This document shows positions 1 to 64,000 of a DNA stretch of 64,000 nucleotides, one piece after another. The stretch is from contig CACBXQ010000003.1 in assembly GCA_902543245.1 (NCBI GenBank), positions 35,285-99,284 on the forward strand. The letters run 5' to 3'. A program made the translations under genes and the position numbers. Below the pieces are notes generated by a model. It worked only from the letters and a program-made list of their open reading frames with translations. It had not been told where the DNA came from and made no database searches. Position 1 is the first letter of the stretch, and each line of letters begins with the position of its first letter. This stretch comes from an uncultured Pelagibacteraceae bacterium (GTDB lineage: Bacteria > Pseudomonadota > Alphaproteobacteria > Pelagibacterales > Pelagibacteraceae).

Positions 1-350
1 GTTCTACACGTCTCTTGTGCAAAATAATTATCACGAGGCAAAAAGATCATTCCTACACAAATTTTTGAGTTATCAAACTTATGACCAGTTAGTTCAATTT
101 TTTCAGCAAAAAAATCTGAGGGAATTTCGATATGAATGCCTGCACCATCACCTGTTTTACCGTCCGCATCTACAGCTCCTCTATGCCAAACAGCTTTTAG
201 TGCTTCAATTCCATATTCAACAACTTCTCTTGATTTTTTACCTTCTGTTGATGCAACCAGGCCAACTCCACAAGCATCACGTTCCATACTTCTATGATAG
301 GCATGGTTTTTTTCTAATTTAATTCTATTTTTTTTATACAAATTAATCAT
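1..350 (-). CDS. gltB: Glutamate synthase large subunit, N-terminal part (truncated by window edge)
   Basis: Minus-strand translation MINLYKKNRIKLEKNHAYHRSMERDACGVGLVASTEGKKSREVVEYGIEALKAVWHRGAVDADGKTGDGAG matches the GltB glutamine amidotransferase N-terminus; start overlaps the gltD stop (ATGA). Confidence 0.93.
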   Translation of the reverse strand, partial: MINLYKKNRIKLEKNHAYHRSMERDACGVGLVASTEGKKSREVVEYGIEALKAVWHRGAVDADGKTGDGAGIHIEIPSDFFAEKIELTGHKFDNSKICVGMIFLPRDNYFAQETCR

Positions 351-1786
351 GCAACTTCTTTTTTTTCTTTTATTTTTTTCTCTAAGTGATTTTCAATAGA
401 TTTGGCTGCATCTTTTCCATCTTTAATTGCCCAAACCACTAGGGAAGCACCTCTAACTATGTCTCCTGCTGCGAATACACCAGGGACTGAGGTTTCAAGA
501 GTATTAAAATCTACTTTGATAGTTCCCCATTGTGAAATTTGCAAATCTTCTTTACCAAAAAGTCTTGGTAAATTTTCTGGATCAAAACCCAAAGCTTTAA
601 TAACTAAATCAGCCTCAATTTTAAATATTTCATTTTCATTTATGACAGGTTTTCTTCTTCCAGTATCGTCTGGCTCTCCTAATTCTATTTTATTTACATT
701 TAAACTCTCAACTTTATTTTTTCCAATAAATTCTTTGGGAGAACTTAGCCATACAAACTCTACTCCCTCTTCTTCAGCATTGTTAACTTCTCTTGCTGAT
801 CCAGGCATATTTTTTTTATCTCTTCGATATAAACATTTAACTGATTTAGCTTTTTGTCTGATAGATGTTCTAACACAATCCATGGCTGTGTCTCCACCGC
901 CTATAACAACCACATTTTTACCTTCTGCATTTAAGGTTCCATCTTCAAATAATTTGACACTATCACCAAGTCCTTTTTTATTAGATGCAGTTAAAAATTC
1001 CATAGCTGGAAATATATTATGTAAGTCTGAACCTGGTAATTCAATTTCTCTAGGTTTATAAACTCCTGTAGCTATTAAAACTACATCATGTTTTTCTCTT
1101 AACTGATCTAAAGTTTCATCTCGACCAACTTCAAAATTTTGTACAAAATTTATCCCTGAGTCTTTTAATAATTGAGTTCTTCTGGTAACAACATGTTTTT
1201 CAAGTTTAAAATTTGGAATACCATAAATTAATAAACCACCAGCTCTATCATATCTGTCATAAACCGTTATCTGATATCCAAGTTTTCTTAAATCCTCAGC
1301 ACAAGCTAAACCTGCTGGTCCAGCACCTATAATTCCTACACTTTGTTTTTTTTCATAACTTACTTCAATGGGCTTTACCCATCCTTTTTCCCATGCGTTT
1401 TCAGTGATATATTTTTCAATAGATCCAATAGTAACTGTTCCATGGCCAGATTGCTCAATTACACAATTACCCTCACACAATCTATCTTGTGGGCATATTC
1501 TTCCACATATTTCTGGCATATTGTTTGTGCTCTGGGATAAATGATAAGCTTCCTCTAATCTATTTTCTGCAGTAAGTTTAAGCCAATCTGGAATATTATT
1601 ACTTAAAGGGCAATGAACTTGGCAAAATGGTACACCACATTGTGAACATCTACTTGATTGCTCTTTTGCTTTGTCATTAATAAATTCTTTATAGATCTCT
1701 TTAAAATCTTCACTTCTCTCCTCTTTGTTCCTTTTAGGTGGAGATTGTTGACCTATTTCAACAAATTTTAGCATTTTTTCTTTCAT
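347..1786 (-). CDS. gltD: Glutamate synthase small subunit
   Basis: 479 aa; Cys-rich CSQCGVPFCQVHCPLSNNIPDWLKL and GIIGAGPAGLACAEDLRKLGY Rossmann motifs. Confidence 0.95.
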   Translation of the reverse strand: MKEKMLKFVEIGQQSPPKRNKEERSEDFKEIYKEFINDKAKEQSSRCSQCGVPFCQVHCPLSNNIPDWLKLTAENRLEEAYHLSQSTNNMPEICGRICPQDRLCEGNCVIEQSGHGTVTIGSIEKYITENAWEKGWVKPIEVSYEKKQSVGIIGAGPAGLACAEDLRKLGYQITVYDRYDRAGGLLIYGIPNFKLEKHVVTRRTQLLKDSGINFVQNFEVGRDETLDQLREKHDVVLIATGVYKPREIELPGSDLHNIFPAMEFLTASNKKGLGDSVKLFEDGTLNAEGKNVVVIGGGDTAMDCVRTSIRQKAKSVKCLYRRDKKNMPGSAREVNNAEEEGVEFVWLSSPKEFIGKNKVESLNVNKIELGEPDDTGRRKPVINENEIFKIEADLVIKALGFDPENLPRLFGKEDLQISQWGTIKVDFNTLETSVPGVFAAGDIVRGASLVVWAIKDGKDAAKSIENHLEKKIKEKKEVA

Positions 1787-1824
1787 AATTTTCGATTTAC
1801 TATAGCATTTATTTAGAAATTAAA

Positions 1825-1911
1825 ATGAAAACAAGGTCAGTTAGTATTACCTATATTTTAATAAATGCCATATTTTTTGGTATTATTTTATTAAATGCAT
1901 ACCAGGTATGA
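1825..1911 (+). CDS. Putative 28-aa membrane microprotein (MKTRSVSITYILINAIFFGIILLNAYQV)
   Basis: ATG-to-TGA reading frame in the gltD/uppP gap; one hydrophobic segment; no clear Shine-Dalgarno. Confidence 0.3.
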   Translation: MKTRSVSITYILINAIFFGIILLNAYQV

Positions 1912-1965
1912 ACATAATGAAATCTTTAATTCCTGCTAATTATAAGTTACCAGATTAAACAATTT

Positions 1966-2733
1966 ATGTTTTTAATTTTCATAGAAACAATAATTTTATC
2001 AATTGTACAAGGTATTACAGAATTTCTACCAGTAAGTTCATCAGCTCACTTAATTATTTTTTCAAAATTAGGAAATTTTCAAGCAAATTCCTTAACAATA
2101 GATATTGGGGCACATTTAGGCTCCTTAATTGCAATTTTAATTTTTTTAAGGAAAGATCTATTAAAATTTTCTCAGAATAAAAGTCTTTATAAATTAATAT
2201 TTTTAGGATCCATACCATTGGTATTGTTTGGTTTTTATTTTTATAGCTCAGGAATAATTTATATTTTGAGGGATATAAAAGTAATAGCTTGTACAACTTT
2301 AATATTTGGCATTTTACTTTTCCTTGCGGATAGAAGTAAATCTACAAATAGTATTGATCAAAATATTAATTATAAAACAATTTTGATAATAGGTTTATTT
2401 CAAGTTTTTGCATTAATCCCAGGCGTGAGTAGAGCTGGCATAACAATCACAGCAGCAAGATTTTTAAATTTTAATAGATATGATGCAACTAAGATATCTT
2501 TTTTATTATCTATCCCAGCACTTTTAGGAGCCAGTGTAATTAACTTAAATGATGTAATTCATTTAAGAGAAGAACAAATTATCTTTTTTTTATTTTCAGT
2601 ATTATTTTCTTTTATATTCTCTTATTTAACTATTAAATATTTTTTAAAATTTATTAGTATGTTTTCAATGACCTCTTTTGTGGTTTATAGGATTATCTTA
2701 TCTTTATTTTTATTTATTCTAATTTTTTTTTAA
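1966..2733 (+). CDS. uppP: Undecaprenyl-diphosphate phosphatase (BacA/UppP)
   Basis: 255 aa; SIVQGITEFLPVSSSAHLI and LIPGVSRAGITITAARF motifs. Confidence 0.95.
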   Translation: MFLIFIETIILSIVQGITEFLPVSSSAHLIIFSKLGNFQANSLTIDIGAHLGSLIAILIFLRKDLLKFSQNKSLYKLIFLGSIPLVLFGFYFYSSGIIYILRDIKVIACTTLIFGILLFLADRSKSTNSIDQNINYKTILIIGLFQVFALIPGVSRAGITITAARFLNFNRYDATKISFLLSIPALLGASVINLNDVIHLREEQIIFFLFSVLFSFIFSYLTIKYFLKFISMFSMTSFVVYRIILSLFLFILIFF

Positions 2734-3607
2734 TCTCTGGAGCTATCTGAGATAATAAAACTGCAACTAATATTAAAAAACATCCAATAATATTATCAAT
2801 ATCCAATATTTGTTTTAATATAATCCATCCAGCAACAGTAGCAAATACGCCCTCTAGAGAATAAATTATTGCAGCAGGAGCTTCATCAATATTTTTTTGA
2901 GCAAACATTTGTAAAGTGAATGCTAAACCTCCAGATAAAACACCAGCATATATTATTGAGTATCTTTCATTTAAAATATTTTCTATTGAAATGTTTTCAA
3001 ATATAATCGCAAACAAAAAGGATAAAGTTCCAACAAATAAAGCCTGAAGAGCAGCATAAAAAACAGGAATATTAAACATTTTCATAAATTTCCCTGCAAA
3101 AATTATATGTAAAGCCCAAAAAAAAGAGCATAGGATTACCAATGCGTCCCCAAACATTATTTCTGAATTTGAAAAATTACTCAGAAGATAAACACCTCCA
3201 ACGCATAATCCAATAGATGGATATATACTCCAATGGACTTTTTGTTTATAAATAATAAATAACAAAATTGGTACTATTGGCACATAAAATACTGTAAAAA
3301 AGGCAGCATTTGCAATGTTTGTATACAGTAGAGAAGCTTGTTGTAAAAATGTTCCAAAAAATAATGCTACCCCCATTAATATCCAATATTTATAAAACAT
3401 TTTTTTATTTTTAGATATTTCTGATCTAATTTTATTTTTTTCAAAAATTAATGCTATGGGAAGTATGCTTATAAATCCTATAAAAAAACGAGAGAAATTA
3501 AATGTTAACGGTCCAATTTTATCCATGCCTGTATCCTGAGCTATAAAAGCTGTACCCCAGATAAACGTGGTAATCACTGCACAAATCATTGAAAAAGTTT
3601 TTGTCAA
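2714..3607 (-). CDS. EamA/DMT-family transporter
   Basis: 297 aa, about 10 hydrophobic segments, FIWGTAFIAQDTGMDKIGPLTFNFSRF and ALLSQ-like C-terminus of the DMT superfamily. Confidence 0.85.
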   Translation of the reverse strand: MTKTFSMICAVITTFIWGTAFIAQDTGMDKIGPLTFNFSRFFIGFISILPIALIFEKNKIRSEISKNKKMFYKYWILMGVALFFGTFLQQASLLYTNIANAAFFTVFYVPIVPILLFIIYKQKVHWSIYPSIGLCVGGVYLLSNFSNSEIMFGDALVILCSFFWALHIIFAGKFMKMFNIPVFYAALQALFVGTLSFLFAIIFENISIENILNERYSIIYAGVLSGGLAFTLQMFAQKNIDEAPAAIIYSLEGVFATVAGWIILKQILDIDNIIGCFLILVAVLLSQIAPEIKKKLE

Positions 3608-3629
3608 AATAATTTATATGTATTTAGAA

Positions 3630-4748
3630 TTAATAAAGACCATTCATTTTACAACAACTATCAAAATCTTCTTTATTAATATAACAGCCCTTCATTTTTC
3701 TAGTGCCATTGAACGATCCTCTGCCGTGTAAAATTCTCCAATTATTGAAAATTAATAAGTCTCCAGGTTTTAAAATATATCTCCATTGGTAATCATCACT
3801 ATTAGCTAAAATATCAAACTTTTTTATTCCTTCATAGAATTTTAACGTTGACTCATTATCTATTCTAAAAGGAGCTCTATCGTAATTATTAAAACTTACT
3901 TGCAAAATTTCTTCATTTTTATCATGTCTAAAAATTGGTCTTTTAGCCTCTAAATAAACACCATCTCCAATATAATTTCCAGGAACTTCTATTTTTGAGA
4001 GAGTATTATAAATATCTTTACTTTCTTTTTTTATTGTTTCAGCAATTTTAAATCCATCTACCATAATTGAATCTCCACCAACAGCATCATATTCACAACA
4101 TAGTAATAATTGTAAACCAGGAGCGTCATTGCTATATGTTGAGTCAGTGTGTGGTCTTAGTTCCTCCTGGGTGTACGCACTATCAGCCATATCTTTATTT
4201 GATTCAAAGCTCCATAATCCACCAAAGATTGATTGTCTGACATATCCAATTTTATTTGCAATTGTTTCAACTGTTTTCATTTCAGTTTGACAATGAGTTA
4301 TAACTGAAAAACCATACTGATATAAATTTGAAATAAAATTTTTAAAACCTCTTTCGGAAATAACATCCTCATATTTAATATAAATTTGATTTTTTATATC
4401 TTTTGAATTCCATAACTTTATATTTTTTTCTTTTTTTTCGTTCTTTGAAGAATTGCTAAATAAAAATTCAGAAGAATATTCGATAGGTTTTTTCAAATCT
4501 GACCACAAAATATTAATCGACTCCCCTTTGCCAATTATATTTGCCTCTTTAATATACAAATTATTATCTAATTTTGCTGTAAAAGTTTTTCTTTGATGGC
4601 TTCTAGAATCCCAATTTTCATCGTCCTTAGCATGATCTCTTAACCAAATATTTGGAAACTCATCTTCTATTTTATTGTGATACGAAATATAAAGGCTTTT
4701 TTCATAAATTTTTATTTTTTCAACACAATTAGATCTATTTTTAGTCAT
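3630..4748 (-). CDS. TauD/TfdA-type 2-oxoglutarate dioxygenase, gamma-butyrobetaine/trimethyllysine hydroxylase-like
   Basis: 372 aa; N-terminal IWLRDHAKDDENWD (GBBH-like N domain), C-terminal HTDSTYSNDAPGLQLL and LLIFNNWRILHGRGSF Fe/2OG motifs. Confidence 0.8.
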   Translation of the reverse strand: MTKNRSNCVEKIKIYEKSLYISYHNKIEDEFPNIWLRDHAKDDENWDSRSHQRKTFTAKLDNNLYIKEANIIGKGESINILWSDLKKPIEYSSEFLFSNSSKNEKKEKNIKLWNSKDIKNQIYIKYEDVISERGFKNFISNLYQYGFSVITHCQTEMKTVETIANKIGYVRQSIFGGLWSFESNKDMADSAYTQEELRPHTDSTYSNDAPGLQLLLCCEYDAVGGDSIMVDGFKIAETIKKESKDIYNTLSKIEVPGNYIGDGVYLEAKRPIFRHDKNEEILQVSFNNYDRAPFRIDNESTLKFYEGIKKFDILANSDDYQWRYILKPGDLLIFNNWRILHGRGSFNGTRKMKGCYINKEDFDSCCKMNGLY

Positions 4749-4770
4749 TTTTTAATGAATAAATTATATC

Positions 4771-4887
4771 ATGTTAAATAAATTGTTTAATAAAATAAAA
4801 TTTTTGAGCCAAAAAAGAGAGCCTGATGCAAAGATTTGGATTCAAAGAATTATACTAAAAAAAAACTTAAATTCTTTTAAATACTGA
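4771..4887 (+). CDS. Putative 38-aa small protein (MLNKLFNKIKFLSQKREPDAKIWIQRIILKKNLNSFKY)
   Basis: ATG-to-TGA ORF upstream of tRNA-Arg; below the ORF-track length cutoff. Confidence 0.3.
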   Translation: MLNKLFNKIKFLSQKREPDAKIWIQRIILKKNLNSFKY

Positions 4888-4931
4888 TCATTTTATATAT
4901 ATATTTAAATGTATATGAAAAAAGACATGTT

Positions 4932-5008
4932 GCGCCTGTAGCTCAACTGGATAGAGCGCTTGGCTACGGACCAGGAGGTTCTGGGTTCGACTCCTAGCAG
5001 GCGCACCA
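4932..5008 (+). tRNA. tRNA-Arg (anticodon ACG), CCA encoded
   Basis: GCGCCTG...CAGGCGC acceptor stem, anticodon arm CTTGG-CTACGGA-CCAGG, T arm GGTTCTGGGTTCGACTCC, 3' ACCA. Confidence 0.96.
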
Positions 5009-5020
5009 ATAAAGGAAAAT

Positions 5021-5104
5021 ATGAAAATATCTTTAGAAAAATCTGTTATATATTTCTTCATCATAGTTTTTGTAATATTAGTATTAATGACAATATTAAT
5101 TTAA
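5021..5104 (+). CDS. Putative 27-aa single-pass membrane microprotein (MKISLEKSVIYFFIIVFVILVLMTILI)
   Basis: Preceded by AAAGGAAAAT; stop TAA overlaps the next gene's ATG (TAATG). Confidence 0.5.
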   Translation: MKISLEKSVIYFFIIVFVILVLMTILI

Positions 5105-5529
5105 TGAGTAAAAAATTTATTCAAATCAGTACCAAACCAGGATTTATGAAATTCAATGGTGGAATACTTTTGAGAAAAATTTCAAAAAATGAGTATGAAT
5201 TTAAGGTCAAAGTTAAAAAAAATCATTTAAATCAAGCTGGCATTACACATGGTGGCTATTTAGCTTCCGTAATTGACTCTGGAAGTGGTACGGCGGCAAG
5301 ATTAGCTGGAAAAGTTGCTCCATGTGTAACCATATCTCTTGATATAAAATTTATTGGAGCATCAACGCTGGGTGACGAGTTAATTGGAAATACTAAAATA
5401 CAAAAAATTACTAGTACAATGGTATTTCTAATTTGTACCTTAAAATGTAAAGGAAAAATTATTGCGTCGGCATCTGGTATATGGAAAAAAATTGGGAAAT
5501 CTTTTAATACTTTAAAAAATAAAGCATGA
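5104..5529 (+). CDS. PaaI-family hotdog thioesterase
   Basis: In-frame start at 5104 (the ORF-track start at 4960 lies inside the tRNA); NQAGITHGGYLASVIDSGSGTAARL hotdog motif. Confidence 0.85.
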   Translation: MSKKFIQISTKPGFMKFNGGILLRKISKNEYEFKVKVKKNHLNQAGITHGGYLASVIDSGSGTAARLAGKVAPCVTISLDIKFIGASTLGDELIGNTKIQKITSTMVFLICTLKCKGKIIASASGIWKKIGKSFNTLKNKA

Positions 5530-6224
5530 TTGGAATATTAGGAGGAATGGGTACTCAAGCAGGTCTTGATTTCTGTAATAAATTAGCAAAATTAAATAGA
5601 GGAAAGTTAGATCAAAAGTATCCAATGTTTATTCTTTATAATAAGTCTAATATTCCTGAAAGACCAAAAAATTTAAAAAAATATTACAATGTACTAAATG
5701 CATTAGTTGATGGCTGTAAGATGTTACAGAGAAATAAATGCAAGTTTATTGTTATGCCCTGTAATACTGCTCACTTCTGGTATGATGATGTTCAAAAAAA
5801 AATTGATGTTCCAATATTAAGTATACCTAAAGAAGTTTATAAAAATACAAAAAAAAATACTTCTAAAAATTCGAAAATTGGACTCTTGGCAACCGAAGCA
5901 ACTTTGAAAAATAATATTTATCATAAGTTTTTTTTAAAAGATTATGATTTAATAAGTCCTAAAAAAAATCTTCAAAAAAATTCGGTTAATAAAGCAATTA
6001 CTTTAGTAAAAAAAGGAAGAGTAAAGGAAGCTGAAAAAATTTTAAGACCTGCAGTAAATCAATTAATTAAAAAAAAATGTAAAAAAATTATTTTAGGCTG
6101 TACAGAACTTCCAATTGCTATTTTTGCATATAAATCATTCAAGAAGGCTATTAAATCAAAAATTTTTATAGATCCAAATTTGTTAGTTGCAGAAGTTTGT
6201 ATGAAAAAATATAAATCATCATAG
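5526..6224 (+). CDS. Aspartate/glutamate racemase family protein
   Basis: 232 aa; MIGILGGMGTQAGLDF, VMPCNTAHFWYDD, ILGCTELPI motifs. Confidence 0.9.
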   Translation: MIGILGGMGTQAGLDFCNKLAKLNRGKLDQKYPMFILYNKSNIPERPKNLKKYYNVLNALVDGCKMLQRNKCKFIVMPCNTAHFWYDDVQKKIDVPILSIPKEVYKNTKKNTSKNSKIGLLATEATLKNNIYHKFFLKDYDLISPKKNLQKNSVNKAITLVKKGRVKEAEKILRPAVNQLIKKKCKKIILGCTELPIAIFAYKSFKKAIKSKIFIDPNLLVAEVCMKKYKSS

Positions 6225-6231
6225 ATTAGAA

Positions 6232-8187
6232 TTAATACGTTAATTCATCTAATCTTTTGAATAAGTTTAATGCCTCTGGATTTGCAAGTGCTTGTTTGTT
6301 TTTAATCGAAATACCATCGATTATATTTTTAACAGCTAACTCAACAATTTTACCATTTTTTGTTCTTGGTATGTCCTCAACTTGTATAATTTTTGCAGGC
6401 ACATGCCTAGGAGAAGCATCTTTTCTTATTGCCACTTTAATTGATTTAATTAAATTAGATGAGAGTTGATGGTTTTTTTTTAACACAACAAAAAGAATTA
6501 TTCGAACATCATTTTTCCATGATTGGCCTACACAAATGGACTCTTTAATTTTCTCAAAGCCTTCTACAACGGAATATATTTCTGCTGTTCCCAATCTTAC
6601 ACCTCCAGGATTTAATGTTGCATCAGACCTTCCATAAATAATATATCCACCTGTTTTTTTCTTTTCAGCGTAATCACCATGATGCCAAATATTTTTAAAT
6701 TCATTAAAATATGCTTTTTTATATTTTTGATTTTTTTTATCATTCCAAAATTTCTTCGGTTGGGATGGAAAAGAATTTTTGCAAACTAACTCTCCTTTCT
6801 CATTTAATAATGATTTTCCTTTAGAATTAAAAATATCAACATCCATTCCAAGACCATTATTCTGTATCTCCCCTTTATAAACAGGTGAAAAAATATTACC
6901 TAAAACAAAGCAAGATACAATATCAGTACCTCCAGATACAGATGCAAGATGAACATTTTTTTTTATCTTTTTATAAACAAACTCAAAATTATCGTTGGAC
7001 AAAGGAGATCCTGTTGAACAAATTGTTTTTAAATATTTTAATTTAAATTTATTTTTTATATTTACATCTGACTTCCTCAATGCATCGATATATTTTGCAC
7101 TTACACCAAATAAGCTTACTTTTTCTTGATTTGCAATTTTTAAAAGAAGATCAGGTTTTTTATACATTGGAAATCCATCAAAAAGAAGTATTGATGCTTT
7201 AGATGCTAAAACAGTCACAAGCCAATTCCACATCATCCATCCACATGTCGTAAAATAAAAAACATTATCGTTTGGTTTAATTTCACAATGCAATTGATGT
7301 TCTTTTAAATGTTGTAATAAAACACCTCCAGATCTATGGCATATACATTTTGGTTTACCTGTAGTTCCACTAGAATATAATATTGCCAATTCATGATCAA
7401 AATCGAATTTTTCGAAGAAGATCTGATCTACTGTAGTATTGGGAATATCTTTCCAATAATGAATTTTATTTGATTTAATATGATTTAAAGTTACATATTT
7501 TTTTCCTGGATAATTAACAATTATTACTTTTTTGATAGATGGAATTTTTTTTACTATCTCATTCAATCTTTCTAACACATTAATTTCTTTTCCATTATAA
7601 TAATATCTATCACAAATGATCAAAACACTAGGTCTAATTTGTATAAATCTTTCTATTACGCCGTTAACTCCGAAATCAGGTGAACATGATGACCAGATTG
7701 CACCTATAGCAGATGTGGCTAAAAAGCTTTCAACTGTTTGAATAGTATTAGGCATATAAGCAGCAACTCTTTGACCTTTTTTTAAATTTATAGATTTTAA
7801 AAATTTAACAATTTTTATCGTATTTTTATTTAAATCCCTCCAAGATCTAACTTCTTTATATCCATTTTCACTTATGAAAGTTATTGCCCTATTATTATTT
7901 TTTTTAGATAGTAAATTTTCTGAAAAATTTAATTTTGAATTAATAAAAAACTTACTATCTATAAGATTTTTTGATAATTTAAATTTTTCATTTTTAATAC
8001 CATTAACTCCTGTATAATCCCAAATAGAATTCCAAAATCTTTTGCTATTTTTTAAACTCCAGCTAAGTAATTTTGAATAATTTTGATAAGATTTATAGTT
8101 ATAATTTTTTTTAATAAATTTTTCATAGTTTGATAAATTTGATTTTTTCTTTATAAATTCGCTTGCTTCCCAAAGTTTTTTCGACAT
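6232..8187 (-). CDS. Acetoacetyl-CoA synthetase (acetoacetate-CoA ligase)
   Basis: 651 aa; ILYSSGTTGKPKCICHRSGGVLLQHLKEHQLH, FFTTCGWMMWNWLV, GRSDATLNPGGVRLGTAEIY. Confidence 0.92.
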   Translation of the reverse strand: MSKKLWEASEFIKKKSNLSNYEKFIKKNYNYKSYQNYSKLLSWSLKNSKRFWNSIWDYTGVNGIKNEKFKLSKNLIDSKFFINSKLNFSENLLSKKNNNRAITFISENGYKEVRSWRDLNKNTIKIVKFLKSINLKKGQRVAAYMPNTIQTVESFLATSAIGAIWSSCSPDFGVNGVIERFIQIRPSVLIICDRYYYNGKEINVLERLNEIVKKIPSIKKVIIVNYPGKKYVTLNHIKSNKIHYWKDIPNTTVDQIFFEKFDFDHELAILYSSGTTGKPKCICHRSGGVLLQHLKEHQLHCEIKPNDNVFYFTTCGWMMWNWLVTVLASKASILLFDGFPMYKKPDLLLKIANQEKVSLFGVSAKYIDALRKSDVNIKNKFKLKYLKTICSTGSPLSNDNFEFVYKKIKKNVHLASVSGGTDIVSCFVLGNIFSPVYKGEIQNNGLGMDVDIFNSKGKSLLNEKGELVCKNSFPSQPKKFWNDKKNQKYKKAYFNEFKNIWHHGDYAEKKKTGGYIIYGRSDATLNPGGVRLGTAEIYSVVEGFEKIKESICVGQSWKNDVRIILFVVLKKNHQLSSNLIKSIKVAIRKDASPRHVPAKIIQVEDIPRTKNGKIVELAVKNIIDGISIKNKQALANPEALNLFKRLDELTY

Positions 8188-8353
8188 ATGATATTAATTG
8201 TAATATAAAAATTTCTAATTTATGCTACTTTTAAAATTAAATTACCAAAATGAGAACTTTTATTAGAACGATTCGGTCATGTTTTAGTCTATTTTTGTTC
8301 TTAATGCATAACAATATATAGTAGTGAGGAATTTTTAAACACTAAAAGTAGAA

Positions 8354-10831
8354 ATGGAAAAAAATAAGATCACAGCTGTACTAGGGCCCACAAATACCGG
8401 AAAAACCTTTCTAGCTATAGAAACAATGCTTTCTTTTGACTCTGGTATGATTGGCTTTCCATTAAGATTATTAGCAAGAGAAGTTTATGACAAAATAACT
8501 AAAAAAATTGATCCATCAAAAGTTGCTCTGATAACTGGAGAAGAAAAAATAATACCTTCAAATGCAAAATATTACCTTTGTACTGTGGAATCAATGCCAA
8601 TAGATAAAAGCTTGGATTTTGTTGCCATAGACGAAATACAAATGTGTGCTGACGTTGAGAGGGGACATATTTTTACGGATAGACTTTTAAATCTAAGAGG
8701 TGAAAAACTAACCATGTTTTTAGGTTCTATGACAATGATAAAAATAATTGAAAACCTTAAAGAAGATGTAGAATTTATTAAAAGAGAAAGATTTTCAAAA
8801 CTATCATTTGCTGGATATAAAAAAATTTCTAGAATTAATAGGAAAAGTGCGATCATTGCATTTTCTGTAGAAGAAGTTTATGCAATTGCAGAACTACTAA
8901 GAAGACAAAAAGGTGGTGCTGCAATAGTCATGGGTTCTTTAAGCCCTAAAACTAGAAACGCACAAGTAAGCTTATACCAATCAGGAGATGTTGATTTTTT
9001 AGTTGCAACAGATGCGATTGGAATGGGTATTAATATGGATCTTGATAATGTTTATTTTTCGAATGTAAAGAAATTTGATGGAAAAAAATTAAGAAGATTG
9101 AAAATGCATGAAATAGGTCAAATAGCAGGGCGAGCTGGAAGATATTTAAATGATGGTGCCTTTGGTTTAACTGGCGAGTGTGAAGATATAAGTCCTGAAG
9201 AGATAAAAATTTTAGAAACTCATAAATTTGAGAATTTATCAAATATTTTTTGGAGGAATGCAGATTTAAATTTTAAAAGTTTTAATACACTAATTAATTC
9301 CTTAGATATTAAACCAAAGAAAGATTGGCTTAGAAGAAGTTTTGAGTGTGAAGATGAAAAAGTATTAAAATATTTTTTAAAAGAAACAAAAAAGTTTAAC
9401 ATAAATGAAAACGAGAATGAAATACGTTTATTATGGGAATGCTGTCAAATCCCTGATTTCGTCAAAAAAACTTATGGTCATCATCTTCAAGTAGTGAGTA
9501 AAGTATTTGAATTTTTAAAGAGCAAAAATGGAAGAATTACAAATTTCTATATGAAAGAGCAACTATCATCTCTTTATAAACTTGATGGCAATGTAGACTC
9601 AATATCTAACAGAATTGCAAATGTTAGAACCTGGTCTTATGTTGCAAATAAAGTAAATTGGGTTGAAAACCAAGATTATTGGATTGAGAGAACTAAATTA
9701 ATTGAAGATAAACTTTCTGATAGACTTCATGAAGAACTAACAAAAACTTTCATAGATAAAAGAGCAAGTGTGCTTGCAAGAGGATTAAAACAAGAACTTT
9801 TGTTTGATACTAAAATAACTGAGGATAGTATAGAAATTGATGGTCAATTCATTGGAAAGTTAAAAGGTTTGAAACTTGAATTAGACTTAAAACTAGGAGC
9901 CTTAGATAATGATATTAAATCTCTTAAAAAAGCTGCAAGACAGACTATAGGACCTGAATTAAATAAACGTATAGATGAAATTATAAGTAATGAATCAATA
10001 GAAATTAAAGATGATTTTAAAATATATTGGAAAAAATTTCCGATAGCCCAGTTGATACCTGGTAGAGATTATCTTAATCCTAACTTTAATTTAATAATTG
10101 ATGATATAATTGAAATTAAAGAAATAGAAAAACTTAAAATATTCTTGAAAAATTGGATAGAAAAAAAAATAAAAAATACTTTAGGAAGTTTAATAAATTT
10201 AAAAAATTCATTAAATCATAAATCATCTATACGTGCATTAGCATATCAATTGTATGAAAATAATGGTGTTGTAAAAAGAGACAGATTATTATCTTTCGTA
10301 AAAAATATTCAACAATCTGATAGAAAAATTTTAAGAGATATGGGAGTTAAATTTGGCAGGTATCATATTTTTTTGCATAAACTTTTAAAACCCGAGGCAG
10401 TATCATTAAGAATTATTCTATGGAAAAATTTTCATCAAAAATATTTTAATCTTAAGCCTCCAACTTTTGGTTTAAATTTCAAGATTTATGAAAATAATGT
10501 GAATCAGCATTTTATGTTATTATGTGGTTTTGAAAGGTTTGATAATATGTATGTTAGAATTGATATTTTAGAGAGGTTATTTATGAAAATAATAAATTCA
10601 AAAGATGATGATAGTAAAGAGATATTGCTAATTCCAGAAATGCTTAATTTATTAGGATGTAGTAAAGAAAATTTTGCAAAACTTATTGAAAAAATGAATT
10701 ATAAAACATATCAAAGAGAAGATAAATTTTATTTTAAATATTTACCTATTAAGAATAAATATATAAAAGATAAAATAATTATAAATGAAAAAAACCCATT
10801 TAATATTTTAAAAAAAATAGAGTTTAAATAA
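8354..10831 (+). CDS. SUV3-like ATP-dependent RNA helicase
   Basis: 825 aa; VLGPTNTGKTFLAIE Walker A, DEIQM, IGQIAGRAGRYLNDGAFG motif VI. Confidence 0.9.
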   Translation: MEKNKITAVLGPTNTGKTFLAIETMLSFDSGMIGFPLRLLAREVYDKITKKIDPSKVALITGEEKIIPSNAKYYLCTVESMPIDKSLDFVAIDEIQMCADVERGHIFTDRLLNLRGEKLTMFLGSMTMIKIIENLKEDVEFIKRERFSKLSFAGYKKISRINRKSAIIAFSVEEVYAIAELLRRQKGGAAIVMGSLSPKTRNAQVSLYQSGDVDFLVATDAIGMGINMDLDNVYFSNVKKFDGKKLRRLKMHEIGQIAGRAGRYLNDGAFGLTGECEDISPEEIKILETHKFENLSNIFWRNADLNFKSFNTLINSLDIKPKKDWLRRSFECEDEKVLKYFLKETKKFNINENENEIRLLWECCQIPDFVKKTYGHHLQVVSKVFEFLKSKNGRITNFYMKEQLSSLYKLDGNVDSISNRIANVRTWSYVANKVNWVENQDYWIERTKLIEDKLSDRLHEELTKTFIDKRASVLARGLKQELLFDTKITEDSIEIDGQFIGKLKGLKLELDLKLGALDNDIKSLKKAARQTIGPELNKRIDEIISNESIEIKDDFKIYWKKFPIAQLIPGRDYLNPNFNLIIDDIIEIKEIEKLKIFLKNWIEKKIKNTLGSLINLKNSLNHKSSIRALAYQLYENNGVVKRDRLLSFVKNIQQSDRKILRDMGVKFGRYHIFLHKLLKPEAVSLRIILWKNFHQKYFNLKPPTFGLNFKIYENNVNQHFMLLCGFERFDNMYVRIDILERLFMKIINSKDDDSKEILLIPEMLNLLGCSKENFAKLIEKMNYKTYQREDKFYFKYLPIKNKYIKDKIIINEKNPFNILKKIEFK

Positions 10832-10832
10832 A

Positions 10833-11273
10833 ATGTTTAATTTTTTTAAAAAAAAAAATAAGAATGAAGATAGAAAAGCAGAAAAAGATACTGAACTGCT
10901 ATCTAAAACAGCATCTCTCTTAATACATGCAGCAAAAATGGATCAAAAATATTCAGATGAAGAAAAACAAATTATAAAGAAAACTATGCTTGAGCTAGGT
11001 TGTAAAAATGAATCAATTGATGAAACGCTAATAATAGCTGAAAAAAATGAATCTGACTCAAACCAAATACTTGATTTTACCAGAGAGATTAAAAATACTG
11101 ATGATAATTTTAAAACAAAAATAATTGAGGCTTTATGGAAGATTATTTTTTCTGATAAAAAAGCAGATATGTATGAATCAAGTTTGATGAGAAGATTAGC
11201 AGGATTATTGTATCTGGATAATAAAACGGTGGGTGAAATTAAAGAACAAATTAAAAAAAAAATAAACCAATGA
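10833..11273 (+). CDS. TerB-family (DjlA N-domain-like) protein
   Basis: 146 aa; [23 protein letters not shown] ... [27 protein letters not shown]. Confidence 0.75.
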
Positions 11274-11596
11274 CTTATCTTGTAAACGAAAAATGTATTA
11301 AATGTAAACTAATGGATTGTGTAGAGGTTTGTCCTGTTGATTGCTTTTATGAAGGTAAAAATATGCTTGTAATTAAGCCAGATGAATGTATAGATTGTGG
11401 CGTTTGTGAACCTGAGTGTCCAGTTGATGCTATTGTTCCTGACACAGAAAGTGGAAATGAAAAATGGTTGGAGTTAAATACAAAATATTCAGAAATTTGG
11501 CCAAATATTAGTGAAAAAAAGGATCCTCCAAAAGACCATTTAGATTATAAAGATGAAGAAAATAAATTTGAAAAATATTTTGAAGAAAACATTTAA
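11270..11596 (+). CDS. fdxA: Ferredoxin FdxA (3Fe-4S/4Fe-4S)
   Basis: 108 aa; [21 protein letters not shown] and [16 protein letters not shown]. Confidence 0.95.
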
Positions 11597-12353
11597 AAAA
11601 AAAAAAGTTAAAAAATCAATTAAAACAAAGGCTGTAAAAAAAAAAGCTGTCAAAAAAGTTTTAAAGAAAAATATAAAAGTAGTCAAAGTTTCTACAAAGC
11701 CACTTAAAGAAAAAAAAGTTGATAATTTAAGAATACCGAAAAATAACGAAATTAAGCCAGAAATAAAAAAAATAAAAAAACAGGACTCTGCAAAAAAAGA
11801 ATATAAAGTTAAAGATTATGTGGTTTATCCAAAACATGGGGTAGGACAGATTTTTGCAATTAGTTCCAAAACAATAGGTGGGATTGAGGTTCAGTGTTAT
11901 GATATTAAATTTGAAAAGGATAAAGCAATTGGTCTATTACCTATAAACAAACAAAATAATTTAAGACCATTAGCTACAATAAATCAAGTTAATAAGTCTA
12001 TATCAATTTTAAAAAGCAAACCTAAAATAAAAAGATCAATGTGGAGTAGAAGAGCGCAAGAATATGAACAAAAAATAACATCAGGTAAAATATATGATCT
12101 TGCAGAAGTGGTAAGAGATTTAAATAAAGGTGATGATATAATGGTAGATCAGTCTTATAGTGAAAGACAATTATTTGAAAAAGCTTATGAAAGAGTGCTT
12201 AATGAATTTCAAATTATTTTAAATTTATCAATAGAGGATACTCAAAAAAAACTTGATAAGGCGCTTAAAAGAAATCTTGAAACTCAAAACACTGTTGTTG
12301 AAAAAAAAATTAATAATACTTCTGAAGAGGAAATCGCCGACATTGCTGAATAA
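11553..12353 (+). CDS. carD: CarD-family transcriptional regulator with Lys-rich N-terminal extension
   Basis: [18 protein letters not shown] and [28 protein letters not shown] are CarD core motifs; start uncertain (ATG 11553 overlaps fdxA, TTG 11580 is an alternative). Confidence 0.88.
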
Positions 12354-12391
12354 AAAAAACGCTCCCCATAAATTTATGAGAAGCGTTTTTT
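12352..12391. terminator. Bidirectional Rho-independent terminator between carD and the 25-aa basic ORF
   Basis: A8-CGCTccccataaatttatgagaAGCG-T6 hairpin with U-tracts in both orientations. Confidence 0.8.
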
Positions 12392-12406
12392 AAAAAAGAA
12401 ATCTTA

Positions 12407-12484
12407 CTATCTTCTTCTTTTTTTAGCCTTTTTCTTTTTAGCTTTTTTCTTAGCTTTTTTAGCTTTTTTTCTTCTTTTAGCCAT
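12407..12484 (-). CDS. 25-aa extremely basic protein MAKRRKKAKKAKKKAKKKKAKKRRR
   Basis: Minus-strand ATG to TAG; AAAGGGAG Shine-Dalgarno 6 nt before ATG; upstream promoter-like elements and downstream terminator; below the ORF-track cutoff. Confidence 0.8.
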   Translation of the reverse strand: MAKRRKKAKKAKKKAKKKKAKKRRR

Positions 12485-12506
12485 CTTTAGCTCCCTTTTA
12501 TGTTTA

Positions 12507-12523
12507 CGAATCAATTTGATTCG
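12507..12523 (-). promoter_or_regulatory. Perfect inverted repeat CGAATCAA-T-TTGATTCG in the leader of the 25-aa basic ORF
   Basis: 8-nt perfect arms located between the predicted promoter and the Shine-Dalgarno. Confidence 0.55.
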
Positions 12524-12533
12524 TTGTTTCCTA

Positions 12534-12563
12534 ATTATTATTTTTTTTAGTAACTTGTGTCAA
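12534..12563 (-). promoter_or_regulatory. Predicted sigma70-type promoter for the 25-aa basic ORF
   Basis: Minus strand TTGACA (12563-12558), about 17-18 nt, TAATAAT (-10-like; AATAAT matches TATAAT at 5/6). Confidence 0.6.
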
Positions 12564-12672
12564 ATACTTAATTTAATGAAATAAAAAACTAATTTAAAAA
12601 AGTTTAGTGAATAAATATAATTAAAAAAAAGTTAAGTAATATGCCATTAATAAACAACTTTTTTTAAAAAAA

Positions 12673-14370
12673 TTAGTAAAGTTTTTTAAAATTATTTATA
12701 TATTTTTTAATTATTTTATATCTTTTTAACTTTAATGTTGGTGTTAACATTCCATTTTCAATTGTAAATTTTTCATTTGCAACAAAAAATTTCTTAATAT
12801 TTTCGACTTTTGAAAGATTTTTATTAATATTTTCTATTTCTTTTTGAATTTCATCTTTTGATAAAGAATAATTTTCATTTAGCACCAGTAAGGCAGACAA
12901 GTAAGGTTTATTATCTCCAAATACTATTGCTTGATCAATTTTATTGGAATTAATTATCTCATTTTCTATTTTGACTGGAGAAATATTATCCCCACCTGGG
13001 GTAATTATTATATCTTTCTTTCTATCTGTTATTTTTAGATACCCATCTGAAAAATAACCAATATCTCCGGTGTGTAGCCATTTGTTCTTTATAACTTCTT
13101 CAGTTTCCTCCTTTTTATTCCAATACCCAAGCATCACATTTTCACCCTTAACTAGGATTTCTCCATCTTCAGCAATTTTTACCTCAACTCCTTTAAATGG
13201 AATTCCGACAGTTTCTACTCTAATAGCATTAATAGGATTACAGCTAATTACAGGAGATGCTTCTGTAAGACCATAGCCTTGCAATGTAGGCAATCCAATT
13301 GCATTAAGAAATTCACCTACATCTTTATCTAGCGCACCACCTCCTGAAACAAATGTTTTTAGATTGCCACCAAATTGATTTTTAATTTTTTTCCTAACTA
13401 GATACTCAAGAAAAAAATCTACAATTTTTTCTACAAAACTTAATTTAATACCTCTTATTTTTTTAATTCCTAAGTCTAACATTTTATTAATTAAAATTTT
13501 TTTAAATCCCTGTGTTTTTGTAAAACTTGCATTTATTTTTTGATACAAGTTTTGATAAAATCTTGGTACGGCAGTCATAATCTGAGGCTTGCATTCATTC
13601 ATGTTTTTAATTAATTTATCGATACTTTCAGCATAAAATATTTTTGCAGCGATACTTACTTGAACAAATTGTACTGTATGTTCATATGAATGAGATAATG
13701 GAAGCCATGTTAAAAATCTTGTTCGTTTAGCAGTTATTGGTTTAAGTAAATCAAATGCTCCTTCACAATTATTTAATATACCACCGTGACTTAATACAAC
13801 TCCTTTTGGATTCCCTTGTGTTCCAGAAGTATAAATAATACATGCAGGATCTTTTCTTTTTATATTTATTTTTGGTATTGATTTATCAACTTTGTCTAAA
13901 TCAAAAAAAAGATGATACAAGCTTGTGTATTCATCAATATTTATATTTAATTTTTCAAAAGAAAAAATTGTTAAATTTAGACTCTTTTGTTTGATAATAT
14001 TTTTAATTTTATCATACTGTATTTGATTGGATACAACTACGATAGAGGGCTCACAATCTTCAATAATATATTCATAATCTTTTTCAGAATAAGTGGTGTA
14101 TGTTGGTACAGTTATCAATTCAGATAACATTATTGCAAGATCTGCAATAAACCATTCTGGTCTGTTTTCTGAAATTAACAAACATCTTTGGCCCTTACTG
14201 CTATTTTTTTTTATCAACTCAGAAAATTTTTTTATTGAAAGAAAAGTTGCTTCCCAAGAAAAAGAACTTTTCTTATCAGATAAAGACTGTAAAAATATAT
14301 CTCTCTTTTCTTGAGATTGATATTTTAAGAAGAATAAGTCTAGTAAATTTTCAAAATTATTAAAATTCAT
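12673..14370 (-). CDS. Long-chain acyl-CoA synthetase (FadD-like AMP-binding)
   Basis: 565 aa; CIIYTSGTQGNPKGVVLSHGGI, GYGLTEASPVISCNP, WLHTGDIGYFSDGYLKITDRKKD. Confidence 0.9.
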   Translation of the reverse strand: MNFNNFENLLDLFFLKYQSQEKRDIFLQSLSDKKSSFSWEATFLSIKKFSELIKKNSSKGQRCLLISENRPEWFIADLAIMLSELITVPTYTTYSEKDYEYIIEDCEPSIVVVSNQIQYDKIKNIIKQKSLNLTIFSFEKLNINIDEYTSLYHLFFDLDKVDKSIPKINIKRKDPACIIYTSGTQGNPKGVVLSHGGILNNCEGAFDLLKPITAKRTRFLTWLPLSHSYEHTVQFVQVSIAAKIFYAESIDKLIKNMNECKPQIMTAVPRFYQNLYQKINASFTKTQGFKKILINKMLDLGIKKIRGIKLSFVEKIVDFFLEYLVRKKIKNQFGGNLKTFVSGGGALDKDVGEFLNAIGLPTLQGYGLTEASPVISCNPINAIRVETVGIPFKGVEVKIAEDGEILVKGENVMLGYWNKKEETEEVIKNKWLHTGDIGYFSDGYLKITDRKKDIIITPGGDNISPVKIENEIINSNKIDQAIVFGDNKPYLSALLVLNENYSLSKDEIQKEIENINKNLSKVENIKKFFVANEKFTIENGMLTPTLKLKRYKIIKKYINNFKKLY

Positions 14371-14376
14371 TTAAAT

Positions 14377-14463
14377 TGGTGGGCAAAGAGAGACTCGAAC
14401 TCTCACAGCATTTCTACCATTGGATTTTGAGTCCAACGCGTCTACCAGTTCCGCCATTCGCCC
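14377..14463 (-). tRNA. tRNA-Leu (anticodon CAA), CCA encoded
   Basis: GGGCGAA/TTTGCCC acceptor stem, TTGGA-CTCAAAA-TCCAA anticodon arm, long variable arm, GAGTTCGAGTCTC T arm. Confidence 0.95.
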
Positions 14464-14523
14464 TTAAAAACATTCATTTAATTTTAATATAGTATAAGAA
14501 GAATAATTATAATAAAAGAAAAT

Positions 14524-15126
14524 ATGCTTAGAAAGCTTTATGATAAATCCTTAGAGATTGCTTCTAGCAAAAAATCAATTTCTTTTTTAGGATTTATATC
14601 CTTTATTGAAAGTTTTATTTTTCCAATTCCACCTGATGTAATGATTATTCCAATGACAATAGCTAATAAAAAAAATTGGTTAAGAATTGCTACAGTTGCT
14701 ACAATAGGTTCAGTCTGTGGTGCAATTGTAGGATATATAATTGGGTATATTTTTTTCAAAGAAATAGGACTTAAAATTTTCGAACTTTATGGGGTAGATA
14801 ATGTGAGTTTTTTGAAAGATAAAGTTTCATCAGAGGGAGGAACAATTGCATGGATAACTTTATTAGCGATAGCTGGTTTTACTCCAGTACCATTTAAACT
14901 TTTAACTATCACTAGTGGATTTGTTCATTTTAATATATTTTATTTTATAATTATTTCAGCACTAACTAGAGGATCAAGATTTTTTATAGTTGCATTACTA
15001 ATAAGATATTTTGGTGCAGCAATAAAAAAAGTAATTGAAAAGAGGCTACTTTTAGCGTCATTTATTTTTTCTATAATTATAGTCGTTGTTGCTTTATTAC
15101 TTTATAATTATCTCAAAAATTTTTAA
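14524..15126 (+). CDS. YqaA/DedA-like (VTT domain) membrane protein
   Basis: 200 aa; FIESFIFPIPPDVMIIPM and TPVPFKLLTITSGFVHFNIFYFI ... RGSRFF. Confidence 0.8.
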   Translation: MLRKLYDKSLEIASSKKSISFLGFISFIESFIFPIPPDVMIIPMTIANKKNWLRIATVATIGSVCGAIVGYIIGYIFFKEIGLKIFELYGVDNVSFLKDKVSSEGGTIAWITLLAIAGFTPVPFKLLTITSGFVHFNIFYFIIISALTRGSRFFIVALLIRYFGAAIKKVIEKRLLLASFIFSIIIVVVALLLYNYLKNF

Positions 15127-15128
15127 TT

Positions 15129-15608
15129 ATGTTAAATAATTTAGATATTAAATTTTACTTTCTATTTATATTTTTTTTTTCATTATCAATTTTAATTGGA
15201 GCGCTTATAATTGAATATGTCTATGGTGCAGATCCCTGTAAATTATGTATATATGAAAGAATACCCTATCTATTATCAATATTTGTATGCTTTTTTGGGT
15301 ATTATTTTAAAAATAAGAAAATTTTTCTAATTTTTTTAATAATGATTTTTATTGGGAGTGCTTTTTTATCTGGTTATCATTTTGGAATTGAAAAAGAAAT
15401 TTTTGCAGAATTTTCTGGATGTATGAGTGAAGAGATTAGAAGTTTAGATAAAGATAAAATTTTAAACTCACTGCAACAAACAAATCCTGGGTGTAAAAAC
15501 GTTAATTTTAGGATTCTTGGGTTTTCTCTTGCGACGATAAATTTTATTATTTCATTTGTTATAACCTTATTAAGTATTTATATATTTAAAAATGAAAAAA
15601 ACAGATAA
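15129..15608 (+). CDS. Disulfide bond formation protein B (DsbB family)
   Basis: 159 aa; DPCKLCIYERIPYL and later Cys pair in a four-TM layout. Confidence 0.85.
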   Translation: MLNNLDIKFYFLFIFFFSLSILIGALIIEYVYGADPCKLCIYERIPYLLSIFVCFFGYYFKNKKIFLIFLIMIFIGSAFLSGYHFGIEKEIFAEFSGCMSEEIRSLDKDKILNSLQQTNPGCKNVNFRILGFSLATINFIISFVITLLSIYIFKNEKNR

Positions 15609-16125
15609 AAGAAAAATAGAAGAGTTTATAAGAGTGGACCATGCAGGGGAAAGGGGCGCAATAAAAATATATGAGGGACAATTATTGGCATTAAATACAA
15701 TTAAAAAAGACGAAAATTTAAAAGAAATTATTCAAGAGATGAAATCACACGAGATAGAACATAGTAATTTCTTTGATAAAGAAATAAAAAAAAGAAATAT
15801 AAAGCCAACAAAACTTTTACCTCTTTGGGATTTATTTGGTGTTGGATTAGGTTTTGGTACCACTTTGCTCGGAAAAAGGGCTGCTATGCTTTGTACAGCC
15901 TCTGTTGAAGAAGTGATACAAGAACATTATGCTAATCAATTAACTCAATTGGAGGAAGATGAAATTTACTTAAAGAAAAAAATTAGTAAATTTAGGGAAG
16001 AAGAAATTATGCACAAAGATATTGCTTATGATGAAGGTGCAACTAAAAATGGTCCATATTTATTATTAGATAAAATAATTAAAACAGGCTCCAGGATAGC
16101 AATTAAAATTTCAGAAAAAATTTAA
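15592..16125 (+). CDS. coq7: Demethoxyubiquinone hydroxylase (Coq7 family)
   Basis: 177 aa; RVDHAGERGAIKIYEGQ, EMKSHEIEHSNFF, EEVIQEHYANQL, EEEIMHKDIAYDEGA di-iron motifs. Confidence 0.93.
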   Translation: MKKTDKRKIEEFIRVDHAGERGAIKIYEGQLLALNTIKKDENLKEIIQEMKSHEIEHSNFFDKEIKKRNIKPTKLLPLWDLFGVGLGFGTTLLGKRAAMLCTASVEEVIQEHYANQLTQLEEDEIYLKKKISKFREEEIMHKDIAYDEGATKNGPYLLLDKIIKTGSRIAIKISEKI

Positions 16126-16692
16126 TTAAGGCTCTAACTCTACATCCCAATACAAATAGTCCATCCAACTCTTATGTAAAAAATTTGGAGGAAAATTTTT
16201 ACCATTTTTATGTAGATCCTCAGTTGTTGGACGATAAGGCATATTAAATATTTCCATGCCTGAATTTTTTAAAAGTCTACCTCCCTTTTTAACATTACAA
16301 CTTGAACAAGCAGTTACAACGTTATCCCAATTTGTTTTTCCACCTTTTGACCTTGGAAGTAAATGATCAAATGTTAATTCTTTACTACTGCCGCAATATT
16401 GGCATGAGAATTTATCTCTTAAGAAAACATTAAATCTTGTAAAATTTGGATCAGATTGTGGTCTGATATAATTCTTTAAAGCTATTACACTTGGTAACTT
16501 CATACTAAATGATGGACTTCTTATAACGCGATCATAATTATTTATTATCACTACTCTATCCAAGAAAACAGATTTTATTGAATCTTGCCAGCTCCAAAGT
16601 GATAATGGATAATAACTTAATGGTCTATAATCTGCATTTAAAACTAATGCAGGACATTTTTCTAATGATAAGTTTTGTTCAGCAAAATTCAT
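16126..16692 (-). CDS. HNH endonuclease
   Basis: 188 aa; CQYCGSSKELTFDHLLPRSKGGKTNWDNVVTACSSCNVKKGGR. Confidence 0.9.
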   Translation of the reverse strand: MNFAEQNLSLEKCPALVLNADYRPLSYYPLSLWSWQDSIKSVFLDRVVIINNYDRVIRSPSFSMKLPSVIALKNYIRPQSDPNFTRFNVFLRDKFSCQYCGSSKELTFDHLLPRSKGGKTNWDNVVTACSSCNVKKGGRLLKNSGMEIFNMPYRPTTEDLHKNGKNFPPNFLHKSWMDYLYWDVELEP

Positions 16693-16752
16693 ACAAAATT
16701 TTAACGTAAATAATTCATATAATCAATATGTAACATTTGGTATGTTTTGATT

Positions 16753-17412
16753 TTATAAATTATTTAAATTTTTTTTTAAGAATCTTATTGTAGAACTTAT
16801 GGCTTCAGCTGGTATTGAATGTTCACAATTCTGTAACAAATTTGTCTCAACTTCAATTTTTTTTCTTTGTAAAAAATCTTTTGCTGCTAGTAAATTACTT
16901 GGATGAACAATTGTATCTAATTCACCATGAAAAAGTAGAACTTTTGGTTTAGAGCTTATTCTTTTTGATAGATTTTCTGGATCTAGTATCTTGCCAGAAT
17001 ATCCAACAATAGAATTAAACTTTTCCTCACTTGTCAATCCAACACTCAAAGACATCATACAACCCTGACTAAAACCAGACAAACATATTTTTGTTAATGG
17101 TACTCGATAATGCAATGAAATCTCAGAAATATATTTTTTAATTAGTATTTCTGATTTAATAGACTCATTTAATATATAATCTTTATCATCTGTTGATAGA
17201 TCAAACCATTGAAACCCTGAGAGATTTATAGAGCAATTTTGATTTGCGTCTGGGCATAAAAAAACAGTTTTTTTAACATGTCTCCTCATATTTAAAGCTA
17301 AAGAGCTGATGTCTTTACCGTCTCCACCATATCCATGCAGCAAAACCAGTATATTTTCAATTTTCCCATTTTCTTCAGGTTCAATTATTGTGGTATTTAA
17401 ACTAAATGACAT
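16753..17412 (-). CDS. Alpha/beta hydrolase, phospholipase/carboxylesterase family
   Basis: 219 aa; VLLHGYGGDGKDI, ICLSGFSQGCMMSL, LLFHGELDTIVHPSN. Confidence 0.88.
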   Translation of the reverse strand: MSFSLNTTIIEPEENGKIENILVLLHGYGGDGKDISSLALNMRRHVKKTVFLCPDANQNCSINLSGFQWFDLSTDDKDYILNESIKSEILIKKYISEISLHYRVPLTKICLSGFSQGCMMSLSVGLTSEEKFNSIVGYSGKILDPENLSKRISSKPKVLLFHGELDTIVHPSNLLAAKDFLQRKKIEVETNLLQNCEHSIPAEAISSTIRFLKKNLNNL

Positions 17413-17468
17413 AGTTTGATTATTTTATTATAAACAATTCTTAAAGTATTAATTGAACTTTTTTTATC

Positions 17469-18860
17469 ATGGTAAAAAATAAAAACAATAAAGCATTTTG
17501 GGGAACAAGAATAAAGAAAACTTCATCTTTATTTCAAGAAATTGGAAATTCTATTGATATAGATAAAAGACTTTTTATTGAAGATATTAGAGGTTCTGAA
17601 GCTCATGTACAAATGCTTTCTAAACAAAAAATCATATCAAAAAAAATTAAAAAAAATATTATTAATGGACTAAAAAAAATCAAAAATGAAATTTTAAGAA
17701 AAAAATTTGTATTCAATAAAAAATACGAAGATATACACATGAATATTGAAAATAGACTTGAACAACTAATAGGTAATGATGCAGGTTACATACACACTGG
17801 AAGATCTAGAAATGATCAAGTAATCACAGATTTTAAATTATGGATTAAGTCATCAAGTAATGATTTAGATTTAAAATTATCAAAATTAATTAAAACTATA
17901 TTAAAACTGGCGAATAAAAATATATATACAATCATGCCTGGTTTTACACATCTAAAAAATGCTCAACCAGTTTCCCTTGCACATTATCTTTTAGCCTATG
18001 TAGAAATGTTTCAAAGAGATAAAGGAAGATATAAAAAAAACCTTGAAAGCCTTAATGAAAATCCATTAGGAGTTGCGGCATTAACAGGAACATCCTTTAA
18101 TATAGATAGAAATTATACATCAAAAAAATTAGGATTTAAAAAACCTACAAGAAATTCTATTGACACAGTGTCTGACCGTGATTTTGTTTTGGACTTTTTA
18201 TATACATCTTCTGTCTGCTCTTTGCATATATCAAGAATCTCCGAAGAATTAATAATTTGGAATTCCGATGGCTTTAATATGATTGAAATGTCAGATAAAA
18301 TAGTAACTGGATCTTCGATAATGCCTCAAAAGAAAAATCCAGATCCATTAGAATTTTTAAGAGGTAAAACAGGCAACGCATATGGAAACCTTTTCTCAAT
18401 GTTAACTATCCTTAAAGGGCTCCCTCTCTCATATTTTAAAGATTTACAAGATGATAAAGAAATAGTCTTTAGATCTTATGATAGCTTGAGTACTTGCATT
18501 TTACTCCTTGATGAAGTGTTAAAAAATATAAAACCTAAAAAAGATAAAATGATTTCTCTAGCAAAAAAAGGCTTTATTACATCTACTGATCTTGCTGATT
18601 ATCTAGTCAAAAATTATAAAATAAATTTTAGACTTGCTTATAAAATAACTGCAAGAATAGTCAATTATGCTGAAAAAAATAATAAAAAGTTAGATAAATT
18701 AAATTTAGATGAATTAAAAAAATTTTATTCAAAAATAGATAATAAAATTTTTAAGATTTTATCACTTGAAAATTCTATTAATTCAAAGAAATCTTTTGGA
18801 GGAACGTCGTTTAATAATATAAAAAAAATGATAAAAAAATATTATAGGGTTTATAAATGA
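17469..18860 (+). CDS. argH: Argininosuccinate lyase
   Basis: 463 aa; AGYIHTGRSRNDQV, GFTHLKNAQPVSLAHYL, TGSSIMPQKKNPDPLEFLRG. Confidence 0.96.
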   Translation: MVKNKNNKAFWGTRIKKTSSLFQEIGNSIDIDKRLFIEDIRGSEAHVQMLSKQKIISKKIKKNIINGLKKIKNEILRKKFVFNKKYEDIHMNIENRLEQLIGNDAGYIHTGRSRNDQVITDFKLWIKSSSNDLDLKLSKLIKTILKLANKNIYTIMPGFTHLKNAQPVSLAHYLLAYVEMFQRDKGRYKKNLESLNENPLGVAALTGTSFNIDRNYTSKKLGFKKPTRNSIDTVSDRDFVLDFLYTSSVCSLHISRISEELIIWNSDGFNMIEMSDKIVTGSSIMPQKKNPDPLEFLRGKTGNAYGNLFSMLTILKGLPLSYFKDLQDDKEIVFRSYDSLSTCILLLDEVLKNIKPKKDKMISLAKKGFITSTDLADYLVKNYKINFRLAYKITARIVNYAEKNNKKLDKLNLDELKKFYSKIDNKIFKILSLENSINSKKSFGGTSFNNIKKMIKKYYRVYK

Positions 18861-18970
18861 TAAAAAAAATACTGATTTTGTTGACAATTTTATTTATTTT
18901 TGCATCTTGCGGAAAAAAAGGAGATCCCAAGTATGTGCCTGAAAGCGACGACAAAACATTAAGTAATTAA
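18857..18970 (+). CDS. Small LptM/YifL-like lipoprotein (MIKKILILLTILFIFASCGKKGDPKYVPESDDKTLSN)
   Basis: 37 aa; lipobox FASC followed by GKKGD; ATGA overlap with argH, located between argH and lysA; missed by the ORF track. Confidence 0.88.
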   Translation: MIKKILILLTILFIFASCGKKGDPKYVPESDDKTLSN

Positions 18971-18979
18971 AAAATTAAA

Positions 18980-20194
18980 ATGAAATACATAAATAATAAG
19001 CTTACAATTGATGGAATATCACTAGATTCGCTTGTTAAAAGGTATGGAACTCCATTGTATTGCTATTCTCATAATGAATTGAGAACAAATATAATTAATT
19101 TTAAAAATAACTTTAAGGGAATAAATCCATTAATTTGTTTTTCTGTTAAGTCTAATTCCAACAAAAAGATTCTTAGCGAAATTAAAAAATTTAACATTGG
19201 TGCTGACGTGGTCTCAAAAGGAGAATTAGTGAAAGCATTAAAGTCTGGAATTAAACCACAAAAAATTGTTTTTTCTGGTGTTGGCAAGACACCTCCAGAG
19301 CTTAAGTATGCTATTGAGAAAAATATATTATTAATTAACGTTGAGTCTAAGAGTGAACTTTTGTTAATTAATAAAATTGCAAAATTAAAAAAAAAAGTAG
19401 TAAATGTTGGAATTAGATTAAATCCAGACACAGATGCTAAAACAATTAAGAAAATATCTACTGGGAATATAGAAAATAAATTTGGTGTAAATGAAAAAGA
19501 ATTCTTAAAATTAATCGAATTTTCAAAACTTTCAAAAAATTTAAATGTTAAATGTTTAAGTGTACATATAGGAAGTCAGATTCTAGATTATAGACCATAC
19601 AAAAAAATGTTGGGTGTAATAAATAAAGTAATAAAAAAAAGTAATTATAAATTTGAATTTATTGATTTGGGTGGTGGCATGGGCATACAATATGAAAAAA
19701 ATAGTAAAAAGCTAAACTATAAAATTTATAATAATTTAATTAAGAAATTTTTAAAAAACTATGACTCAAAAATAATTTTTGAGCCAGGAAGATCAATAAT
19801 TGGCAGTGTAGGATCATTAATAAGTAAAATCACTTACATTAAAAAAACAAAAAATAAAATTTTTGTAATCCTAGACTGTGCAATGAATGATTTTTTAAGA
19901 CCAGCCTTATATGGAGCAAAGCATGAAATTTTACCAACAGTTAAAAATAGCAAAAAAATAAAAAAAACTACTGAGTTTGTTGGGCCTATATGTGAAACAA
20001 CGGATACATTTTTAAAATTAAGTAAATTTCAGTCAATTAAGGAAGGTGATAATATTGTAATACTTAATACAGGAGCGTATGGCATGTCTCTAAGTTCAAA
20101 CTACAATGTAAGACCTATGCCAATAGAAATACTTATAAAAAATAGAAAAAGTTCAGTAATTCTTAAAAGGCAAAAACTAAATGAAATTACTTAA
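18980..20194 (+). CDS. lysA: Diaminopimelate decarboxylase
   Basis: 404 aa; FSVKSNSNKKIL, SVHIGSQILD, LGGGMGIQY, EPGRSIIG, GPICETTDTFL. Confidence 0.95.
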   Translation: MKYINNKLTIDGISLDSLVKRYGTPLYCYSHNELRTNIINFKNNFKGINPLICFSVKSNSNKKILSEIKKFNIGADVVSKGELVKALKSGIKPQKIVFSGVGKTPPELKYAIEKNILLINVESKSELLLINKIAKLKKKVVNVGIRLNPDTDAKTIKKISTGNIENKFGVNEKEFLKLIEFSKLSKNLNVKCLSVHIGSQILDYRPYKKMLGVINKVIKKSNYKFEFIDLGGGMGIQYEKNSKKLNYKIYNNLIKKFLKNYDSKIIFEPGRSIIGSVGSLISKITYIKKTKNKIFVILDCAMNDFLRPALYGAKHEILPTVKNSKKIKKTTEFVGPICETTDTFLKLSKFQSIKEGDNIVILNTGAYGMSLSSNYNVRPMPIEILIKNRKSSVILKRQKLNEIT

Positions 20195-20205
20195 TTTAAA
20201 TATTA

Positions 20206-20907
20206 ATGATAAGAAGCCTTTTATTTAAAATTTTTTTTTTCTTAGGAATTATTATTATATCAATAATATACTTGCCCTCATTGTTTATGAAAGAGAAAGT
20301 GGTTATTTCTGGGGGTAAACTAATGGGTTACTGGTGTGCTCTCTGTCTAAAACTTTTTCTTTCAACTGATATCAGGATTTTAGGTGAAGAAAATATAATA
20401 ACACAAAAAAAATTTTTTATTGCGTGTTCCCATCAATCAATATTTGAAACCTTTTTTTTGCAGACAATTTTTAACGGTCCAGTTTTCATTCTTAAAAAGG
20501 AACTAATAAAAATACCAATATTTGGAAATTATTTAAAGAAGATTGGAGCTATATCAATAGAAAGAAATAAGACTACAAAAGAAAATTTAGGTTTTACTGA
20601 AAAAATATATAAAATTAGCAATGATACGGATAGACCTGTATTAATTTTTCCACAAGGGACTAGAACTAAGCCAGGAGAATTTGTTCAATTTAAAAAAGGT
20701 GTAGGCAGAATTTACAATGAGCTTAATATAAAATGTCAACCTATAGCTATAAATTCAGGTAATGTTTGGCCAAAAGATGGTCAACTAAAAGCAGATAAAA
20801 CAATCACTGTATCAATACTTCCTGGTATAAATGAAGGTCTTGAAAAAGATATTTTTTTAGATCTTTTAGAAAAAGAAATTTATAATGAGCTTAATAAATT
20901 AAATTAG
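20206..20907 (+). CDS. plsC: 1-acyl-sn-glycerol-3-phosphate acyltransferase
   Basis: 233 aa; ACSHQSIFETFF (HX4D-like) and IFPQGTRTKPGEF. Confidence 0.9.
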   Translation: MIRSLLFKIFFFLGIIIISIIYLPSLFMKEKVVISGGKLMGYWCALCLKLFLSTDIRILGEENIITQKKFFIACSHQSIFETFFLQTIFNGPVFILKKELIKIPIFGNYLKKIGAISIERNKTTKENLGFTEKIYKISNDTDRPVLIFPQGTRTKPGEFVQFKKGVGRIYNELNIKCQPIAINSGNVWPKDGQLKADKTITVSILPGINEGLEKDIFLDLLEKEIYNELNKLN

Positions 20908-22013
20908 CCTTTCATTGGCATAACGACATAAATACTATCAAAATCTCCCGGATCTTTAATTAAAGCCGGAGAACCCATGTCATTTAAAAAAATCTCGATT
21001 TTATCTCCATCAATTTGAGATGCTACATCAATTAAATATTTTGAATTAAAACTTATATCCAATTCATGATCAAAATTAACATTTAATGTTTCTGTACCGT
21101 CTCCACTATTAGCATTAATAACCGACAGATTTAATTTATCTTTAATTAAATTAAATTTCACTCCATCTTTTTTGTCTAGAGAAACGGAAGCCACACGATC
21201 AACTGAATTTAAAAATAGCTTTAAATCTATTTCTAGTTTTTTTTGATTATTTTTCGGAATAACTTGGATATAATTCGGGAATTTACCATCAATTAATTTT
21301 GAAATTAATATACTATCATCTAACTCAAATTTTATTTTAGATTTCAGATTTGATACTACTACATCTGAATCATAATCCTCTAAAAGCGAACACAATTGAA
21401 AAATAGTTTTTTTGGGTAATATTATAGGTTCAAAATTTATCTTACCTTCAAGTTGAACTTTTGAAATCGACATTCTATGACTATCAGTTGCAGCAGCAGT
21501 TAAAAAAAATTTATCATCAATTTGAGTTTGGTGAAAAAATATTCCACTCAAATAATGCCTTGTCTCATCATTCGAAACAGAAAATTTACATTTATTCAAA
21601 AGCTTTAGCAAGATTTTGGATTTAATTATGAATTTATTTTCATTAAAGTCTCCATCAGTAATTGGAAATTCACTTGGGTCAATAACATTCAAATTAAATT
21701 TTGACTTATCGCATTCTAATTGAAGCTTGCTATTATTCATTGAAAAATTGATTTTTTGTCCTGAAGATAACTTTCTAATAATATCATACATTATAGATGA
21801 TGTTGTCGTTGTTTTACCTTCTTCCTGAATTTCTATATTATCAATTTTATGAATAAATATTAAATCTAGATCTGTTGCAGTAATTGTAAGTCTTGAGTTG
21901 CTGACATCCAAAAGAATATTTGATAAAATAGGAAGAGTGCTCCTTTTTTCAATCACACCCTGACAATAATTTAAGGATTTTTGTAATTCTATTTGATTAG
22001 CACTAAATTTCAT
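20904..22013 (-). CDS. dnaN: DNA polymerase III subunit beta
   Basis: In-frame start MKFSANQIELQKSLNYCQGVIEKRSTLPILSNILL; C-terminal YVVMPMKG. Confidence 0.95.
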   Translation of the reverse strand: MKFSANQIELQKSLNYCQGVIEKRSTLPILSNILLDVSNSRLTITATDLDLIFIHKIDNIEIQEEGKTTTTSSIMYDIIRKLSSGQKINFSMNNSKLQLECDKSKFNLNVIDPSEFPITDGDFNENKFIIKSKILLKLLNKCKFSVSNDETRHYLSGIFFHQTQIDDKFFLTAAATDSHRMSISKVQLEGKINFEPIILPKKTIFQLCSLLEDYDSDVVVSNLKSKIKFELDDSILISKLIDGKFPNYIQVIPKNNQKKLEIDLKLFLNSVDRVASVSLDKKDGVKFNLIKDKLNLSVINANSGDGTETLNVNFDHELDISFNSKYLIDVASQIDGDKIEIFLNDMGSPALIKDPGDFDSIYVVMPMKG

Positions 22014-23418
22014 TTTCTTTATTATATAGAATTTTATTTTTAAGCATATCAATATTAGAATTTAACTCATTATCATTCGACTTTAGCTTTTCTATCATTT
22101 TTACTGAATGTATAACTGTAGTATGATCCCTATTTGAAAACTCCCTTCCTATTTCAGGTAAAGATTTTGTTGTTAGTAATTTTGATAGAAATATTGCTAC
22201 TTGCCTCGGTCTGACAAGATATCTCGACCTTCTAGCAGATAACATCTCATTTTTACTAATTTTAAAAAATTTGCAAACTTCAGACTGAATTTGATCAATA
22301 CTAATAGTATTTTCAGAAACATTTAAAAGATCCTTTAAAATTATCTTAACTTCAGAAAGATTTGGAATTTGATTGTAAACTTTAATAAAAGAATTTATTC
22401 GATTAAGAGCACCTGTTAATTCTCTTATACTAGTTTTAATTTCAGAACTTATAAACTTTTTTATGTTTTCAGGTATTTTTAATTCATTCGGATAAAGTAT
22501 TTCATGCTCCGCACATTTAGAATTTATGATTTTCAATCTTAAATCATAATTTGCTTTCTGAATATCAATAACAAGACCTCCAGCAAATCTAGATCTTATT
22601 CTCTCTTGAATTCTCGACAATTTATTTGGAGGTCTATCAGCAGAAATAACTACTTGTGAACCTTTATCAATCAGCGAATTAAATGTATGAAAAAACTCTT
22701 CTTGCATTGCCTCCTTTCCATTCATAAATTGAATATCATCAATTATAAATACATCTGTATTTCTAAAGTAATCTTTAAACTTTACCATTTCATTAAGCTT
22801 AATTGATCTAACAAATTGATACATAAATCGTTCTGCACTTATGAACATAACTTTAAACTTAGATTTCAAACTCAGGCCAATAGAATTTAGTAGATGAGTT
22901 TTACCCATCCCTACACCACTATATATGTATAGTGGGTTATAATGAGCAATTTCTTCTGAAACTTTTTTTGCAGCTTCAAAAGCTATTTTATTACTTGTGC
23001 CAATTATAAAATTATCAAATTTCTTATTAGGATCCATTCTGTTGTATTGTAAAAATGAATCTTCGATAAATGATATATTAGACTTATTTGATGAGATTGG
23101 CTCGTTATCTCTATCATTTGAAGTTTGGATATTGGCGTCCTGAACAATAAATTCAATTCTATTTAAATTTTTTTTATATAATTTAGCTATTTTTAATATT
23201 TGATCTAAGTATCTAGAGGTAATCCAATCTCTAATAAACCTTGTTGACACAGAAATCAATATATAATCATTATACTCGTTAATAAATTTTATTTTTTTAA
23301 TCCAACTTTCATAAATATCATTACCAAATTTATCTTTCATTTCTGTTTGAACACTTTCCCAATTAAAAGCGTCTAAAACATCAATATTTTCGTTTGATTT
23401 TGTATAATTTTTTTCCAT
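22003..23418 (-). CDS. dnaA: Chromosomal replication initiator protein DnaA
   Basis: 471 aa; NPLYIYSGVGMGKTHLLNSIG Walker A, DVFIIDDIQF, RPRQVAIFLSKLLTTKSLPEIGREFSNRDHTTVIHSV. Confidence 0.97.
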   Translation of the reverse strand: MEKNYTKSNENIDVLDAFNWESVQTEMKDKFGNDIYESWIKKIKFINEYNDYILISVSTRFIRDWITSRYLDQILKIAKLYKKNLNRIEFIVQDANIQTSNDRDNEPISSNKSNISFIEDSFLQYNRMDPNKKFDNFIIGTSNKIAFEAAKKVSEEIAHYNPLYIYSGVGMGKTHLLNSIGLSLKSKFKVMFISAERFMYQFVRSIKLNEMVKFKDYFRNTDVFIIDDIQFMNGKEAMQEEFFHTFNSLIDKGSQVVISADRPPNKLSRIQERIRSRFAGGLVIDIQKANYDLRLKIINSKCAEHEILYPNELKIPENIKKFISSEIKTSIRELTGALNRINSFIKVYNQIPNLSEVKIILKDLLNVSENTISIDQIQSEVCKFFKISKNEMLSARRSRYLVRPRQVAIFLSKLLTTKSLPEIGREFSNRDHTTVIHSVKMIEKLKSNDNELNSNIDMLKNKILYNKENEI

Positions 23419-23708
23419 GGGGAATAAATTTTCTTACGGGTAAATTTTTTATTATGCAATAAAAATAAATTTTATTTCAAAAAAAAATTAAATCTGTAAG
23501 TGAACTTACTAAATTAAAAATTGAATTTATTTTGATCTTAAAAAATAAATTTTTTTAAAATACTTAAAATTTAAAATATGAAAATAAAAACTATATGTAG
23601 TGTTTTTTAGAATTTTAAAATTATATTTGGTATAAATATTGTAAGTTGAGTAACTTCTTAGTTGTCAACTTAAAGTAGAATTGAAAAAATTGTAAAAATG
23701 GGATTCAA

Positions 23709-23969
23709 TTAAAGCGCGTTAATTTTTTTTGTAATTCTGGATATATTCCTTGACGCGTTTTGTTTTTTTATAATTCCAGTTTTAGCAACCTTCATTAATG
23801 CTGAGTTTAAACTAGGTAAAAATTCAAGTGCTTCTTTTTTTTTATTATTATCTATTAATAAATTCATTTTCTTTATTGAGTTTTTAAACTTACTTTTTCT
23901 AGACTTATTAACTAGGGTTTGCCTTGAAATTCTTCTTATTCTCTTAATTGCTGATTTTGTATTTGCCAT
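23709..23969 (-). CDS. rpsT: 30S ribosomal protein S20
   Basis: MANTKSAIKRIRRISRQTLVNKSRKSKFKNSIKK. Confidence 0.95.
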   Translation of the reverse strand: MANTKSAIKRIRRISRQTLVNKSRKSKFKNSIKKMNLLIDNNKKKEALEFLPSLNSALMKVAKTGIIKKQNASRNISRITKKINAL

Positions 23970-24019
23970 TTGCAAAGTTATATAACTTTAGAATATTCGC
24001 TGGTCAATAAAATAATTAG

Positions 24020-24880
24020 CTATTTTTGACAGTTTTTACAATAATATGTTGCTCTATTGTTGATATTTATTTTAATTATTTTTGATTCACATCCTCTATT
24101 TAAGCATAGATAATTTTCTCTTGAATAAGCCATAAATTCTTTTTGATAATTTCCTTTAAAACCGGAAACATTTTTAAAATCTCTAATCGATGATCCACCT
24201 TTATTTATAGCATGACTTAAAACAAATTTAGTTTTAGAAATTATTTTCCTAATTTCTGATAAAGTTAAATTTTCAACTTTTTTTAAAGGGTTTATTTTGC
24301 TTCTAAATAAGATTTCGCTAGCATATATATTGCCAATTCCTGAGACTAAATTTTGATCAAGAAGTGAATTTTTTATATTTTTAATACTTTTATTAAATTT
24401 TTGTTTTAAATAATTAGTATTAAATTTATTTCCTAGAGGTTCCGGACCAAGTTTACTAAAATACTTAATTAATTCATCTTTAGATTTCATAATTTTTACA
24501 AAACCAAATCTTCTTGGATCATTATAAATTACTTTAAATTTATCAAAAAAAAAAATTAAATGATTATGCTTTTCTGGAAGATCTCTGCCATGATAAAAAC
24601 TTATATTAGTATTTTTTTTATTTCCTTTATCTGACATATGAATAGTTCCTGACATTCCTAAATGCATTATTAAATATTGTTCAAAGTTTATTTGAAAAAT
24701 TACGTATTTTGATTTTCTAAAAATTTTTGTTATTTTCTTTTTTTTTAAACTTTTCTCAAAATTTTTTGGTATTTTAAATCTCAAATTTCTATTATTCACT
24801 ATTACTTTAGAAATTGTTTTGAATTTAACAATTTTATTAAGTGATTGCTTAACTATTTCAACTTCTGGTAATTCCGGCAT
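24020..24880 (-). CDS. mutM: Formamidopyrimidine-DNA glycosylase
   Basis: 286 aa; MPELPEVEIVKQSL, C-terminal zinc finger CLNRGCESKI...YYCKNCQK. Confidence 0.96.
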   Translation of the reverse strand: MPELPEVEIVKQSLNKIVKFKTISKVIVNNRNLRFKIPKNFEKSLKKKKITKIFRKSKYVIFQINFEQYLIMHLGMSGTIHMSDKGNKKNTNISFYHGRDLPEKHNHLIFFFDKFKVIYNDPRRFGFVKIMKSKDELIKYFSKLGPEPLGNKFNTNYLKQKFNKSIKNIKNSLLDQNLVSGIGNIYASEILFRSKINPLKKVENLTLSEIRKIISKTKFVLSHAINKGGSSIRDFKNVSGFKGNYQKEFMAYSRENYLCLNRGCESKIIKININNRATYYCKNCQK

Positions 24881-24915
24881 TTAATACTATATTACAACTT
24901 ATAAAAATAAATAAC

Positions 24916-25620
24916 ATGCGCCAACAACTACAAAATAAAAAAAATCTTGTAAAAAATGTATTTGAAAAAGTTTATGATAAATACGATTTAATGAATGACT
25001 TGATGTCATTAGGTGCGCATAGAATCTGGAAAAAAAACCTGATAAATATGACATCGCCTTTAGCAAATAAAAAATTAATTGATGTAGCCTGTGGCACAGG
25101 TGATATTGCGCAACTTTATTTAAAAAGATCGAATGTAAGCAATAATGTCCTATCGATCGATCCTAACAAAGGTATGATAGAAATCGCTAAAAGAAAACTT
25201 TCTAAATACAATAATTTAGAGTGGAAAGTTGGAAGTGCGGAAAATTTGCCTGCTCATGATAATTTTTTTGATTTTTACACAATTAGTTTTGGTTTAAGAA
25301 ATACAAAGGATTTAGAAAAAACGCTAAATGAAGCTTACAGAGTTTTAAAACCTGGTGGAAAATTTCTCTGTCTAGAGTTTTCAAAAGTAGAAAACGAAAA
25401 GTTAAGTTTAATTTATAAAAATTATAGTAAAATAATACCATCAATTGGTAAACTAATTGTAGGTGATCGAGCCCCATATGAATATTTAGTTAAAAGTATA
25501 AACAACTTTGTTAATCAGGATGAATTGTTAAATCTTTTAGAAGAATGTAATTTTAAGAAAGCAAACTTTATAAACATTAATGGGGGCATAGTTGCAATTC
25601 ATTACGGCTGGAAAATATAA
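24916..25620 (+). CDS. ubiE: Ubiquinone/menaquinone C-methyltransferase
   Basis: 234 aa; KYDLMNDLMSLGAHRIWKKNLI, LIDVACGTGDIA, FGLRNTKDLEKTLNEAYRVLKPGG. Confidence 0.95.
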   Translation: MRQQLQNKKNLVKNVFEKVYDKYDLMNDLMSLGAHRIWKKNLINMTSPLANKKLIDVACGTGDIAQLYLKRSNVSNNVLSIDPNKGMIEIAKRKLSKYNNLEWKVGSAENLPAHDNFFDFYTISFGLRNTKDLEKTLNEAYRVLKPGGKFLCLEFSKVENEKLSLIYKNYSKIIPSIGKLIVGDRAPYEYLVKSINNFVNQDELLNLLEECNFKKANFININGGIVAIHYGWKI

Positions 25621-27191
25621 TGTTTAAGAAAATTTTTATTTTATTTAAAATAGCTAGAAAGTTAGCAAAATCTGATGCTTTAAAAATCATTTCAAGATTT
25701 CATAAACCTCCAAAAATTTTAGAAATATTTTTTTATTTCATGTCTTTTACTGTAAATAAAAAAAAAATAGATAATTTAAGTCATCTGAGTGAGGAGGAAA
25801 AACTTTGTAATTCTTTACAATCTATGGGAACTACATTTATTAAATTGGGTCAATTTTTATCAACAAGGCCAGATATAGTTGTTGAAAAACTTTCACAAAA
25901 TTTAGAAAAACTTCAAGATAAAGTTCCTCCATTTGAAACAACTAAAGCTAACGAAATTTTAAGAACTGAACTGGGAGAAAATAATTACAAATTATTGATT
26001 AATTTAAGTGAGCCAGTTGCTGCTGCATCAATTGCCCAAGTTCATAAGGCGCAAATAGATGATAACGGTATTATAAAAGATGTTGCTGTAAAAATATTAA
26101 GACCAGAAATCAAAAAAATTTTTAATGAAGAAATAGATGCACTAATGTTATTTGCATATTTAATTGAAAGTTTATTAAAAAAAACAAAAAGACTAAAACT
26201 AGTTGAAGTTGTTTTTTTACTTAAAGAAATTACTAATCATGAAATGGATTTACGTTTTGAGGCAGCTGCAGCTAATGAATATGCTGAAAATACTAAGAAC
26301 GATAATGGTTTTACAGTTCCAAAAATTTATTGGAACTTTACTAGTGAAAATATGCTTACTCTAGATTGGGTAGATGGAATTTCAATTAGAGAAAAAAAAT
26401 TATTAGAAAATAATAAAATTAATACAAAATTGTTAGCCACTGACATAATTCAACATTTTTTAAGACATGCGGTGAGAGATGGTTTCTTTCACGCTGATAT
26501 GCATCAAGGTAATATTTTTGTAAATAAAAACGGTGAAATTATACCAATTGATTTTGGTATAATGGGAAGATTAGATAACCTTAATAAGAGATTTTTAGCA
26601 GAAATACTTTATGGTTTTGTTAAGAGGGATTATAAAAAGGTTGCTGAGGTTCATATTATTGCTGGGTTAGTTCCAAAAAATGTTCCAGTTGATGAGCTTG
26701 CACAAGCTTTAAGATCAATTGGTGAACCTATTTTCGGGCAGTCAGTAAAAGATATTTCTGGTGGGAAATTATTAAAGCAATTATTTGAAATTACAGAAAA
26801 ATTCAATATGCAAACTCAACCTCAACTTCTTTTGTTGCAAAAGACTATGGTGGTTGTTGAGGGTGTTGCAAGAAAATTAAATCCAGAAACCAATATTTGG
26901 GAAACATCAAAACCAGTTTTAGAGGATTGGTTAAAAAAAACTAAAGATCCAATAACTACAATTAATGAAACTCTTAAAACCACCTCAGAAGTATTCAAAA
27001 GGATTCCTGAATTTCCAGAAATAATGGATAAAGCAAACCAAGCTTTATCATTTTTAGCAAGTGGCAATATTCCTGAAAATACAAATTCTTATAGTGCCCT
27101 TAAAGAAAAAAAAAATGAAATGATAAGTTTTAGAAACCAGTCTGTAATAGGTTTATTATTACTTGTAATTTTTGGCTTAATAGTATTTTAA
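25620..27191 (+). CDS. ubiB: Ubiquinone biosynthesis ABC1-family kinase-like protein
   Basis: 523 aa; GTTFIKLGQFLSTRPDI, AAASIAQVHKAQ, GFFHADMHQGNIFV. Confidence 0.95.
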   Translation: MFKKIFILFKIARKLAKSDALKIISRFHKPPKILEIFFYFMSFTVNKKKIDNLSHLSEEEKLCNSLQSMGTTFIKLGQFLSTRPDIVVEKLSQNLEKLQDKVPPFETTKANEILRTELGENNYKLLINLSEPVAAASIAQVHKAQIDDNGIIKDVAVKILRPEIKKIFNEEIDALMLFAYLIESLLKKTKRLKLVEVVFLLKEITNHEMDLRFEAAAANEYAENTKNDNGFTVPKIYWNFTSENMLTLDWVDGISIREKKLLENNKINTKLLATDIIQHFLRHAVRDGFFHADMHQGNIFVNKNGEIIPIDFGIMGRLDNLNKRFLAEILYGFVKRDYKKVAEVHIIAGLVPKNVPVDELAQALRSIGEPIFGQSVKDISGGKLLKQLFEITEKFNMQTQPQLLLLQKTMVVVEGVARKLNPETNIWETSKPVLEDWLKKTKDPITTINETLKTTSEVFKRIPEFPEIMDKANQALSFLASGNIPENTNSYSALKEKKNEMISFRNQSVIGLLLLVIFGLIVF

Positions 27192-27198
27192 TTTACTT

Positions 27199-28410
27199 AT
27201 GAAAAATTTATATAATAAAAAAATATTACTAATTATCTGTGGGGGAATATCAGCATACAAAAGTTTAGAATTGATAAGGTTATTAAAAAAAAGTGGTGCG
27301 GAGGTAAAAACTATCTTAACTGAAAGTGGAAAACAGTTTGTAACACCTTTATCAATAACATCATTGTCAAAAGAAAAAGTTTATGAAGATTTGTTTAGTA
27401 TAGAAAACGAAACAGAAATGGACCATATCTCTCTATCAAGATGGTGTGATATTATTTTAGTTGCACCAATAACAGCAAATACAATATCAAAATTAAGCAA
27501 TGGTAGTACAGAAGATTTGGCTTCAACTGTAATTTTGGCTTCTAATAAAGATATATTGATTTGCCCTGCAATGAATGTTCGTATGTGGGAACATCCATCA
27601 ACAAAAAGTAATTTAGAAAAACTAAAACAATTTGGTTATAAAGTTATAGGTCCCGAAATCGGAGATATGGCATGTGGAGAATATGGTGAAGGTAAAATGA
27701 CAGAGCCAAATGTCATTTTGCAATACATATTAAATTATTTTGATAAATTAAGAGAAATAAAGAATAAAAAACTAAAAGCATTAGTTACTGCTGGTCCAAC
27801 AAAAGAATATATCGACCCTGTACGATTTATAACAAATAAATCGAGTGGCAAACAAGGCTATGAAATTGCAAAATCATTTTATAAAAAAGGTTTTGATACA
27901 ACTTTAATTTCTGGACCTACTAACATAAACATTGAACCTGGTATTAATTTGATTCAAGTTGAAACCGCCGAGGAAATGTTAAAAGCAACGCAAGAAAGTT
28001 TACCAGTTGATGTAGCTGTTTTTTCAGCTGCTGTTGCAGATTATAAAACTAAAAATATAGAACATAATAAAATAAAAAAAAATGATAGCTTAATATTATC
28101 TTTAGAAAAAAATGTCGATATTTTAAATTTTGTATCAAATCATAATTTGCATAGACCAAATATTGTTATAGGTTTTGCGGCGGAAACAAATGATTTAGAA
28201 GAAAATTCATTAAAAAAATTATCTGAGAAAAATTGTGACTGGTTAATCTCAAATGATGTATCTAATGATACTATTGGATTTGACTCTGATTATAATGAGG
28301 TAACTATTTATTATAAAGATAAGAAAAAAAATAGAGAATTTATATCTAAGAGAAAAAAAGCTCAAATTGCAGATGAAATCACAAATAAAGTGATTAGCTA
28401 CCTTAATTAA
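27199..28410 (+). CDS. coaBC: Bifunctional phosphopantothenoylcysteine decarboxylase/synthase
   Basis: 403 aa; ICGGISAYKSLELIRLLKK, PAMNVRMWEHP, VTAGPTKEYIDPVRFITNKSSGKQGY. Confidence 0.95.
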   Translation: MKNLYNKKILLIICGGISAYKSLELIRLLKKSGAEVKTILTESGKQFVTPLSITSLSKEKVYEDLFSIENETEMDHISLSRWCDIILVAPITANTISKLSNGSTEDLASTVILASNKDILICPAMNVRMWEHPSTKSNLEKLKQFGYKVIGPEIGDMACGEYGEGKMTEPNVILQYILNYFDKLREIKNKKLKALVTAGPTKEYIDPVRFITNKSSGKQGYEIAKSFYKKGFDTTLISGPTNINIEPGINLIQVETAEEMLKATQESLPVDVAVFSAAVADYKTKNIEHNKIKKNDSLILSLEKNVDILNFVSNHNLHRPNIVIGFAAETNDLEENSLKKLSEKNCDWLISNDVSNDTIGFDSDYNEVTIYYKDKKKNREFISKRKKAQIADEITNKVISYLN

Positions 28411-28413
28411 TTT

Positions 28414-29160
28414 TTGTTAATGAAAAGCTTATTAAGCAAAAATCAAATTATAAGATTTGAAAAACAAATTTTATTAAAAGAAATTGGTGTATTGGGTCAA
28501 AAAAAGCTAACAAAATCAAAGATATTAGTAATTGGCGTTGGGGGACTAGGTTGTCCAGTTGTAGATGTCTTGTCAAGAGCTGGGATTGGTAATATTGGCA
28601 TTGTAGATGATGATTTTGTAAATTTATCAAATATTCATAGACAAACACTTTTTGATAATAATGATTTAGGAAAAAGTAAAGTTTTAGTAGTTAAAAATAA
28701 AGTTAAAAAAATAAACCCAAATATAAAAATAAAAATATTTAAAAAAAGAGCAGATCATAAAAATATTTTATCTATAGCTAAAGATTTTGATTATATAATT
28801 GATGGATCTGATAATTTTAAAACAAAAATTTTATTAAATGATTATTGTCGAAAAAAAAAGAAAATTTTTATTAGTGGCTCAATAAGTAAATTTGATGGAC
28901 ATGTTTTCTCTTTTGATTTCAAAAAAAATAATTCTCCATGTTTAAGATCTTTTTTTCAAAATTTGGATTATGATGAAGATTTTTTTAATTGTGAGGAAGA
29001 TGGTGTTGTTGGAACAATTTCTGCTATAATTGGAAATATACAAGCAAACGAAGTTTTGAAAAGAATTTTAAATATTGGTAATAAGCTTAATAATGAAGTT
29101 TTGATAATAAATATTCTTAATTTAAGCTTCAGAAAAGTAAAGATTAAAAAAGTTTATTAA
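28414..29160 (+). CDS. ThiF/MoeB/HesA-family adenylyltransferase
   Basis: 248 aa; ILVIGVGGLGCPVVDVLSRAGIGNIGIVDDDFVNLSNIHRQTLF. Confidence 0.9.
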   Translation: MLMKSLLSKNQIIRFEKQILLKEIGVLGQKKLTKSKILVIGVGGLGCPVVDVLSRAGIGNIGIVDDDFVNLSNIHRQTLFDNNDLGKSKVLVVKNKVKKINPNIKIKIFKKRADHKNILSIAKDFDYIIDGSDNFKTKILLNDYCRKKKKIFISGSISKFDGHVFSFDFKKNNSPCLRSFFQNLDYDEDFFNCEEDGVVGTISAIIGNIQANEVLKRILNIGNKLNNEVLIINILNLSFRKVKIKKVY

Positions 29161-29166
29161 TTGCAA

Positions 29167-29622
29167 ATGTTTAAAATAAAATTTCTAATTTTGTGTATAG
29201 TTTTCTTTATTATTAATACTAATTTATTGAGTAAAGAGAACGATTATTTTTTAACCTTAAAAAATAATAAGGTAAATGTTAGGTATGGTCCTGGTTTTGA
29301 TTATAAAATAAAATATATATATAAAAAAAAAAATTTGCCAATTTAGTTATCGACAAAAAAGATAATTTTAGACGTATAATTGATTTTAATAAGAATAGTG
29401 GATGGATACATAGATCACAACTTAAAAAAAGTAATTCATTAATATTATCAAACGATCAAGTCTTGTTTAATGGTCCAAGTAAATTTTCTAAACCATTAGC
29501 AAAATTATTAAAGGGAAGACTTTTGTTAGTAGAGAAATGTAAAAAAAATTGGTGTAATGTAAAAACTTCTGATTATAAAGGTTGGATTCTAAATGAAGGA
29601 AATTGGGGAATTAAAAAATAAA
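29167..29622 (+). pseudogene. SH3-like domain periplasmic protein, disrupted by two frameshifts
   Basis: Signal peptide + NKVNVRYGPGFDYKIKYIYKKK in frame 1; NLVIDKKDNFRRIIDFNKNSGWIHRSQLKK...NWCNVKTSDYKG in another frame after an A11 tract; GWILNEGNWGIKK* back in frame 1 after a GGG. Confidence 0.75.
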
Positions 29623-29629
29623 TTTAATT

Positions 29630-30178
29630 TTATTTTGCTAAAGTAGATTGAAGATAAGTCAGCATTGTTTCAACATTACTAACCTCAAAAGGATCATTAT
29701 CATTGCTTTCGTTATTTTTATTATTTTCAACAAACATTTTTAATATTTTGCCATTATCTATAAATGCTGAATACCTCCAAGATCTTTTTCCAAAACCTTG
29801 CTTCGGCTTATTAACCAACATTCCCATTCCTTCTGTGAACTTTCCTTCTCCATCGCCAATAGGTTTCACTTTTTTAATTTTTTGATCTCTAAACCACGCA
29901 TTCATCACAAATGCATCGTTAACTGATAAACAATAAACTTCATCAACATATTTTTTTAAATCCTCATACTTTTCCTCATATCCAGGCAATTGCTGAGATG
30001 AACAAGTTGGAGTGTAAGCTCCAGGTAAAGAGAAAAGAACTACTTTTTTCCCTTTAAAAAGCTCATTTGAAGTTAAGTCTTTCCATTTACCCCCAATTGA
30101 GCAGCCTCCACCTAAATTTTCATTATCTCCTTCACGAGCCTTGAAAAGAACTTCTGGAATATTTTCAGTTTGATTCAT
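29630..30178 (-). CDS. Peroxiredoxin (PRX5-like/AhpC-TSA)
   Basis: 182 aa; KKVVLFSLPGAYTPTCSSQQLPGYEEKYEDLK and NDAFVMNAWFRDQ. Confidence 0.93.
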   Translation of the reverse strand: MNQTENIPEVLFKAREGDNENLGGGCSIGGKWKDLTSNELFKGKKVVLFSLPGAYTPTCSSQQLPGYEEKYEDLKKYVDEVYCLSVNDAFVMNAWFRDQKIKKVKPIGDGEGKFTEGMGMLVNKPKQGFGKRSWRYSAFIDNGKILKMFVENNKNNESNDNDPFEVSNVETMLTYLQSTLAK

Positions 30179-30184
30179 GCTTAT

Positions 30185-30232
30185 ATTATAATCATTCTAA
30201 TCTATATTTCAATAGTTTAGAATTGTTATAAT
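30185..30232. promoter_or_regulatory. Two facing copies of ATTATAA(Y)NATTCTAA upstream of the peroxiredoxin gene
   Basis: ATTATAATCATTCTAA (30185-30200, +) and ATTATAACAATTCTAAA (30232-30216, -). Confidence 0.45.
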
Positions 30233-30261
30233 ATATTATCTAAATAACTGATTTTGTTAAA

Positions 30262-30684
30262 TTATTTCTGATTTTGATTATCATTATCGATTTTTACCAA
30301 TACTTCAATCGATTTAACTTTTTTTCCAGGTATATTTTTCCTAATATTTATTGGATCTACATATTCGTTATCTAAATCTATAAGTTTAGATGTCTCTTCG
30401 TCAAAAAAATGGTGATGAGAAGAGGTATTTGTATCAAAATAACTTTTGTCTGAATTTATAGATATCTCTTTTAAATACCCTTTTTTAGTAAGTAAATGCA
30501 CAGTGTTATAAATAGTTGCTAAAGCAATTTTTTCTTTAGCATTATTTTTAACAATTTCAGCCAAATCGTTTATTGAAAAATGAAAAGTATGCTCTCTATC
30601 AAATAGAATTTCACATATTTTTATTCTTTGTCTGGTAGGTCTCATTCCAGAACTTCTTAATTTGTTTGTATATTTACTATTCAT
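30262..30684 (-). CDS. irr: Fur-family iron response regulator, Irr-like
   Basis: Start MNSKYTNKLRSSGMRPTRQRIKICEILF; SHHHFFDEETSKLIDLDNEYV; divergent from fabA. Confidence 0.82.
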   Translation of the reverse strand: MNSKYTNKLRSSGMRPTRQRIKICEILFDREHTFHFSINDLAEIVKNNAKEKIALATIYNTVHLLTKKGYLKEISINSDKSYFDTNTSSHHHFFDEETSKLIDLDNEYVDPINIRKNIPGKKVKSIEVLVKIDNDNQNQK

Positions 30685-30694
30685 TTTAGTGTTA

Positions 30695-30711
30695 ATTATA
30701 ATTATTCTAAA
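30695..30711. promoter_or_regulatory. ATTATAATTATTCTAAA motif in the irr/fabA intergenic region
   Basis: Matches the motif seen twice upstream of the peroxiredoxin gene. Confidence 0.45.
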
Positions 30712-30758
30712 CAAAATGTATATAATAATGTCGATAAATCAAGTATGAAGGTGAAACC

Positions 30759-31259
30759 ATGAAAAAAAACTCATTTTCATATGATGATCTAATAAGCTGC
30801 GGAAATGGCCACCTTTTTGGACCTGGGAACGCTAAACTTCCCCTTCCTCCAATGCTAATGTTTGATAGAATAACTAAAATAAACGAAAATGAAGGCTCTT
30901 TTAAAAAGGGATTAATTAAAGCTGAGCTCGATATAAAAGATGAATTATGGTTCTTTAAATGTCATTTTAATGAGGATCCTGTAATGCCAGGTTGCTTAGG
31001 GTTAGACGCAATGTGGCAACTAGTTGGTTTTTATTTAGGTTGGCTAGGTAATCCTGGAAAAGGTAGAGCTTTAGGAGTCAATACTGTAAAATTTACTGGA
31101 GAAGTTCTCAAAAGTGTTAAAATGGCATCGTACGAAATTGATATGAAAAGAATATTAATTAAAGAAGGTACTACTGTGGGACTTGCAAATGGAATTTTAA
31201 TGGCTGATGGTAAAAAAATTTATTCAGCTGAAAACTTAAAAGTAGGATTATTTAAATAA
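30759..31259 (+). CDS. fabA: 3-hydroxydecanoyl-ACP dehydratase/isomerase
   Basis: 166 aa; [35 protein letters not shown]. Confidence 0.95.
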
Positions 31260-32470
31260 TGAGAAGAGTGGTAATTACTGGTTTAGGTATAGTTTCATGC
31301 CTTGGAAATAATCAAGATGAAGTGAAACAATCATTACTAAATTCAAAATCAGGTATTTCTTTTTCTGAGGAGTATAAAGAGCATAATCTTAGAAGTCATA
31401 TACATGGAAAACCAAAAATAAAACTTGAAGATCACATAGACAGAAAAACAATCAGATTTATGGGCTCTGGATCTGCGTACAATTATATAGCGATGAAAGA
31501 GGCAATTGAAGATTCAGGTTTAGAGGAAAAAGATGTAAGTAATTTTAAAACTGGTATTGTAATGGGTTCGGGTGGACCCTCGATTGAAAATGTAATTTTG
31601 GCTGCAGATAAAACGAGAGCTAAAACTCCAAAGTTAATGGGTCCATTTATAGTTCCAAGAACGATGGCTAGTACAGCGTCAGCAACTCTTGCTGTACCAT
31701 TTAAAATTAAAGGAACAAATTATACAATGAGCTCTGCTTGCGCAACAAGTGGTCATTGTATAGGTAATTCAATGGAGCTTATTCAAATGGGTAAACAAGA
31801 TGTTGTTTTTGCTGGTGGAAGTGAAGAAATTCATTGGGCAATGACAGCTATGTTTGATGCTATGACTGCTTTGTCTTCAAAATATAATGATACCCCAGAA
31901 AAAGCGTCGAGAGCTTATGATAAAACTAGAGATGGTTTTGTAATTGCTGGTGGCGCTGGTGTACTGGTGCTTGAAGAGTATGAGCATGCTAAAGCAAGAG
32001 GTGCAAATATTTACGCAGAATTAACTGGTTATGGAGCAACATCAGATGGTTATGATATGGTGGCTCCATCCGGTGAAGGAGCTGTAAGGTGTATGAAAAT
32101 GGCGCTTGAAACCTCAAAAAATAAAATTGATTATATAAATACACATGGAACTTCGACACCTGTAGGAGATATAACAGAGCTAAATGCAGTTAGTGAAACT
32201 TTTGGAGATGAAATTCCAAAAATAAGTTCAACTAAATCTTTGTCAGGTCATCCATTAGGAGCAGCATCTGTTCATGAAGCTATTTATAGTTTAATTATGA
32301 TGAAAAATAATTTCCTCACCGCTTCAGCAAATATAAATGATATGGATGAAGATGCTAAGAAATTTCCAATAATTACACAAACCGAAAAAAATACTGAATT
32401 AAATTCTGTGATGTCTAATAGCTTTGGATTCGGTGGAACAAATGCAACATTAATTTTTGAGAAAGTTTAA
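31259..32470 (+). CDS. fabB: Beta-ketoacyl-ACP synthase I
   Basis: 403 aa; [45 protein letters not shown]. Confidence 0.95.
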
Positions 32471-32473
32471 TCA

Positions 32474-33259
32474 ATGAGTCTAATGAAGGGCAAAAAAGGT
32501 CTAATAATGGGTGTTGCCAATGAAAGATCTATTGCTTGGGGAATTGCACAAAAACTATCAGAGGCAGGTGCTGAACTAGCATTTACTTATCTAGGAGATG
32601 CATTAAAAAAAAGAGTTATTCCTCTAGCTGAAAAACTTAAATCTAAAATAACTTTTAATTGTGATGTAGAAAATAAAGATGATGTGATTGAATTATTTAA
32701 AGATGTTAAAAAGGAATGGGGTCAAATTGATTTTGTTGTTCATGCAGTAGCATTTTCAGATAAATCAGAATTATCAGGTGAATATTTAAATACAACTAGA
32801 GAAAATTTTTTGAGAAGTATGTTAATTTCATGCTTTTCGTTTACAGAGGTTGCTAAAGAGTCCTCAAAAATAATGAAAGAGGGTGGAAGTATGATTACTT
32901 TAAGTTATGAGGCAAACAAAGCAATTCCAAATTATAATGTAATGGGTGTATGTAAAGCAGCACTAGAGTCGAGTGTTAAATACTTGGCTAGAGATTTAGG
33001 TGCAAAAGGTATAAGAGTGAATGCTATAAGTGCTGGACCAATCAAAACATTGGCTGCATCTGCTATAGGAGATGCTAAATTTCTATATAAATGGAATGCT
33101 GATCACTCATTTCTAAAACGAAATGTTGATAATTTAGACGTTGGAAATTCAGCTCTTTATTTATTAAGCGATATGGCAAGTGGTGTAACAGGCGAAATTC
33201 ATTATGTGGATGCAGGATACAATAAAATGGGAATGCCAGATCCAAAAAATATAACTTAA
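32474..33259 (+). CDS. fabI: Enoyl-ACP reductase (NADH)
   Basis: 261 aa; GKKGLIMGVANERSIAWGIAQKL, NYNVMGVCKAALES. Confidence 0.95.
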   Translation: MSLMKGKKGLIMGVANERSIAWGIAQKLSEAGAELAFTYLGDALKKRVIPLAEKLKSKITFNCDVENKDDVIELFKDVKKEWGQIDFVVHAVAFSDKSELSGEYLNTTRENFLRSMLISCFSFTEVAKESSKIMKEGGSMITLSYEANKAIPNYNVMGVCKAALESSVKYLARDLGAKGIRVNAISAGPIKTLAASAIGDAKFLYKWNADHSFLKRNVDNLDVGNSALYLLSDMASGVTGEIHYVDAGYNKMGMPDPKNIT

Positions 33260-33266
33260 AATTATA

Positions 33267-33416
33267 ATGCTAATTTTAGTTTGGTTTGTTGTTTGTATAA
33301 TTTTTTATTTTGTACAGCTTATCTTAGGCGACTCTGGACATTCACTTGAGCTATTTGCTGTATTAACTGCTGTTGCTTTGTTTTTAATTAGTAAGATTAA
33401 ATATAAAATTAAGTAG
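33267..33416 (+). CDS. 49-aa membrane protein (MLILVWFVVCIIFYFVQLILGDSGHSLELFAVLTAVALFLISKIKYKIK)
   Basis: ATG-to-TAG ORF with two hydrophobic segments directly after fabI; missed by the ORF track. Confidence 0.55.
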   Translation: MLILVWFVVCIIFYFVQLILGDSGHSLELFAVLTAVALFLISKIKYKIK

Positions 33417-33421
33417 AATAA

Positions 33422-33446
33422 GGGGCGTTCTGTTACCAGGTGCCCC
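33422..33446 (-). terminator. GNRA-capped hairpin at the 3' end of the pnp transcript
   Basis: Minus strand GGGGC-AC-CTG-GTAA-CAG-AAC-GCCCC, 8 nt past the pnp stop. Confidence 0.55.
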
Positions 33447-33454
33447 AAATCTTA

Positions 33455-35527
33455 TTATACAGCTGCTTGTTTAATAGATAGCTTAACTTTTCCTCTATCA
33501 AACCCGATAACTTTTACTTTAACCTCATCACCTTCTTTGACTACATCAGTTACCTTTGCAACTCTTTTATCAGCAAGCTCTGAAATATGAACTAAGCCAT
33601 CCTGTTTTCCCAAGAAATTAACAAATGCTCCAAATTCCATTATTTTCATAACTTTACCATGATAAATTTTATTTAGTTCAGCTTTTGCAGTTATATCTTT
33701 AATCATCTGCATAGCTTTATTTCTAGATTCTTCATCTGGAGCTGCTACTGTTACTACACCTTCATCATTAACATCAACTTTTGAGCCTGACTTTTCAACA
33801 ATCTCTCTTATTGTTGCTCCACCTTTTCCAATCACCGCTGCAATATCTTTTTTGTCTACAGTAATTTTTTCCATTTTAGGTGTATGTTTACCAACATTTT
33901 CTCTTGATTTTTCTAGTGCTTTATTCATTTCTCCTAAGATATGTATTCTTCCATCTTTGGCTTGCTTTAAAGCTTGTTCCATAATTTCAAAAGTAATTCC
34001 TGTAATCTTTATATCCATTTGTAATGAGGTGATTCCATTCTTAGTTCCAGCGACTTTAAAATCCATATCGCCTAGGTGATCTTCATCTCCAAGAATGTCA
34101 GATAAAACACTAAAATCATCACCTTCTTTAATAAGTCCCATTGCAATACCTGCTACAGGTTCTTTAATCGGTACACCTGCATCCATTAATGCTAAAGATG
34201 TTCCACAAACCGTAGCCATAGAAGAAGATCCATTAGACTCTGTTATTTCAGATACAATCCTAAAAGTATATGGAAAACTCTCTTGAGAAGGTAAAGACGA
34301 GTGTAAAGCTCTCCATGCTAATTTACCATGACCAATCTCTCTTCTTCCAGTTCCAATTCTTCCAGTCTCACCAACAGAAAATGGTGGAAAATTATAATGA
34401 AGCATAAATCTTTCCCTTTTTAATCCTTCCAAGCTTTCAATTCTTTGCTCATCATCTGAAGTTCCTAAAGTTGTTGTGACTATCGCCTGAGTTTCACCTC
34501 TAGTAAATAATGCAGATCCATGAGTTCTTGGCAAAATTCCAACTTCGCACATTATTGGTCTTACATCTGCTAATCCTCTACCATCAATTCTATTTTTATT
34601 TTTAAGAATATCTGTTCTTACAATTGTTTTTTCAAGGTTCTTAAGTTGGCTATTAACATCTAAATCGGTATAATTTTCGTTCCCCTCATAAAGCTTTTTA
34701 GCTTTATCAGTAATTTCAGATATTTGGTTAGATCTATCTTGCTTATCTCTTGTAGCAAAAGCTTTTTTTAGATCTTCGGTAAATTTATCTTCGAGTTTTT
34801 TCTTAATCTCTGATAAATCTTTTTTCTCGACAGTCCAATCTGGCTTTTTGCATTCCTTAGCTAATTCCTCAATCATTGTAATTACAGGCACAAATCCCTC
34901 ATGACCGAATTTTACTGCATTTAACATTTCTTCCTCAGATAAACCATTAGCTTCAGATTCTACCATTAAAACTGCGTCCTTAGTTCCAGCAACAACTAAA
35001 TCTAACTTTGATTTTTCCATTTCTGATTTTGAAGGATTAAGAACATATTTTCCATCAACAAATCCAACTCTTGATGCACCAACTGGTCCCATAAACGGCA
35101 TCCCTGAAATTGCCAAAGCAGCAGATGATGCTGTAATTGAAAGAATATCAGCTTCATTTTCTTTATCATATGAAATTACTGTTGGTAATAATTGAACTTC
35201 ATTCTTAAATTCATCAGGAAATAAAGGTCTTATTGGTCTATCAATTAATCTTGAAATTAATGTTTCTGCTTCTGTTGGTCTTGCTTCTCTTTTAAAGTAT
35301 CCTCCAGGTATTTTCCCTGCTGCGTAATATTTTTCTTGGTAATTTACTGATAATGGAAAATAATCCATATCTGGGTCTACTTTTTTTGCTCCCACAACTG
35401 TTGCTAAAACAACAGTTTCTCCACATCTTGCTATAATTGCTCCATCAGCTTGTCTTGCAATTTTTCCTGTTTCTATACTTATTTTTTTTCCTGCTACTTC
35501 TATTTCTTTTTTATATTCTTTAAACAT
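33455..35527 (-). CDS. pnp: Polynucleotide phosphorylase
   Basis: 690 aa; [18 protein letters not shown] domain [16 protein letters not shown]1 domain [28 protein letters not shown]. Confidence 0.97.
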
Positions 35528-35776
35528 TTACTTCCTTAAATTTAGTTTTGATATTACATTTTTATAAGACTCAATTTTATTTTTTTTCAGATAGTCTAAT
35601 AATTTTTTCCTTCTGTTTACCGCTCTTAACAATCCAACTGATGAATGTTTGTCCTTCTTAAATTGTTTAATATGTTTAGATAAATTTTCTATTTTATCTG
35701 TTAGTTGTGCAACTTGAAATTCAGAAGACCCTGTATCTTTATCATGAATTGCAAGTTCTTTTGCTCGTTTAGTCAT
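35528..35776 (-). CDS. rpsO: 30S ribosomal protein S15
   Basis: 82 aa; DTGSSEFQVAQLTDKIENLSKHIKQFKKDKHSSVGLLRAVNRRKKLLDYL. Confidence 0.95.
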   Translation of the reverse strand: MTKRAKELAIHDKDTGSSEFQVAQLTDKIENLSKHIKQFKKDKHSSVGLLRAVNRRKKLLDYLKKNKIESYKNVISKLNLRK

Positions 35777-35784
35777 TTTTTTCC

Positions 35785-36153
35785 TTATTTGTTTGTTATT
35801 TTAATTAAATTCTCAATTTTTTCTGCATACTCAAAAGACTCATCTTTTACAAAAAATAATTTTGGTAAAAATTTCATTATTATTTTATTAGATAGAGTTT
35901 TTCGTATCGCAAAAGAAAATTCTTTTAATTTACTTACAATCTCCTCTGCATTTTTACCGCCTAATGGCATTACAAAGACTTTTGCAGTTTTTAAATCAGG
36001 GCTCATTCTAACCTCAGTAACTGTAATTTCTTTAGTTGATAGATTTGGTATTTTTGCTTCATCTCTAATAAAAATAATTCCTAGGGATTGTTTAATCATT
36101 TCTCCAACCCTTAATTGTCTTTGTGAGACTGGTTTTCCCAATTTATTAGACAT
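35785..36153 (-). CDS. rbfA: Ribosome-binding factor A
   Basis: 122 aa; RQLRVGEMIKQSLGIIF, VTEVRMSPDLKTAKVFVMPLG. Confidence 0.92.
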   Translation of the reverse strand: MSNKLGKPVSQRQLRVGEMIKQSLGIIFIRDEAKIPNLSTKEITVTEVRMSPDLKTAKVFVMPLGGKNAEEIVSKLKEFSFAIRKTLSNKIIMKFLPKLFFVKDESFEYAEKIENLIKITNK

Positions 36154-38366
36154 TATATCACCCTCTCAGTAGAGGTAGAAGTGAATGCCTCAATTATATC
36201 TTTTTTTTTAAAATCATTAAAATCCTTAAGAGTAATACCACATTCTTGCCCTGCTTCGACAGTTTTTACTTGATTTTTTTCTCTAAAAATAGTCGATATT
36301 TTTCCAGTATAAATAATTGAACCATCTCTAATTAATCTTGCATTTGAAGTGCTAGAAACTTCTCCATCTGTTATTTTTGATCCAGCAACCTTACCAGCGT
36401 TGGAAACTTTAAAAATCTCTAAAATTTCAGCAGAACCTAATACTTGTTCAGTAATATCTGGCGACAGAAGGCCAGACATTCTTTTTTTAATAAAATCCAG
36501 TACTTCATAAATTATATTGTACGAACTAATTATTATTTTTTCTTTTTCTGCTAATTGTTTTGCTTCTTTTGTAGGTTTTACATTAAACGCTATAAGAAGT
36601 GCATTGGAAGCTTTTGCTAAAGTAACATCAGTTTCTGTTATCATTCCTATGTCTGATAAAATAATATTTGGCTTAACTTCATCATGTTTTATCTGAGAGA
36701 TTGCACCTTTAATAGCTTCAGACGAGCCATGAACATCTGATTTCACAATAATATTTAATTCCTTAGAAGAATTATCTTTAAAAGCAGATTCTTGTGTAAC
36801 GAAACTTAATGGGTTTTTTCCCTCTTTAAACTCTTGTAGTCTTGCATCGCACAAAGATTTTGCCTCTTTTTCAGAGTCTAAGACTAAGAAATCATCTCCT
36901 GATTTTGCAGCTCCATTAATTCCTAGTATTTCAATAGGTGAAGCTGGCTGAGCTTCATCAATATTTTTGCCTTGATCATTTATTATTGCTCTTACTTTAC
37001 CCCACTGTAATCCACTTACAAAAAAATCTCCTTTTTTTAAAGTTCCAGATGTAATTATTATATTTGCGACTGGTCCCCTTCCAATGTCAATCTTTGACTC
37101 TAAAACAACTGCTGTTGCTTTAGACACATAATCAGTTTTAAGGTCTAATATTTCTGCTTGAAGTACAATTGACTCTACTAATTTATCCAAGTTTTGTTTT
37201 GATTTAGTTGAAATTTCAACCATTAAAGTATCTCCAGACAAGTCTTCAGCAATAAGTTCATACTCAAGAAGCTGATTTTTTATTTTTTGTGGATCTGCTT
37301 CAGGCAAATCACACTTATTTATAGCAACTACTATTGGTACATTCGCAGCTTTTGCGTGTTTAATTGACTCAATAGTTTGAGGTTTTACACCATCATCAGC
37401 TGCTACTACTAAAACAACTATATCTGTTAACTTTGATCCTCTTGCTCTCATCTCAGTAAATGCTGCATGTCCAGGTGTATCTATGAAAGTTAATTTATTT
37501 TTATTATGCTCTATTTGATATGCACCAATATGTTGAGTTATTCCCCCAAACTCACCTGATACAACATTAGCACTTCTTAAAACATCTAACACAGAAGTTT
37601 TTCCATGGTCAACATGGCCCATCACTGTAATTATAGGAGGTCTATTTTTTAGATTTTCTGTTCTTGAATCTTTTATCTTTTGAATAATCTCTTCAGCTTT
37701 TGTTTCACGGATTGGATTATGCCCAAATTCTTTAGCCAAATATTCTGCCGTATCAGCTGCTAATGTTTGATTAATTGTTACAGTAACACCCATTCCCAGT
37801 AAATGTTTTATTACACTAGAAGATTGTTCTGCCATCCTATTAGCTAATTCTCTAACTGTAATAGCTTCAGGTATATTTATATCTCTTTTAACTGGTTTTA
37901 AGTTTTCTCTTAAATCTTCTTTGTTAGTTTCTTTATTTTCTTTTTTTCTTGCTCTTTTTAAAGATGCCAAACTTCGTGTTCTATCACCTTCCTCTTCATT
38001 TAATGCTCTAGATATAGTTAGCTTTAATTCTCTTTTTTTTGAACCCAGCTTATTTTTTATATCCTTTGCAGGTGCCTCTCCTTTTAAACGTCTCGTAGCT
38101 CTTTGTTCGGCTAATTTTCTTTTTTCGTAGTCTGTAGGAACTTTTATTGATGGATTACTAATATTAGTTTGTTTTAGATTATTAAAATTTTTACTTAAAG
38201 TATTATTTCTTGGAGCAAATGGCTTATTGGAATTACTTTTAAAATGAAATTTATTTTTCTTTTCTATTAGAACTGAGTTTTTACTTTTAGCTTTTGCTAA
38301 CTCAATATTGCTTAAAGATTTTTTTGCATTACCGGATATTGTTAATTTTGTTTTTTTGTTTTCCAT
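36153..38366 (-). CDS. infB: Translation initiation factor IF-2
   Basis: 737 aa; [40 protein letters not shown]. Confidence 0.97.
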
Positions 38367-38377
38367 AGCTCATCTCT

Positions 38378-39928
38378 TTAATTATAAATTTTATTTCTAG
38401 CCGACATAATTAGCTCATCAGCTTCACTCTTAGATAGAGCAAAATCTTCTAGATAACCCTTAATTTTCACTCTTTCGCCTTTTACTATATCAATGGCTCC
38501 TGTTAATTCATCCGACGATAAGTCTGCAAAATCTGAAAGCTTTAAAATTTTTTGCTCTCCTAAAGTCATTAACATGCCTGGTGTAAGACCTTTGTGTTCT
38601 ATCAATTCATTTTCTAATCCTAAATCTTTAATTCTTTTGGATATTTCCTCTTGGTCCTTTTTATAAAAATCATCTGCTCTTCCAATCAATTCCTTTGCGG
38701 TGTCATCTTCTATACCCTCAATTTTTGATAGATTTTCAACACTAGTATCTTTTATTTCTTCAATAGTCGAAAACCCTTCTGCAACTAGTAACTGACCTAA
38801 TGTTTCATCTAATTCTAAATTTTTAACAAGATTTTCTGTCTTCTCTTTAAAATCAATTTGTCTTCTTTCAGAATCTTCTTGATCTGTCATAATGTTAATT
38901 TCATAATTCAATAATTTTGTTGCTAATCTTACGTTTTGTCCTCTTCTTCCTATAGCTTTACTTAAATTATCCTCACTTAAAATTACATCTAACTTTTTTT
39001 GTTCATTGTCTACATTAACCCTTTGAACTTCAGCAGGTGACAGGGCGTTTGACACAACGATTGCTGGATCCTCTGACCAATTTACAATATCAATTTTTTC
39101 ACCTTGTAATTCGTTTACAACAGCTTGAACTCTGCTCCCTCTCATTCCAACACATGCTCCTACTGGATCTAAAGAATTATCAATAGCTTGAACACAAATT
39201 TTTGCTCTACTGCCTGGATCTCTAGCGGATGATTTTATTGAAATTAAACCATCATAAATTTCTGGAACTTCTTGTATAAACAGTTTTTCCATAAATTTTG
39301 GGTGTGCTCTTGATAAAAATATTTGTTGACCTCTTGTCTCTCTTCGAACGTCGTAGCAATATGCTTTTATCCTGTCGCCAGGTTTGATATTTTCTCTTGG
39401 AATTAATTCATTTTTTTGAATGATTGCTTCAGTTTTTCCTAAATCAACAATTACGTTACCAAATTCTAATCTTTTTACAATACCACTCAGAATAGAGTCC
39501 TTTTTGTCAATAAAATCGTTAAATTGTCTTTCTCTTTCTGCCTCTCTTACATTTAAACTAATAACTTGTTTAGCAGTTTGTGCTGCTATTCTACCAAAAT
39601 CAAATGATGGAAGTGTTTGAAGAACTTCATCTCCAATTTTTTTATTTTGGTTGCCATCTTCTATTTTTTGGGCTTCGTTTAGACTAATTTCTGTATTTGT
39701 ATTTTCTGGCTTATCAACAACTATTAGTTTTCTAAAAACTCCAATATCTCCACTATCTCTATCGATTTGGACTGTAATTTCATTTTCCTGACCAAACTTT
39801 GATTTCGCAGCCTTAGCAATACCACTTTCCATGGAGCTAATTATTAGCTCTTTATCAATAGATTTCTCTAAAGCTACAGCTTCAGCTATTCTAAGTAATT
39901 CCAGTTTATCAGCTCGTTTATTTAGCAT
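38378..39928 (-). CDS. nusA: Transcription termination/antitermination protein NusA
   Basis: 516 aa; ARDPGSRAKICV, DPVGACVGMRGSRVQAVVNELQGEKIDIV. Confidence 0.96.
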   Translation of the reverse strand: MLNKRADKLELLRIAEAVALEKSIDKELIISSMESGIAKAAKSKFGQENEITVQIDRDSGDIGVFRKLIVVDKPENTNTEISLNEAQKIEDGNQNKKIGDEVLQTLPSFDFGRIAAQTAKQVISLNVREAERERQFNDFIDKKDSILSGIVKRLEFGNVIVDLGKTEAIIQKNELIPRENIKPGDRIKAYCYDVRRETRGQQIFLSRAHPKFMEKLFIQEVPEIYDGLISIKSSARDPGSRAKICVQAIDNSLDPVGACVGMRGSRVQAVVNELQGEKIDIVNWSEDPAIVVSNALSPAEVQRVNVDNEQKKLDVILSEDNLSKAIGRRGQNVRLATKLLNYEINIMTDQEDSERRQIDFKEKTENLVKNLELDETLGQLLVAEGFSTIEEIKDTSVENLSKIEGIEDDTAKELIGRADDFYKKDQEEISKRIKDLGLENELIEHKGLTPGMLMTLGEQKILKLSDFADLSSDELTGAIDIVKGERVKIKGYLEDFALSKSEADELIMSARNKIYN

Positions 39929-39945
39929 AATGTTTTAATCCAAAA

Positions 39946-39969
39946 AAAAATGGGCCGAAGCCCATTTTT
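39946..39969 (-). terminator. Rho-independent terminator of metK with UUCG tetraloop
   Basis: Minus strand AAAAATGGGC-TTCG-GCCCATTTTTTTTT. Confidence 0.9.
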
Positions 39970-40024
39970 GAAATTTCAATAATGTAATCTTAATATAGGT
40001 AATTTTAAGAAATTTACAACTTTT

Positions 40025-41188
40025 TTACTTTTTAAAAACCTCTGATTTGTCAGTTTTTTCCCATGAAAAAGAGCCATCAGACTCAGGATTTCTTCCAAAG
40101 TGTCCATATGCGGCTGTTTTTTGATATATTGCTTTATTTAAACCAAGCATTTCTCTAATTCCTCTAGGGCTTAGATCAAAATTTTCATTTATCAATTTCT
40201 CAACATGCATATTTTTTTCTTCATCATTATCAAACAAATCTACATATATTGATAAAGGTTTTGAAACACCTATGGCATATGCTAATTGAATTAAACACTT
40301 GTCAGCAACTCCGGAAGCAACAACATTTTTTGCAAGGTATCTTGAAGCATATGCTGCGGATCTATCTACCTTTGTTGGGTCTTTTCCTGAAAAGGCACCC
40401 CCACCATGTGGTGCAGCTCCACCATATGTATCAACAATAATTTTTCTACCAGTTAAACCACTGTCTCCATCTGGACCACCTATTACAAAATTACCTGTTG
40501 GATTTATATAAATCTCATTTTCATCAAGGCTTCCTAATAAATTTTTTGGAATAGATTTTTCAATATACGGCATACAAAGCTCTTTTACTTTTGCTAAGTT
40601 AACGTCCTTCGAATGTTGTGTACTGATCACTACAGATTTTACAGCAGATGGCTTACCATTTTTATATTCAATCGTAATTTGACTTTTTGAATCAGGCTCA
40701 ATTCCATTCAAGTTACCTGATTTTCTGTCCTCAGCCATCAATCTAAGAATTTTATGTGAATAATGAATTGGAGCAGGCATTAGAACATCTGTTTCATTAC
40801 AAGCATATCCAAACATAATTCCTTGGTCACCAGCACCCTCATCTTTATTACCAGAGGAGTCAACTCCCATTGCAATATCAGCAGATTGTGAGTGTAAATG
40901 ACTTTCAACTTTAGTTGCGTCTCTCCAAGTAAAACCATCTTGGTCATAACCAATATCTTTAATGCAGTCTCTAACTTTGGATATTAATTCATCTTTATTA
41001 ATATCGGGTCCTCTTGTTTCTCCAGCAAGAACAACTTTGTTAGTAGTTGTTAAAGTTTCGCAAGCAACCCTAGCTTGTGGTTCCATACCTAAATATGTAT
41101 CAACAACCATGTCTGATATTCTATCACAGACTTTATCAGGGTGTCCTTCAGACACAGATTCACTTGTAAACAAATAGTCTTTTTTCAT
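40025..41188 (-). CDS. metK: S-adenosylmethionine synthetase
   Basis: 387 aa; [52 protein letters not shown]. Confidence 0.97.
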
Positions 41189-41190
41189 TA

Positions 41191-42711
41191 TTATCCCCTT
41201 TTGAATTTTGTTAAAAAAAGAAAAAAACTAATATAAATTAAGATTAAATAAAAGAAAATTTTATTACCTAGTGAAGAAAAAAGAGTTTTTTTTGTATTTC
41301 TATACTCTTTTAGTTCGATAAATCCCTTTTCAGTTGATTCAATTTTCTTCAGATAATTACCGGTAGGCTCAACAATAGCGGTAATACCATTATTTGTTGA
41401 ACGAATAACATATTTACCTTCCTCAATTGCCCTAAATTTTGAATGGGCAAAATGTTGATGAATTCCGATTGAATTTCCAAACCACCCGTCCTCTGAAATA
41501 TTCAGAATAAAATCGAAACTATCATTGTTGGGATTCAATTTACCTGTATCAATAATCTCATAACAAATTAGAGGTAAAAATTTTATACCATTTAAATTAA
41601 ATATCTCTCTATCTGATGATTCACTAAATGACTGATATCCTTGAGTAATTTTTTTTAAACCAATTTTTTTTAAAAAAACTTCAAACGGTAAATATTCTCC
41701 AAATGGTACAAGCTTATTTTTGTCATACTTTTTAATTAACTTTGTATTGTTGTCGACAATGACCATAGAATTATAAATATTATTTTCTTTCATTGAATTG
41801 ATGCCAATAATAATTTTGTGTTTGTCAGAAAAATTTTCTTTAAAAAAATTTTTATAATAACCTAAATCCTTTAAATAGATATTAAGTAAACCCTCAGGAA
41901 ATATAAATAAAGTATTGGTCTCCATCTCTGGCTTGCTAATTTTAACTAATTCTTTCAATATTGATTCAGGAGATGTTCCTTCAAAAAATTTATCCAGAGA
42001 AATGTTGGGAGAAATGATTTTAACTATAGATTGTAAATTATTAAGTTTATTTTTTTGATAATTTTTAATTGCAATAGAACCATATACATAATTTATAAAA
42101 CAAAAGACTATTGCTAAACTAGCAATTATTAATTGTTTTTTTAATTTTATTTTTAAAAGAAAAATAGATGGAATTAAAAAAATTGTTAATGCAAAAAGGT
42201 TTAGAGTGTAAGTGCCAACTATTGATAATAGTTGTATTGAGTTATAAAGATTTGTTAAACTATAAACAGTTATATTCCAAGGAAAATTAGTTAGTAGAGT
42301 CCCCCTTAAAAAATCTACTAATGACAAAATTATTATAAATAACAATAATGAAGATAAATCCTTTTTTTTATTAAAAATAGAAAATAATAAAATCGATAAT
42401 GCATAAAATAAACCAAGTAATAATGGCAGTAATATAAGAACTACTGGAATTAATGGTTTAAATATTTCTTCAAATGTCAAAGAGTTAGTTAACCAATAAA
42501 GATTTGAAAAAAAATAGCCAAAACCAAAAGACCACCCAATAAAAAAATTAAATTTAGTTTTATGATTTAAGGCAATATAAAATAATGTAGGAAAAACTAT
42601 AAAATTAAAAAAATAAAAACTATAAGGTGGTAATCCAAATGAACTTATAATTCCTAGCAATGATGAAATAATTAATATTAAACTTGGAATTAATAATTTA
42701 TTTCTTAGCAC
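41191..42711 (-). CDS. lnt: Apolipoprotein N-acyltransferase
   Basis: 506 aa; [63 protein letters not shown]. Confidence 0.94.
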
Positions 42712-43135
42712 GATAATTCAATTTATTTATTAATTGGTTTTCTCTTTTTATCATCTTTAAATAATCTTTGTTTTTTTTATGATCATAACCAATTAAATGA
42801 AGGTATCCATGTATCCAAAGCCTATCAAGTTCATAATTAAAATTAGATAAATGTGATTTCTTATTTACAAATTCAAAACTGATAGCAATATCACCGATAT
42901 AGTCTTTTTTATCCAAGGGAAATGAGAGAACGTCTGTTGGTTTTTTTTTTCCTCTAAATTTAGAATTTAACTTTTTTATATTTTTATTATCAGTTAATAA
43001 AATAGAGAGTTCGATTTTTTTTTTTTTATTTAAAATTTTATTAAACTTATAAAATTTTTTATTAAAATAACTTTTTGGATTTTCAATTTTTTTTAACCAT
43101 TTCGGTGAGCCAAGATGTATATTTGCTTTGATCAT
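42698..43135 (-). CDS. ybeY: Endoribonuclease YbeY
   Basis: 145 aa; KKPTDVLSFPL, HGYLHLIGYDHKKNKD zinc-binding motif. Confidence 0.92.
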   Translation of the reverse strand: MIKANIHLGSPKWLKKIENPKSYFNKKFYKFNKILNKKKKIELSILLTDNKNIKKLNSKFRGKKKPTDVLSFPLDKKDYIGDIAISFEFVNKKSHLSNFNYELDRLWIHGYLHLIGYDHKKNKDYLKMIKRENQLINKLNYRAKK

Positions 43136-44142
43136 TCATTATTATTTTGATCAGAATATGCTTTGACAATTTTAGATACAAGAGGGTGCCTAACTACATC
43201 TGTATGATCGAAATCGACCACTGATATTTCCTTAAACCCTCCCAATATCTTCTTTGATCTTGCTAAACCCGACATAGATTTATTAGGCAAGTCGATCTGT
43301 GAAGGATCTCCATTTATAATAATTTTAGAATTTTCTCCTATCCTAGTTAAAAACATTTTTATTTGAGTATCAGTCGCATTTTGAGCTTCATCTAAAATTG
43401 CAAAAGAATTTTTTAATGTTCTCCCTCTCATAAATGCAAGAGGCGCAATTTCTATATCACCAACTTCAATTCTTTTTTGAATTTTTTCATAATCATATAA
43501 ATCATAAAGTGAATCATATAAAGGTCTAAGATAAGGATCTACTTTTTCTCTCATATCTCCAGGTAAAAAACCAAGTCTTTCGCCTGCCTCCACTGCTGGC
43601 CTTGATAATATTATTCTTTCAATCTTTTTTTCTAATAACATTGTAAGTGCTACTGCGACAGCCAAGAATGTTTTTCCTGTACCAGCAGGTCCAGCAGAAA
43701 TTATTATGTCGCTTTCTTTTAAGGCTCTAACATATTTTTTCTGTCTCTCAGATCTTGGTATAACAGAGGTTTTTGGGGTTTTGATAATATATTCAATTTT
43801 TTGATTTTCATTTTTTGAATTTTCATTAACCATAAATTTATTTAACGAAGAAACTATATCTTTTTTTTCTATACTTCCATTATTTTTGTACTGCTCAACT
43901 AAAAATATAATTGAATTTTTAATAATTTCATTCTTTCCATTACTATTTTTAATTATAATAGAGTTACCTCTAAAATAGAGTTTTGTTTCTGTTAATTTTT
44001 CAAGTTCATTTAAATTTGAATTAAATTCTCCTAAAACTCCAGAAAGTATTTGGTTATTTTGAAAAATAATACTTAACGTATCATTTTCAGAATACACAAA
44101 TTTAAGATTGTTTATATTATTTTTTAAGGGATAATTTTTCAA
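43132..44142 (-). CDS. PhoH-like ATPase
   Basis: 336 aa; IISAGPAGTGKTFLAVAVAL, LSRPAVEAGERLGFLPGDMREKVDPYLRPLYD. Confidence 0.93.
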   Translation of the reverse strand: MKNYPLKNNINNLKFVYSENDTLSIIFQNNQILSGVLGEFNSNLNELEKLTETKLYFRGNSIIIKNSNGKNEIIKNSIIFLVEQYKNNGSIEKKDIVSSLNKFMVNENSKNENQKIEYIIKTPKTSVIPRSERQKKYVRALKESDIIISAGPAGTGKTFLAVAVALTMLLEKKIERIILSRPAVEAGERLGFLPGDMREKVDPYLRPLYDSLYDLYDYEKIQKRIEVGDIEIAPLAFMRGRTLKNSFAILDEAQNATDTQIKMFLTRIGENSKIIINGDPSQIDLPNKSMSGLARSKKILGGFKEISVVDFDHTDVVRHPLVSKIVKAYSDQNNNE

Positions 44143-44144
44143 AT

Positions 44145-45464
44145 TTAAAGCACCATACTTCCAAAAAGATTTACTTTATTAGTTTTAGTTATATTAACTT
44201 TAATAGTTTCTCCAGTTATATTTTTATTACAATCTATAAAGACAGGTGTGATATCTTCTGCTCTACCAAAATATTGATTATTAACTTTAGTTTTATTCTC
44301 GACAAGTACATCAATTGTTTTATTTATGTATTTTTTGTTCTTTTCATTCTGGAAATAAAATAATTTATCTTGAATTATTTTTAACCTTTCTTTGGCTTTA
44401 TCTTTGTCTATCTGTCTTAAATTTGAAGCAACTGTTCCTGGTCTTGGACTAAAGATATAAGAGAAAGAATTTGTAAATCCTACTTCATTTATTAAATCCA
44501 TAGTATCTTTAAAATCAGCATCATTTTCATCTGGATAAGCAACTATAAAATCACTTGCAAATACAGTATTAGGATTTGTTTTTTTAATTTTTTTATAAAC
44601 ATTTAAATAATCCTCAACAGTATGTTTTCTATTCATTAATTTAAGAATTTTATTTGATCCACTTTGAACAGGTAAATGCACTAGTGGCATAAGTTTTTTA
44701 CTTGTAGAATAACATTCTATCAAATCATCTGTCATATCTCTAGGATGGGATGTGGTATATCTTATTCTTTTTAAATCGTTTATTTTTTCTAAATTAAGAA
44801 TTAAATCTGAAAGCTTGTATGTCTTATTGTTTTTATCATAATTATATGCATTTACATTTTGACCAAGTAAAGTTATTTCTCTAACACCATTGCTAACTAA
44901 TTGTTCAGCCTCTTCTAATATTCTTTCAGGTGGTCTAGAATATTCTGGGCCTCTGGTGAAAGGAACGACACAAAAACTGCAAAATTTATCACATCCTTCT
45001 TGAATAGTTAAAAAGGAAGAAATCTTATTATCAGAATTTTTTATCTCGCTCAGATAATTAAATTTTTCAATACTATCAAATTCGGTTTCTTCAATTTTTT
45101 CTTTTTTGGTTGATTGTTCCAAAATTTTTTCATTAATCTTATGATAAGATTGTGGTCCAATTACAATATCAATGTATGGTTCTCTTTTTTGGATTTCGCT
45201 ATTTTCTGCTTGTGCTACACAACCAGCTAATATCACTAGTGGTTTTTTTTTATTTCTATAATTTTTTTTTAATCTTCCAATATCATCAAAAACTTTTTCT
45301 TTTGCCTTATCTCTAATATGACAAGTATTTAAAATATAGCAATCCGTTTCGTTATAGTCAGTAGTTTTAAAAAATCCAATTTTTTTGATGGTGTCTGCAA
45401 TACGATTAGAATCATACTCGTTCATTTGACACCCAAATGTTTTAATAAAAAATTTTTTTTGCAT
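44145..45464 (-). CDS. miaB: tRNA-2-methylthio-N6-dimethylallyladenosine synthase
   Basis: MQKKFFIKTFGCQMNEYDS, EGCDKFCSFCVVPFTRGPEYSR, TRAM-like C-terminus. Confidence 0.95.
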   Translation of the reverse strand: MQKKFFIKTFGCQMNEYDSNRIADTIKKIGFFKTTDYNETDCYILNTCHIRDKAKEKVFDDIGRLKKNYRNKKKPLVILAGCVAQAENSEIQKREPYIDIVIGPQSYHKINEKILEQSTKKEKIEETEFDSIEKFNYLSEIKNSDNKISSFLTIQEGCDKFCSFCVVPFTRGPEYSRPPERILEEAEQLVSNGVREITLLGQNVNAYNYDKNNKTYKLSDLILNLEKINDLKRIRYTTSHPRDMTDDLIECYSTSKKLMPLVHLPVQSGSNKILKLMNRKHTVEDYLNVYKKIKKTNPNTVFASDFIVAYPDENDADFKDTMDLINEVGFTNSFSYIFSPRPGTVASNLRQIDKDKAKERLKIIQDKLFYFQNEKNKKYINKTIDVLVENKTKVNNQYFGRAEDITPVFIDCNKNITGETIKVNITKTNKVNLFGSMVL

Positions 45465-45468
45465 ATAG

Positions 45469-45879
45469 TTAAGATTTTTTCTTAACTCCATATAATTCTA
45501 GTTTATGGTCCACTAATTCGTATCCATATTTTTCAGCAACTTTTTTTTGAAGTTTTTCTATTTCTTCATCAACAAATTCAATTATTTCTCCTGATTTTAT
45601 ATCAATTAAATGATCATGGTGACCCTCATTTAATTCCTCATACCTAGCCTTATCTCCTTTGAACTCATGCTTTGCTAATATTCCAGACTCTTCAAATAAT
45701 TTAACTGTACGATAGACTGTGGCAATGCTTATCTTTGAATCTACTTTTGAAACTCTGTTATATAATTCATCCACATTTGGATGATCATTAGACTCTGACA
45801 TTACTTTTGCAATTATTCTTCTCTGCTCAGTAAGTTTAACTCCTTTTAATTCACATTTTTTTTCAATTGAATCTGACAT
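45469..45879 (-). CDS. fur: Fur-family transcriptional regulator
   Basis: 136 aa; KLTEQRRIIAKVMSESNDHPNVDELYNRV, HHDHLIDIKSGEIIEFVDEEIEKLQ. Confidence 0.88.
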   Translation of the reverse strand: MSDSIEKKCELKGVKLTEQRRIIAKVMSESNDHPNVDELYNRVSKVDSKISIATVYRTVKLFEESGILAKHEFKGDKARYEELNEGHHDHLIDIKSGEIIEFVDEEIEKLQKKVAEKYGYELVDHKLELYGVKKKS

Positions 45880-45893
45880 ATTATAATTAAACT

Positions 45894-46265
45894 CTAATAT
45901 ATGGTTTTAATCAAATTTTTTTTATAATTACCTTTTTTAAACAATTTAATAATATTTAGGTAGTTATTATCTTTTAAATCATTACCATTAAAGCCATAAA
46001 AATCTATGTTATTGCTCACTGAAATAGCTTTTGTTATAGCAATAGAGATCCTCAGACTTGAAAATCTACCTGGTCCTTGATTTACAAGTATATTATTAAT
46101 TTTTTTTAAATGTATATTATGACCTTTTAGAAATTTAAATAATATGTTCGTAATTTTTTCAAAATTAATTTTACTTGCTATAAAAGATTTAGAATATGAT
46201 TTATTGTTATAATATAGAAAAAAATAAACTTTATCTGATGCGGCATCTATGATTAAAAAATTCAT
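45894..46265 (-). CDS. tsaB: Short TsaB-like tRNA threonylcarbamoyladenosine biosynthesis protein
   Basis: Start MNFLIIDAASDKVYFFLYYNN; ILVNQGPGRFSSLRISIAITKAIS; only 123 aa. Confidence 0.78.
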   Translation of the reverse strand: MNFLIIDAASDKVYFFLYYNNKSYSKSFIASKINFEKITNILFKFLKGHNIHLKKINNILVNQGPGRFSSLRISIAITKAISVSNNIDFYGFNGNDLKDNNYLNIIKLFKKGNYKKNLIKTIY

Positions 46266-47280
46266 AATATTTTTTATTTGTAACATTTTTACATTTTCAA
46301 ATCTATTAGCTGAAGAAAAAAAATTTAGTCCAGCAGATAATGGAGTAATAGCTCTCATGTACCATAGATTTGATGAAACTAAATATCCTTCTACAAATAT
46401 TAATATGAACGATTTTAAAGAACATATGAATATAATTTTAAAAAAAAACTATAGTTTTTATAACCCAAATAATTTTAATTTTGATTTTTTTAAACCAAAG
46501 GCAAATAAAAAGTTTTTGTTAACTATTGATGACGCGTTTACCTCATTTTACGAAAATGCTTGGCCATACCTAAAACAAAAAAAAATTCCCTTTATACTTT
46601 TCGTTTCAACTCAAAGTGTTGGTAAAAGAGGATATATGACGTGGGAACAAATTAAAGAAGTTGAAAATAGTTCTTTTGGATTTATAGGAAATCATTCTCA
46701 TTCGCATGAATATTTAGTTAAATATCCCTTTGAAGATTTTAGAAATGATATTGATACATCAATAAAAATTTTAAAAAAAAACATTGGCTACAATCCAATT
46801 TTTTTCTCATATCCTTTTGGAGAATATAGTCTTTTACAAAAACAATATATTGCAAAGAAATTTAGTTTTGGTTTTGGACAAAATTCTGGTGTGATAGATT
46901 TAAATAAAGATGTTTTTGAACTGCCTAGGTTTCCCATAAATGAGAAGTATGGTGATTTAAAAAGATTTAATTTTTTAGTTGATTTATTGCCTTTACAATA
47001 CAAAAGTTTGTTACCTAATGATAAATTTATCACTGAGTCAAAAAATAACCCACCATTAGTTAAAATAGATTTTTTTGAGGAGCAAAAAAATATAAATAAT
47101 ATTAATTGTTATTCTAATAATGGTTCTGATTGGTCTAAAACTGAGATCATATATCTCAACAAAAGTTTAAAATTGAATTTTACCGAAAAATTCAATCTTA
47201 GAAGAGGCCGTATTAATTGCTCCTTAAATGATGAACAAGGATGGAGATGGCTAGGGATCCAATTTACTTTTAAAAACTAG
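46249..47280 (+). CDS. Polysaccharide deacetylase family protein, secreted
   Basis: 343 aa; signal peptide, VIALMYHRFDE, FLLTIDDAFTSFYENAWPYLK, GNHSHSHEYL. Confidence 0.88.
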   Translation: MIKKFIIFFICNIFTFSNLLAEEKKFSPADNGVIALMYHRFDETKYPSTNINMNDFKEHMNIILKKNYSFYNPNNFNFDFFKPKANKKFLLTIDDAFTSFYENAWPYLKQKKIPFILFVSTQSVGKRGYMTWEQIKEVENSSFGFIGNHSHSHEYLVKYPFEDFRNDIDTSIKILKKNIGYNPIFFSYPFGEYSLLQKQYIAKKFSFGFGQNSGVIDLNKDVFELPRFPINEKYGDLKRFNFLVDLLPLQYKSLLPNDKFITESKNNPPLVKIDFFEEQKNINNINCYSNNGSDWSKTEIIYLNKSLKLNFTEKFNLRRGRINCSLNDEQGWRWLGIQFTFKN

Positions 47281-48350
47281 ATTTGTTTTTTAATAATATT
47301 CTTTTTTTTCAAAAGTTTAACATCATCAAATTCCTTAAGGGAATTTTGAACTATGATTTTTTTTAAAATCTTAGTATATTCAAAACCTGTCTCAGCATAT
47401 TTATCAAGGTAATCAGCTAACAGTATACTATCTAAACTCTCATCATTATCTCTTGCTTCAGCCCTTTTCATTCTAAATTCTCTATAACTACTGTGAGTGT
47501 TTAAATTTCTATGATATGCACGTACAGAAGCTTTTAATATTTGAAATTTCATAACTTTATGATTTTCGTTGTCACTTGATTTGAGTGGCTTAATTCCTGT
47601 ACCTGAATAAGTCCATTGGCCAAATAAAGCGTTTCCTTCAATTGCAAATCTAGATGTTCCCCAACCTGTTTCCTTAGCTGCTTGTGCAATCGTTAGTGAC
47701 GTTGGAATTATATCCATTCTAATCTTAAGAGAGAGTATATCTTTATTTTTAACACCATATTGTTTAAATTTAGCATTTAACCATTTTAATTCATTATCAG
47801 AATTTGAATTTTTATTTAAAATTGAAAATAGAATTGCTCTGTCTTTTAAGATTTTTTCATTTTCCTCAATTATTAGTGGTAAAACAATTTTAATAAATAA
47901 ATTTTTTCTGTCTTTCGTATTTTCAATATTTTTTATTTCTTTTGGTAAAAAACGTAAATCCACAGGTTTAACAACTTTATTCTTCCTTACGTCGTTTAGA
48001 TTATAATTTATAGTTTTAAATAACTCTTGAAGTATTATTGCATCTAATCTTTCATCATCATTACTTGGTGTTTCTTCGACTAAAACATCATCATATATGA
48101 AGGCAGAATAAGATTCGTTATTATTTTCTATCAAGTCTTCGAAATTTTGACCATTTAATACTTTTTCTAAAATAATTTTAGATTTATTTTCCGCCTCATA
48201 ATTATTTAAATCTAATATTTTTTTAATTTCGATAATTTTAGGAGTGATTGCGAAAAAACTTATAATAATTAAACTTGCAAAACAAGTTAAGTAAAAACTC
48301 TTAAGAAGTTTATCAAAACTCATACTTTGATTTTTATCAAGCTTTGACAT
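47277..48350 (-). CDS. Bax-like glucosaminidase-domain protein
   Basis: MSKLDKNQSMSFDKLL start; TSLTIAQAAKETGWGTSRFAIEGNALFGQWTY. Confidence 0.82.
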   Translation of the reverse strand: MSKLDKNQSMSFDKLLKSFYLTCFASLIIISFFAITPKIIEIKKILDLNNYEAENKSKIILEKVLNGQNFEDLIENNNESYSAFIYDDVLVEETPSNDDERLDAIILQELFKTINYNLNDVRKNKVVKPVDLRFLPKEIKNIENTKDRKNLFIKIVLPLIIEENEKILKDRAILFSILNKNSNSDNELKWLNAKFKQYGVKNKDILSLKIRMDIIPTSLTIAQAAKETGWGTSRFAIEGNALFGQWTYSGTGIKPLKSSDNENHKVMKFQILKASVRAYHRNLNTHSSYREFRMKRAEARDNDESLDSILLADYLDKYAETGFEYTKILKKIIVQNSLKEFDDVKLLKKKNIIKKQI

Positions 48351-48434
48351 TATGATTATTTTATTTTTAACAAGTTTATTTAGCCTTAATAGCTTCTTAT
48401 ATGAAAGATGAGACTTAATCATGTTAAAATAATA

Positions 48435-48980
48435 TTAAATTGCTTCAACTGATTTAACTTCGGGAATGTAATGTGAAAGAAGATTTTGTACTCCATTTTT
48501 TAACGTCATAGTTGAGCTTGGACAGCCAGAACAACTACCTTTAAGCTCTACTTTAACAACACCATTTTTAAATTCCTTAAATTTTATATCACCACCATCT
48601 TTTTCTACTGCAGGTTTTACTTTTGTATTTAACAAATCGATTATTTGTTTTTCAATTTCAGGTAGATTTTCATCAATTGATAAATCATTAAGAGACTTAT
48701 CAATGACAACTTCGTTACCGGAGATATAATGTTCATTGATTAAAGATATAGCTATATGTTTTATATCATCCCATGGAGTTTCGTTGCTCTTATTAATTGA
48801 GATAAAATCTTTAGAAAGAAACACACCTTCGACACCGTTAACAGATAACAAATTCCTTATTAAATTATTATTTACATTATCTTTTTTTGTAACTTCAAAG
48901 GATCCAGAATTACATACTGTTTTTCCTGGTAAAAACTTTAAAGAATTTGGGTTAGGTGTTTTTTCAGTTTGTATGTACAT
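48435..48980 (-). CDS. NifU-family Fe-S scaffold protein (Nfu)
   Basis: 181 aa; MYIQTEKTPNPNSLKFLPG, VKPAVEKDGGDIKF, LKGSCSGCPSSTMTLKNGV. Confidence 0.94.
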   Translation of the reverse strand: MYIQTEKTPNPNSLKFLPGKTVCNSGSFEVTKKDNVNNNLIRNLLSVNGVEGVFLSKDFISINKSNETPWDDIKHIAISLINEHYISGNEVVIDKSLNDLSIDENLPEIEKQIIDLLNTKVKPAVEKDGGDIKFKEFKNGVVKVELKGSCSGCPSSTMTLKNGVQNLLSHYIPEVKSVEAI

Positions 48981-49025
48981 GATATTAATATAGTTATTAA
49001 ATTAACATAATAAAGTGCTAAATTA

Positions 49026-50030
49026 TCACTTTAAACCAATAATTTTTTTTAGTTCTTTGACTTTTTTTTCAGCTATATTGTTAGCTTTTATACTTCCTTC
49101 CAATAGGATTTTATCAAGATAATCTTTATCTTTTAATAATTCATTTATTTTTTTACCAATTGGTTCAATTTCTTGAACCAAAATTTCTGAAATAAGATTT
49201 TTTAAATCAGAAAAACTTTTACCATTTAAATTATTTAATGATTTAACTAAATTTTCATCAGTAAAACTAGAATATATTTCAATAAGATTATTTATCTCTG
49301 GTCTATTTTTTAATTCATCTTTAGATTTTGGCATAGATAAATTATCAGTTTTAGCTTTTTTTATTTTATTAATTATTTGATCCCTTGTATCCGTTAAATT
49401 AATTCTACTTGCATCCGATGGATCTGATTTACTCATTTTATTTAATCCATTTTTTAGGCTCATTATCCTAGAGAAATTCTCTTGAATAAGTGGTTCTGGA
49501 ACTCTTAAAAAATCTTTTTTACCAAAATCATTATTAAACTTTTGAGCAATATCCCTACATAACTCTAGATGCTGTTTTTGATCATTGCCTACTGGTACAT
49601 GGGTAGTATCATATAATAATATATCTGCTGCCATTAAAACAGGATAAACATAAAGTCCTATACTGGCTTTTTCTTTATCTTTTCCAGCCTTCTCTTTAAA
49701 TTGTGTCATCCTGTTTAACCATCCCATTCTTGAAATACATCCCAATATCCAAGCCCCTTCAGAATGTGCTGGTACAGAAGATTGATTGAAAATGATACTT
49801 TTAGAAGGATCGATCCCACAGGCTATAAAAGTTGCAACAGTTTCTCTCACATTTTTTCTTAATTGTTTTGGATCCTGATGTACAGTTATAGAATGCAAAT
49901 CAACAACACAAAAAATACAACTATTTTCAATATCATTTTGTAATTTTGTAAAATTTTTTATTGCCCCAAGATAATTACCAAGATGTAAATTTCCAGTTGG
50001 CTGAACACCTGAAAAAATTTTTTTTGACAT
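49026..50030 (-). CDS. trpS: Tryptophanyl-tRNA synthetase
   Basis: 334 aa; FSGVQPTGNLHLGNYLGAI, MSLKNGLNKMSKSDPSDASRINL. Confidence 0.96.
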   Translation of the reverse strand: MSKKIFSGVQPTGNLHLGNYLGAIKNFTKLQNDIENSCIFCVVDLHSITVHQDPKQLRKNVRETVATFIACGIDPSKSIIFNQSSVPAHSEGAWILGCISRMGWLNRMTQFKEKAGKDKEKASIGLYVYPVLMAADILLYDTTHVPVGNDQKQHLELCRDIAQKFNNDFGKKDFLRVPEPLIQENFSRIMSLKNGLNKMSKSDPSDASRINLTDTRDQIINKIKKAKTDNLSMPKSKDELKNRPEINNLIEIYSSFTDENLVKSLNNLNGKSFSDLKNLISEILVQEIEPIGKKINELLKDKDYLDKILLEGSIKANNIAEKKVKELKKIIGLK

Positions 50031-50035
50031 GATTA

Positions 50036-51565
50036 TTAATACTTTAATTTAATATCTGATTTATTGAAAGCTTTTGTGATCATAGAAATTAAAATATAAA
50101 TAACAAAAGTTAACAAAACTAATATAATTACAAATAAAAGTTTATAGTCACTTTCATAAACTAAGTAATTATTAAAAAATTTAATTAAATTAAAAAAAAG
50201 AACTGATGACAAAATACTAGATAAAAGCATTCTTAAATATAACGAAAATGCGCCTGCTCTAAAACTAAAATATTTTTTATTATAAATGTAAACAAATAAA
50301 ATAATTGCATTTACCCAAGATGAAAAAGATGTAGCTATCGGGATAATTATAAAACCGACTTCATTAAATAAGGATAGACTTATGGTAATATTTATTACCA
50401 CAGAAACTAAAGAAAAGTAAAAAGGTATTTTAGTATTATCTCTTGCAAATAAAAAACTTGAAAAAATTTTTATCATTGAAAATGCTGGTAGTCCAATTGA
50501 AAAATAAAACAATGCTAAAGCAGAATTGTTAACACTTTGTTCATCGAAAGATCCATAACCAAATAAAGCTGAAGTGATCTCTTTAGAACCAATCAATAAA
50601 CATATAGCTGCAGGCAAACTTAAAAAAAAGCTAAGTTCAACTGATTTATTTTGTATAAAATTTATTTTTGAATAATTTTTATCTTTAACATATTTGCTCA
50701 GATTAGGTAATATGACTATCCCGATGGCAATTCCAGCTATAGCCAAATTAATTTGATATATTCTATCAGCATAATACAAGTATGATACTGCACTCGCTTG
50801 AAATGAGGCAATGATTGTTCCAATTAAAATATTAATTTGAGTAACTCCCGATGAAAAGATACTGGGAAGAAGTTTTTTAAAAAAAAGTTTTACTCTTACA
50901 TCTTTTGAAAAATCAAAATTAAATCTTGGTTTATAAAATTTTTTTACAAATATAACTAAAAAAAATGCTTGAGTAATACCTGCAAGACTAACAGCATAAG
51001 ACAAATAAAATACCAATTCATCATTTAAATATTGACCAAAAAAAAGAACTAAGATTAAGAAAATATTAAGTATAATTGGTGCAGCAGCAGCGGCAGCAAA
51101 TCTATTATGTGAATTTAAAATTGCTGAGAAAAATGATGAAAGACTCACAAAAAGCAAAAAGGGGAAAGTAATTCTTGTAAGTAAAATAGTTATTTCTAAT
51201 TTTTCATTATTTTCTACAAAACCTGGTGCCAGTAAAAAAATAAAACCTGGCATAAAAACTTCAACCAAAAGAACGGTTAATATTAAAAAGATCAAAAGTA
51301 AATTAAATATTTTATTTGCAAATTGATTTGCTTCTTTTTTACCTTTAGATAATTCTGATGAATAACTTGGAACAAATGCTGCATTAAATGTACCTTCCGA
51401 AAATAGTCTTCTAAATGTATTGGGTATTCTAAAAGCTACAAAAAAAGCATCCGCAATGGGTCCAGAACCAAGATAAATTGCAATTAGAAGATCTCTTAAA
51501 TAACCCAAAATTCTGCTAAGTATAGTAAAGAAACTAAATGTGCTAGTTGACTTAATGAGGTTCAT
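50036..51565 (-). CDS. murJ: Lipid II flippase MurJ
   Basis: 509 aa; STFSFFTILSRILGYLRDLLIA, FRIPNTFRRLFSEGTFNAAFVP. Confidence 0.95.
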   Translation of the reverse strand: MNLIKSTSTFSFFTILSRILGYLRDLLIAIYLGSGPIADAFFVAFRIPNTFRRLFSEGTFNAAFVPSYSSELSKGKKEANQFANKIFNLLLIFLILTVLLVEVFMPGFIFLLAPGFVENNEKLEITILLTRITFPFLLFVSLSSFFSAILNSHNRFAAAAAAPIILNIFLILVLFFGQYLNDELVFYLSYAVSLAGITQAFFLVIFVKKFYKPRFNFDFSKDVRVKLFFKKLLPSIFSSGVTQINILIGTIIASFQASAVSYLYYADRIYQINLAIAGIAIGIVILPNLSKYVKDKNYSKINFIQNKSVELSFFLSLPAAICLLIGSKEITSALFGYGSFDEQSVNNSALALFYFSIGLPAFSMIKIFSSFLFARDNTKIPFYFSLVSVVINITISLSLFNEVGFIIIPIATSFSSWVNAIILFVYIYNKKYFSFRAGAFSLYLRMLLSSILSSVLFFNLIKFFNNYLVYESDYKLLFVIILVLLTFVIYILISMITKAFNKSDIKLKY

Positions 51566-51615
51566 AAATCATATTAGTCTTAATTTTATCCAAATTGTAT
51601 ACCTAAATAATAAAA

Positions 51616-53904
51616 ATGAAAAAATATAAAATAGAGCATTATTCTGAAAAGGAAGCCTTAGAATTTCACAATAGTGGTAAATCTGGGAAAATTGAAATTA
51701 GTTCCTCAAAACCAATGACAACTAAAAGAGACTTGGCACTGGCATATTCACCTGGTGTAGCCGCACCTGTTAAAGCTATCTATCAAAACCCAGACTTAGC
51801 TTATGAGTACACATCAAAAGGTAACCTTGTTGCTGTTATAAGTAACGGTTCAGCAATTCTCGGTCTTGGTAATCTTGGTGCTATAGCTTCTAAGCCTGTA
51901 ATGGAAGGTAAGGCAGTTTTATTTAAAAGATTTGCAGACATAGATGCAATTGATCTTGAGATAGACTCTAAAAATACTGACGAAATAGTAAATTCAATAA
52001 AAAATTTTGCTAAAAGTTTTGGTGGTATAAATTTAGAAGATATTGCAGCACCAGATTGTTTTGTTATTGAGGAAAAACTAAAAAAAATTTTAGACATACC
52101 TGTGTTTCACGATGATCAGCATGGAACAGCAATTATTACATATGCAGCACTCACAAATGCAATAGATATTACCAAAAAAAAAATTAAAAATATTAAAATA
52201 GTTGTAAATGGTGCTGGTGCATCTGCAATGGCTTGTACAAATCTTATTAAAAAATTAGGTATTCCAAAAAATAATATTACAATGATTGATAGTAAAGGTG
52301 TTATTCATACTGAAAGAAAAGATTTAAATAAATGGAAATCTTCATTTGCAATCAAGACAAACAAAAGAACTCTTAGTGATGCGTTAGATAATGCAGACGT
52401 TTTTCTAGGTTTATCAGCAAAAGGTATCCTTAAAAAAAAATTAATAAGCAAAATGGCTAAAAATCCAATAATATTTGCTTGTGCAAATCCTGATCCTGAA
52501 ATTACCCCAGAAGAAGTTGAAGAGGTAAGAAACGACGCAATTATTGCAACGGGAAGGTCTGACTATCCTAATCAAGTAAATAATTTAATTGGTTTCCCAT
52601 ATATTTTTAGAGGTGCTCTAGATGTTAGAGCTAAAACAATTAATGATGAAATGAAAATAGCAGCAGCAAATGCAATTGCTCAACTGGCAAAAAAAAGAGT
52701 TCCTGATGAAGTTGCTGCTGCGATGGGAGGAGATAGACCAAAATATGGAAAAGAATATATAATTCCATCAACATTTGATCCAAGACTTATAAGTGTAATT
52801 CCTCTAGCAGTTGCAAAGGCAGCAATTAAAAGTGGGGTAGCAAGAAAGAAAATAGTAGACTTTGATTTATATGAGGAAAAACTTAAGCAAAGACTTGATC
52901 CATCAGTAACTATAATGCAAGGAATTAATAATAAGATCAAAAAAAATCCTAAGAGAGTTGTTTTCGCAGATGGTGAGGATGAAAACACACTTAAAGCGGC
53001 AATAGCTTTTAAAAATAGTGGTTTAGGTATACCCATTCTAATAGCTAAAGACCAAATAGTAAAAAAAAAATTAAAAGAAATTGGTTATAGTGAAAATTTT
53101 GATATCAAAATAATAAATTCCAAAAATAAATTGCTAAGAGAAAAATATTTAAAATATCTTTTTAAAAAGCTTCATTTGAAAGAGGGTACCCTAGAAAGAG
53201 ACTGTGATAAAATGATTAGAAACGATAGAGTTGTTTGGGCTTCTTGCATGGTGGAATGTGGTGATGCAGATGCAATGGTAACTGGAAATACAAGAAGGTA
53301 TTCAGCATCACTGAAAAAAGTTACCAAAGTTATAGATGCTAGACCAGGTGAAATAATGTTTGGTCTAAATATGATTGTAAATAAAGGAAAAACGGTTTTT
53401 ATAGCTGATACAACTGTTCATGAGTATCCATCCTCAAAAGAGCTTGCTGAAATAGCAATGTCTGCAGCAAGAGTTGTAAGATTGTTTGGTTTTGATCCTA
53501 AAGTTGCTTTCTTATCTCATTCAACATTTGGTCAACCAATAACGAGTAGGACAAAACATATCAGAGACTCCGTTGATATTCTAAAAAATCATAAAGTTGA
53601 CTTTAAATTTGATGGAGATATGCAGCCAGACGTTGCACTAAGTGAGGAGTACAAAGACCTTTACCCCTTTTCAGAAATAGTTGGAAAAGCAAATGTATTA
53701 ATTATGCCAGGTCAACACAGTGCTGCAATTTCCCAAAAGATAATGAAAACATTAGGCGGTGCAAAAATTATTGGTCCACTTTTAATCGGTTTGGGCCAAG
53801 CAATTGAAATTGCACCGTTAAGATCATCTACCTCAGAAATTTTAGACTTAGCGTCAGTTGCCGCTTACTCTGCTGGAGTAATTGATTATAGTAAAAAATT
53901 CTAA
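51616..53904 (+). CDS. maeB: NADP-dependent malic enzyme with C-terminal phosphotransacetylase-like domain
   Basis: 762 aa; LALAYSPGVAAPVKAI, VFHDDQHGTAIITYAAL, C-terminal MPGQHSAAISQKIMKTLGGAKIIGPLLIGL. Confidence 0.94.
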   Translation: MKKYKIEHYSEKEALEFHNSGKSGKIEISSSKPMTTKRDLALAYSPGVAAPVKAIYQNPDLAYEYTSKGNLVAVISNGSAILGLGNLGAIASKPVMEGKAVLFKRFADIDAIDLEIDSKNTDEIVNSIKNFAKSFGGINLEDIAAPDCFVIEEKLKKILDIPVFHDDQHGTAIITYAALTNAIDITKKKIKNIKIVVNGAGASAMACTNLIKKLGIPKNNITMIDSKGVIHTERKDLNKWKSSFAIKTNKRTLSDALDNADVFLGLSAKGILKKKLISKMAKNPIIFACANPDPEITPEEVEEVRNDAIIATGRSDYPNQVNNLIGFPYIFRGALDVRAKTINDEMKIAAANAIAQLAKKRVPDEVAAAMGGDRPKYGKEYIIPSTFDPRLISVIPLAVAKAAIKSGVARKKIVDFDLYEEKLKQRLDPSVTIMQGINNKIKKNPKRVVFADGEDENTLKAAIAFKNSGLGIPILIAKDQIVKKKLKEIGYSENFDIKIINSKNKLLREKYLKYLFKKLHLKEGTLERDCDKMIRNDRVVWASCMVECGDADAMVTGNTRRYSASLKKVTKVIDARPGEIMFGLNMIVNKGKTVFIADTTVHEYPSSKELAEIAMSAARVVRLFGFDPKVAFLSHSTFGQPITSRTKHIRDSVDILKNHKVDFKFDGDMQPDVALSEEYKDLYPFSEIVGKANVLIMPGQHSAAISQKIMKTLGGAKIIGPLLIGLGQAIEIAPLRSSTSEILDLASVAAYSAGVIDYSKKF

Positions 53905-53911
53905 TCACATT

Positions 53912-54205
53912 ATGTTAATAAATATTCTAATATTATCTGCTTTATATATTGCATTTAGATGGTCAGTTGCCTGGATAAAATACTTTAATAATCTTGATGA
54001 AAGATTTGGAAAATCAATTTGGAGATGGAGTTATGATTATCCAGTAATTGGTAAAAGAGATATCTCAATTCTAGATGACAAAAATTTCGTCTTACTTAGA
54101 AGAAAAAGAAATCGTGCTGTAACAATAATGTATTGGATTGCTTTATTAATCTTTATATTAGTTAACTCAATAATGAGTCATATTTTAATTAAAATTTTTG
54201 GTTAA
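53912..54205 (+). CDS. Conserved-type small membrane protein of unknown function
   Basis: 97 aa from MLINILILSALYIAFRWSVAWIKY; two hydrophobic segments. Confidence 0.6.
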   Translation: MLINILILSALYIAFRWSVAWIKYFNNLDERFGKSIWRWSYDYPVIGKRDISILDDKNFVLLRRKRNRAVTIMYWIALLIFILVNSIMSHILIKIFG

Positions 54206-54795
54206 TTTTTTTGAACTCTTAATTCCTCAACTAAAAGAATACTTGTAATAACATCTTCTACATCTAAAATTTCTTTTGCTTCCTGAATAACAAGCTTTCT
54301 TTCTTCTTCAGTAATAGCAATCCCATAGACATAAATTTTTTTTTTGTGGGTATCAATCTGATAATTAGCAGCGCTGATCTCTTTATTCACTATCATTGCA
54401 GTCCTAAGTTGAGATGTAATTAATACGTCTTTAGCTGATCTTTTAAAGTTAAATTTTTCTTTAATTTTAATATCATTTTTAACTGATCTAGCTCCTTTTA
54501 TTTCCCAAGCTTTTTTTGTAATAATTAGCTTTTCCTCTGAAGTATCAACCTTTCCAGTTAAGAAAATTCTTCCATCCAAAATTTTCACTTTTACATTTAA
54601 AAAATAACTTGCATTTAGCGCTGTAAGTCTAGCTCCAAGATTTTTCTCCATAATTGAATCATCAATTTGGGTACCCAGAGTTCTTGGATCAAACGCTATG
54701 CTTACCCCAGTGCCGAGAAGTCCTTTACTACTTGTACCGATGCAACTTGATAAAAATAAAAATATTAAAAAAAATTTTATGAATTTAAATTTCAT
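54202..54795 (-). CDS. BON-domain lipoprotein
   Basis: MKFKFIKFFLIFLFLSSCIGTSSKG lipobox; two BON-like repeats (NVKVKILDGRIFLTGKVDTSEEK; QIDTHKKKIYVYGIAITEEER). Confidence 0.85.
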   Translation of the reverse strand: MKFKFIKFFLIFLFLSSCIGTSSKGLLGTGVSIAFDPRTLGTQIDDSIMEKNLGARLTALNASYFLNVKVKILDGRIFLTGKVDTSEEKLIITKKAWEIKGARSVKNDIKIKEKFNFKRSAKDVLITSQLRTAMIVNKEISAANYQIDTHKKKIYVYGIAITEEERKLVIQEAKEILDVEDVITSILLVEELRVQKN

Positions 54796-55649
54796 TTCTT
54801 TGCCTCTATACAAAAATCATAGATTTTTTTCTTAGATATATTTTTTTCTTTGTGAAACATATTTACAATATCTTTCACACTATTTTTATTGATCATTGAA
54901 CGTATTTTTTTTTTATCTGATTCTTCCAAATTATTCGATCTATTTTCAGTTTTTTTTTTACCTGAAACTACTATAGTTATTTCACCTTTTAATGTAGATT
55001 CATAGTTTTCTAGTTCATCAATTTCACATCTGGTATATTCCTCATAAACTTTTGTCATTTCTCTACAAATTAAAATTTTCCTGCCTGCGAAGTATTTTTT
55101 TAAATGAACAATGATTTTATTTATTTTATTAGGTGATATAAAAAATACTATTGATGAATCTATCTTTGATAAATCTTCTAAATCATTTTTGATATTTTTT
55201 TGTTTTTCAGGAAAAAAACCATAAAAATAATACTTTTCGCTAAAACCACTTACAGATACTGCTGATGTAACTGCAGATGGTCCTGGAATTGGAAAAATAT
55301 CTATACTATTTTTAATACACTCCAAAACTATTAAATTCCCAGGGTCCGATATGGAAGGAGTGCCTGCATCAGAAATTATTGATACTGATTTTTTTTTTTT
55401 TAATATTTCAACGATTTTAAATAGATTTCTTTTTTCGTTAAATTTATGGTTAGAAATTAACTTCGCTTTTATATCATATTTATTTAATATTTTTTGAGCT
55501 AGTCTAGTATCTTCACATAAAATTATATCTGAGTCTCTTAAAATATCCAAAGATCTAAGGCTAATATCTCTTAAATTGCCAATGGGTGTTGAAACAACAT
55601 AAAGTCCAGGCTTTAATTTATTTATTTTTTTATCAGAATGTGGAATCAT
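54792..55649 (-). CDS. rsmI: 16S rRNA 2'-O-ribose C1402 methyltransferase
   Basis: 285 aa; GLYVVSTPIGNLRDISLRSLDIL, CEDTRLAQKILN, SDAGTPSISDPG. Confidence 0.95.
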   Translation of the reverse strand: MIPHSDKKINKLKPGLYVVSTPIGNLRDISLRSLDILRDSDIILCEDTRLAQKILNKYDIKAKLISNHKFNEKRNLFKIVEILKKKKSVSIISDAGTPSISDPGNLIVLECIKNSIDIFPIPGPSAVTSAVSVSGFSEKYYFYGFFPEKQKNIKNDLEDLSKIDSSIVFFISPNKINKIIVHLKKYFAGRKILICREMTKVYEEYTRCEIDELENYESTLKGEITIVVSGKKKTENRSNNLEESDKKKIRSMINKNSVKDIVNMFHKEKNISKKKIYDFCIEAKK

Positions 55650-55681
55650 TAAAATTAAACAACTATAATAATATCATTAAA

Positions 55682-56836
55682 ATGAAAATAATTATTAAGA
55701 TAATATCCATAATTTTATTTATTTTTTTATCGGGCACCAATACTGCTTTATATTCTTCAGAAAAAATTAAGTTAGGTCTTCTTGTGCCAATTACTGGGAC
55801 AAATGCTGAAATAGGAAAATCGATAATTAAGGCTTCTAGAATGGCTATTAACAAAATCAATTATCCGAATCTGGAGATAATTCCAAAAGATACAGGCTCT
55901 AATCCAAACAAAACTTTTTTATCAGCAAATGAGTTAAAGGAAGAGGGTGTTAAGATTGTTATTGGACCAGTATTTCAAGATAATCTGAAATTGCTTGATG
56001 AATTAAATGAAATGACTTTCCTTTCATTAACAAACAAAAATTATAAAAATCCCAAAAATATAATAAGTTTAGGCATTAATGCTGAATCTCAGATAAACAC
56101 TATTAATAACTTTTTAAAAAACGAAAATTTAAATAATACATTAATTCTTATACCAAATAATGATTTTAAAAATGAAATAGATCATGCATTGAGAAATGTT
56201 CAAATTAAATATAAAAAAAAATTTTATTATGATACATCTCCAACAAAAATCACAAGACAAATACAGAAATTTACAAACTATGATAGGAGAAAACAGAATC
56301 TTATTGATGAAATAATAAGAATAGAGAACTCAAATGATAGTAATAAAGAAAAAAAAATTGAACAACTAAAGAAAAAAGATACTCTTGGAAGAGTTGGTTA
56401 TGACTCGATTATTATTTGTGATTTTGATGAGAATTTAATAAGTATTGCTACTTCTCTTCTTTACTCAGACGTATCCTCACAAAAAATAAAATTTATTACT
56501 TTAAATCAATGGTTTGATGATAAACTAGTAAGAGAAAAATCAATACATCCATTATATTTCCCTTCAATAAGCCTAGATAAATTTGAAAATTTTAAAAATG
56601 ATTTTAGAAATACTTTTAATGAAGACCCGACACACTTATCATTAATAAGTTATGATCTAATTGGACTTATATACTATCTAGCTAACCAAAATAATTTTAC
56701 GATTGATATGAAAATTTTTCAAAAAAAAAATAAATTCAAAGGAATGATTGGTGTTTTTGAAGTTAATAGAAATAAAATAACTCATGTTTTAAATTTTTAT
56801 GAAACAAACGATCAAGGCTTTAAAAAAATTTTTTGA
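55682..56836 (+). CDS. Periplasmic LpoA-like / branched-chain amino acid-binding-like protein (penicillin-binding protein activator)
   Basis: Signal peptide MKIIIKIISIILFIFLSGTNTAL; KLGLLVPITGTNAEIGKSIIKASRMAI; adjacent to rsmI. Confidence 0.78.
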   Translation: MKIIIKIISIILFIFLSGTNTALYSSEKIKLGLLVPITGTNAEIGKSIIKASRMAINKINYPNLEIIPKDTGSNPNKTFLSANELKEEGVKIVIGPVFQDNLKLLDELNEMTFLSLTNKNYKNPKNIISLGINAESQINTINNFLKNENLNNTLILIPNNDFKNEIDHALRNVQIKYKKKFYYDTSPTKITRQIQKFTNYDRRKQNLIDEIIRIENSNDSNKEKKIEQLKKKDTLGRVGYDSIIICDFDENLISIATSLLYSDVSSQKIKFITLNQWFDDKLVREKSIHPLYFPSISLDKFENFKNDFRNTFNEDPTHLSLISYDLIGLIYYLANQNNFTIDMKIFQKKNKFKGMIGVFEVNRNKITHVLNFYETNDQGFKKIF

Positions 56837-57422
56837 TATTTTTATAAGCTTTCATTCGATGATCAATTTTTGCTTTAGCAGATCTTGAAATCTCCCCAAA
56901 TGTAAGTTCTTTTCCTTTTGGTATAAATATAGGATCATAGCCAAATCCTAATTTTCCTTTCTTGGATTTTGAAATTCTTCCGTCTATTTTACCAACAGAT
57001 GTAAAAAATTTACCATTAGGCCAGTAAATTGTTAAAGCGCAAATAAACCTAGCTTTTATTTTTTTACTTTTCCAAGTTTTATCTTTTTTGTTAAGTTGGC
57101 TAAAAACTTTCTTAATAGCTATATTAAAATTATTTTTTTTTCCAGCCCATCTTGCTGAGTATATTCCGGGTTTTTTATTTAATAGATCAATTTCTAATCC
57201 TGAGTCATCCGCTAAACAAATTTTTTTAGTTTGTTTGGAGAAAAATCTTGCTTTTAATAAAGAGTTTCCTCTGAAAGTTTTTCTATTTTCAATCGGACTA
57301 CTTAGATTATAATCCTTTGCTGAGTGTATTTTTACCGATTTAGGCAATAATTCCTTAAATTCATCAATTTTTCCTTGATTATTCGATCCTATTAATAAGT
57401 TATTAATTTTTTTTTTTAACAT
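56820..57422 (-). CDS. rdgB: Non-canonical purine NTP pyrophosphatase (RdgB/HAM1)
   Basis: 200 aa; GSNNQGKIDEFKELL, CLADDSGLEIDLLNKKPGIYSARWAG. Confidence 0.94.
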   Translation of the reverse strand: MLKKKINNLLIGSNNQGKIDEFKELLPKSVKIHSAKDYNLSSPIENRKTFRGNSLLKARFFSKQTKKICLADDSGLEIDLLNKKPGIYSARWAGKKNNFNIAIKKVFSQLNKKDKTWKSKKIKARFICALTIYWPNGKFFTSVGKIDGRISKSKKGKLGFGYDPIFIPKGKELTFGEISRSAKAKIDHRMKAYKNIKKFF

Positions 57423-57458
57423 CTAGAAATTATAGAATTTCTTACCATATACATAGTA

Positions 57459-58100
57459 ATGGAAAAAGAAAATTTAAATAATGATATAAACTTAGATGAA
57501 AAACAAGAAGCGGCAAATAACGATAAAGAAGATGGCGCCAAGACAAAAGAATTAACTCCAGAGCAGACAAAAGAATTAACTCCGGAAGAAAAAATTGCAG
57601 AATTAGAAGATAAGCTTACTAGAACTTTTGCAGAAATGGAAAATCAAAGAAGAAGATATGATAAAGAGAAAGATGATGCGTTCGAGTATGGAGGTTTTGC
57701 TTTTGCTAAAGAAGCATTAAATTTATTAGATAATTTAGAAAGATCAAAAATATCTTTAGAAAATGATGAGGATTTAAAAAATTCAGAAGCACTAATTAAA
57801 GTAAAGGAGCATCTAAATATTATCAGTAGTGATATTATTTCAATTTTTAAAAAAAATAACATAGAAGAAATCAAATCAATAAATAAAAAACTTGATCCAA
57901 ACCTTCATCAAGCAATGATGGAAATTGAAGATGATACGAAAGAACCTGGAACAATTATTCAGGAAATTCAAAAAGGCTTCACAATGAAAGACAGGCTCCT
58001 AAGACCATCTCTCGTAGGTGTTTCTAAGAAAAAAGTTGAAAATGATAAAGTTAAAGACGAAAAAAGTGAGAAAAATGGAGAAAAAGAGACACAAAATTAA
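57459..58100 (+). CDS. grpE: Co-chaperone GrpE
   Basis: 213 aa; RTFAEMENQRRRYDKEKDDAFEYGGFAFAKEALNLLDNLERS; upstream of dnaK. Confidence 0.94.
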   Translation: MEKENLNNDINLDEKQEAANNDKEDGAKTKELTPEQTKELTPEEKIAELEDKLTRTFAEMENQRRRYDKEKDDAFEYGGFAFAKEALNLLDNLERSKISLENDEDLKNSEALIKVKEHLNIISSDIISIFKKNNIEEIKSINKKLDPNLHQAMMEIEDDTKEPGTIIQEIQKGFTMKDRLLRPSLVGVSKKKVENDKVKDEKSEKNGEKETQN

Positions 58101-58161
58101 TTTTTTAATTGCGGTTGTAGTTGAGAAATAAACACTTATATGAGCTTTTATCAGGATTAAT

Positions 58162-60090
58162 ATGAGCAAAGTAATTGGAATAGATCTGGGAACTACTAAT
58201 TCTTGTGTAGCTGTAATGGAGGGTACACAAGCTAAAGTATTAGAGAATGCAGAAGGTGCAAGAACAACACCTTCAGTTGTAGCGTTCACAGATGAGGGAG
58301 AGAAACTAATTGGACAACCTGCAAAAAGACAGGCGGTTACTAACCCTGAGAATACAATATTTGCTGTTAAAAGATTAATAGGAAGAAATTTTGATGATCC
58401 ATCTGTAAAAAAAGACGTTCAAACAGCACCTTTTAAAATAATAAACTCTGATAAAGGTGATGCATGGATAGAAGCTAAAGGTGAAAAATATTCTCCATCA
58501 CAAATTTCAGCATTCACATTACAAAAAATGAAAGAAACTGCTGAAAAATATTTAGGTTCAGAAGTAAAACAAGCAGTTATTACTGTTCCAGCTTATTTCA
58601 ATGATGCTCAAAGACAAGCGACTAAAGATGCAGGAAAAATTGCAGGTCTTGAGGTTTTAAGAATTATTAACGAGCCGACTGCAGCATCTCTTGCATACGG
58701 ATTAGATAAAAAAACTAACAAAAAAATTGCAGTCTATGATCTAGGTGGTGGAACATTTGATGTTTCTATACTTGAATTAGGTGATGGTGTATTTGAAGTA
58801 AAATCTACGAATGGTGATACATTTTTAGGTGGTGAAGATTTCGATAATACTATTGTGGATTATTTGTTAACTGAATTTAAAAAAGAAAACGGTATTGATT
58901 TGAAATCTGATAAGCTTGCTTTGCAAAGATTAAAAGAAGCAGCAGAAAAAGCCAAAATAGAATTGTCCTCTGCTGTTCAAACAGAAATAAATTTACCTTT
59001 TATAACGGCAGATAAAACTGGCCCTAAACATATTAATATGAAGATGACTAGAGCAAAGCTTGAGGCGCTAGTTGAGGACCTAATTTCAAGAACTATTCCA
59101 CCATGCAGTACTGCTCTTAAAGATGCTGGCTTATCTGCTGGAGAAATAGATGAAATTGTTCTTGTTGGTGGTATGACAAGAATGCCAAAAGTAATAGATG
59201 AAGTTAAAAATTTTTTTGGGAAAGAGCCTAATAAATCAGTTAATCCGGACGAAGTTGTTGCTATGGGTGCTGCAATTCAAGCAGGAGTTTTACAAGGAGA
59301 TGTTAAAGATGTTTTGTTATTAGACGTCACACCATTGTCATTAGGTATTGAAACTTTAGGTGGAGTTTCAACTAAATTAATTGATAAAAATACAACAATA
59401 CCAACCAAGAAAAGCCAAGTATTCTCTACTGCTGAGGACAATCAACCTGCGGTGTCAATTAGAGTATTACAAGGTGAGAGAGAAATGGCTTCAGATAATA
59501 AAATTCTGGGTAATTTTGAGTTAGTTGGTATAGCACCAGCTCCAAGAGGTGTTCCGCAAATTGAGGTTACATTTGATATAGATGCTAATGGAATAGTGAA
59601 TGTTTCAGCCAAAGATAAAGGAACCGGTAAGGAGCAAAAAATACAAATTCAAGCTTCAGGTGGACTAAGTGATGATGAAATTAGTCAAATGGTAAAAGAT
59701 GCTGAAGCTAATAAAGAAGCAGATAAAAAGAAAAGAGAGTCTGTAGATGCTAGAAATCAAGGAGAAACCCTTATTCATTCAACAGAGAAAAATTTAAAAG
59801 AACATGGATCAAAAGTTTCTGAACAGGATAAGAAAACAATAGAAGATTCCCTATCACACTTAAGAAATGCCCTTAAAGGAACTGATATTGAAGAAATTAA
59901 AAAGAAAACACAAGATTTAGTTCAGTCATCAATGAAATTAGGTGAAGCAATTTATAAATCGCAACAAGAGGCTAAACCTAGTACGGATAACAAAGATGAT
60001 CCAAAAAATAAAAAGGAAAAAAAAGACGATAATGTTGTTGATGCAGATTTTGAAGAAGTAAAAGACGAAAATAAAGAAAAAAGCGCCTAA
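58162..60090 (+). CDS. dnaK: Molecular chaperone DnaK
   Basis: 642 aa; [55 protein letters not shown]. Confidence 0.98.
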
Positions 60091-60117
60091 TAACAACTTT
60101 TGTCTAGTTAAGTAGTT

Positions 60118-61242
60118 ATGGCAAAAAGAGACTATTACGAAGTTTTAGGAGTTAATAAATCAGCCTCACCAGATCAGATTAAATCAGCTTACAGAAAACT
60201 AGCTGTAAAACATCACCCAGATAAAAATAAAGGCGACAAAGTTTCTGAAGAAAAATTTAAAGAAGCGAGTGAAGCTTATCATATTTTATCTAATCAAGAG
60301 AGAAAACAAAATTATGATAATTTTGGTCATGCTGCCTTTGAAAATGGTGGAGGTGGAAGAGGAGCTGGAAATTTTGATTTTTCTGGATCATTTTCTGATA
60401 TCTTTGAAGATTTTTTTGGGGAAGGTTTTGGTGGTGGTGGAAGAAGAAGCCGTAGATCCAATAATAGAGGATCTGATCTAAGATATGATTTATCAATTTC
60501 TCTAGAGGAGGCATATACAGGTAAAAAACAAGATATTAAATTTTCTACCTCTGAAAAATGCGATACATGTGCAGGAAGTGGTTCAAAACCAGGTCATGAT
60601 TTAAGCTCGTGTTCAATGTGTGGGGGTCATGGACAAGTAAGATCGAGTCAGGGTTTTTTTACTGTACAACAGACATGTCCTCAATGTTCAGGATCGGGAG
60701 AGGAAATTACTAACCCATGTGTAACTTGTGGTGGAGCAGGAAAAAAACAAGCATCAAAAAGACTATCTGTAACTATACCTAAAGGTGTAGATGATGGTAC
60801 CAGAATACGCTTGTCTGGAAAAGGTGAAGCAGGATCCAGAGGAGCTAGTAATGGTGATCTATATTTATTTGTAAATGTTTATTCACACGAACTTTTTAAA
60901 AGATCTGATGAGAACCTTTTTTTTGAATTCCCTATTTCAATAACAGATGCCGCACTTGGTACAGAATTAAAAATTCCAACAATTGATGGTGGTAAGGCAA
61001 AAATTAAAATTCCATCTGGAACTCAAAATGGTAAACAATTTAGACTGAAAGGTAAAGGAATGCCTTTAATGAGAGGTAGTGATTACGGAGATTTATATGT
61101 TCAAATAAATACTGAGGTACCTATATCATTAAACAAAGAGCAAAAAGAATTGCTTGAAAAATTTAGAGAAATTGAAAATGATAAATCAAACCCTAGCATC
61201 AAGAAGTTTTTTCAAAAAGCTAAAAGTTTTTGGAAAAATTAG
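60118..61242 (+). CDS. dnaJ: Molecular chaperone DnaJ
   Basis: 374 aa; J domain KLAVKHHPDKNKGD, G-rich region, four CxxCxGxG repeats. Confidence 0.97.
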   Translation: MAKRDYYEVLGVNKSASPDQIKSAYRKLAVKHHPDKNKGDKVSEEKFKEASEAYHILSNQERKQNYDNFGHAAFENGGGGRGAGNFDFSGSFSDIFEDFFGEGFGGGGRRSRRSNNRGSDLRYDLSISLEEAYTGKKQDIKFSTSEKCDTCAGSGSKPGHDLSSCSMCGGHGQVRSSQGFFTVQQTCPQCSGSGEEITNPCVTCGGAGKKQASKRLSVTIPKGVDDGTRIRLSGKGEAGSRGASNGDLYLFVNVYSHELFKRSDENLFFEFPISITDAALGTELKIPTIDGGKAKIKIPSGTQNGKQFRLKGKGMPLMRGSDYGDLYVQINTEVPISLNKEQKELLEKFREIENDKSNPSIKKFFQKAKSFWKN

Positions 61243-61410
61243 GTGTTTGTTGATCAAGTTTTTACAGCTTTTTTTTTTATTTGTGTCCTTATACTGATTT
61301 TACCATCTTTTTTTCAAACTAATAAAAAACTAAAACAATTTTTTAAAAATCTATCTATTTGGACTATAATTGTAATTATTGTTATGGTAGCTTTATATTT
61401 AATATCATAA
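61243..61410 (+). CDS. 55-aa membrane protein with GTG start (VFVDQVFTAFFFICVLILILPSFFQTNKKLKQFFKNLSIWTIIVIIVMVALYLIS)
   Basis: Fills exactly the gap between the dnaJ stop (61242) and the dapB ATG (61411); two hydrophobic segments. Confidence 0.65.
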   Translation: MFVDQVFTAFFFICVLILILPSFFQTNKKLKQFFKNLSIWTIIVIIVMVALYLIS

Positions 61411-62188
61411 ATGAGAAAACTAAACTTACTAATTACTGGTTGTATGGGAAGAATGGGCCAGCAACTTATCAAATCATCTTTAAAAGATAGAAATATAAAA
61501 CTGGTTGCCCTAACAGAAAATACTAGCATAAAAAAAAAATTTAATGGAATTAAACCAGAATTTAATACTCCAAATGCCTTTAAAAAAGCTGATGTAATAA
61601 TTGATTTTACTATACCAACTTGTACTTTTGAAGTACTAAATATCGCTTCGAAACTTAAAAAAAAAGTAGTAATTGGAACTACAGGATTTACAAAAAAAGA
61701 AGAGGTTTTAATCAAAAAATTTTCTAAAAAAATATCAATTTTGAAGGCGGGAAATATGAGCCTTGGTATCAATCTTTTAATGTATCTTACTGAGATTACA
61801 GCTAAATCATTAGGAAACAAATATTTGAGTAAAATATACGAAGTTCATCATAAACATAAGAAAGATTATCCTTCTGGAACAGCACTTATGCTTGGTAAAG
61901 GAATAGCTGTAGGGAAAAAAAAAAGAATTTTATAATTTAATTGGAAAAAAATTTCTTAACAAAAAAAATTTTCCATATGGTAAAAAAATTAATTTCAATT
62001 CAATTAGAAAAGGAGAAATTATTGGCGAGCACGAAGTAAATTTTTCCAGTGGCAAGGAAATAATTACTTTAAATCACGAAGCTTTTGATAGAGCATTATA
62101 TTCTGAGGGTGCCTTAGCTGCAGCTAAATGGTTAAGAAACAAAAAACGAGGCCTTTATTCAATGAGAGATCTTTTGAATTTTAAATAA
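61411..62188 (+). pseudogene. dapB: 4-hydroxy-tetrahydrodipicolinate reductase, reading frame broken by a 1-nt shift at an A10 tract
   Basis: N-part MRKLNLLITGCMGRMGQQLIKSS...EVHHKHKKDYPSGTALMLGKGIAVGKKK in frame 1; continuation EFYNLIGKKFLNKKNFPYGKKINFNSIRKGEIIGEHEVNFSSGKEIITLNHEAFDRALYSEGALAAAKWLRNKKRGLYSMRDLLNFK* in another frame. Confidence 0.88.
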
Positions 62189-62841
62189 TGAGTGAGAAAA
62201 AAAGAGCTAAAATTGTACTCAAAATCTTAAATCAAACATACCCACAAGCACCAATACCTTTAAAACATAGAAATATTTTTACTCTTTTAGTTTCTGTTTT
62301 GCTTTCTGCACAATGTACTGATGTAAATGTAAATAATGTAACTAGAAATATTTATCCAAAATATAATCAACCAAAACATTTTGTTGAATTAGGACAGAAG
62401 AAAATAGAGAATTTAATTAAAAGTATTGGTATATTTAGAATTAAATCTAGAAGTATTTATAATTTATCAAAAACTTTAGTAAAAAAATATAAAGGGAAAG
62501 TACCAAAGAGTTTTGAGGAATTAGAAGAGCTACCTGGTGTTGGACATAAAACTGCAAGTGTAGTAATGGCTCAAGGATTTGGAGTTCCAGCTTTTCCTGT
62601 TGATACACATATACATCGTTTGGCTCAAAGATGGGGCCTCACAAATGGCAAAAATGTAGTTCAAACTGAGAAGGATCTTAAAAAATTATTTCCAATAAAG
62701 AATTGGAACAAGCTTCATTTACAAATTATTTATTATGGAAGAGAATATTGTAAAGCAAGAGAATGTTATGGTTTAACTTGTAAAATCTGTACTACTTGCT
62801 ATCCTAATAGAAAAAAACCAATTAAAACCAAGAAAGCTTAA
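62188..62841 (+). CDS. nth: Endonuclease III
   Basis: 217 aa; VLLSAQCTDVNVN, LEELPGVGHKTASVVMAQGFGVPAFPVDTHIHRLAQRWGL, C-x6-C-x2-C-x5-C cluster. Confidence 0.96.
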   Translation: MSEKKRAKIVLKILNQTYPQAPIPLKHRNIFTLLVSVLLSAQCTDVNVNNVTRNIYPKYNQPKHFVELGQKKIENLIKSIGIFRIKSRSIYNLSKTLVKKYKGKVPKSFEELEELPGVGHKTASVVMAQGFGVPAFPVDTHIHRLAQRWGLTNGKNVVQTEKDLKKLFPIKNWNKLHLQIIYYGREYCKARECYGLTCKICTTCYPNRKKPIKTKKA

Positions 62842-62843
62842 TT

Positions 62844-63773
62844 ATGAAAATTTTAGGAATAGGTAATGCAATTGTAGATGTTATTTGCAAAGTTGATGAC
62901 GAATTTATTATTAAAAATGAATTAACAAAAAGTACAATGAAATTAATTTTTGATGAAGGCGAATTTAAAAGTTTATTATCAAATTTAAAAATTGAAAAAA
63001 CTGTATCTGGTGGATCAGTTGCAAACTCTATTGTAGGCTTGTCTCAGCTTAGAAATGAGGTTGGTTTTATAGGTAAAGTTAGTGATGACGAATTAGGTGA
63101 AAAATATGAAGAAGGGTTAAAACAAGAGAATGTTCAATATTTTTATAATAAGAAAAAGGAAGAACTTCCCACGGGTACTTGTTTAATTTTAGTTACACCT
63201 GACTCTGAAAGAACGATGTGTACATTTTTAGGAACTGCGGGTAAAATTAATGAGGACGATGTTAGTGCTGATGCTATTAAAAAAAGTGAAATAATTCTTT
63301 TAGAAGGATACTTATGGGACGAAGGAGATCCAAAAAAAGCTTTTGAAAAAGCAATTCAAAACGCAAATAAAGTTGCAATGTCATTGTCAGATCAGTTTTG
63401 TGTTGATAGACATAAGCCTCATTTTTTAGAATTAGTTAAAAATAAATTAGATATAACATTTGCTAATGAACAAGAGATAATGTCATTGATTGATGCTAAG
63501 TCTTTTGACGAAGTTATTACATTTTCAAAATCACTTAATAAAATAATTGTTTTAACTAGGGGCGAAAAGGGTGCAATTGCAATTAACGGGAATGAAGTTG
63601 TAGAATGTGGAATTAAGCCAGGCCTTAAAATAATTGATTTAACTGGGGCAGGTGACCTATTTGCTGGGGGATTTCTTCATGGACATGTAAATAATATGAC
63701 TTTGAAGGAAAGTTTAGACAAAGGAACTGAAATGTCATCTAAAGTAATCCAACAAATAGGTGCAAGACTTTAA
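62844..63773 (+). CDS. PfkB-family (adenosine) kinase
   Basis: 309 aa; VSGGSVANSIVGLSQL, GFIGKVSDDELG, DLTGAGDLFAGGFLHG. Confidence 0.9.
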   Translation: MKILGIGNAIVDVICKVDDEFIIKNELTKSTMKLIFDEGEFKSLLSNLKIEKTVSGGSVANSIVGLSQLRNEVGFIGKVSDDELGEKYEEGLKQENVQYFYNKKKEELPTGTCLILVTPDSERTMCTFLGTAGKINEDDVSADAIKKSEIILLEGYLWDEGDPKKAFEKAIQNANKVAMSLSDQFCVDRHKPHFLELVKNKLDITFANEQEIMSLIDAKSFDEVITFSKSLNKIIVLTRGEKGAIAINGNEVVECGIKPGLKIIDLTGAGDLFAGGFLHGHVNNMTLKESLDKGTEMSSKVIQQIGARL

Positions 63774-63786
63774 ATTATTACAAAGA

Positions 63787-63897
63787 TTACTTTTTTTTTC
63801 TTTTAAAACTACCTTTGCCTTTTTTTGGTTTAACAATTTGAGGCTTGTATTTTTTTGAAAGTAAATCTTTTGCTATTAAATTTTTTTTTTTTTTCAA
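63787..63897 (-). CDS. Small ArfA-like (alternative ribosome-rescue factor-like) protein, TTG start
   Basis: MKKKKNLIAKDLLSKKYKPQIVKPKKGKGSFKRKKK; core matches the ArfA pattern (xxLL...FR.RV.K.KKGKGSY.RK); TTGA overlap with upstream gene. Confidence 0.55.
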   Translation of the reverse strand: MKKKKNLIAKDLLSKKYKPQIVKPKKGKGSFKRKKK

Positions 63898-64000
63898 ATT
63901 GAATACCCAAGTTCAGAACTCTTGATTAGAGAATTGTCATTAAAAGTATCCAATATTTTCTTTCTCAGCCGATATATATGAGTTTCTACTGTATGTGTAT
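63894..64000 (-). CDS. OmpR/PhoB-type response regulator, C-terminal winged-helix end (truncated by window edge)
   Basis: THTVETHIYRLRKKILDTFNDNSLIKSSELGYSI* matches the Trans_reg_C recognition helix and wing. Confidence 0.8.
   Translation of the reverse strand, partial: THTVETHIYRLRKKILDTFNDNSLIKSSELGYSI

Follow-up and report, generated by a model that had tools for sequence, protein, structure and literature searches.

The 25-residue open reading frame flanked by carD and a fadD-like gene in the window (the whole 64-kb stretch of Pelagibacteraceae DNA that was analyzed) probably encodes a polyanion-binding mini-protein resembling the tail of histone H1, and its translation is probably repressed by a dedicated, trans-encoded sRNA, RF01814. 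The gene is called KA here. Its features and those of its putative partner are collected in Table 1.

Table 1. Features of the KA locus and of the partner RNA (positions are those of the window, except for the last entry).
Feature	Position	Strand	Remarks
carD	11553..12353	plus	Convergent neighbor of KA; synteny anchor for comparisons
Two-way terminator hairpin	about 12356..12393	minus (KA) and plus (carD)	Common to both genes; consensus AACGCTTCTCAT...GCGTTTT
KA	12407..12484	minus	25-aa K/R/A ORF; ATG start, TAG stop
20-nt segment GGGAGCTAAAGATGGCTAAA	12476..12495	minus	Perfect complement of the RF01814 loop region in the same genome
Shine-Dalgarno GGGAG	12491..12495	minus	6 nt before ATG
5'-UTR hairpin/palindrome ACGAATCAAATTGATTCGT	12506..12524	minus	CGAATCA conserved in the inspected lineages of the order
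-10-like AATAAT	12534..12539	minus	AT-rich box kept in relatives
-35 box TTGACA	12558..12563	minus	Invariant in alignment A1
fadD-like AMP-dependent acyl-CoA ligase gene	12673..14370	minus	Upstream of KA, same strand; name from sequence
RF01814 rhtB sRNA (L329)	G000:C1:138528-138611	minus	Outside the window, same genome

The KA transcription unit

The KA protein, MAKRRKKAKKAKKKAKKKKAKKRRR, comprises 19 Lys or Arg residues, five Ala, and one Met, for a charge of +19 over 25 residues. This minus-strand ORF of M, A, K, and R only was exactly as a preliminary description of the window had claimed, and the ribosome-binding site that it placed 6 nt ahead of the ATG was found as GGGAG. The promoter pair, perfect inverted repeat, and terminator that it also listed were all located, and they recur across the 79 readable loci of the genus (see below). 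TTGACA is separated from AATAAT by an 18-nt spacer; with 11 of 12 positions matched, nothing else in the scanned 1.4 kb resembled a promoter as closely. At 12507-12523, CGAATCAA-T-TTGATTCG forms a perfect inverted repeat, and no second palindrome of this kind occurs in the 1-Mb assembly. The two-way terminator was absent from the automatic terminator scan, yet it is conserved in relatives. Because promoter, hairpin, Shine-Dalgarno sequence, spacer, ATG, composition, frame, and terminator all recur in the 79 loci, chance was ruled out; as read from its sequence, the KA locus is a complete one-gene transcription unit.

In Pfam, NCBIfam, and Rfam, no family scored above its curated cut-off for the KA unit, and the Rfam matches that did appear at the locus (pT181, PyrG leader, and others, with E of 0.1-0.9) were discarded as chance. 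Used as a protein query against its own genome, the KA 25-mer had no match even at its own locus owing to low complexity; carD synteny and a covariance model of the leader were therefore used for finding homologues. The window carD itself has an unusually lysine-rich N-terminal extension (11553-11820), and this gene directly adjoins the lysine-rich KA.

The CGAATCA arm of the leader hairpin was constant in the lineages of the order that were inspected, and the 3' arm differed between genera. Within the genus, the stem shows hardly any variation, and the table of hairpin pairs accordingly had no excess of covariation over shuffles; the altered 3' arm of genera g2-g4 is only suggestive of an RNA structure. 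The hairpin may serve as an mRNA stabilizer or as a regulator-binding site. Its palindrome (12507-12523) also holds two GANTC sites, the CcrM-type methylation motif. Control by CcrM methylation through the palindrome was considered and dropped, as g2-g4 keep only one GANTC.

Conservation of KA in Pelagibacter

The gap downstream of carD was compared in the 82 of 101 genomes of the genus sample in which carD was found. Three of these gaps were cut by contig ends, and each of the 79 readable ones carries a KA-type ORF of 16-32 codons for K, R, and A (P/T). GGGAG[C/T]TAAA[A/G]ATG was kept in all 79. The preliminary description had made the gene depend on the conservation of ATG, Shine-Dalgarno sequence, and stop among relatives; the comparison was run at the carD-fadD gap, and the gene withstood it. 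The sole short case is a 16-codon copy ending in ...KKKS (L022), possibly an assembly frameshift.

Over the 79 loci, the ORF contained AAA 788 times, AAG 330, AGA 409, GCT 290, and AAT or AAC not at all. Length differences amounted to whole codons, and third-position changes were overwhelmingly synonymous: the ORFs had about 1,100 codons for Lys and not one for Asn. In A/T-rich DNA, Asn codons would be expected to be common if there were no coding constraint, and their complete absence therefore argues that KA is translated. From these sequence comparisons, we infer that KA is expressed in vivo.

An independent scan of GTDB genomes placed carD and/or fadD beside the ORF in 80 of 80 fetched loci. 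KA-like loci in named public genomes were confined to Pelagibacteraceae, Pelagibacterales, or Candidatus Pelagibacter, which places the window in SAR11. The leader covariance model spans TTGACA to the fifth codon; of 198 genomes in the order, 120 matched it, and these belong to four genera. Thirteen well-assembled genomes lacked a leader match; 11 of them also lacked a carD match, and the other two (G255 and G277) have contigs that break off within carD or within the KA ORF. No true absence of KA was found within the genus among the genomes checked. That KA is a real gene, conserved across Pelagibacter, is strongly supported by these comparisons.

Longer probable orthologues in sister genera and a sister family

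In five other genera of the family, all 12 carD loci hold a K/R-rich ORF of 21-58 aa in the same slot. The slot is occupied in the sister family by ORFs of 84-99 aa with KKAAPKKK repeats (e.g., MEELKVIFAKARKKAKKKAAPKKKRKAAKRKPAKKK...), and these sit behind TTGACA and the same CGAATCA...TGATTC leader. Genus g4 has KPAAKKK repeats; the 25-mer of the window has K and A and no P. The long forms are 60% K+R with Pro, and the short ones are 76-86% K+R without it. Even the longest orthologues have only about ten residues (MEELKVIFAK) ahead of the K-rich run. Sequence alone could not show orthology for a protein of such low complexity; synteny and the shared leader make orthology of the long and short forms likely. 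The Pelagibacter KA thus looks like an eroded, very short form of an H1/AlgP-tail-like protein found throughout the Pelagibacterales, and the change presumably ran from long to short. An earlier suggestion that KA is the tail of an H1 or AlgP protein reduced to a free peptide gained support from these progressively longer proteins of the KKAAPKKK type.

At 28 carD loci from other alphaproteobacterial families, no lysine/alanine-rich mini-ORF was found in the equivalent place of the carD neighborhood; the arginine-rich frames seen there come from GC-rich DNA. Judged from carD neighborhoods, the gene looks specific to the order.

The partner RNA

A pattern search with the segment spanning the Shine-Dalgarno sequence and start codon matched, besides KA, a second, non-coding site. 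Rfam assigns this site to RF01814, the rhtB sRNA, with the model on the strand opposite to the pattern. The second GGGAGCTAAAGATGGCT site had been considered as another ribosome-binding site, and this was dropped when RF01814 was found on the opposite strand. In the genome of the window, RF01814 scored 83.4 bits (the gathering score is 55) on the strand opposite to GGGAGCTAAAG. The antisense stretch of this copy reads GAUAGUCCU-AUUUAGCCAUCUUUAGCUCCCGGUUUUUU-AGGGCUAUC, and its 13-nt apical loop, AUCUUUAGCUCCC, is unpaired in the sRNA fold (0.998).

Of 80 Pelagibacter genomes, 63 have a copy of RF01814 that exceeds the gathering score. It was not found in the other 17, most of which are incomplete, and G009 (92% complete) is among them. 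This early-branching Pelagibacter has KA with the standard ribosome-binding site (L009) and no RF01814 match. Outside Pelagibacter no match exceeded the cut-off, though the KA gene is present there. An AATGCA box lies upstream of 66 of 73 RF01814 copies and a -10-like box upstream of 72; a transcript of the RF01814 strand would have its 5' end just before GATAGTCC. Of the 73 copies, 28 have a U-tract after the hairpin on this strand, compared to six on the opposite strand, so termination directly at the hairpin is indicated for a minority of copies. Of the 63 genomes, 51 have the gene rhtB right after the sRNA; in the remaining 12, no adjacent rhtB was recognized. In strain HTCC1062, the rhtB element occupies 1297623-1297755.

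Meyer et al. (2009) reported RF01814 before other genes as well; they named no target and discussed a role in regulation or as a terminator (PMC2704228). In the open-access literature, no SAR11 Ribo-seq, lysine-rich small protein, or RF01814 target was found.

Pairing between the RF01814 loop and the KA start site

In the genome of the window, 20 contiguous pairs can form, from the Shine-Dalgarno sequence through codon 3; the longest other complement to the loop on either strand of the window is 14 nt. By duplex energy, which leaves internal folding out of account, KA ranked first of the 64 long-ORF start regions in the window (-39.1 compared to -27.2 kcal/mol). Since -35 kcal/mol is attained by some 70-nt windows that lie outside start regions, energy alone is not decisive, and position and covariation decide. 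In three genomes examined in detail, GGGAGCTAAAGATG occurred only at KA and as the RF01814 complement. Genomes of the MP type have one internal mismatch, leaving 14 contiguous pairs, compared to 17-20 elsewhere. Complementarity to the target site, as is sought for a trans-acting antisense sRNA, was above background at the KA ribosome-binding site. Weak RF01814 matches were also seen at KA loci; they fall on the KA antisense strand because the loop of the sRNA is itself complementary to the KA start.

Outside the genus, the spacer between the Shine-Dalgarno sequence and the ATG varies (GGGAGATAAG or GGGAGAAAAG in g5, GGGAGATAATG in g6, and GGAGAGTAAAG in g4). A spacer that is not constant where the sRNA goes undetected is expected if the sRNA holds the spacer fixed.

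Covariation was first seen in three genomes in which the base preceding the AUG is A and not G; the sRNAs of these genomes have U in place of C. A search for the non-G allele in 399 genomes gave 16 with a match; 13 of these held two copies (one in KA, one in the sRNA), and in the other three a single copy was present and the partner was not recovered. At the base before the AUG, the 72 genomes in which both partners could be read comprised 59 with G:C, 13 with A:U, and none that were discordant. On a tree of carD and fadD, no fewer than three changes are required by supported branches, and the partner shows a matching change every time. A sign test on three independent events gave p = 0.25; these are too few events for such a test, and the claim of pairing thus rests on exact concordance and complementarity. 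Other variants retain G.U pairs, with C>T in the mRNA of G099 and C>T in the sRNA of G053 and G084. Compensatory changes in both partners, likewise sought for a trans-acting antisense sRNA, were therefore present. That the pairing between KA and RF01814 is real is strongly supported by the sequences of the two partners.

In genomes with Pro at position 2 (L037, L050, and others), Lys 3 is encoded by AAG, which pairs with CUUAG of the sRNA of the same genome; genomes with Ala at this position use AAA. This is possibly a second co-varying site.

Alternative explanations

Stand-alone basic micro-proteins of 20-35 aa, mostly K and R, are known as ribosomal proteins of fixed sequence (eL41, bTHX, and bS22). 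KA is like eL41, bTHX, and the mycobacterial bS22 and bL37 in size and charge, and these features, its strong ribosome-binding site, and its single conserved copy per genome would fit a small basic ribosomal or ribosome-associated protein with no chromatin-like function. We regard this as unlikely, however, because ribosomal proteins are fixed, whereas KA varies from about 21 to 99 aa within one order through the gain or loss of K/A units, and its longer orthologues are H1-like KKAAPKKK repeats. Profile libraries and a search of PDB sequences with the long form also gave no significant match. It is extremely improbable that KA is merely a chance ORF and that what is conserved is instead an RNA, structured or antisense. 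The 5' hairpin and the Shine-Dalgarno segment are indeed the most conserved parts, but synonymous third positions, the lack of Asn codons, and length changes by whole codons speak for a coding sequence, and covariation in the hairpin was no higher than in shuffles.

Control might also run the other way, with the KA mRNA acting as a regulator or sponge of an RF01814 leader upstream of rhtB, a gene for a LysE/RhtB-type exporter. The Lys/Arg ORF would sense charged Lys/Arg tRNA, and ribosome occupancy would determine the amount of KA mRNA able to pair with the leader. LysE-type exporters move basic amino acids, the KA ORF is 76% K+R, and rhtB lies after the hairpin in 51 of the 63 genomes, often with the U-tract reaching into its start codon, all of which count in favor of this arrangement. 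It is nonetheless quite unlikely: the sRNA is kept in the 12 genomes without a recognized adjacent rhtB, the sister genera and sister family keep KA without a detectable sRNA, the A/P-rich repeats of the longer forms are needless for a sensor, and RF01814 also occurs before other genes (PMC2704228). In a related and very unlikely scheme, the KA transcript and the RF01814 leader are a trans-acting amino-acid-sensing pair: translation of the Lys/Arg-only ORF would report the supply of basic amino acids and set expression of the exporter through RNA pairing, with the peptide as a by-product or a secondary effector. Ribosome-binding sites are simple sequences, and RF01814 had been described solely as a structured element, so the complementarity could in principle be a coincidence or a copied ribosome-binding site; we consider this highly improbable, given the perfect 20-nt complement, the lack of any other start region in the window that comes close, and allele changes that agree between the two partners in three or more lineages with zero discordant genomes.

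Proposed mechanism and relation to known systems

In the preferred reading, repression of KA by RF01814, the open 13-nt loop and its flank would pair with the KA mRNA from the Shine-Dalgarno sequence through the start codon, which would block binding of the 30S subunit and repress synthesis of the peptide. Initiation is typically blocked by pairing that covers the Shine-Dalgarno sequence and the AUG, and because both are covered here, repression is the most likely outcome; we infer the direction of control accordingly from geometry. Like isolated tails of H1 and AlgP, the peptide would bind polyanions (DNA, RNA, or polyphosphate) by means of its charge. Analogy with those tails, which served as the comparison for polyanion binding (PMC9239181), makes this its most likely activity.

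The KPAA tails of AlgP and PhaF and the C-terminal domain of eukaryotic histone H1 share with KA a strong positive charge and, in the g4 and sister-family orthologues, a Lys/Ala/Pro-rich sequence with KKAAPKKK/KPAKKK repeats. The Pelagibacter KA differs from them in its length (16-32 aa), its lack of Pro repeats, and its far higher Arg content. AlgP has a structured (helical) N-terminal domain (PMC9239181), whereas the KA ORF starts straight into the K/R run; lacking such a domain, KA is not filed as AlgP, only as working like its tail. The likeness to H1 and AlgP is one of composition, and no family model matched KA, including its long form.

RF01814 is the same RNA as the rhtB sRNA described earlier (PMC2704228), here with its loop matched, with covariation, to the region where translation of an unlinked gene starts. 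It shares with trans-encoded antisense sRNAs that mask the Shine-Dalgarno sequence or start codon a hairpin loop complementary to both elements of an mRNA encoded elsewhere, and it differs from that general class in having one apparent dedicated target and up to 20 contiguous pairs. Masking of the Shine-Dalgarno sequence by sRNAs and H1-like tails are known kinds, and the sRNA itself was already known; the KA mRNA as its partner is new within the open-access literature.

Few cells in the ocean are as abundant as SAR11 bacteria, which possess only a small number of transcription factors and are believed to rely on post-transcriptional control (PMC13198564). An orphan structured RNA of this group, described in 2009 without a target, here gains a specific, evolutionarily tested mRNA partner, and the gene that it pairs with seems to record how a histone-H1-like protein shrank, step by step, until only a bare tail of 25 residues was left.
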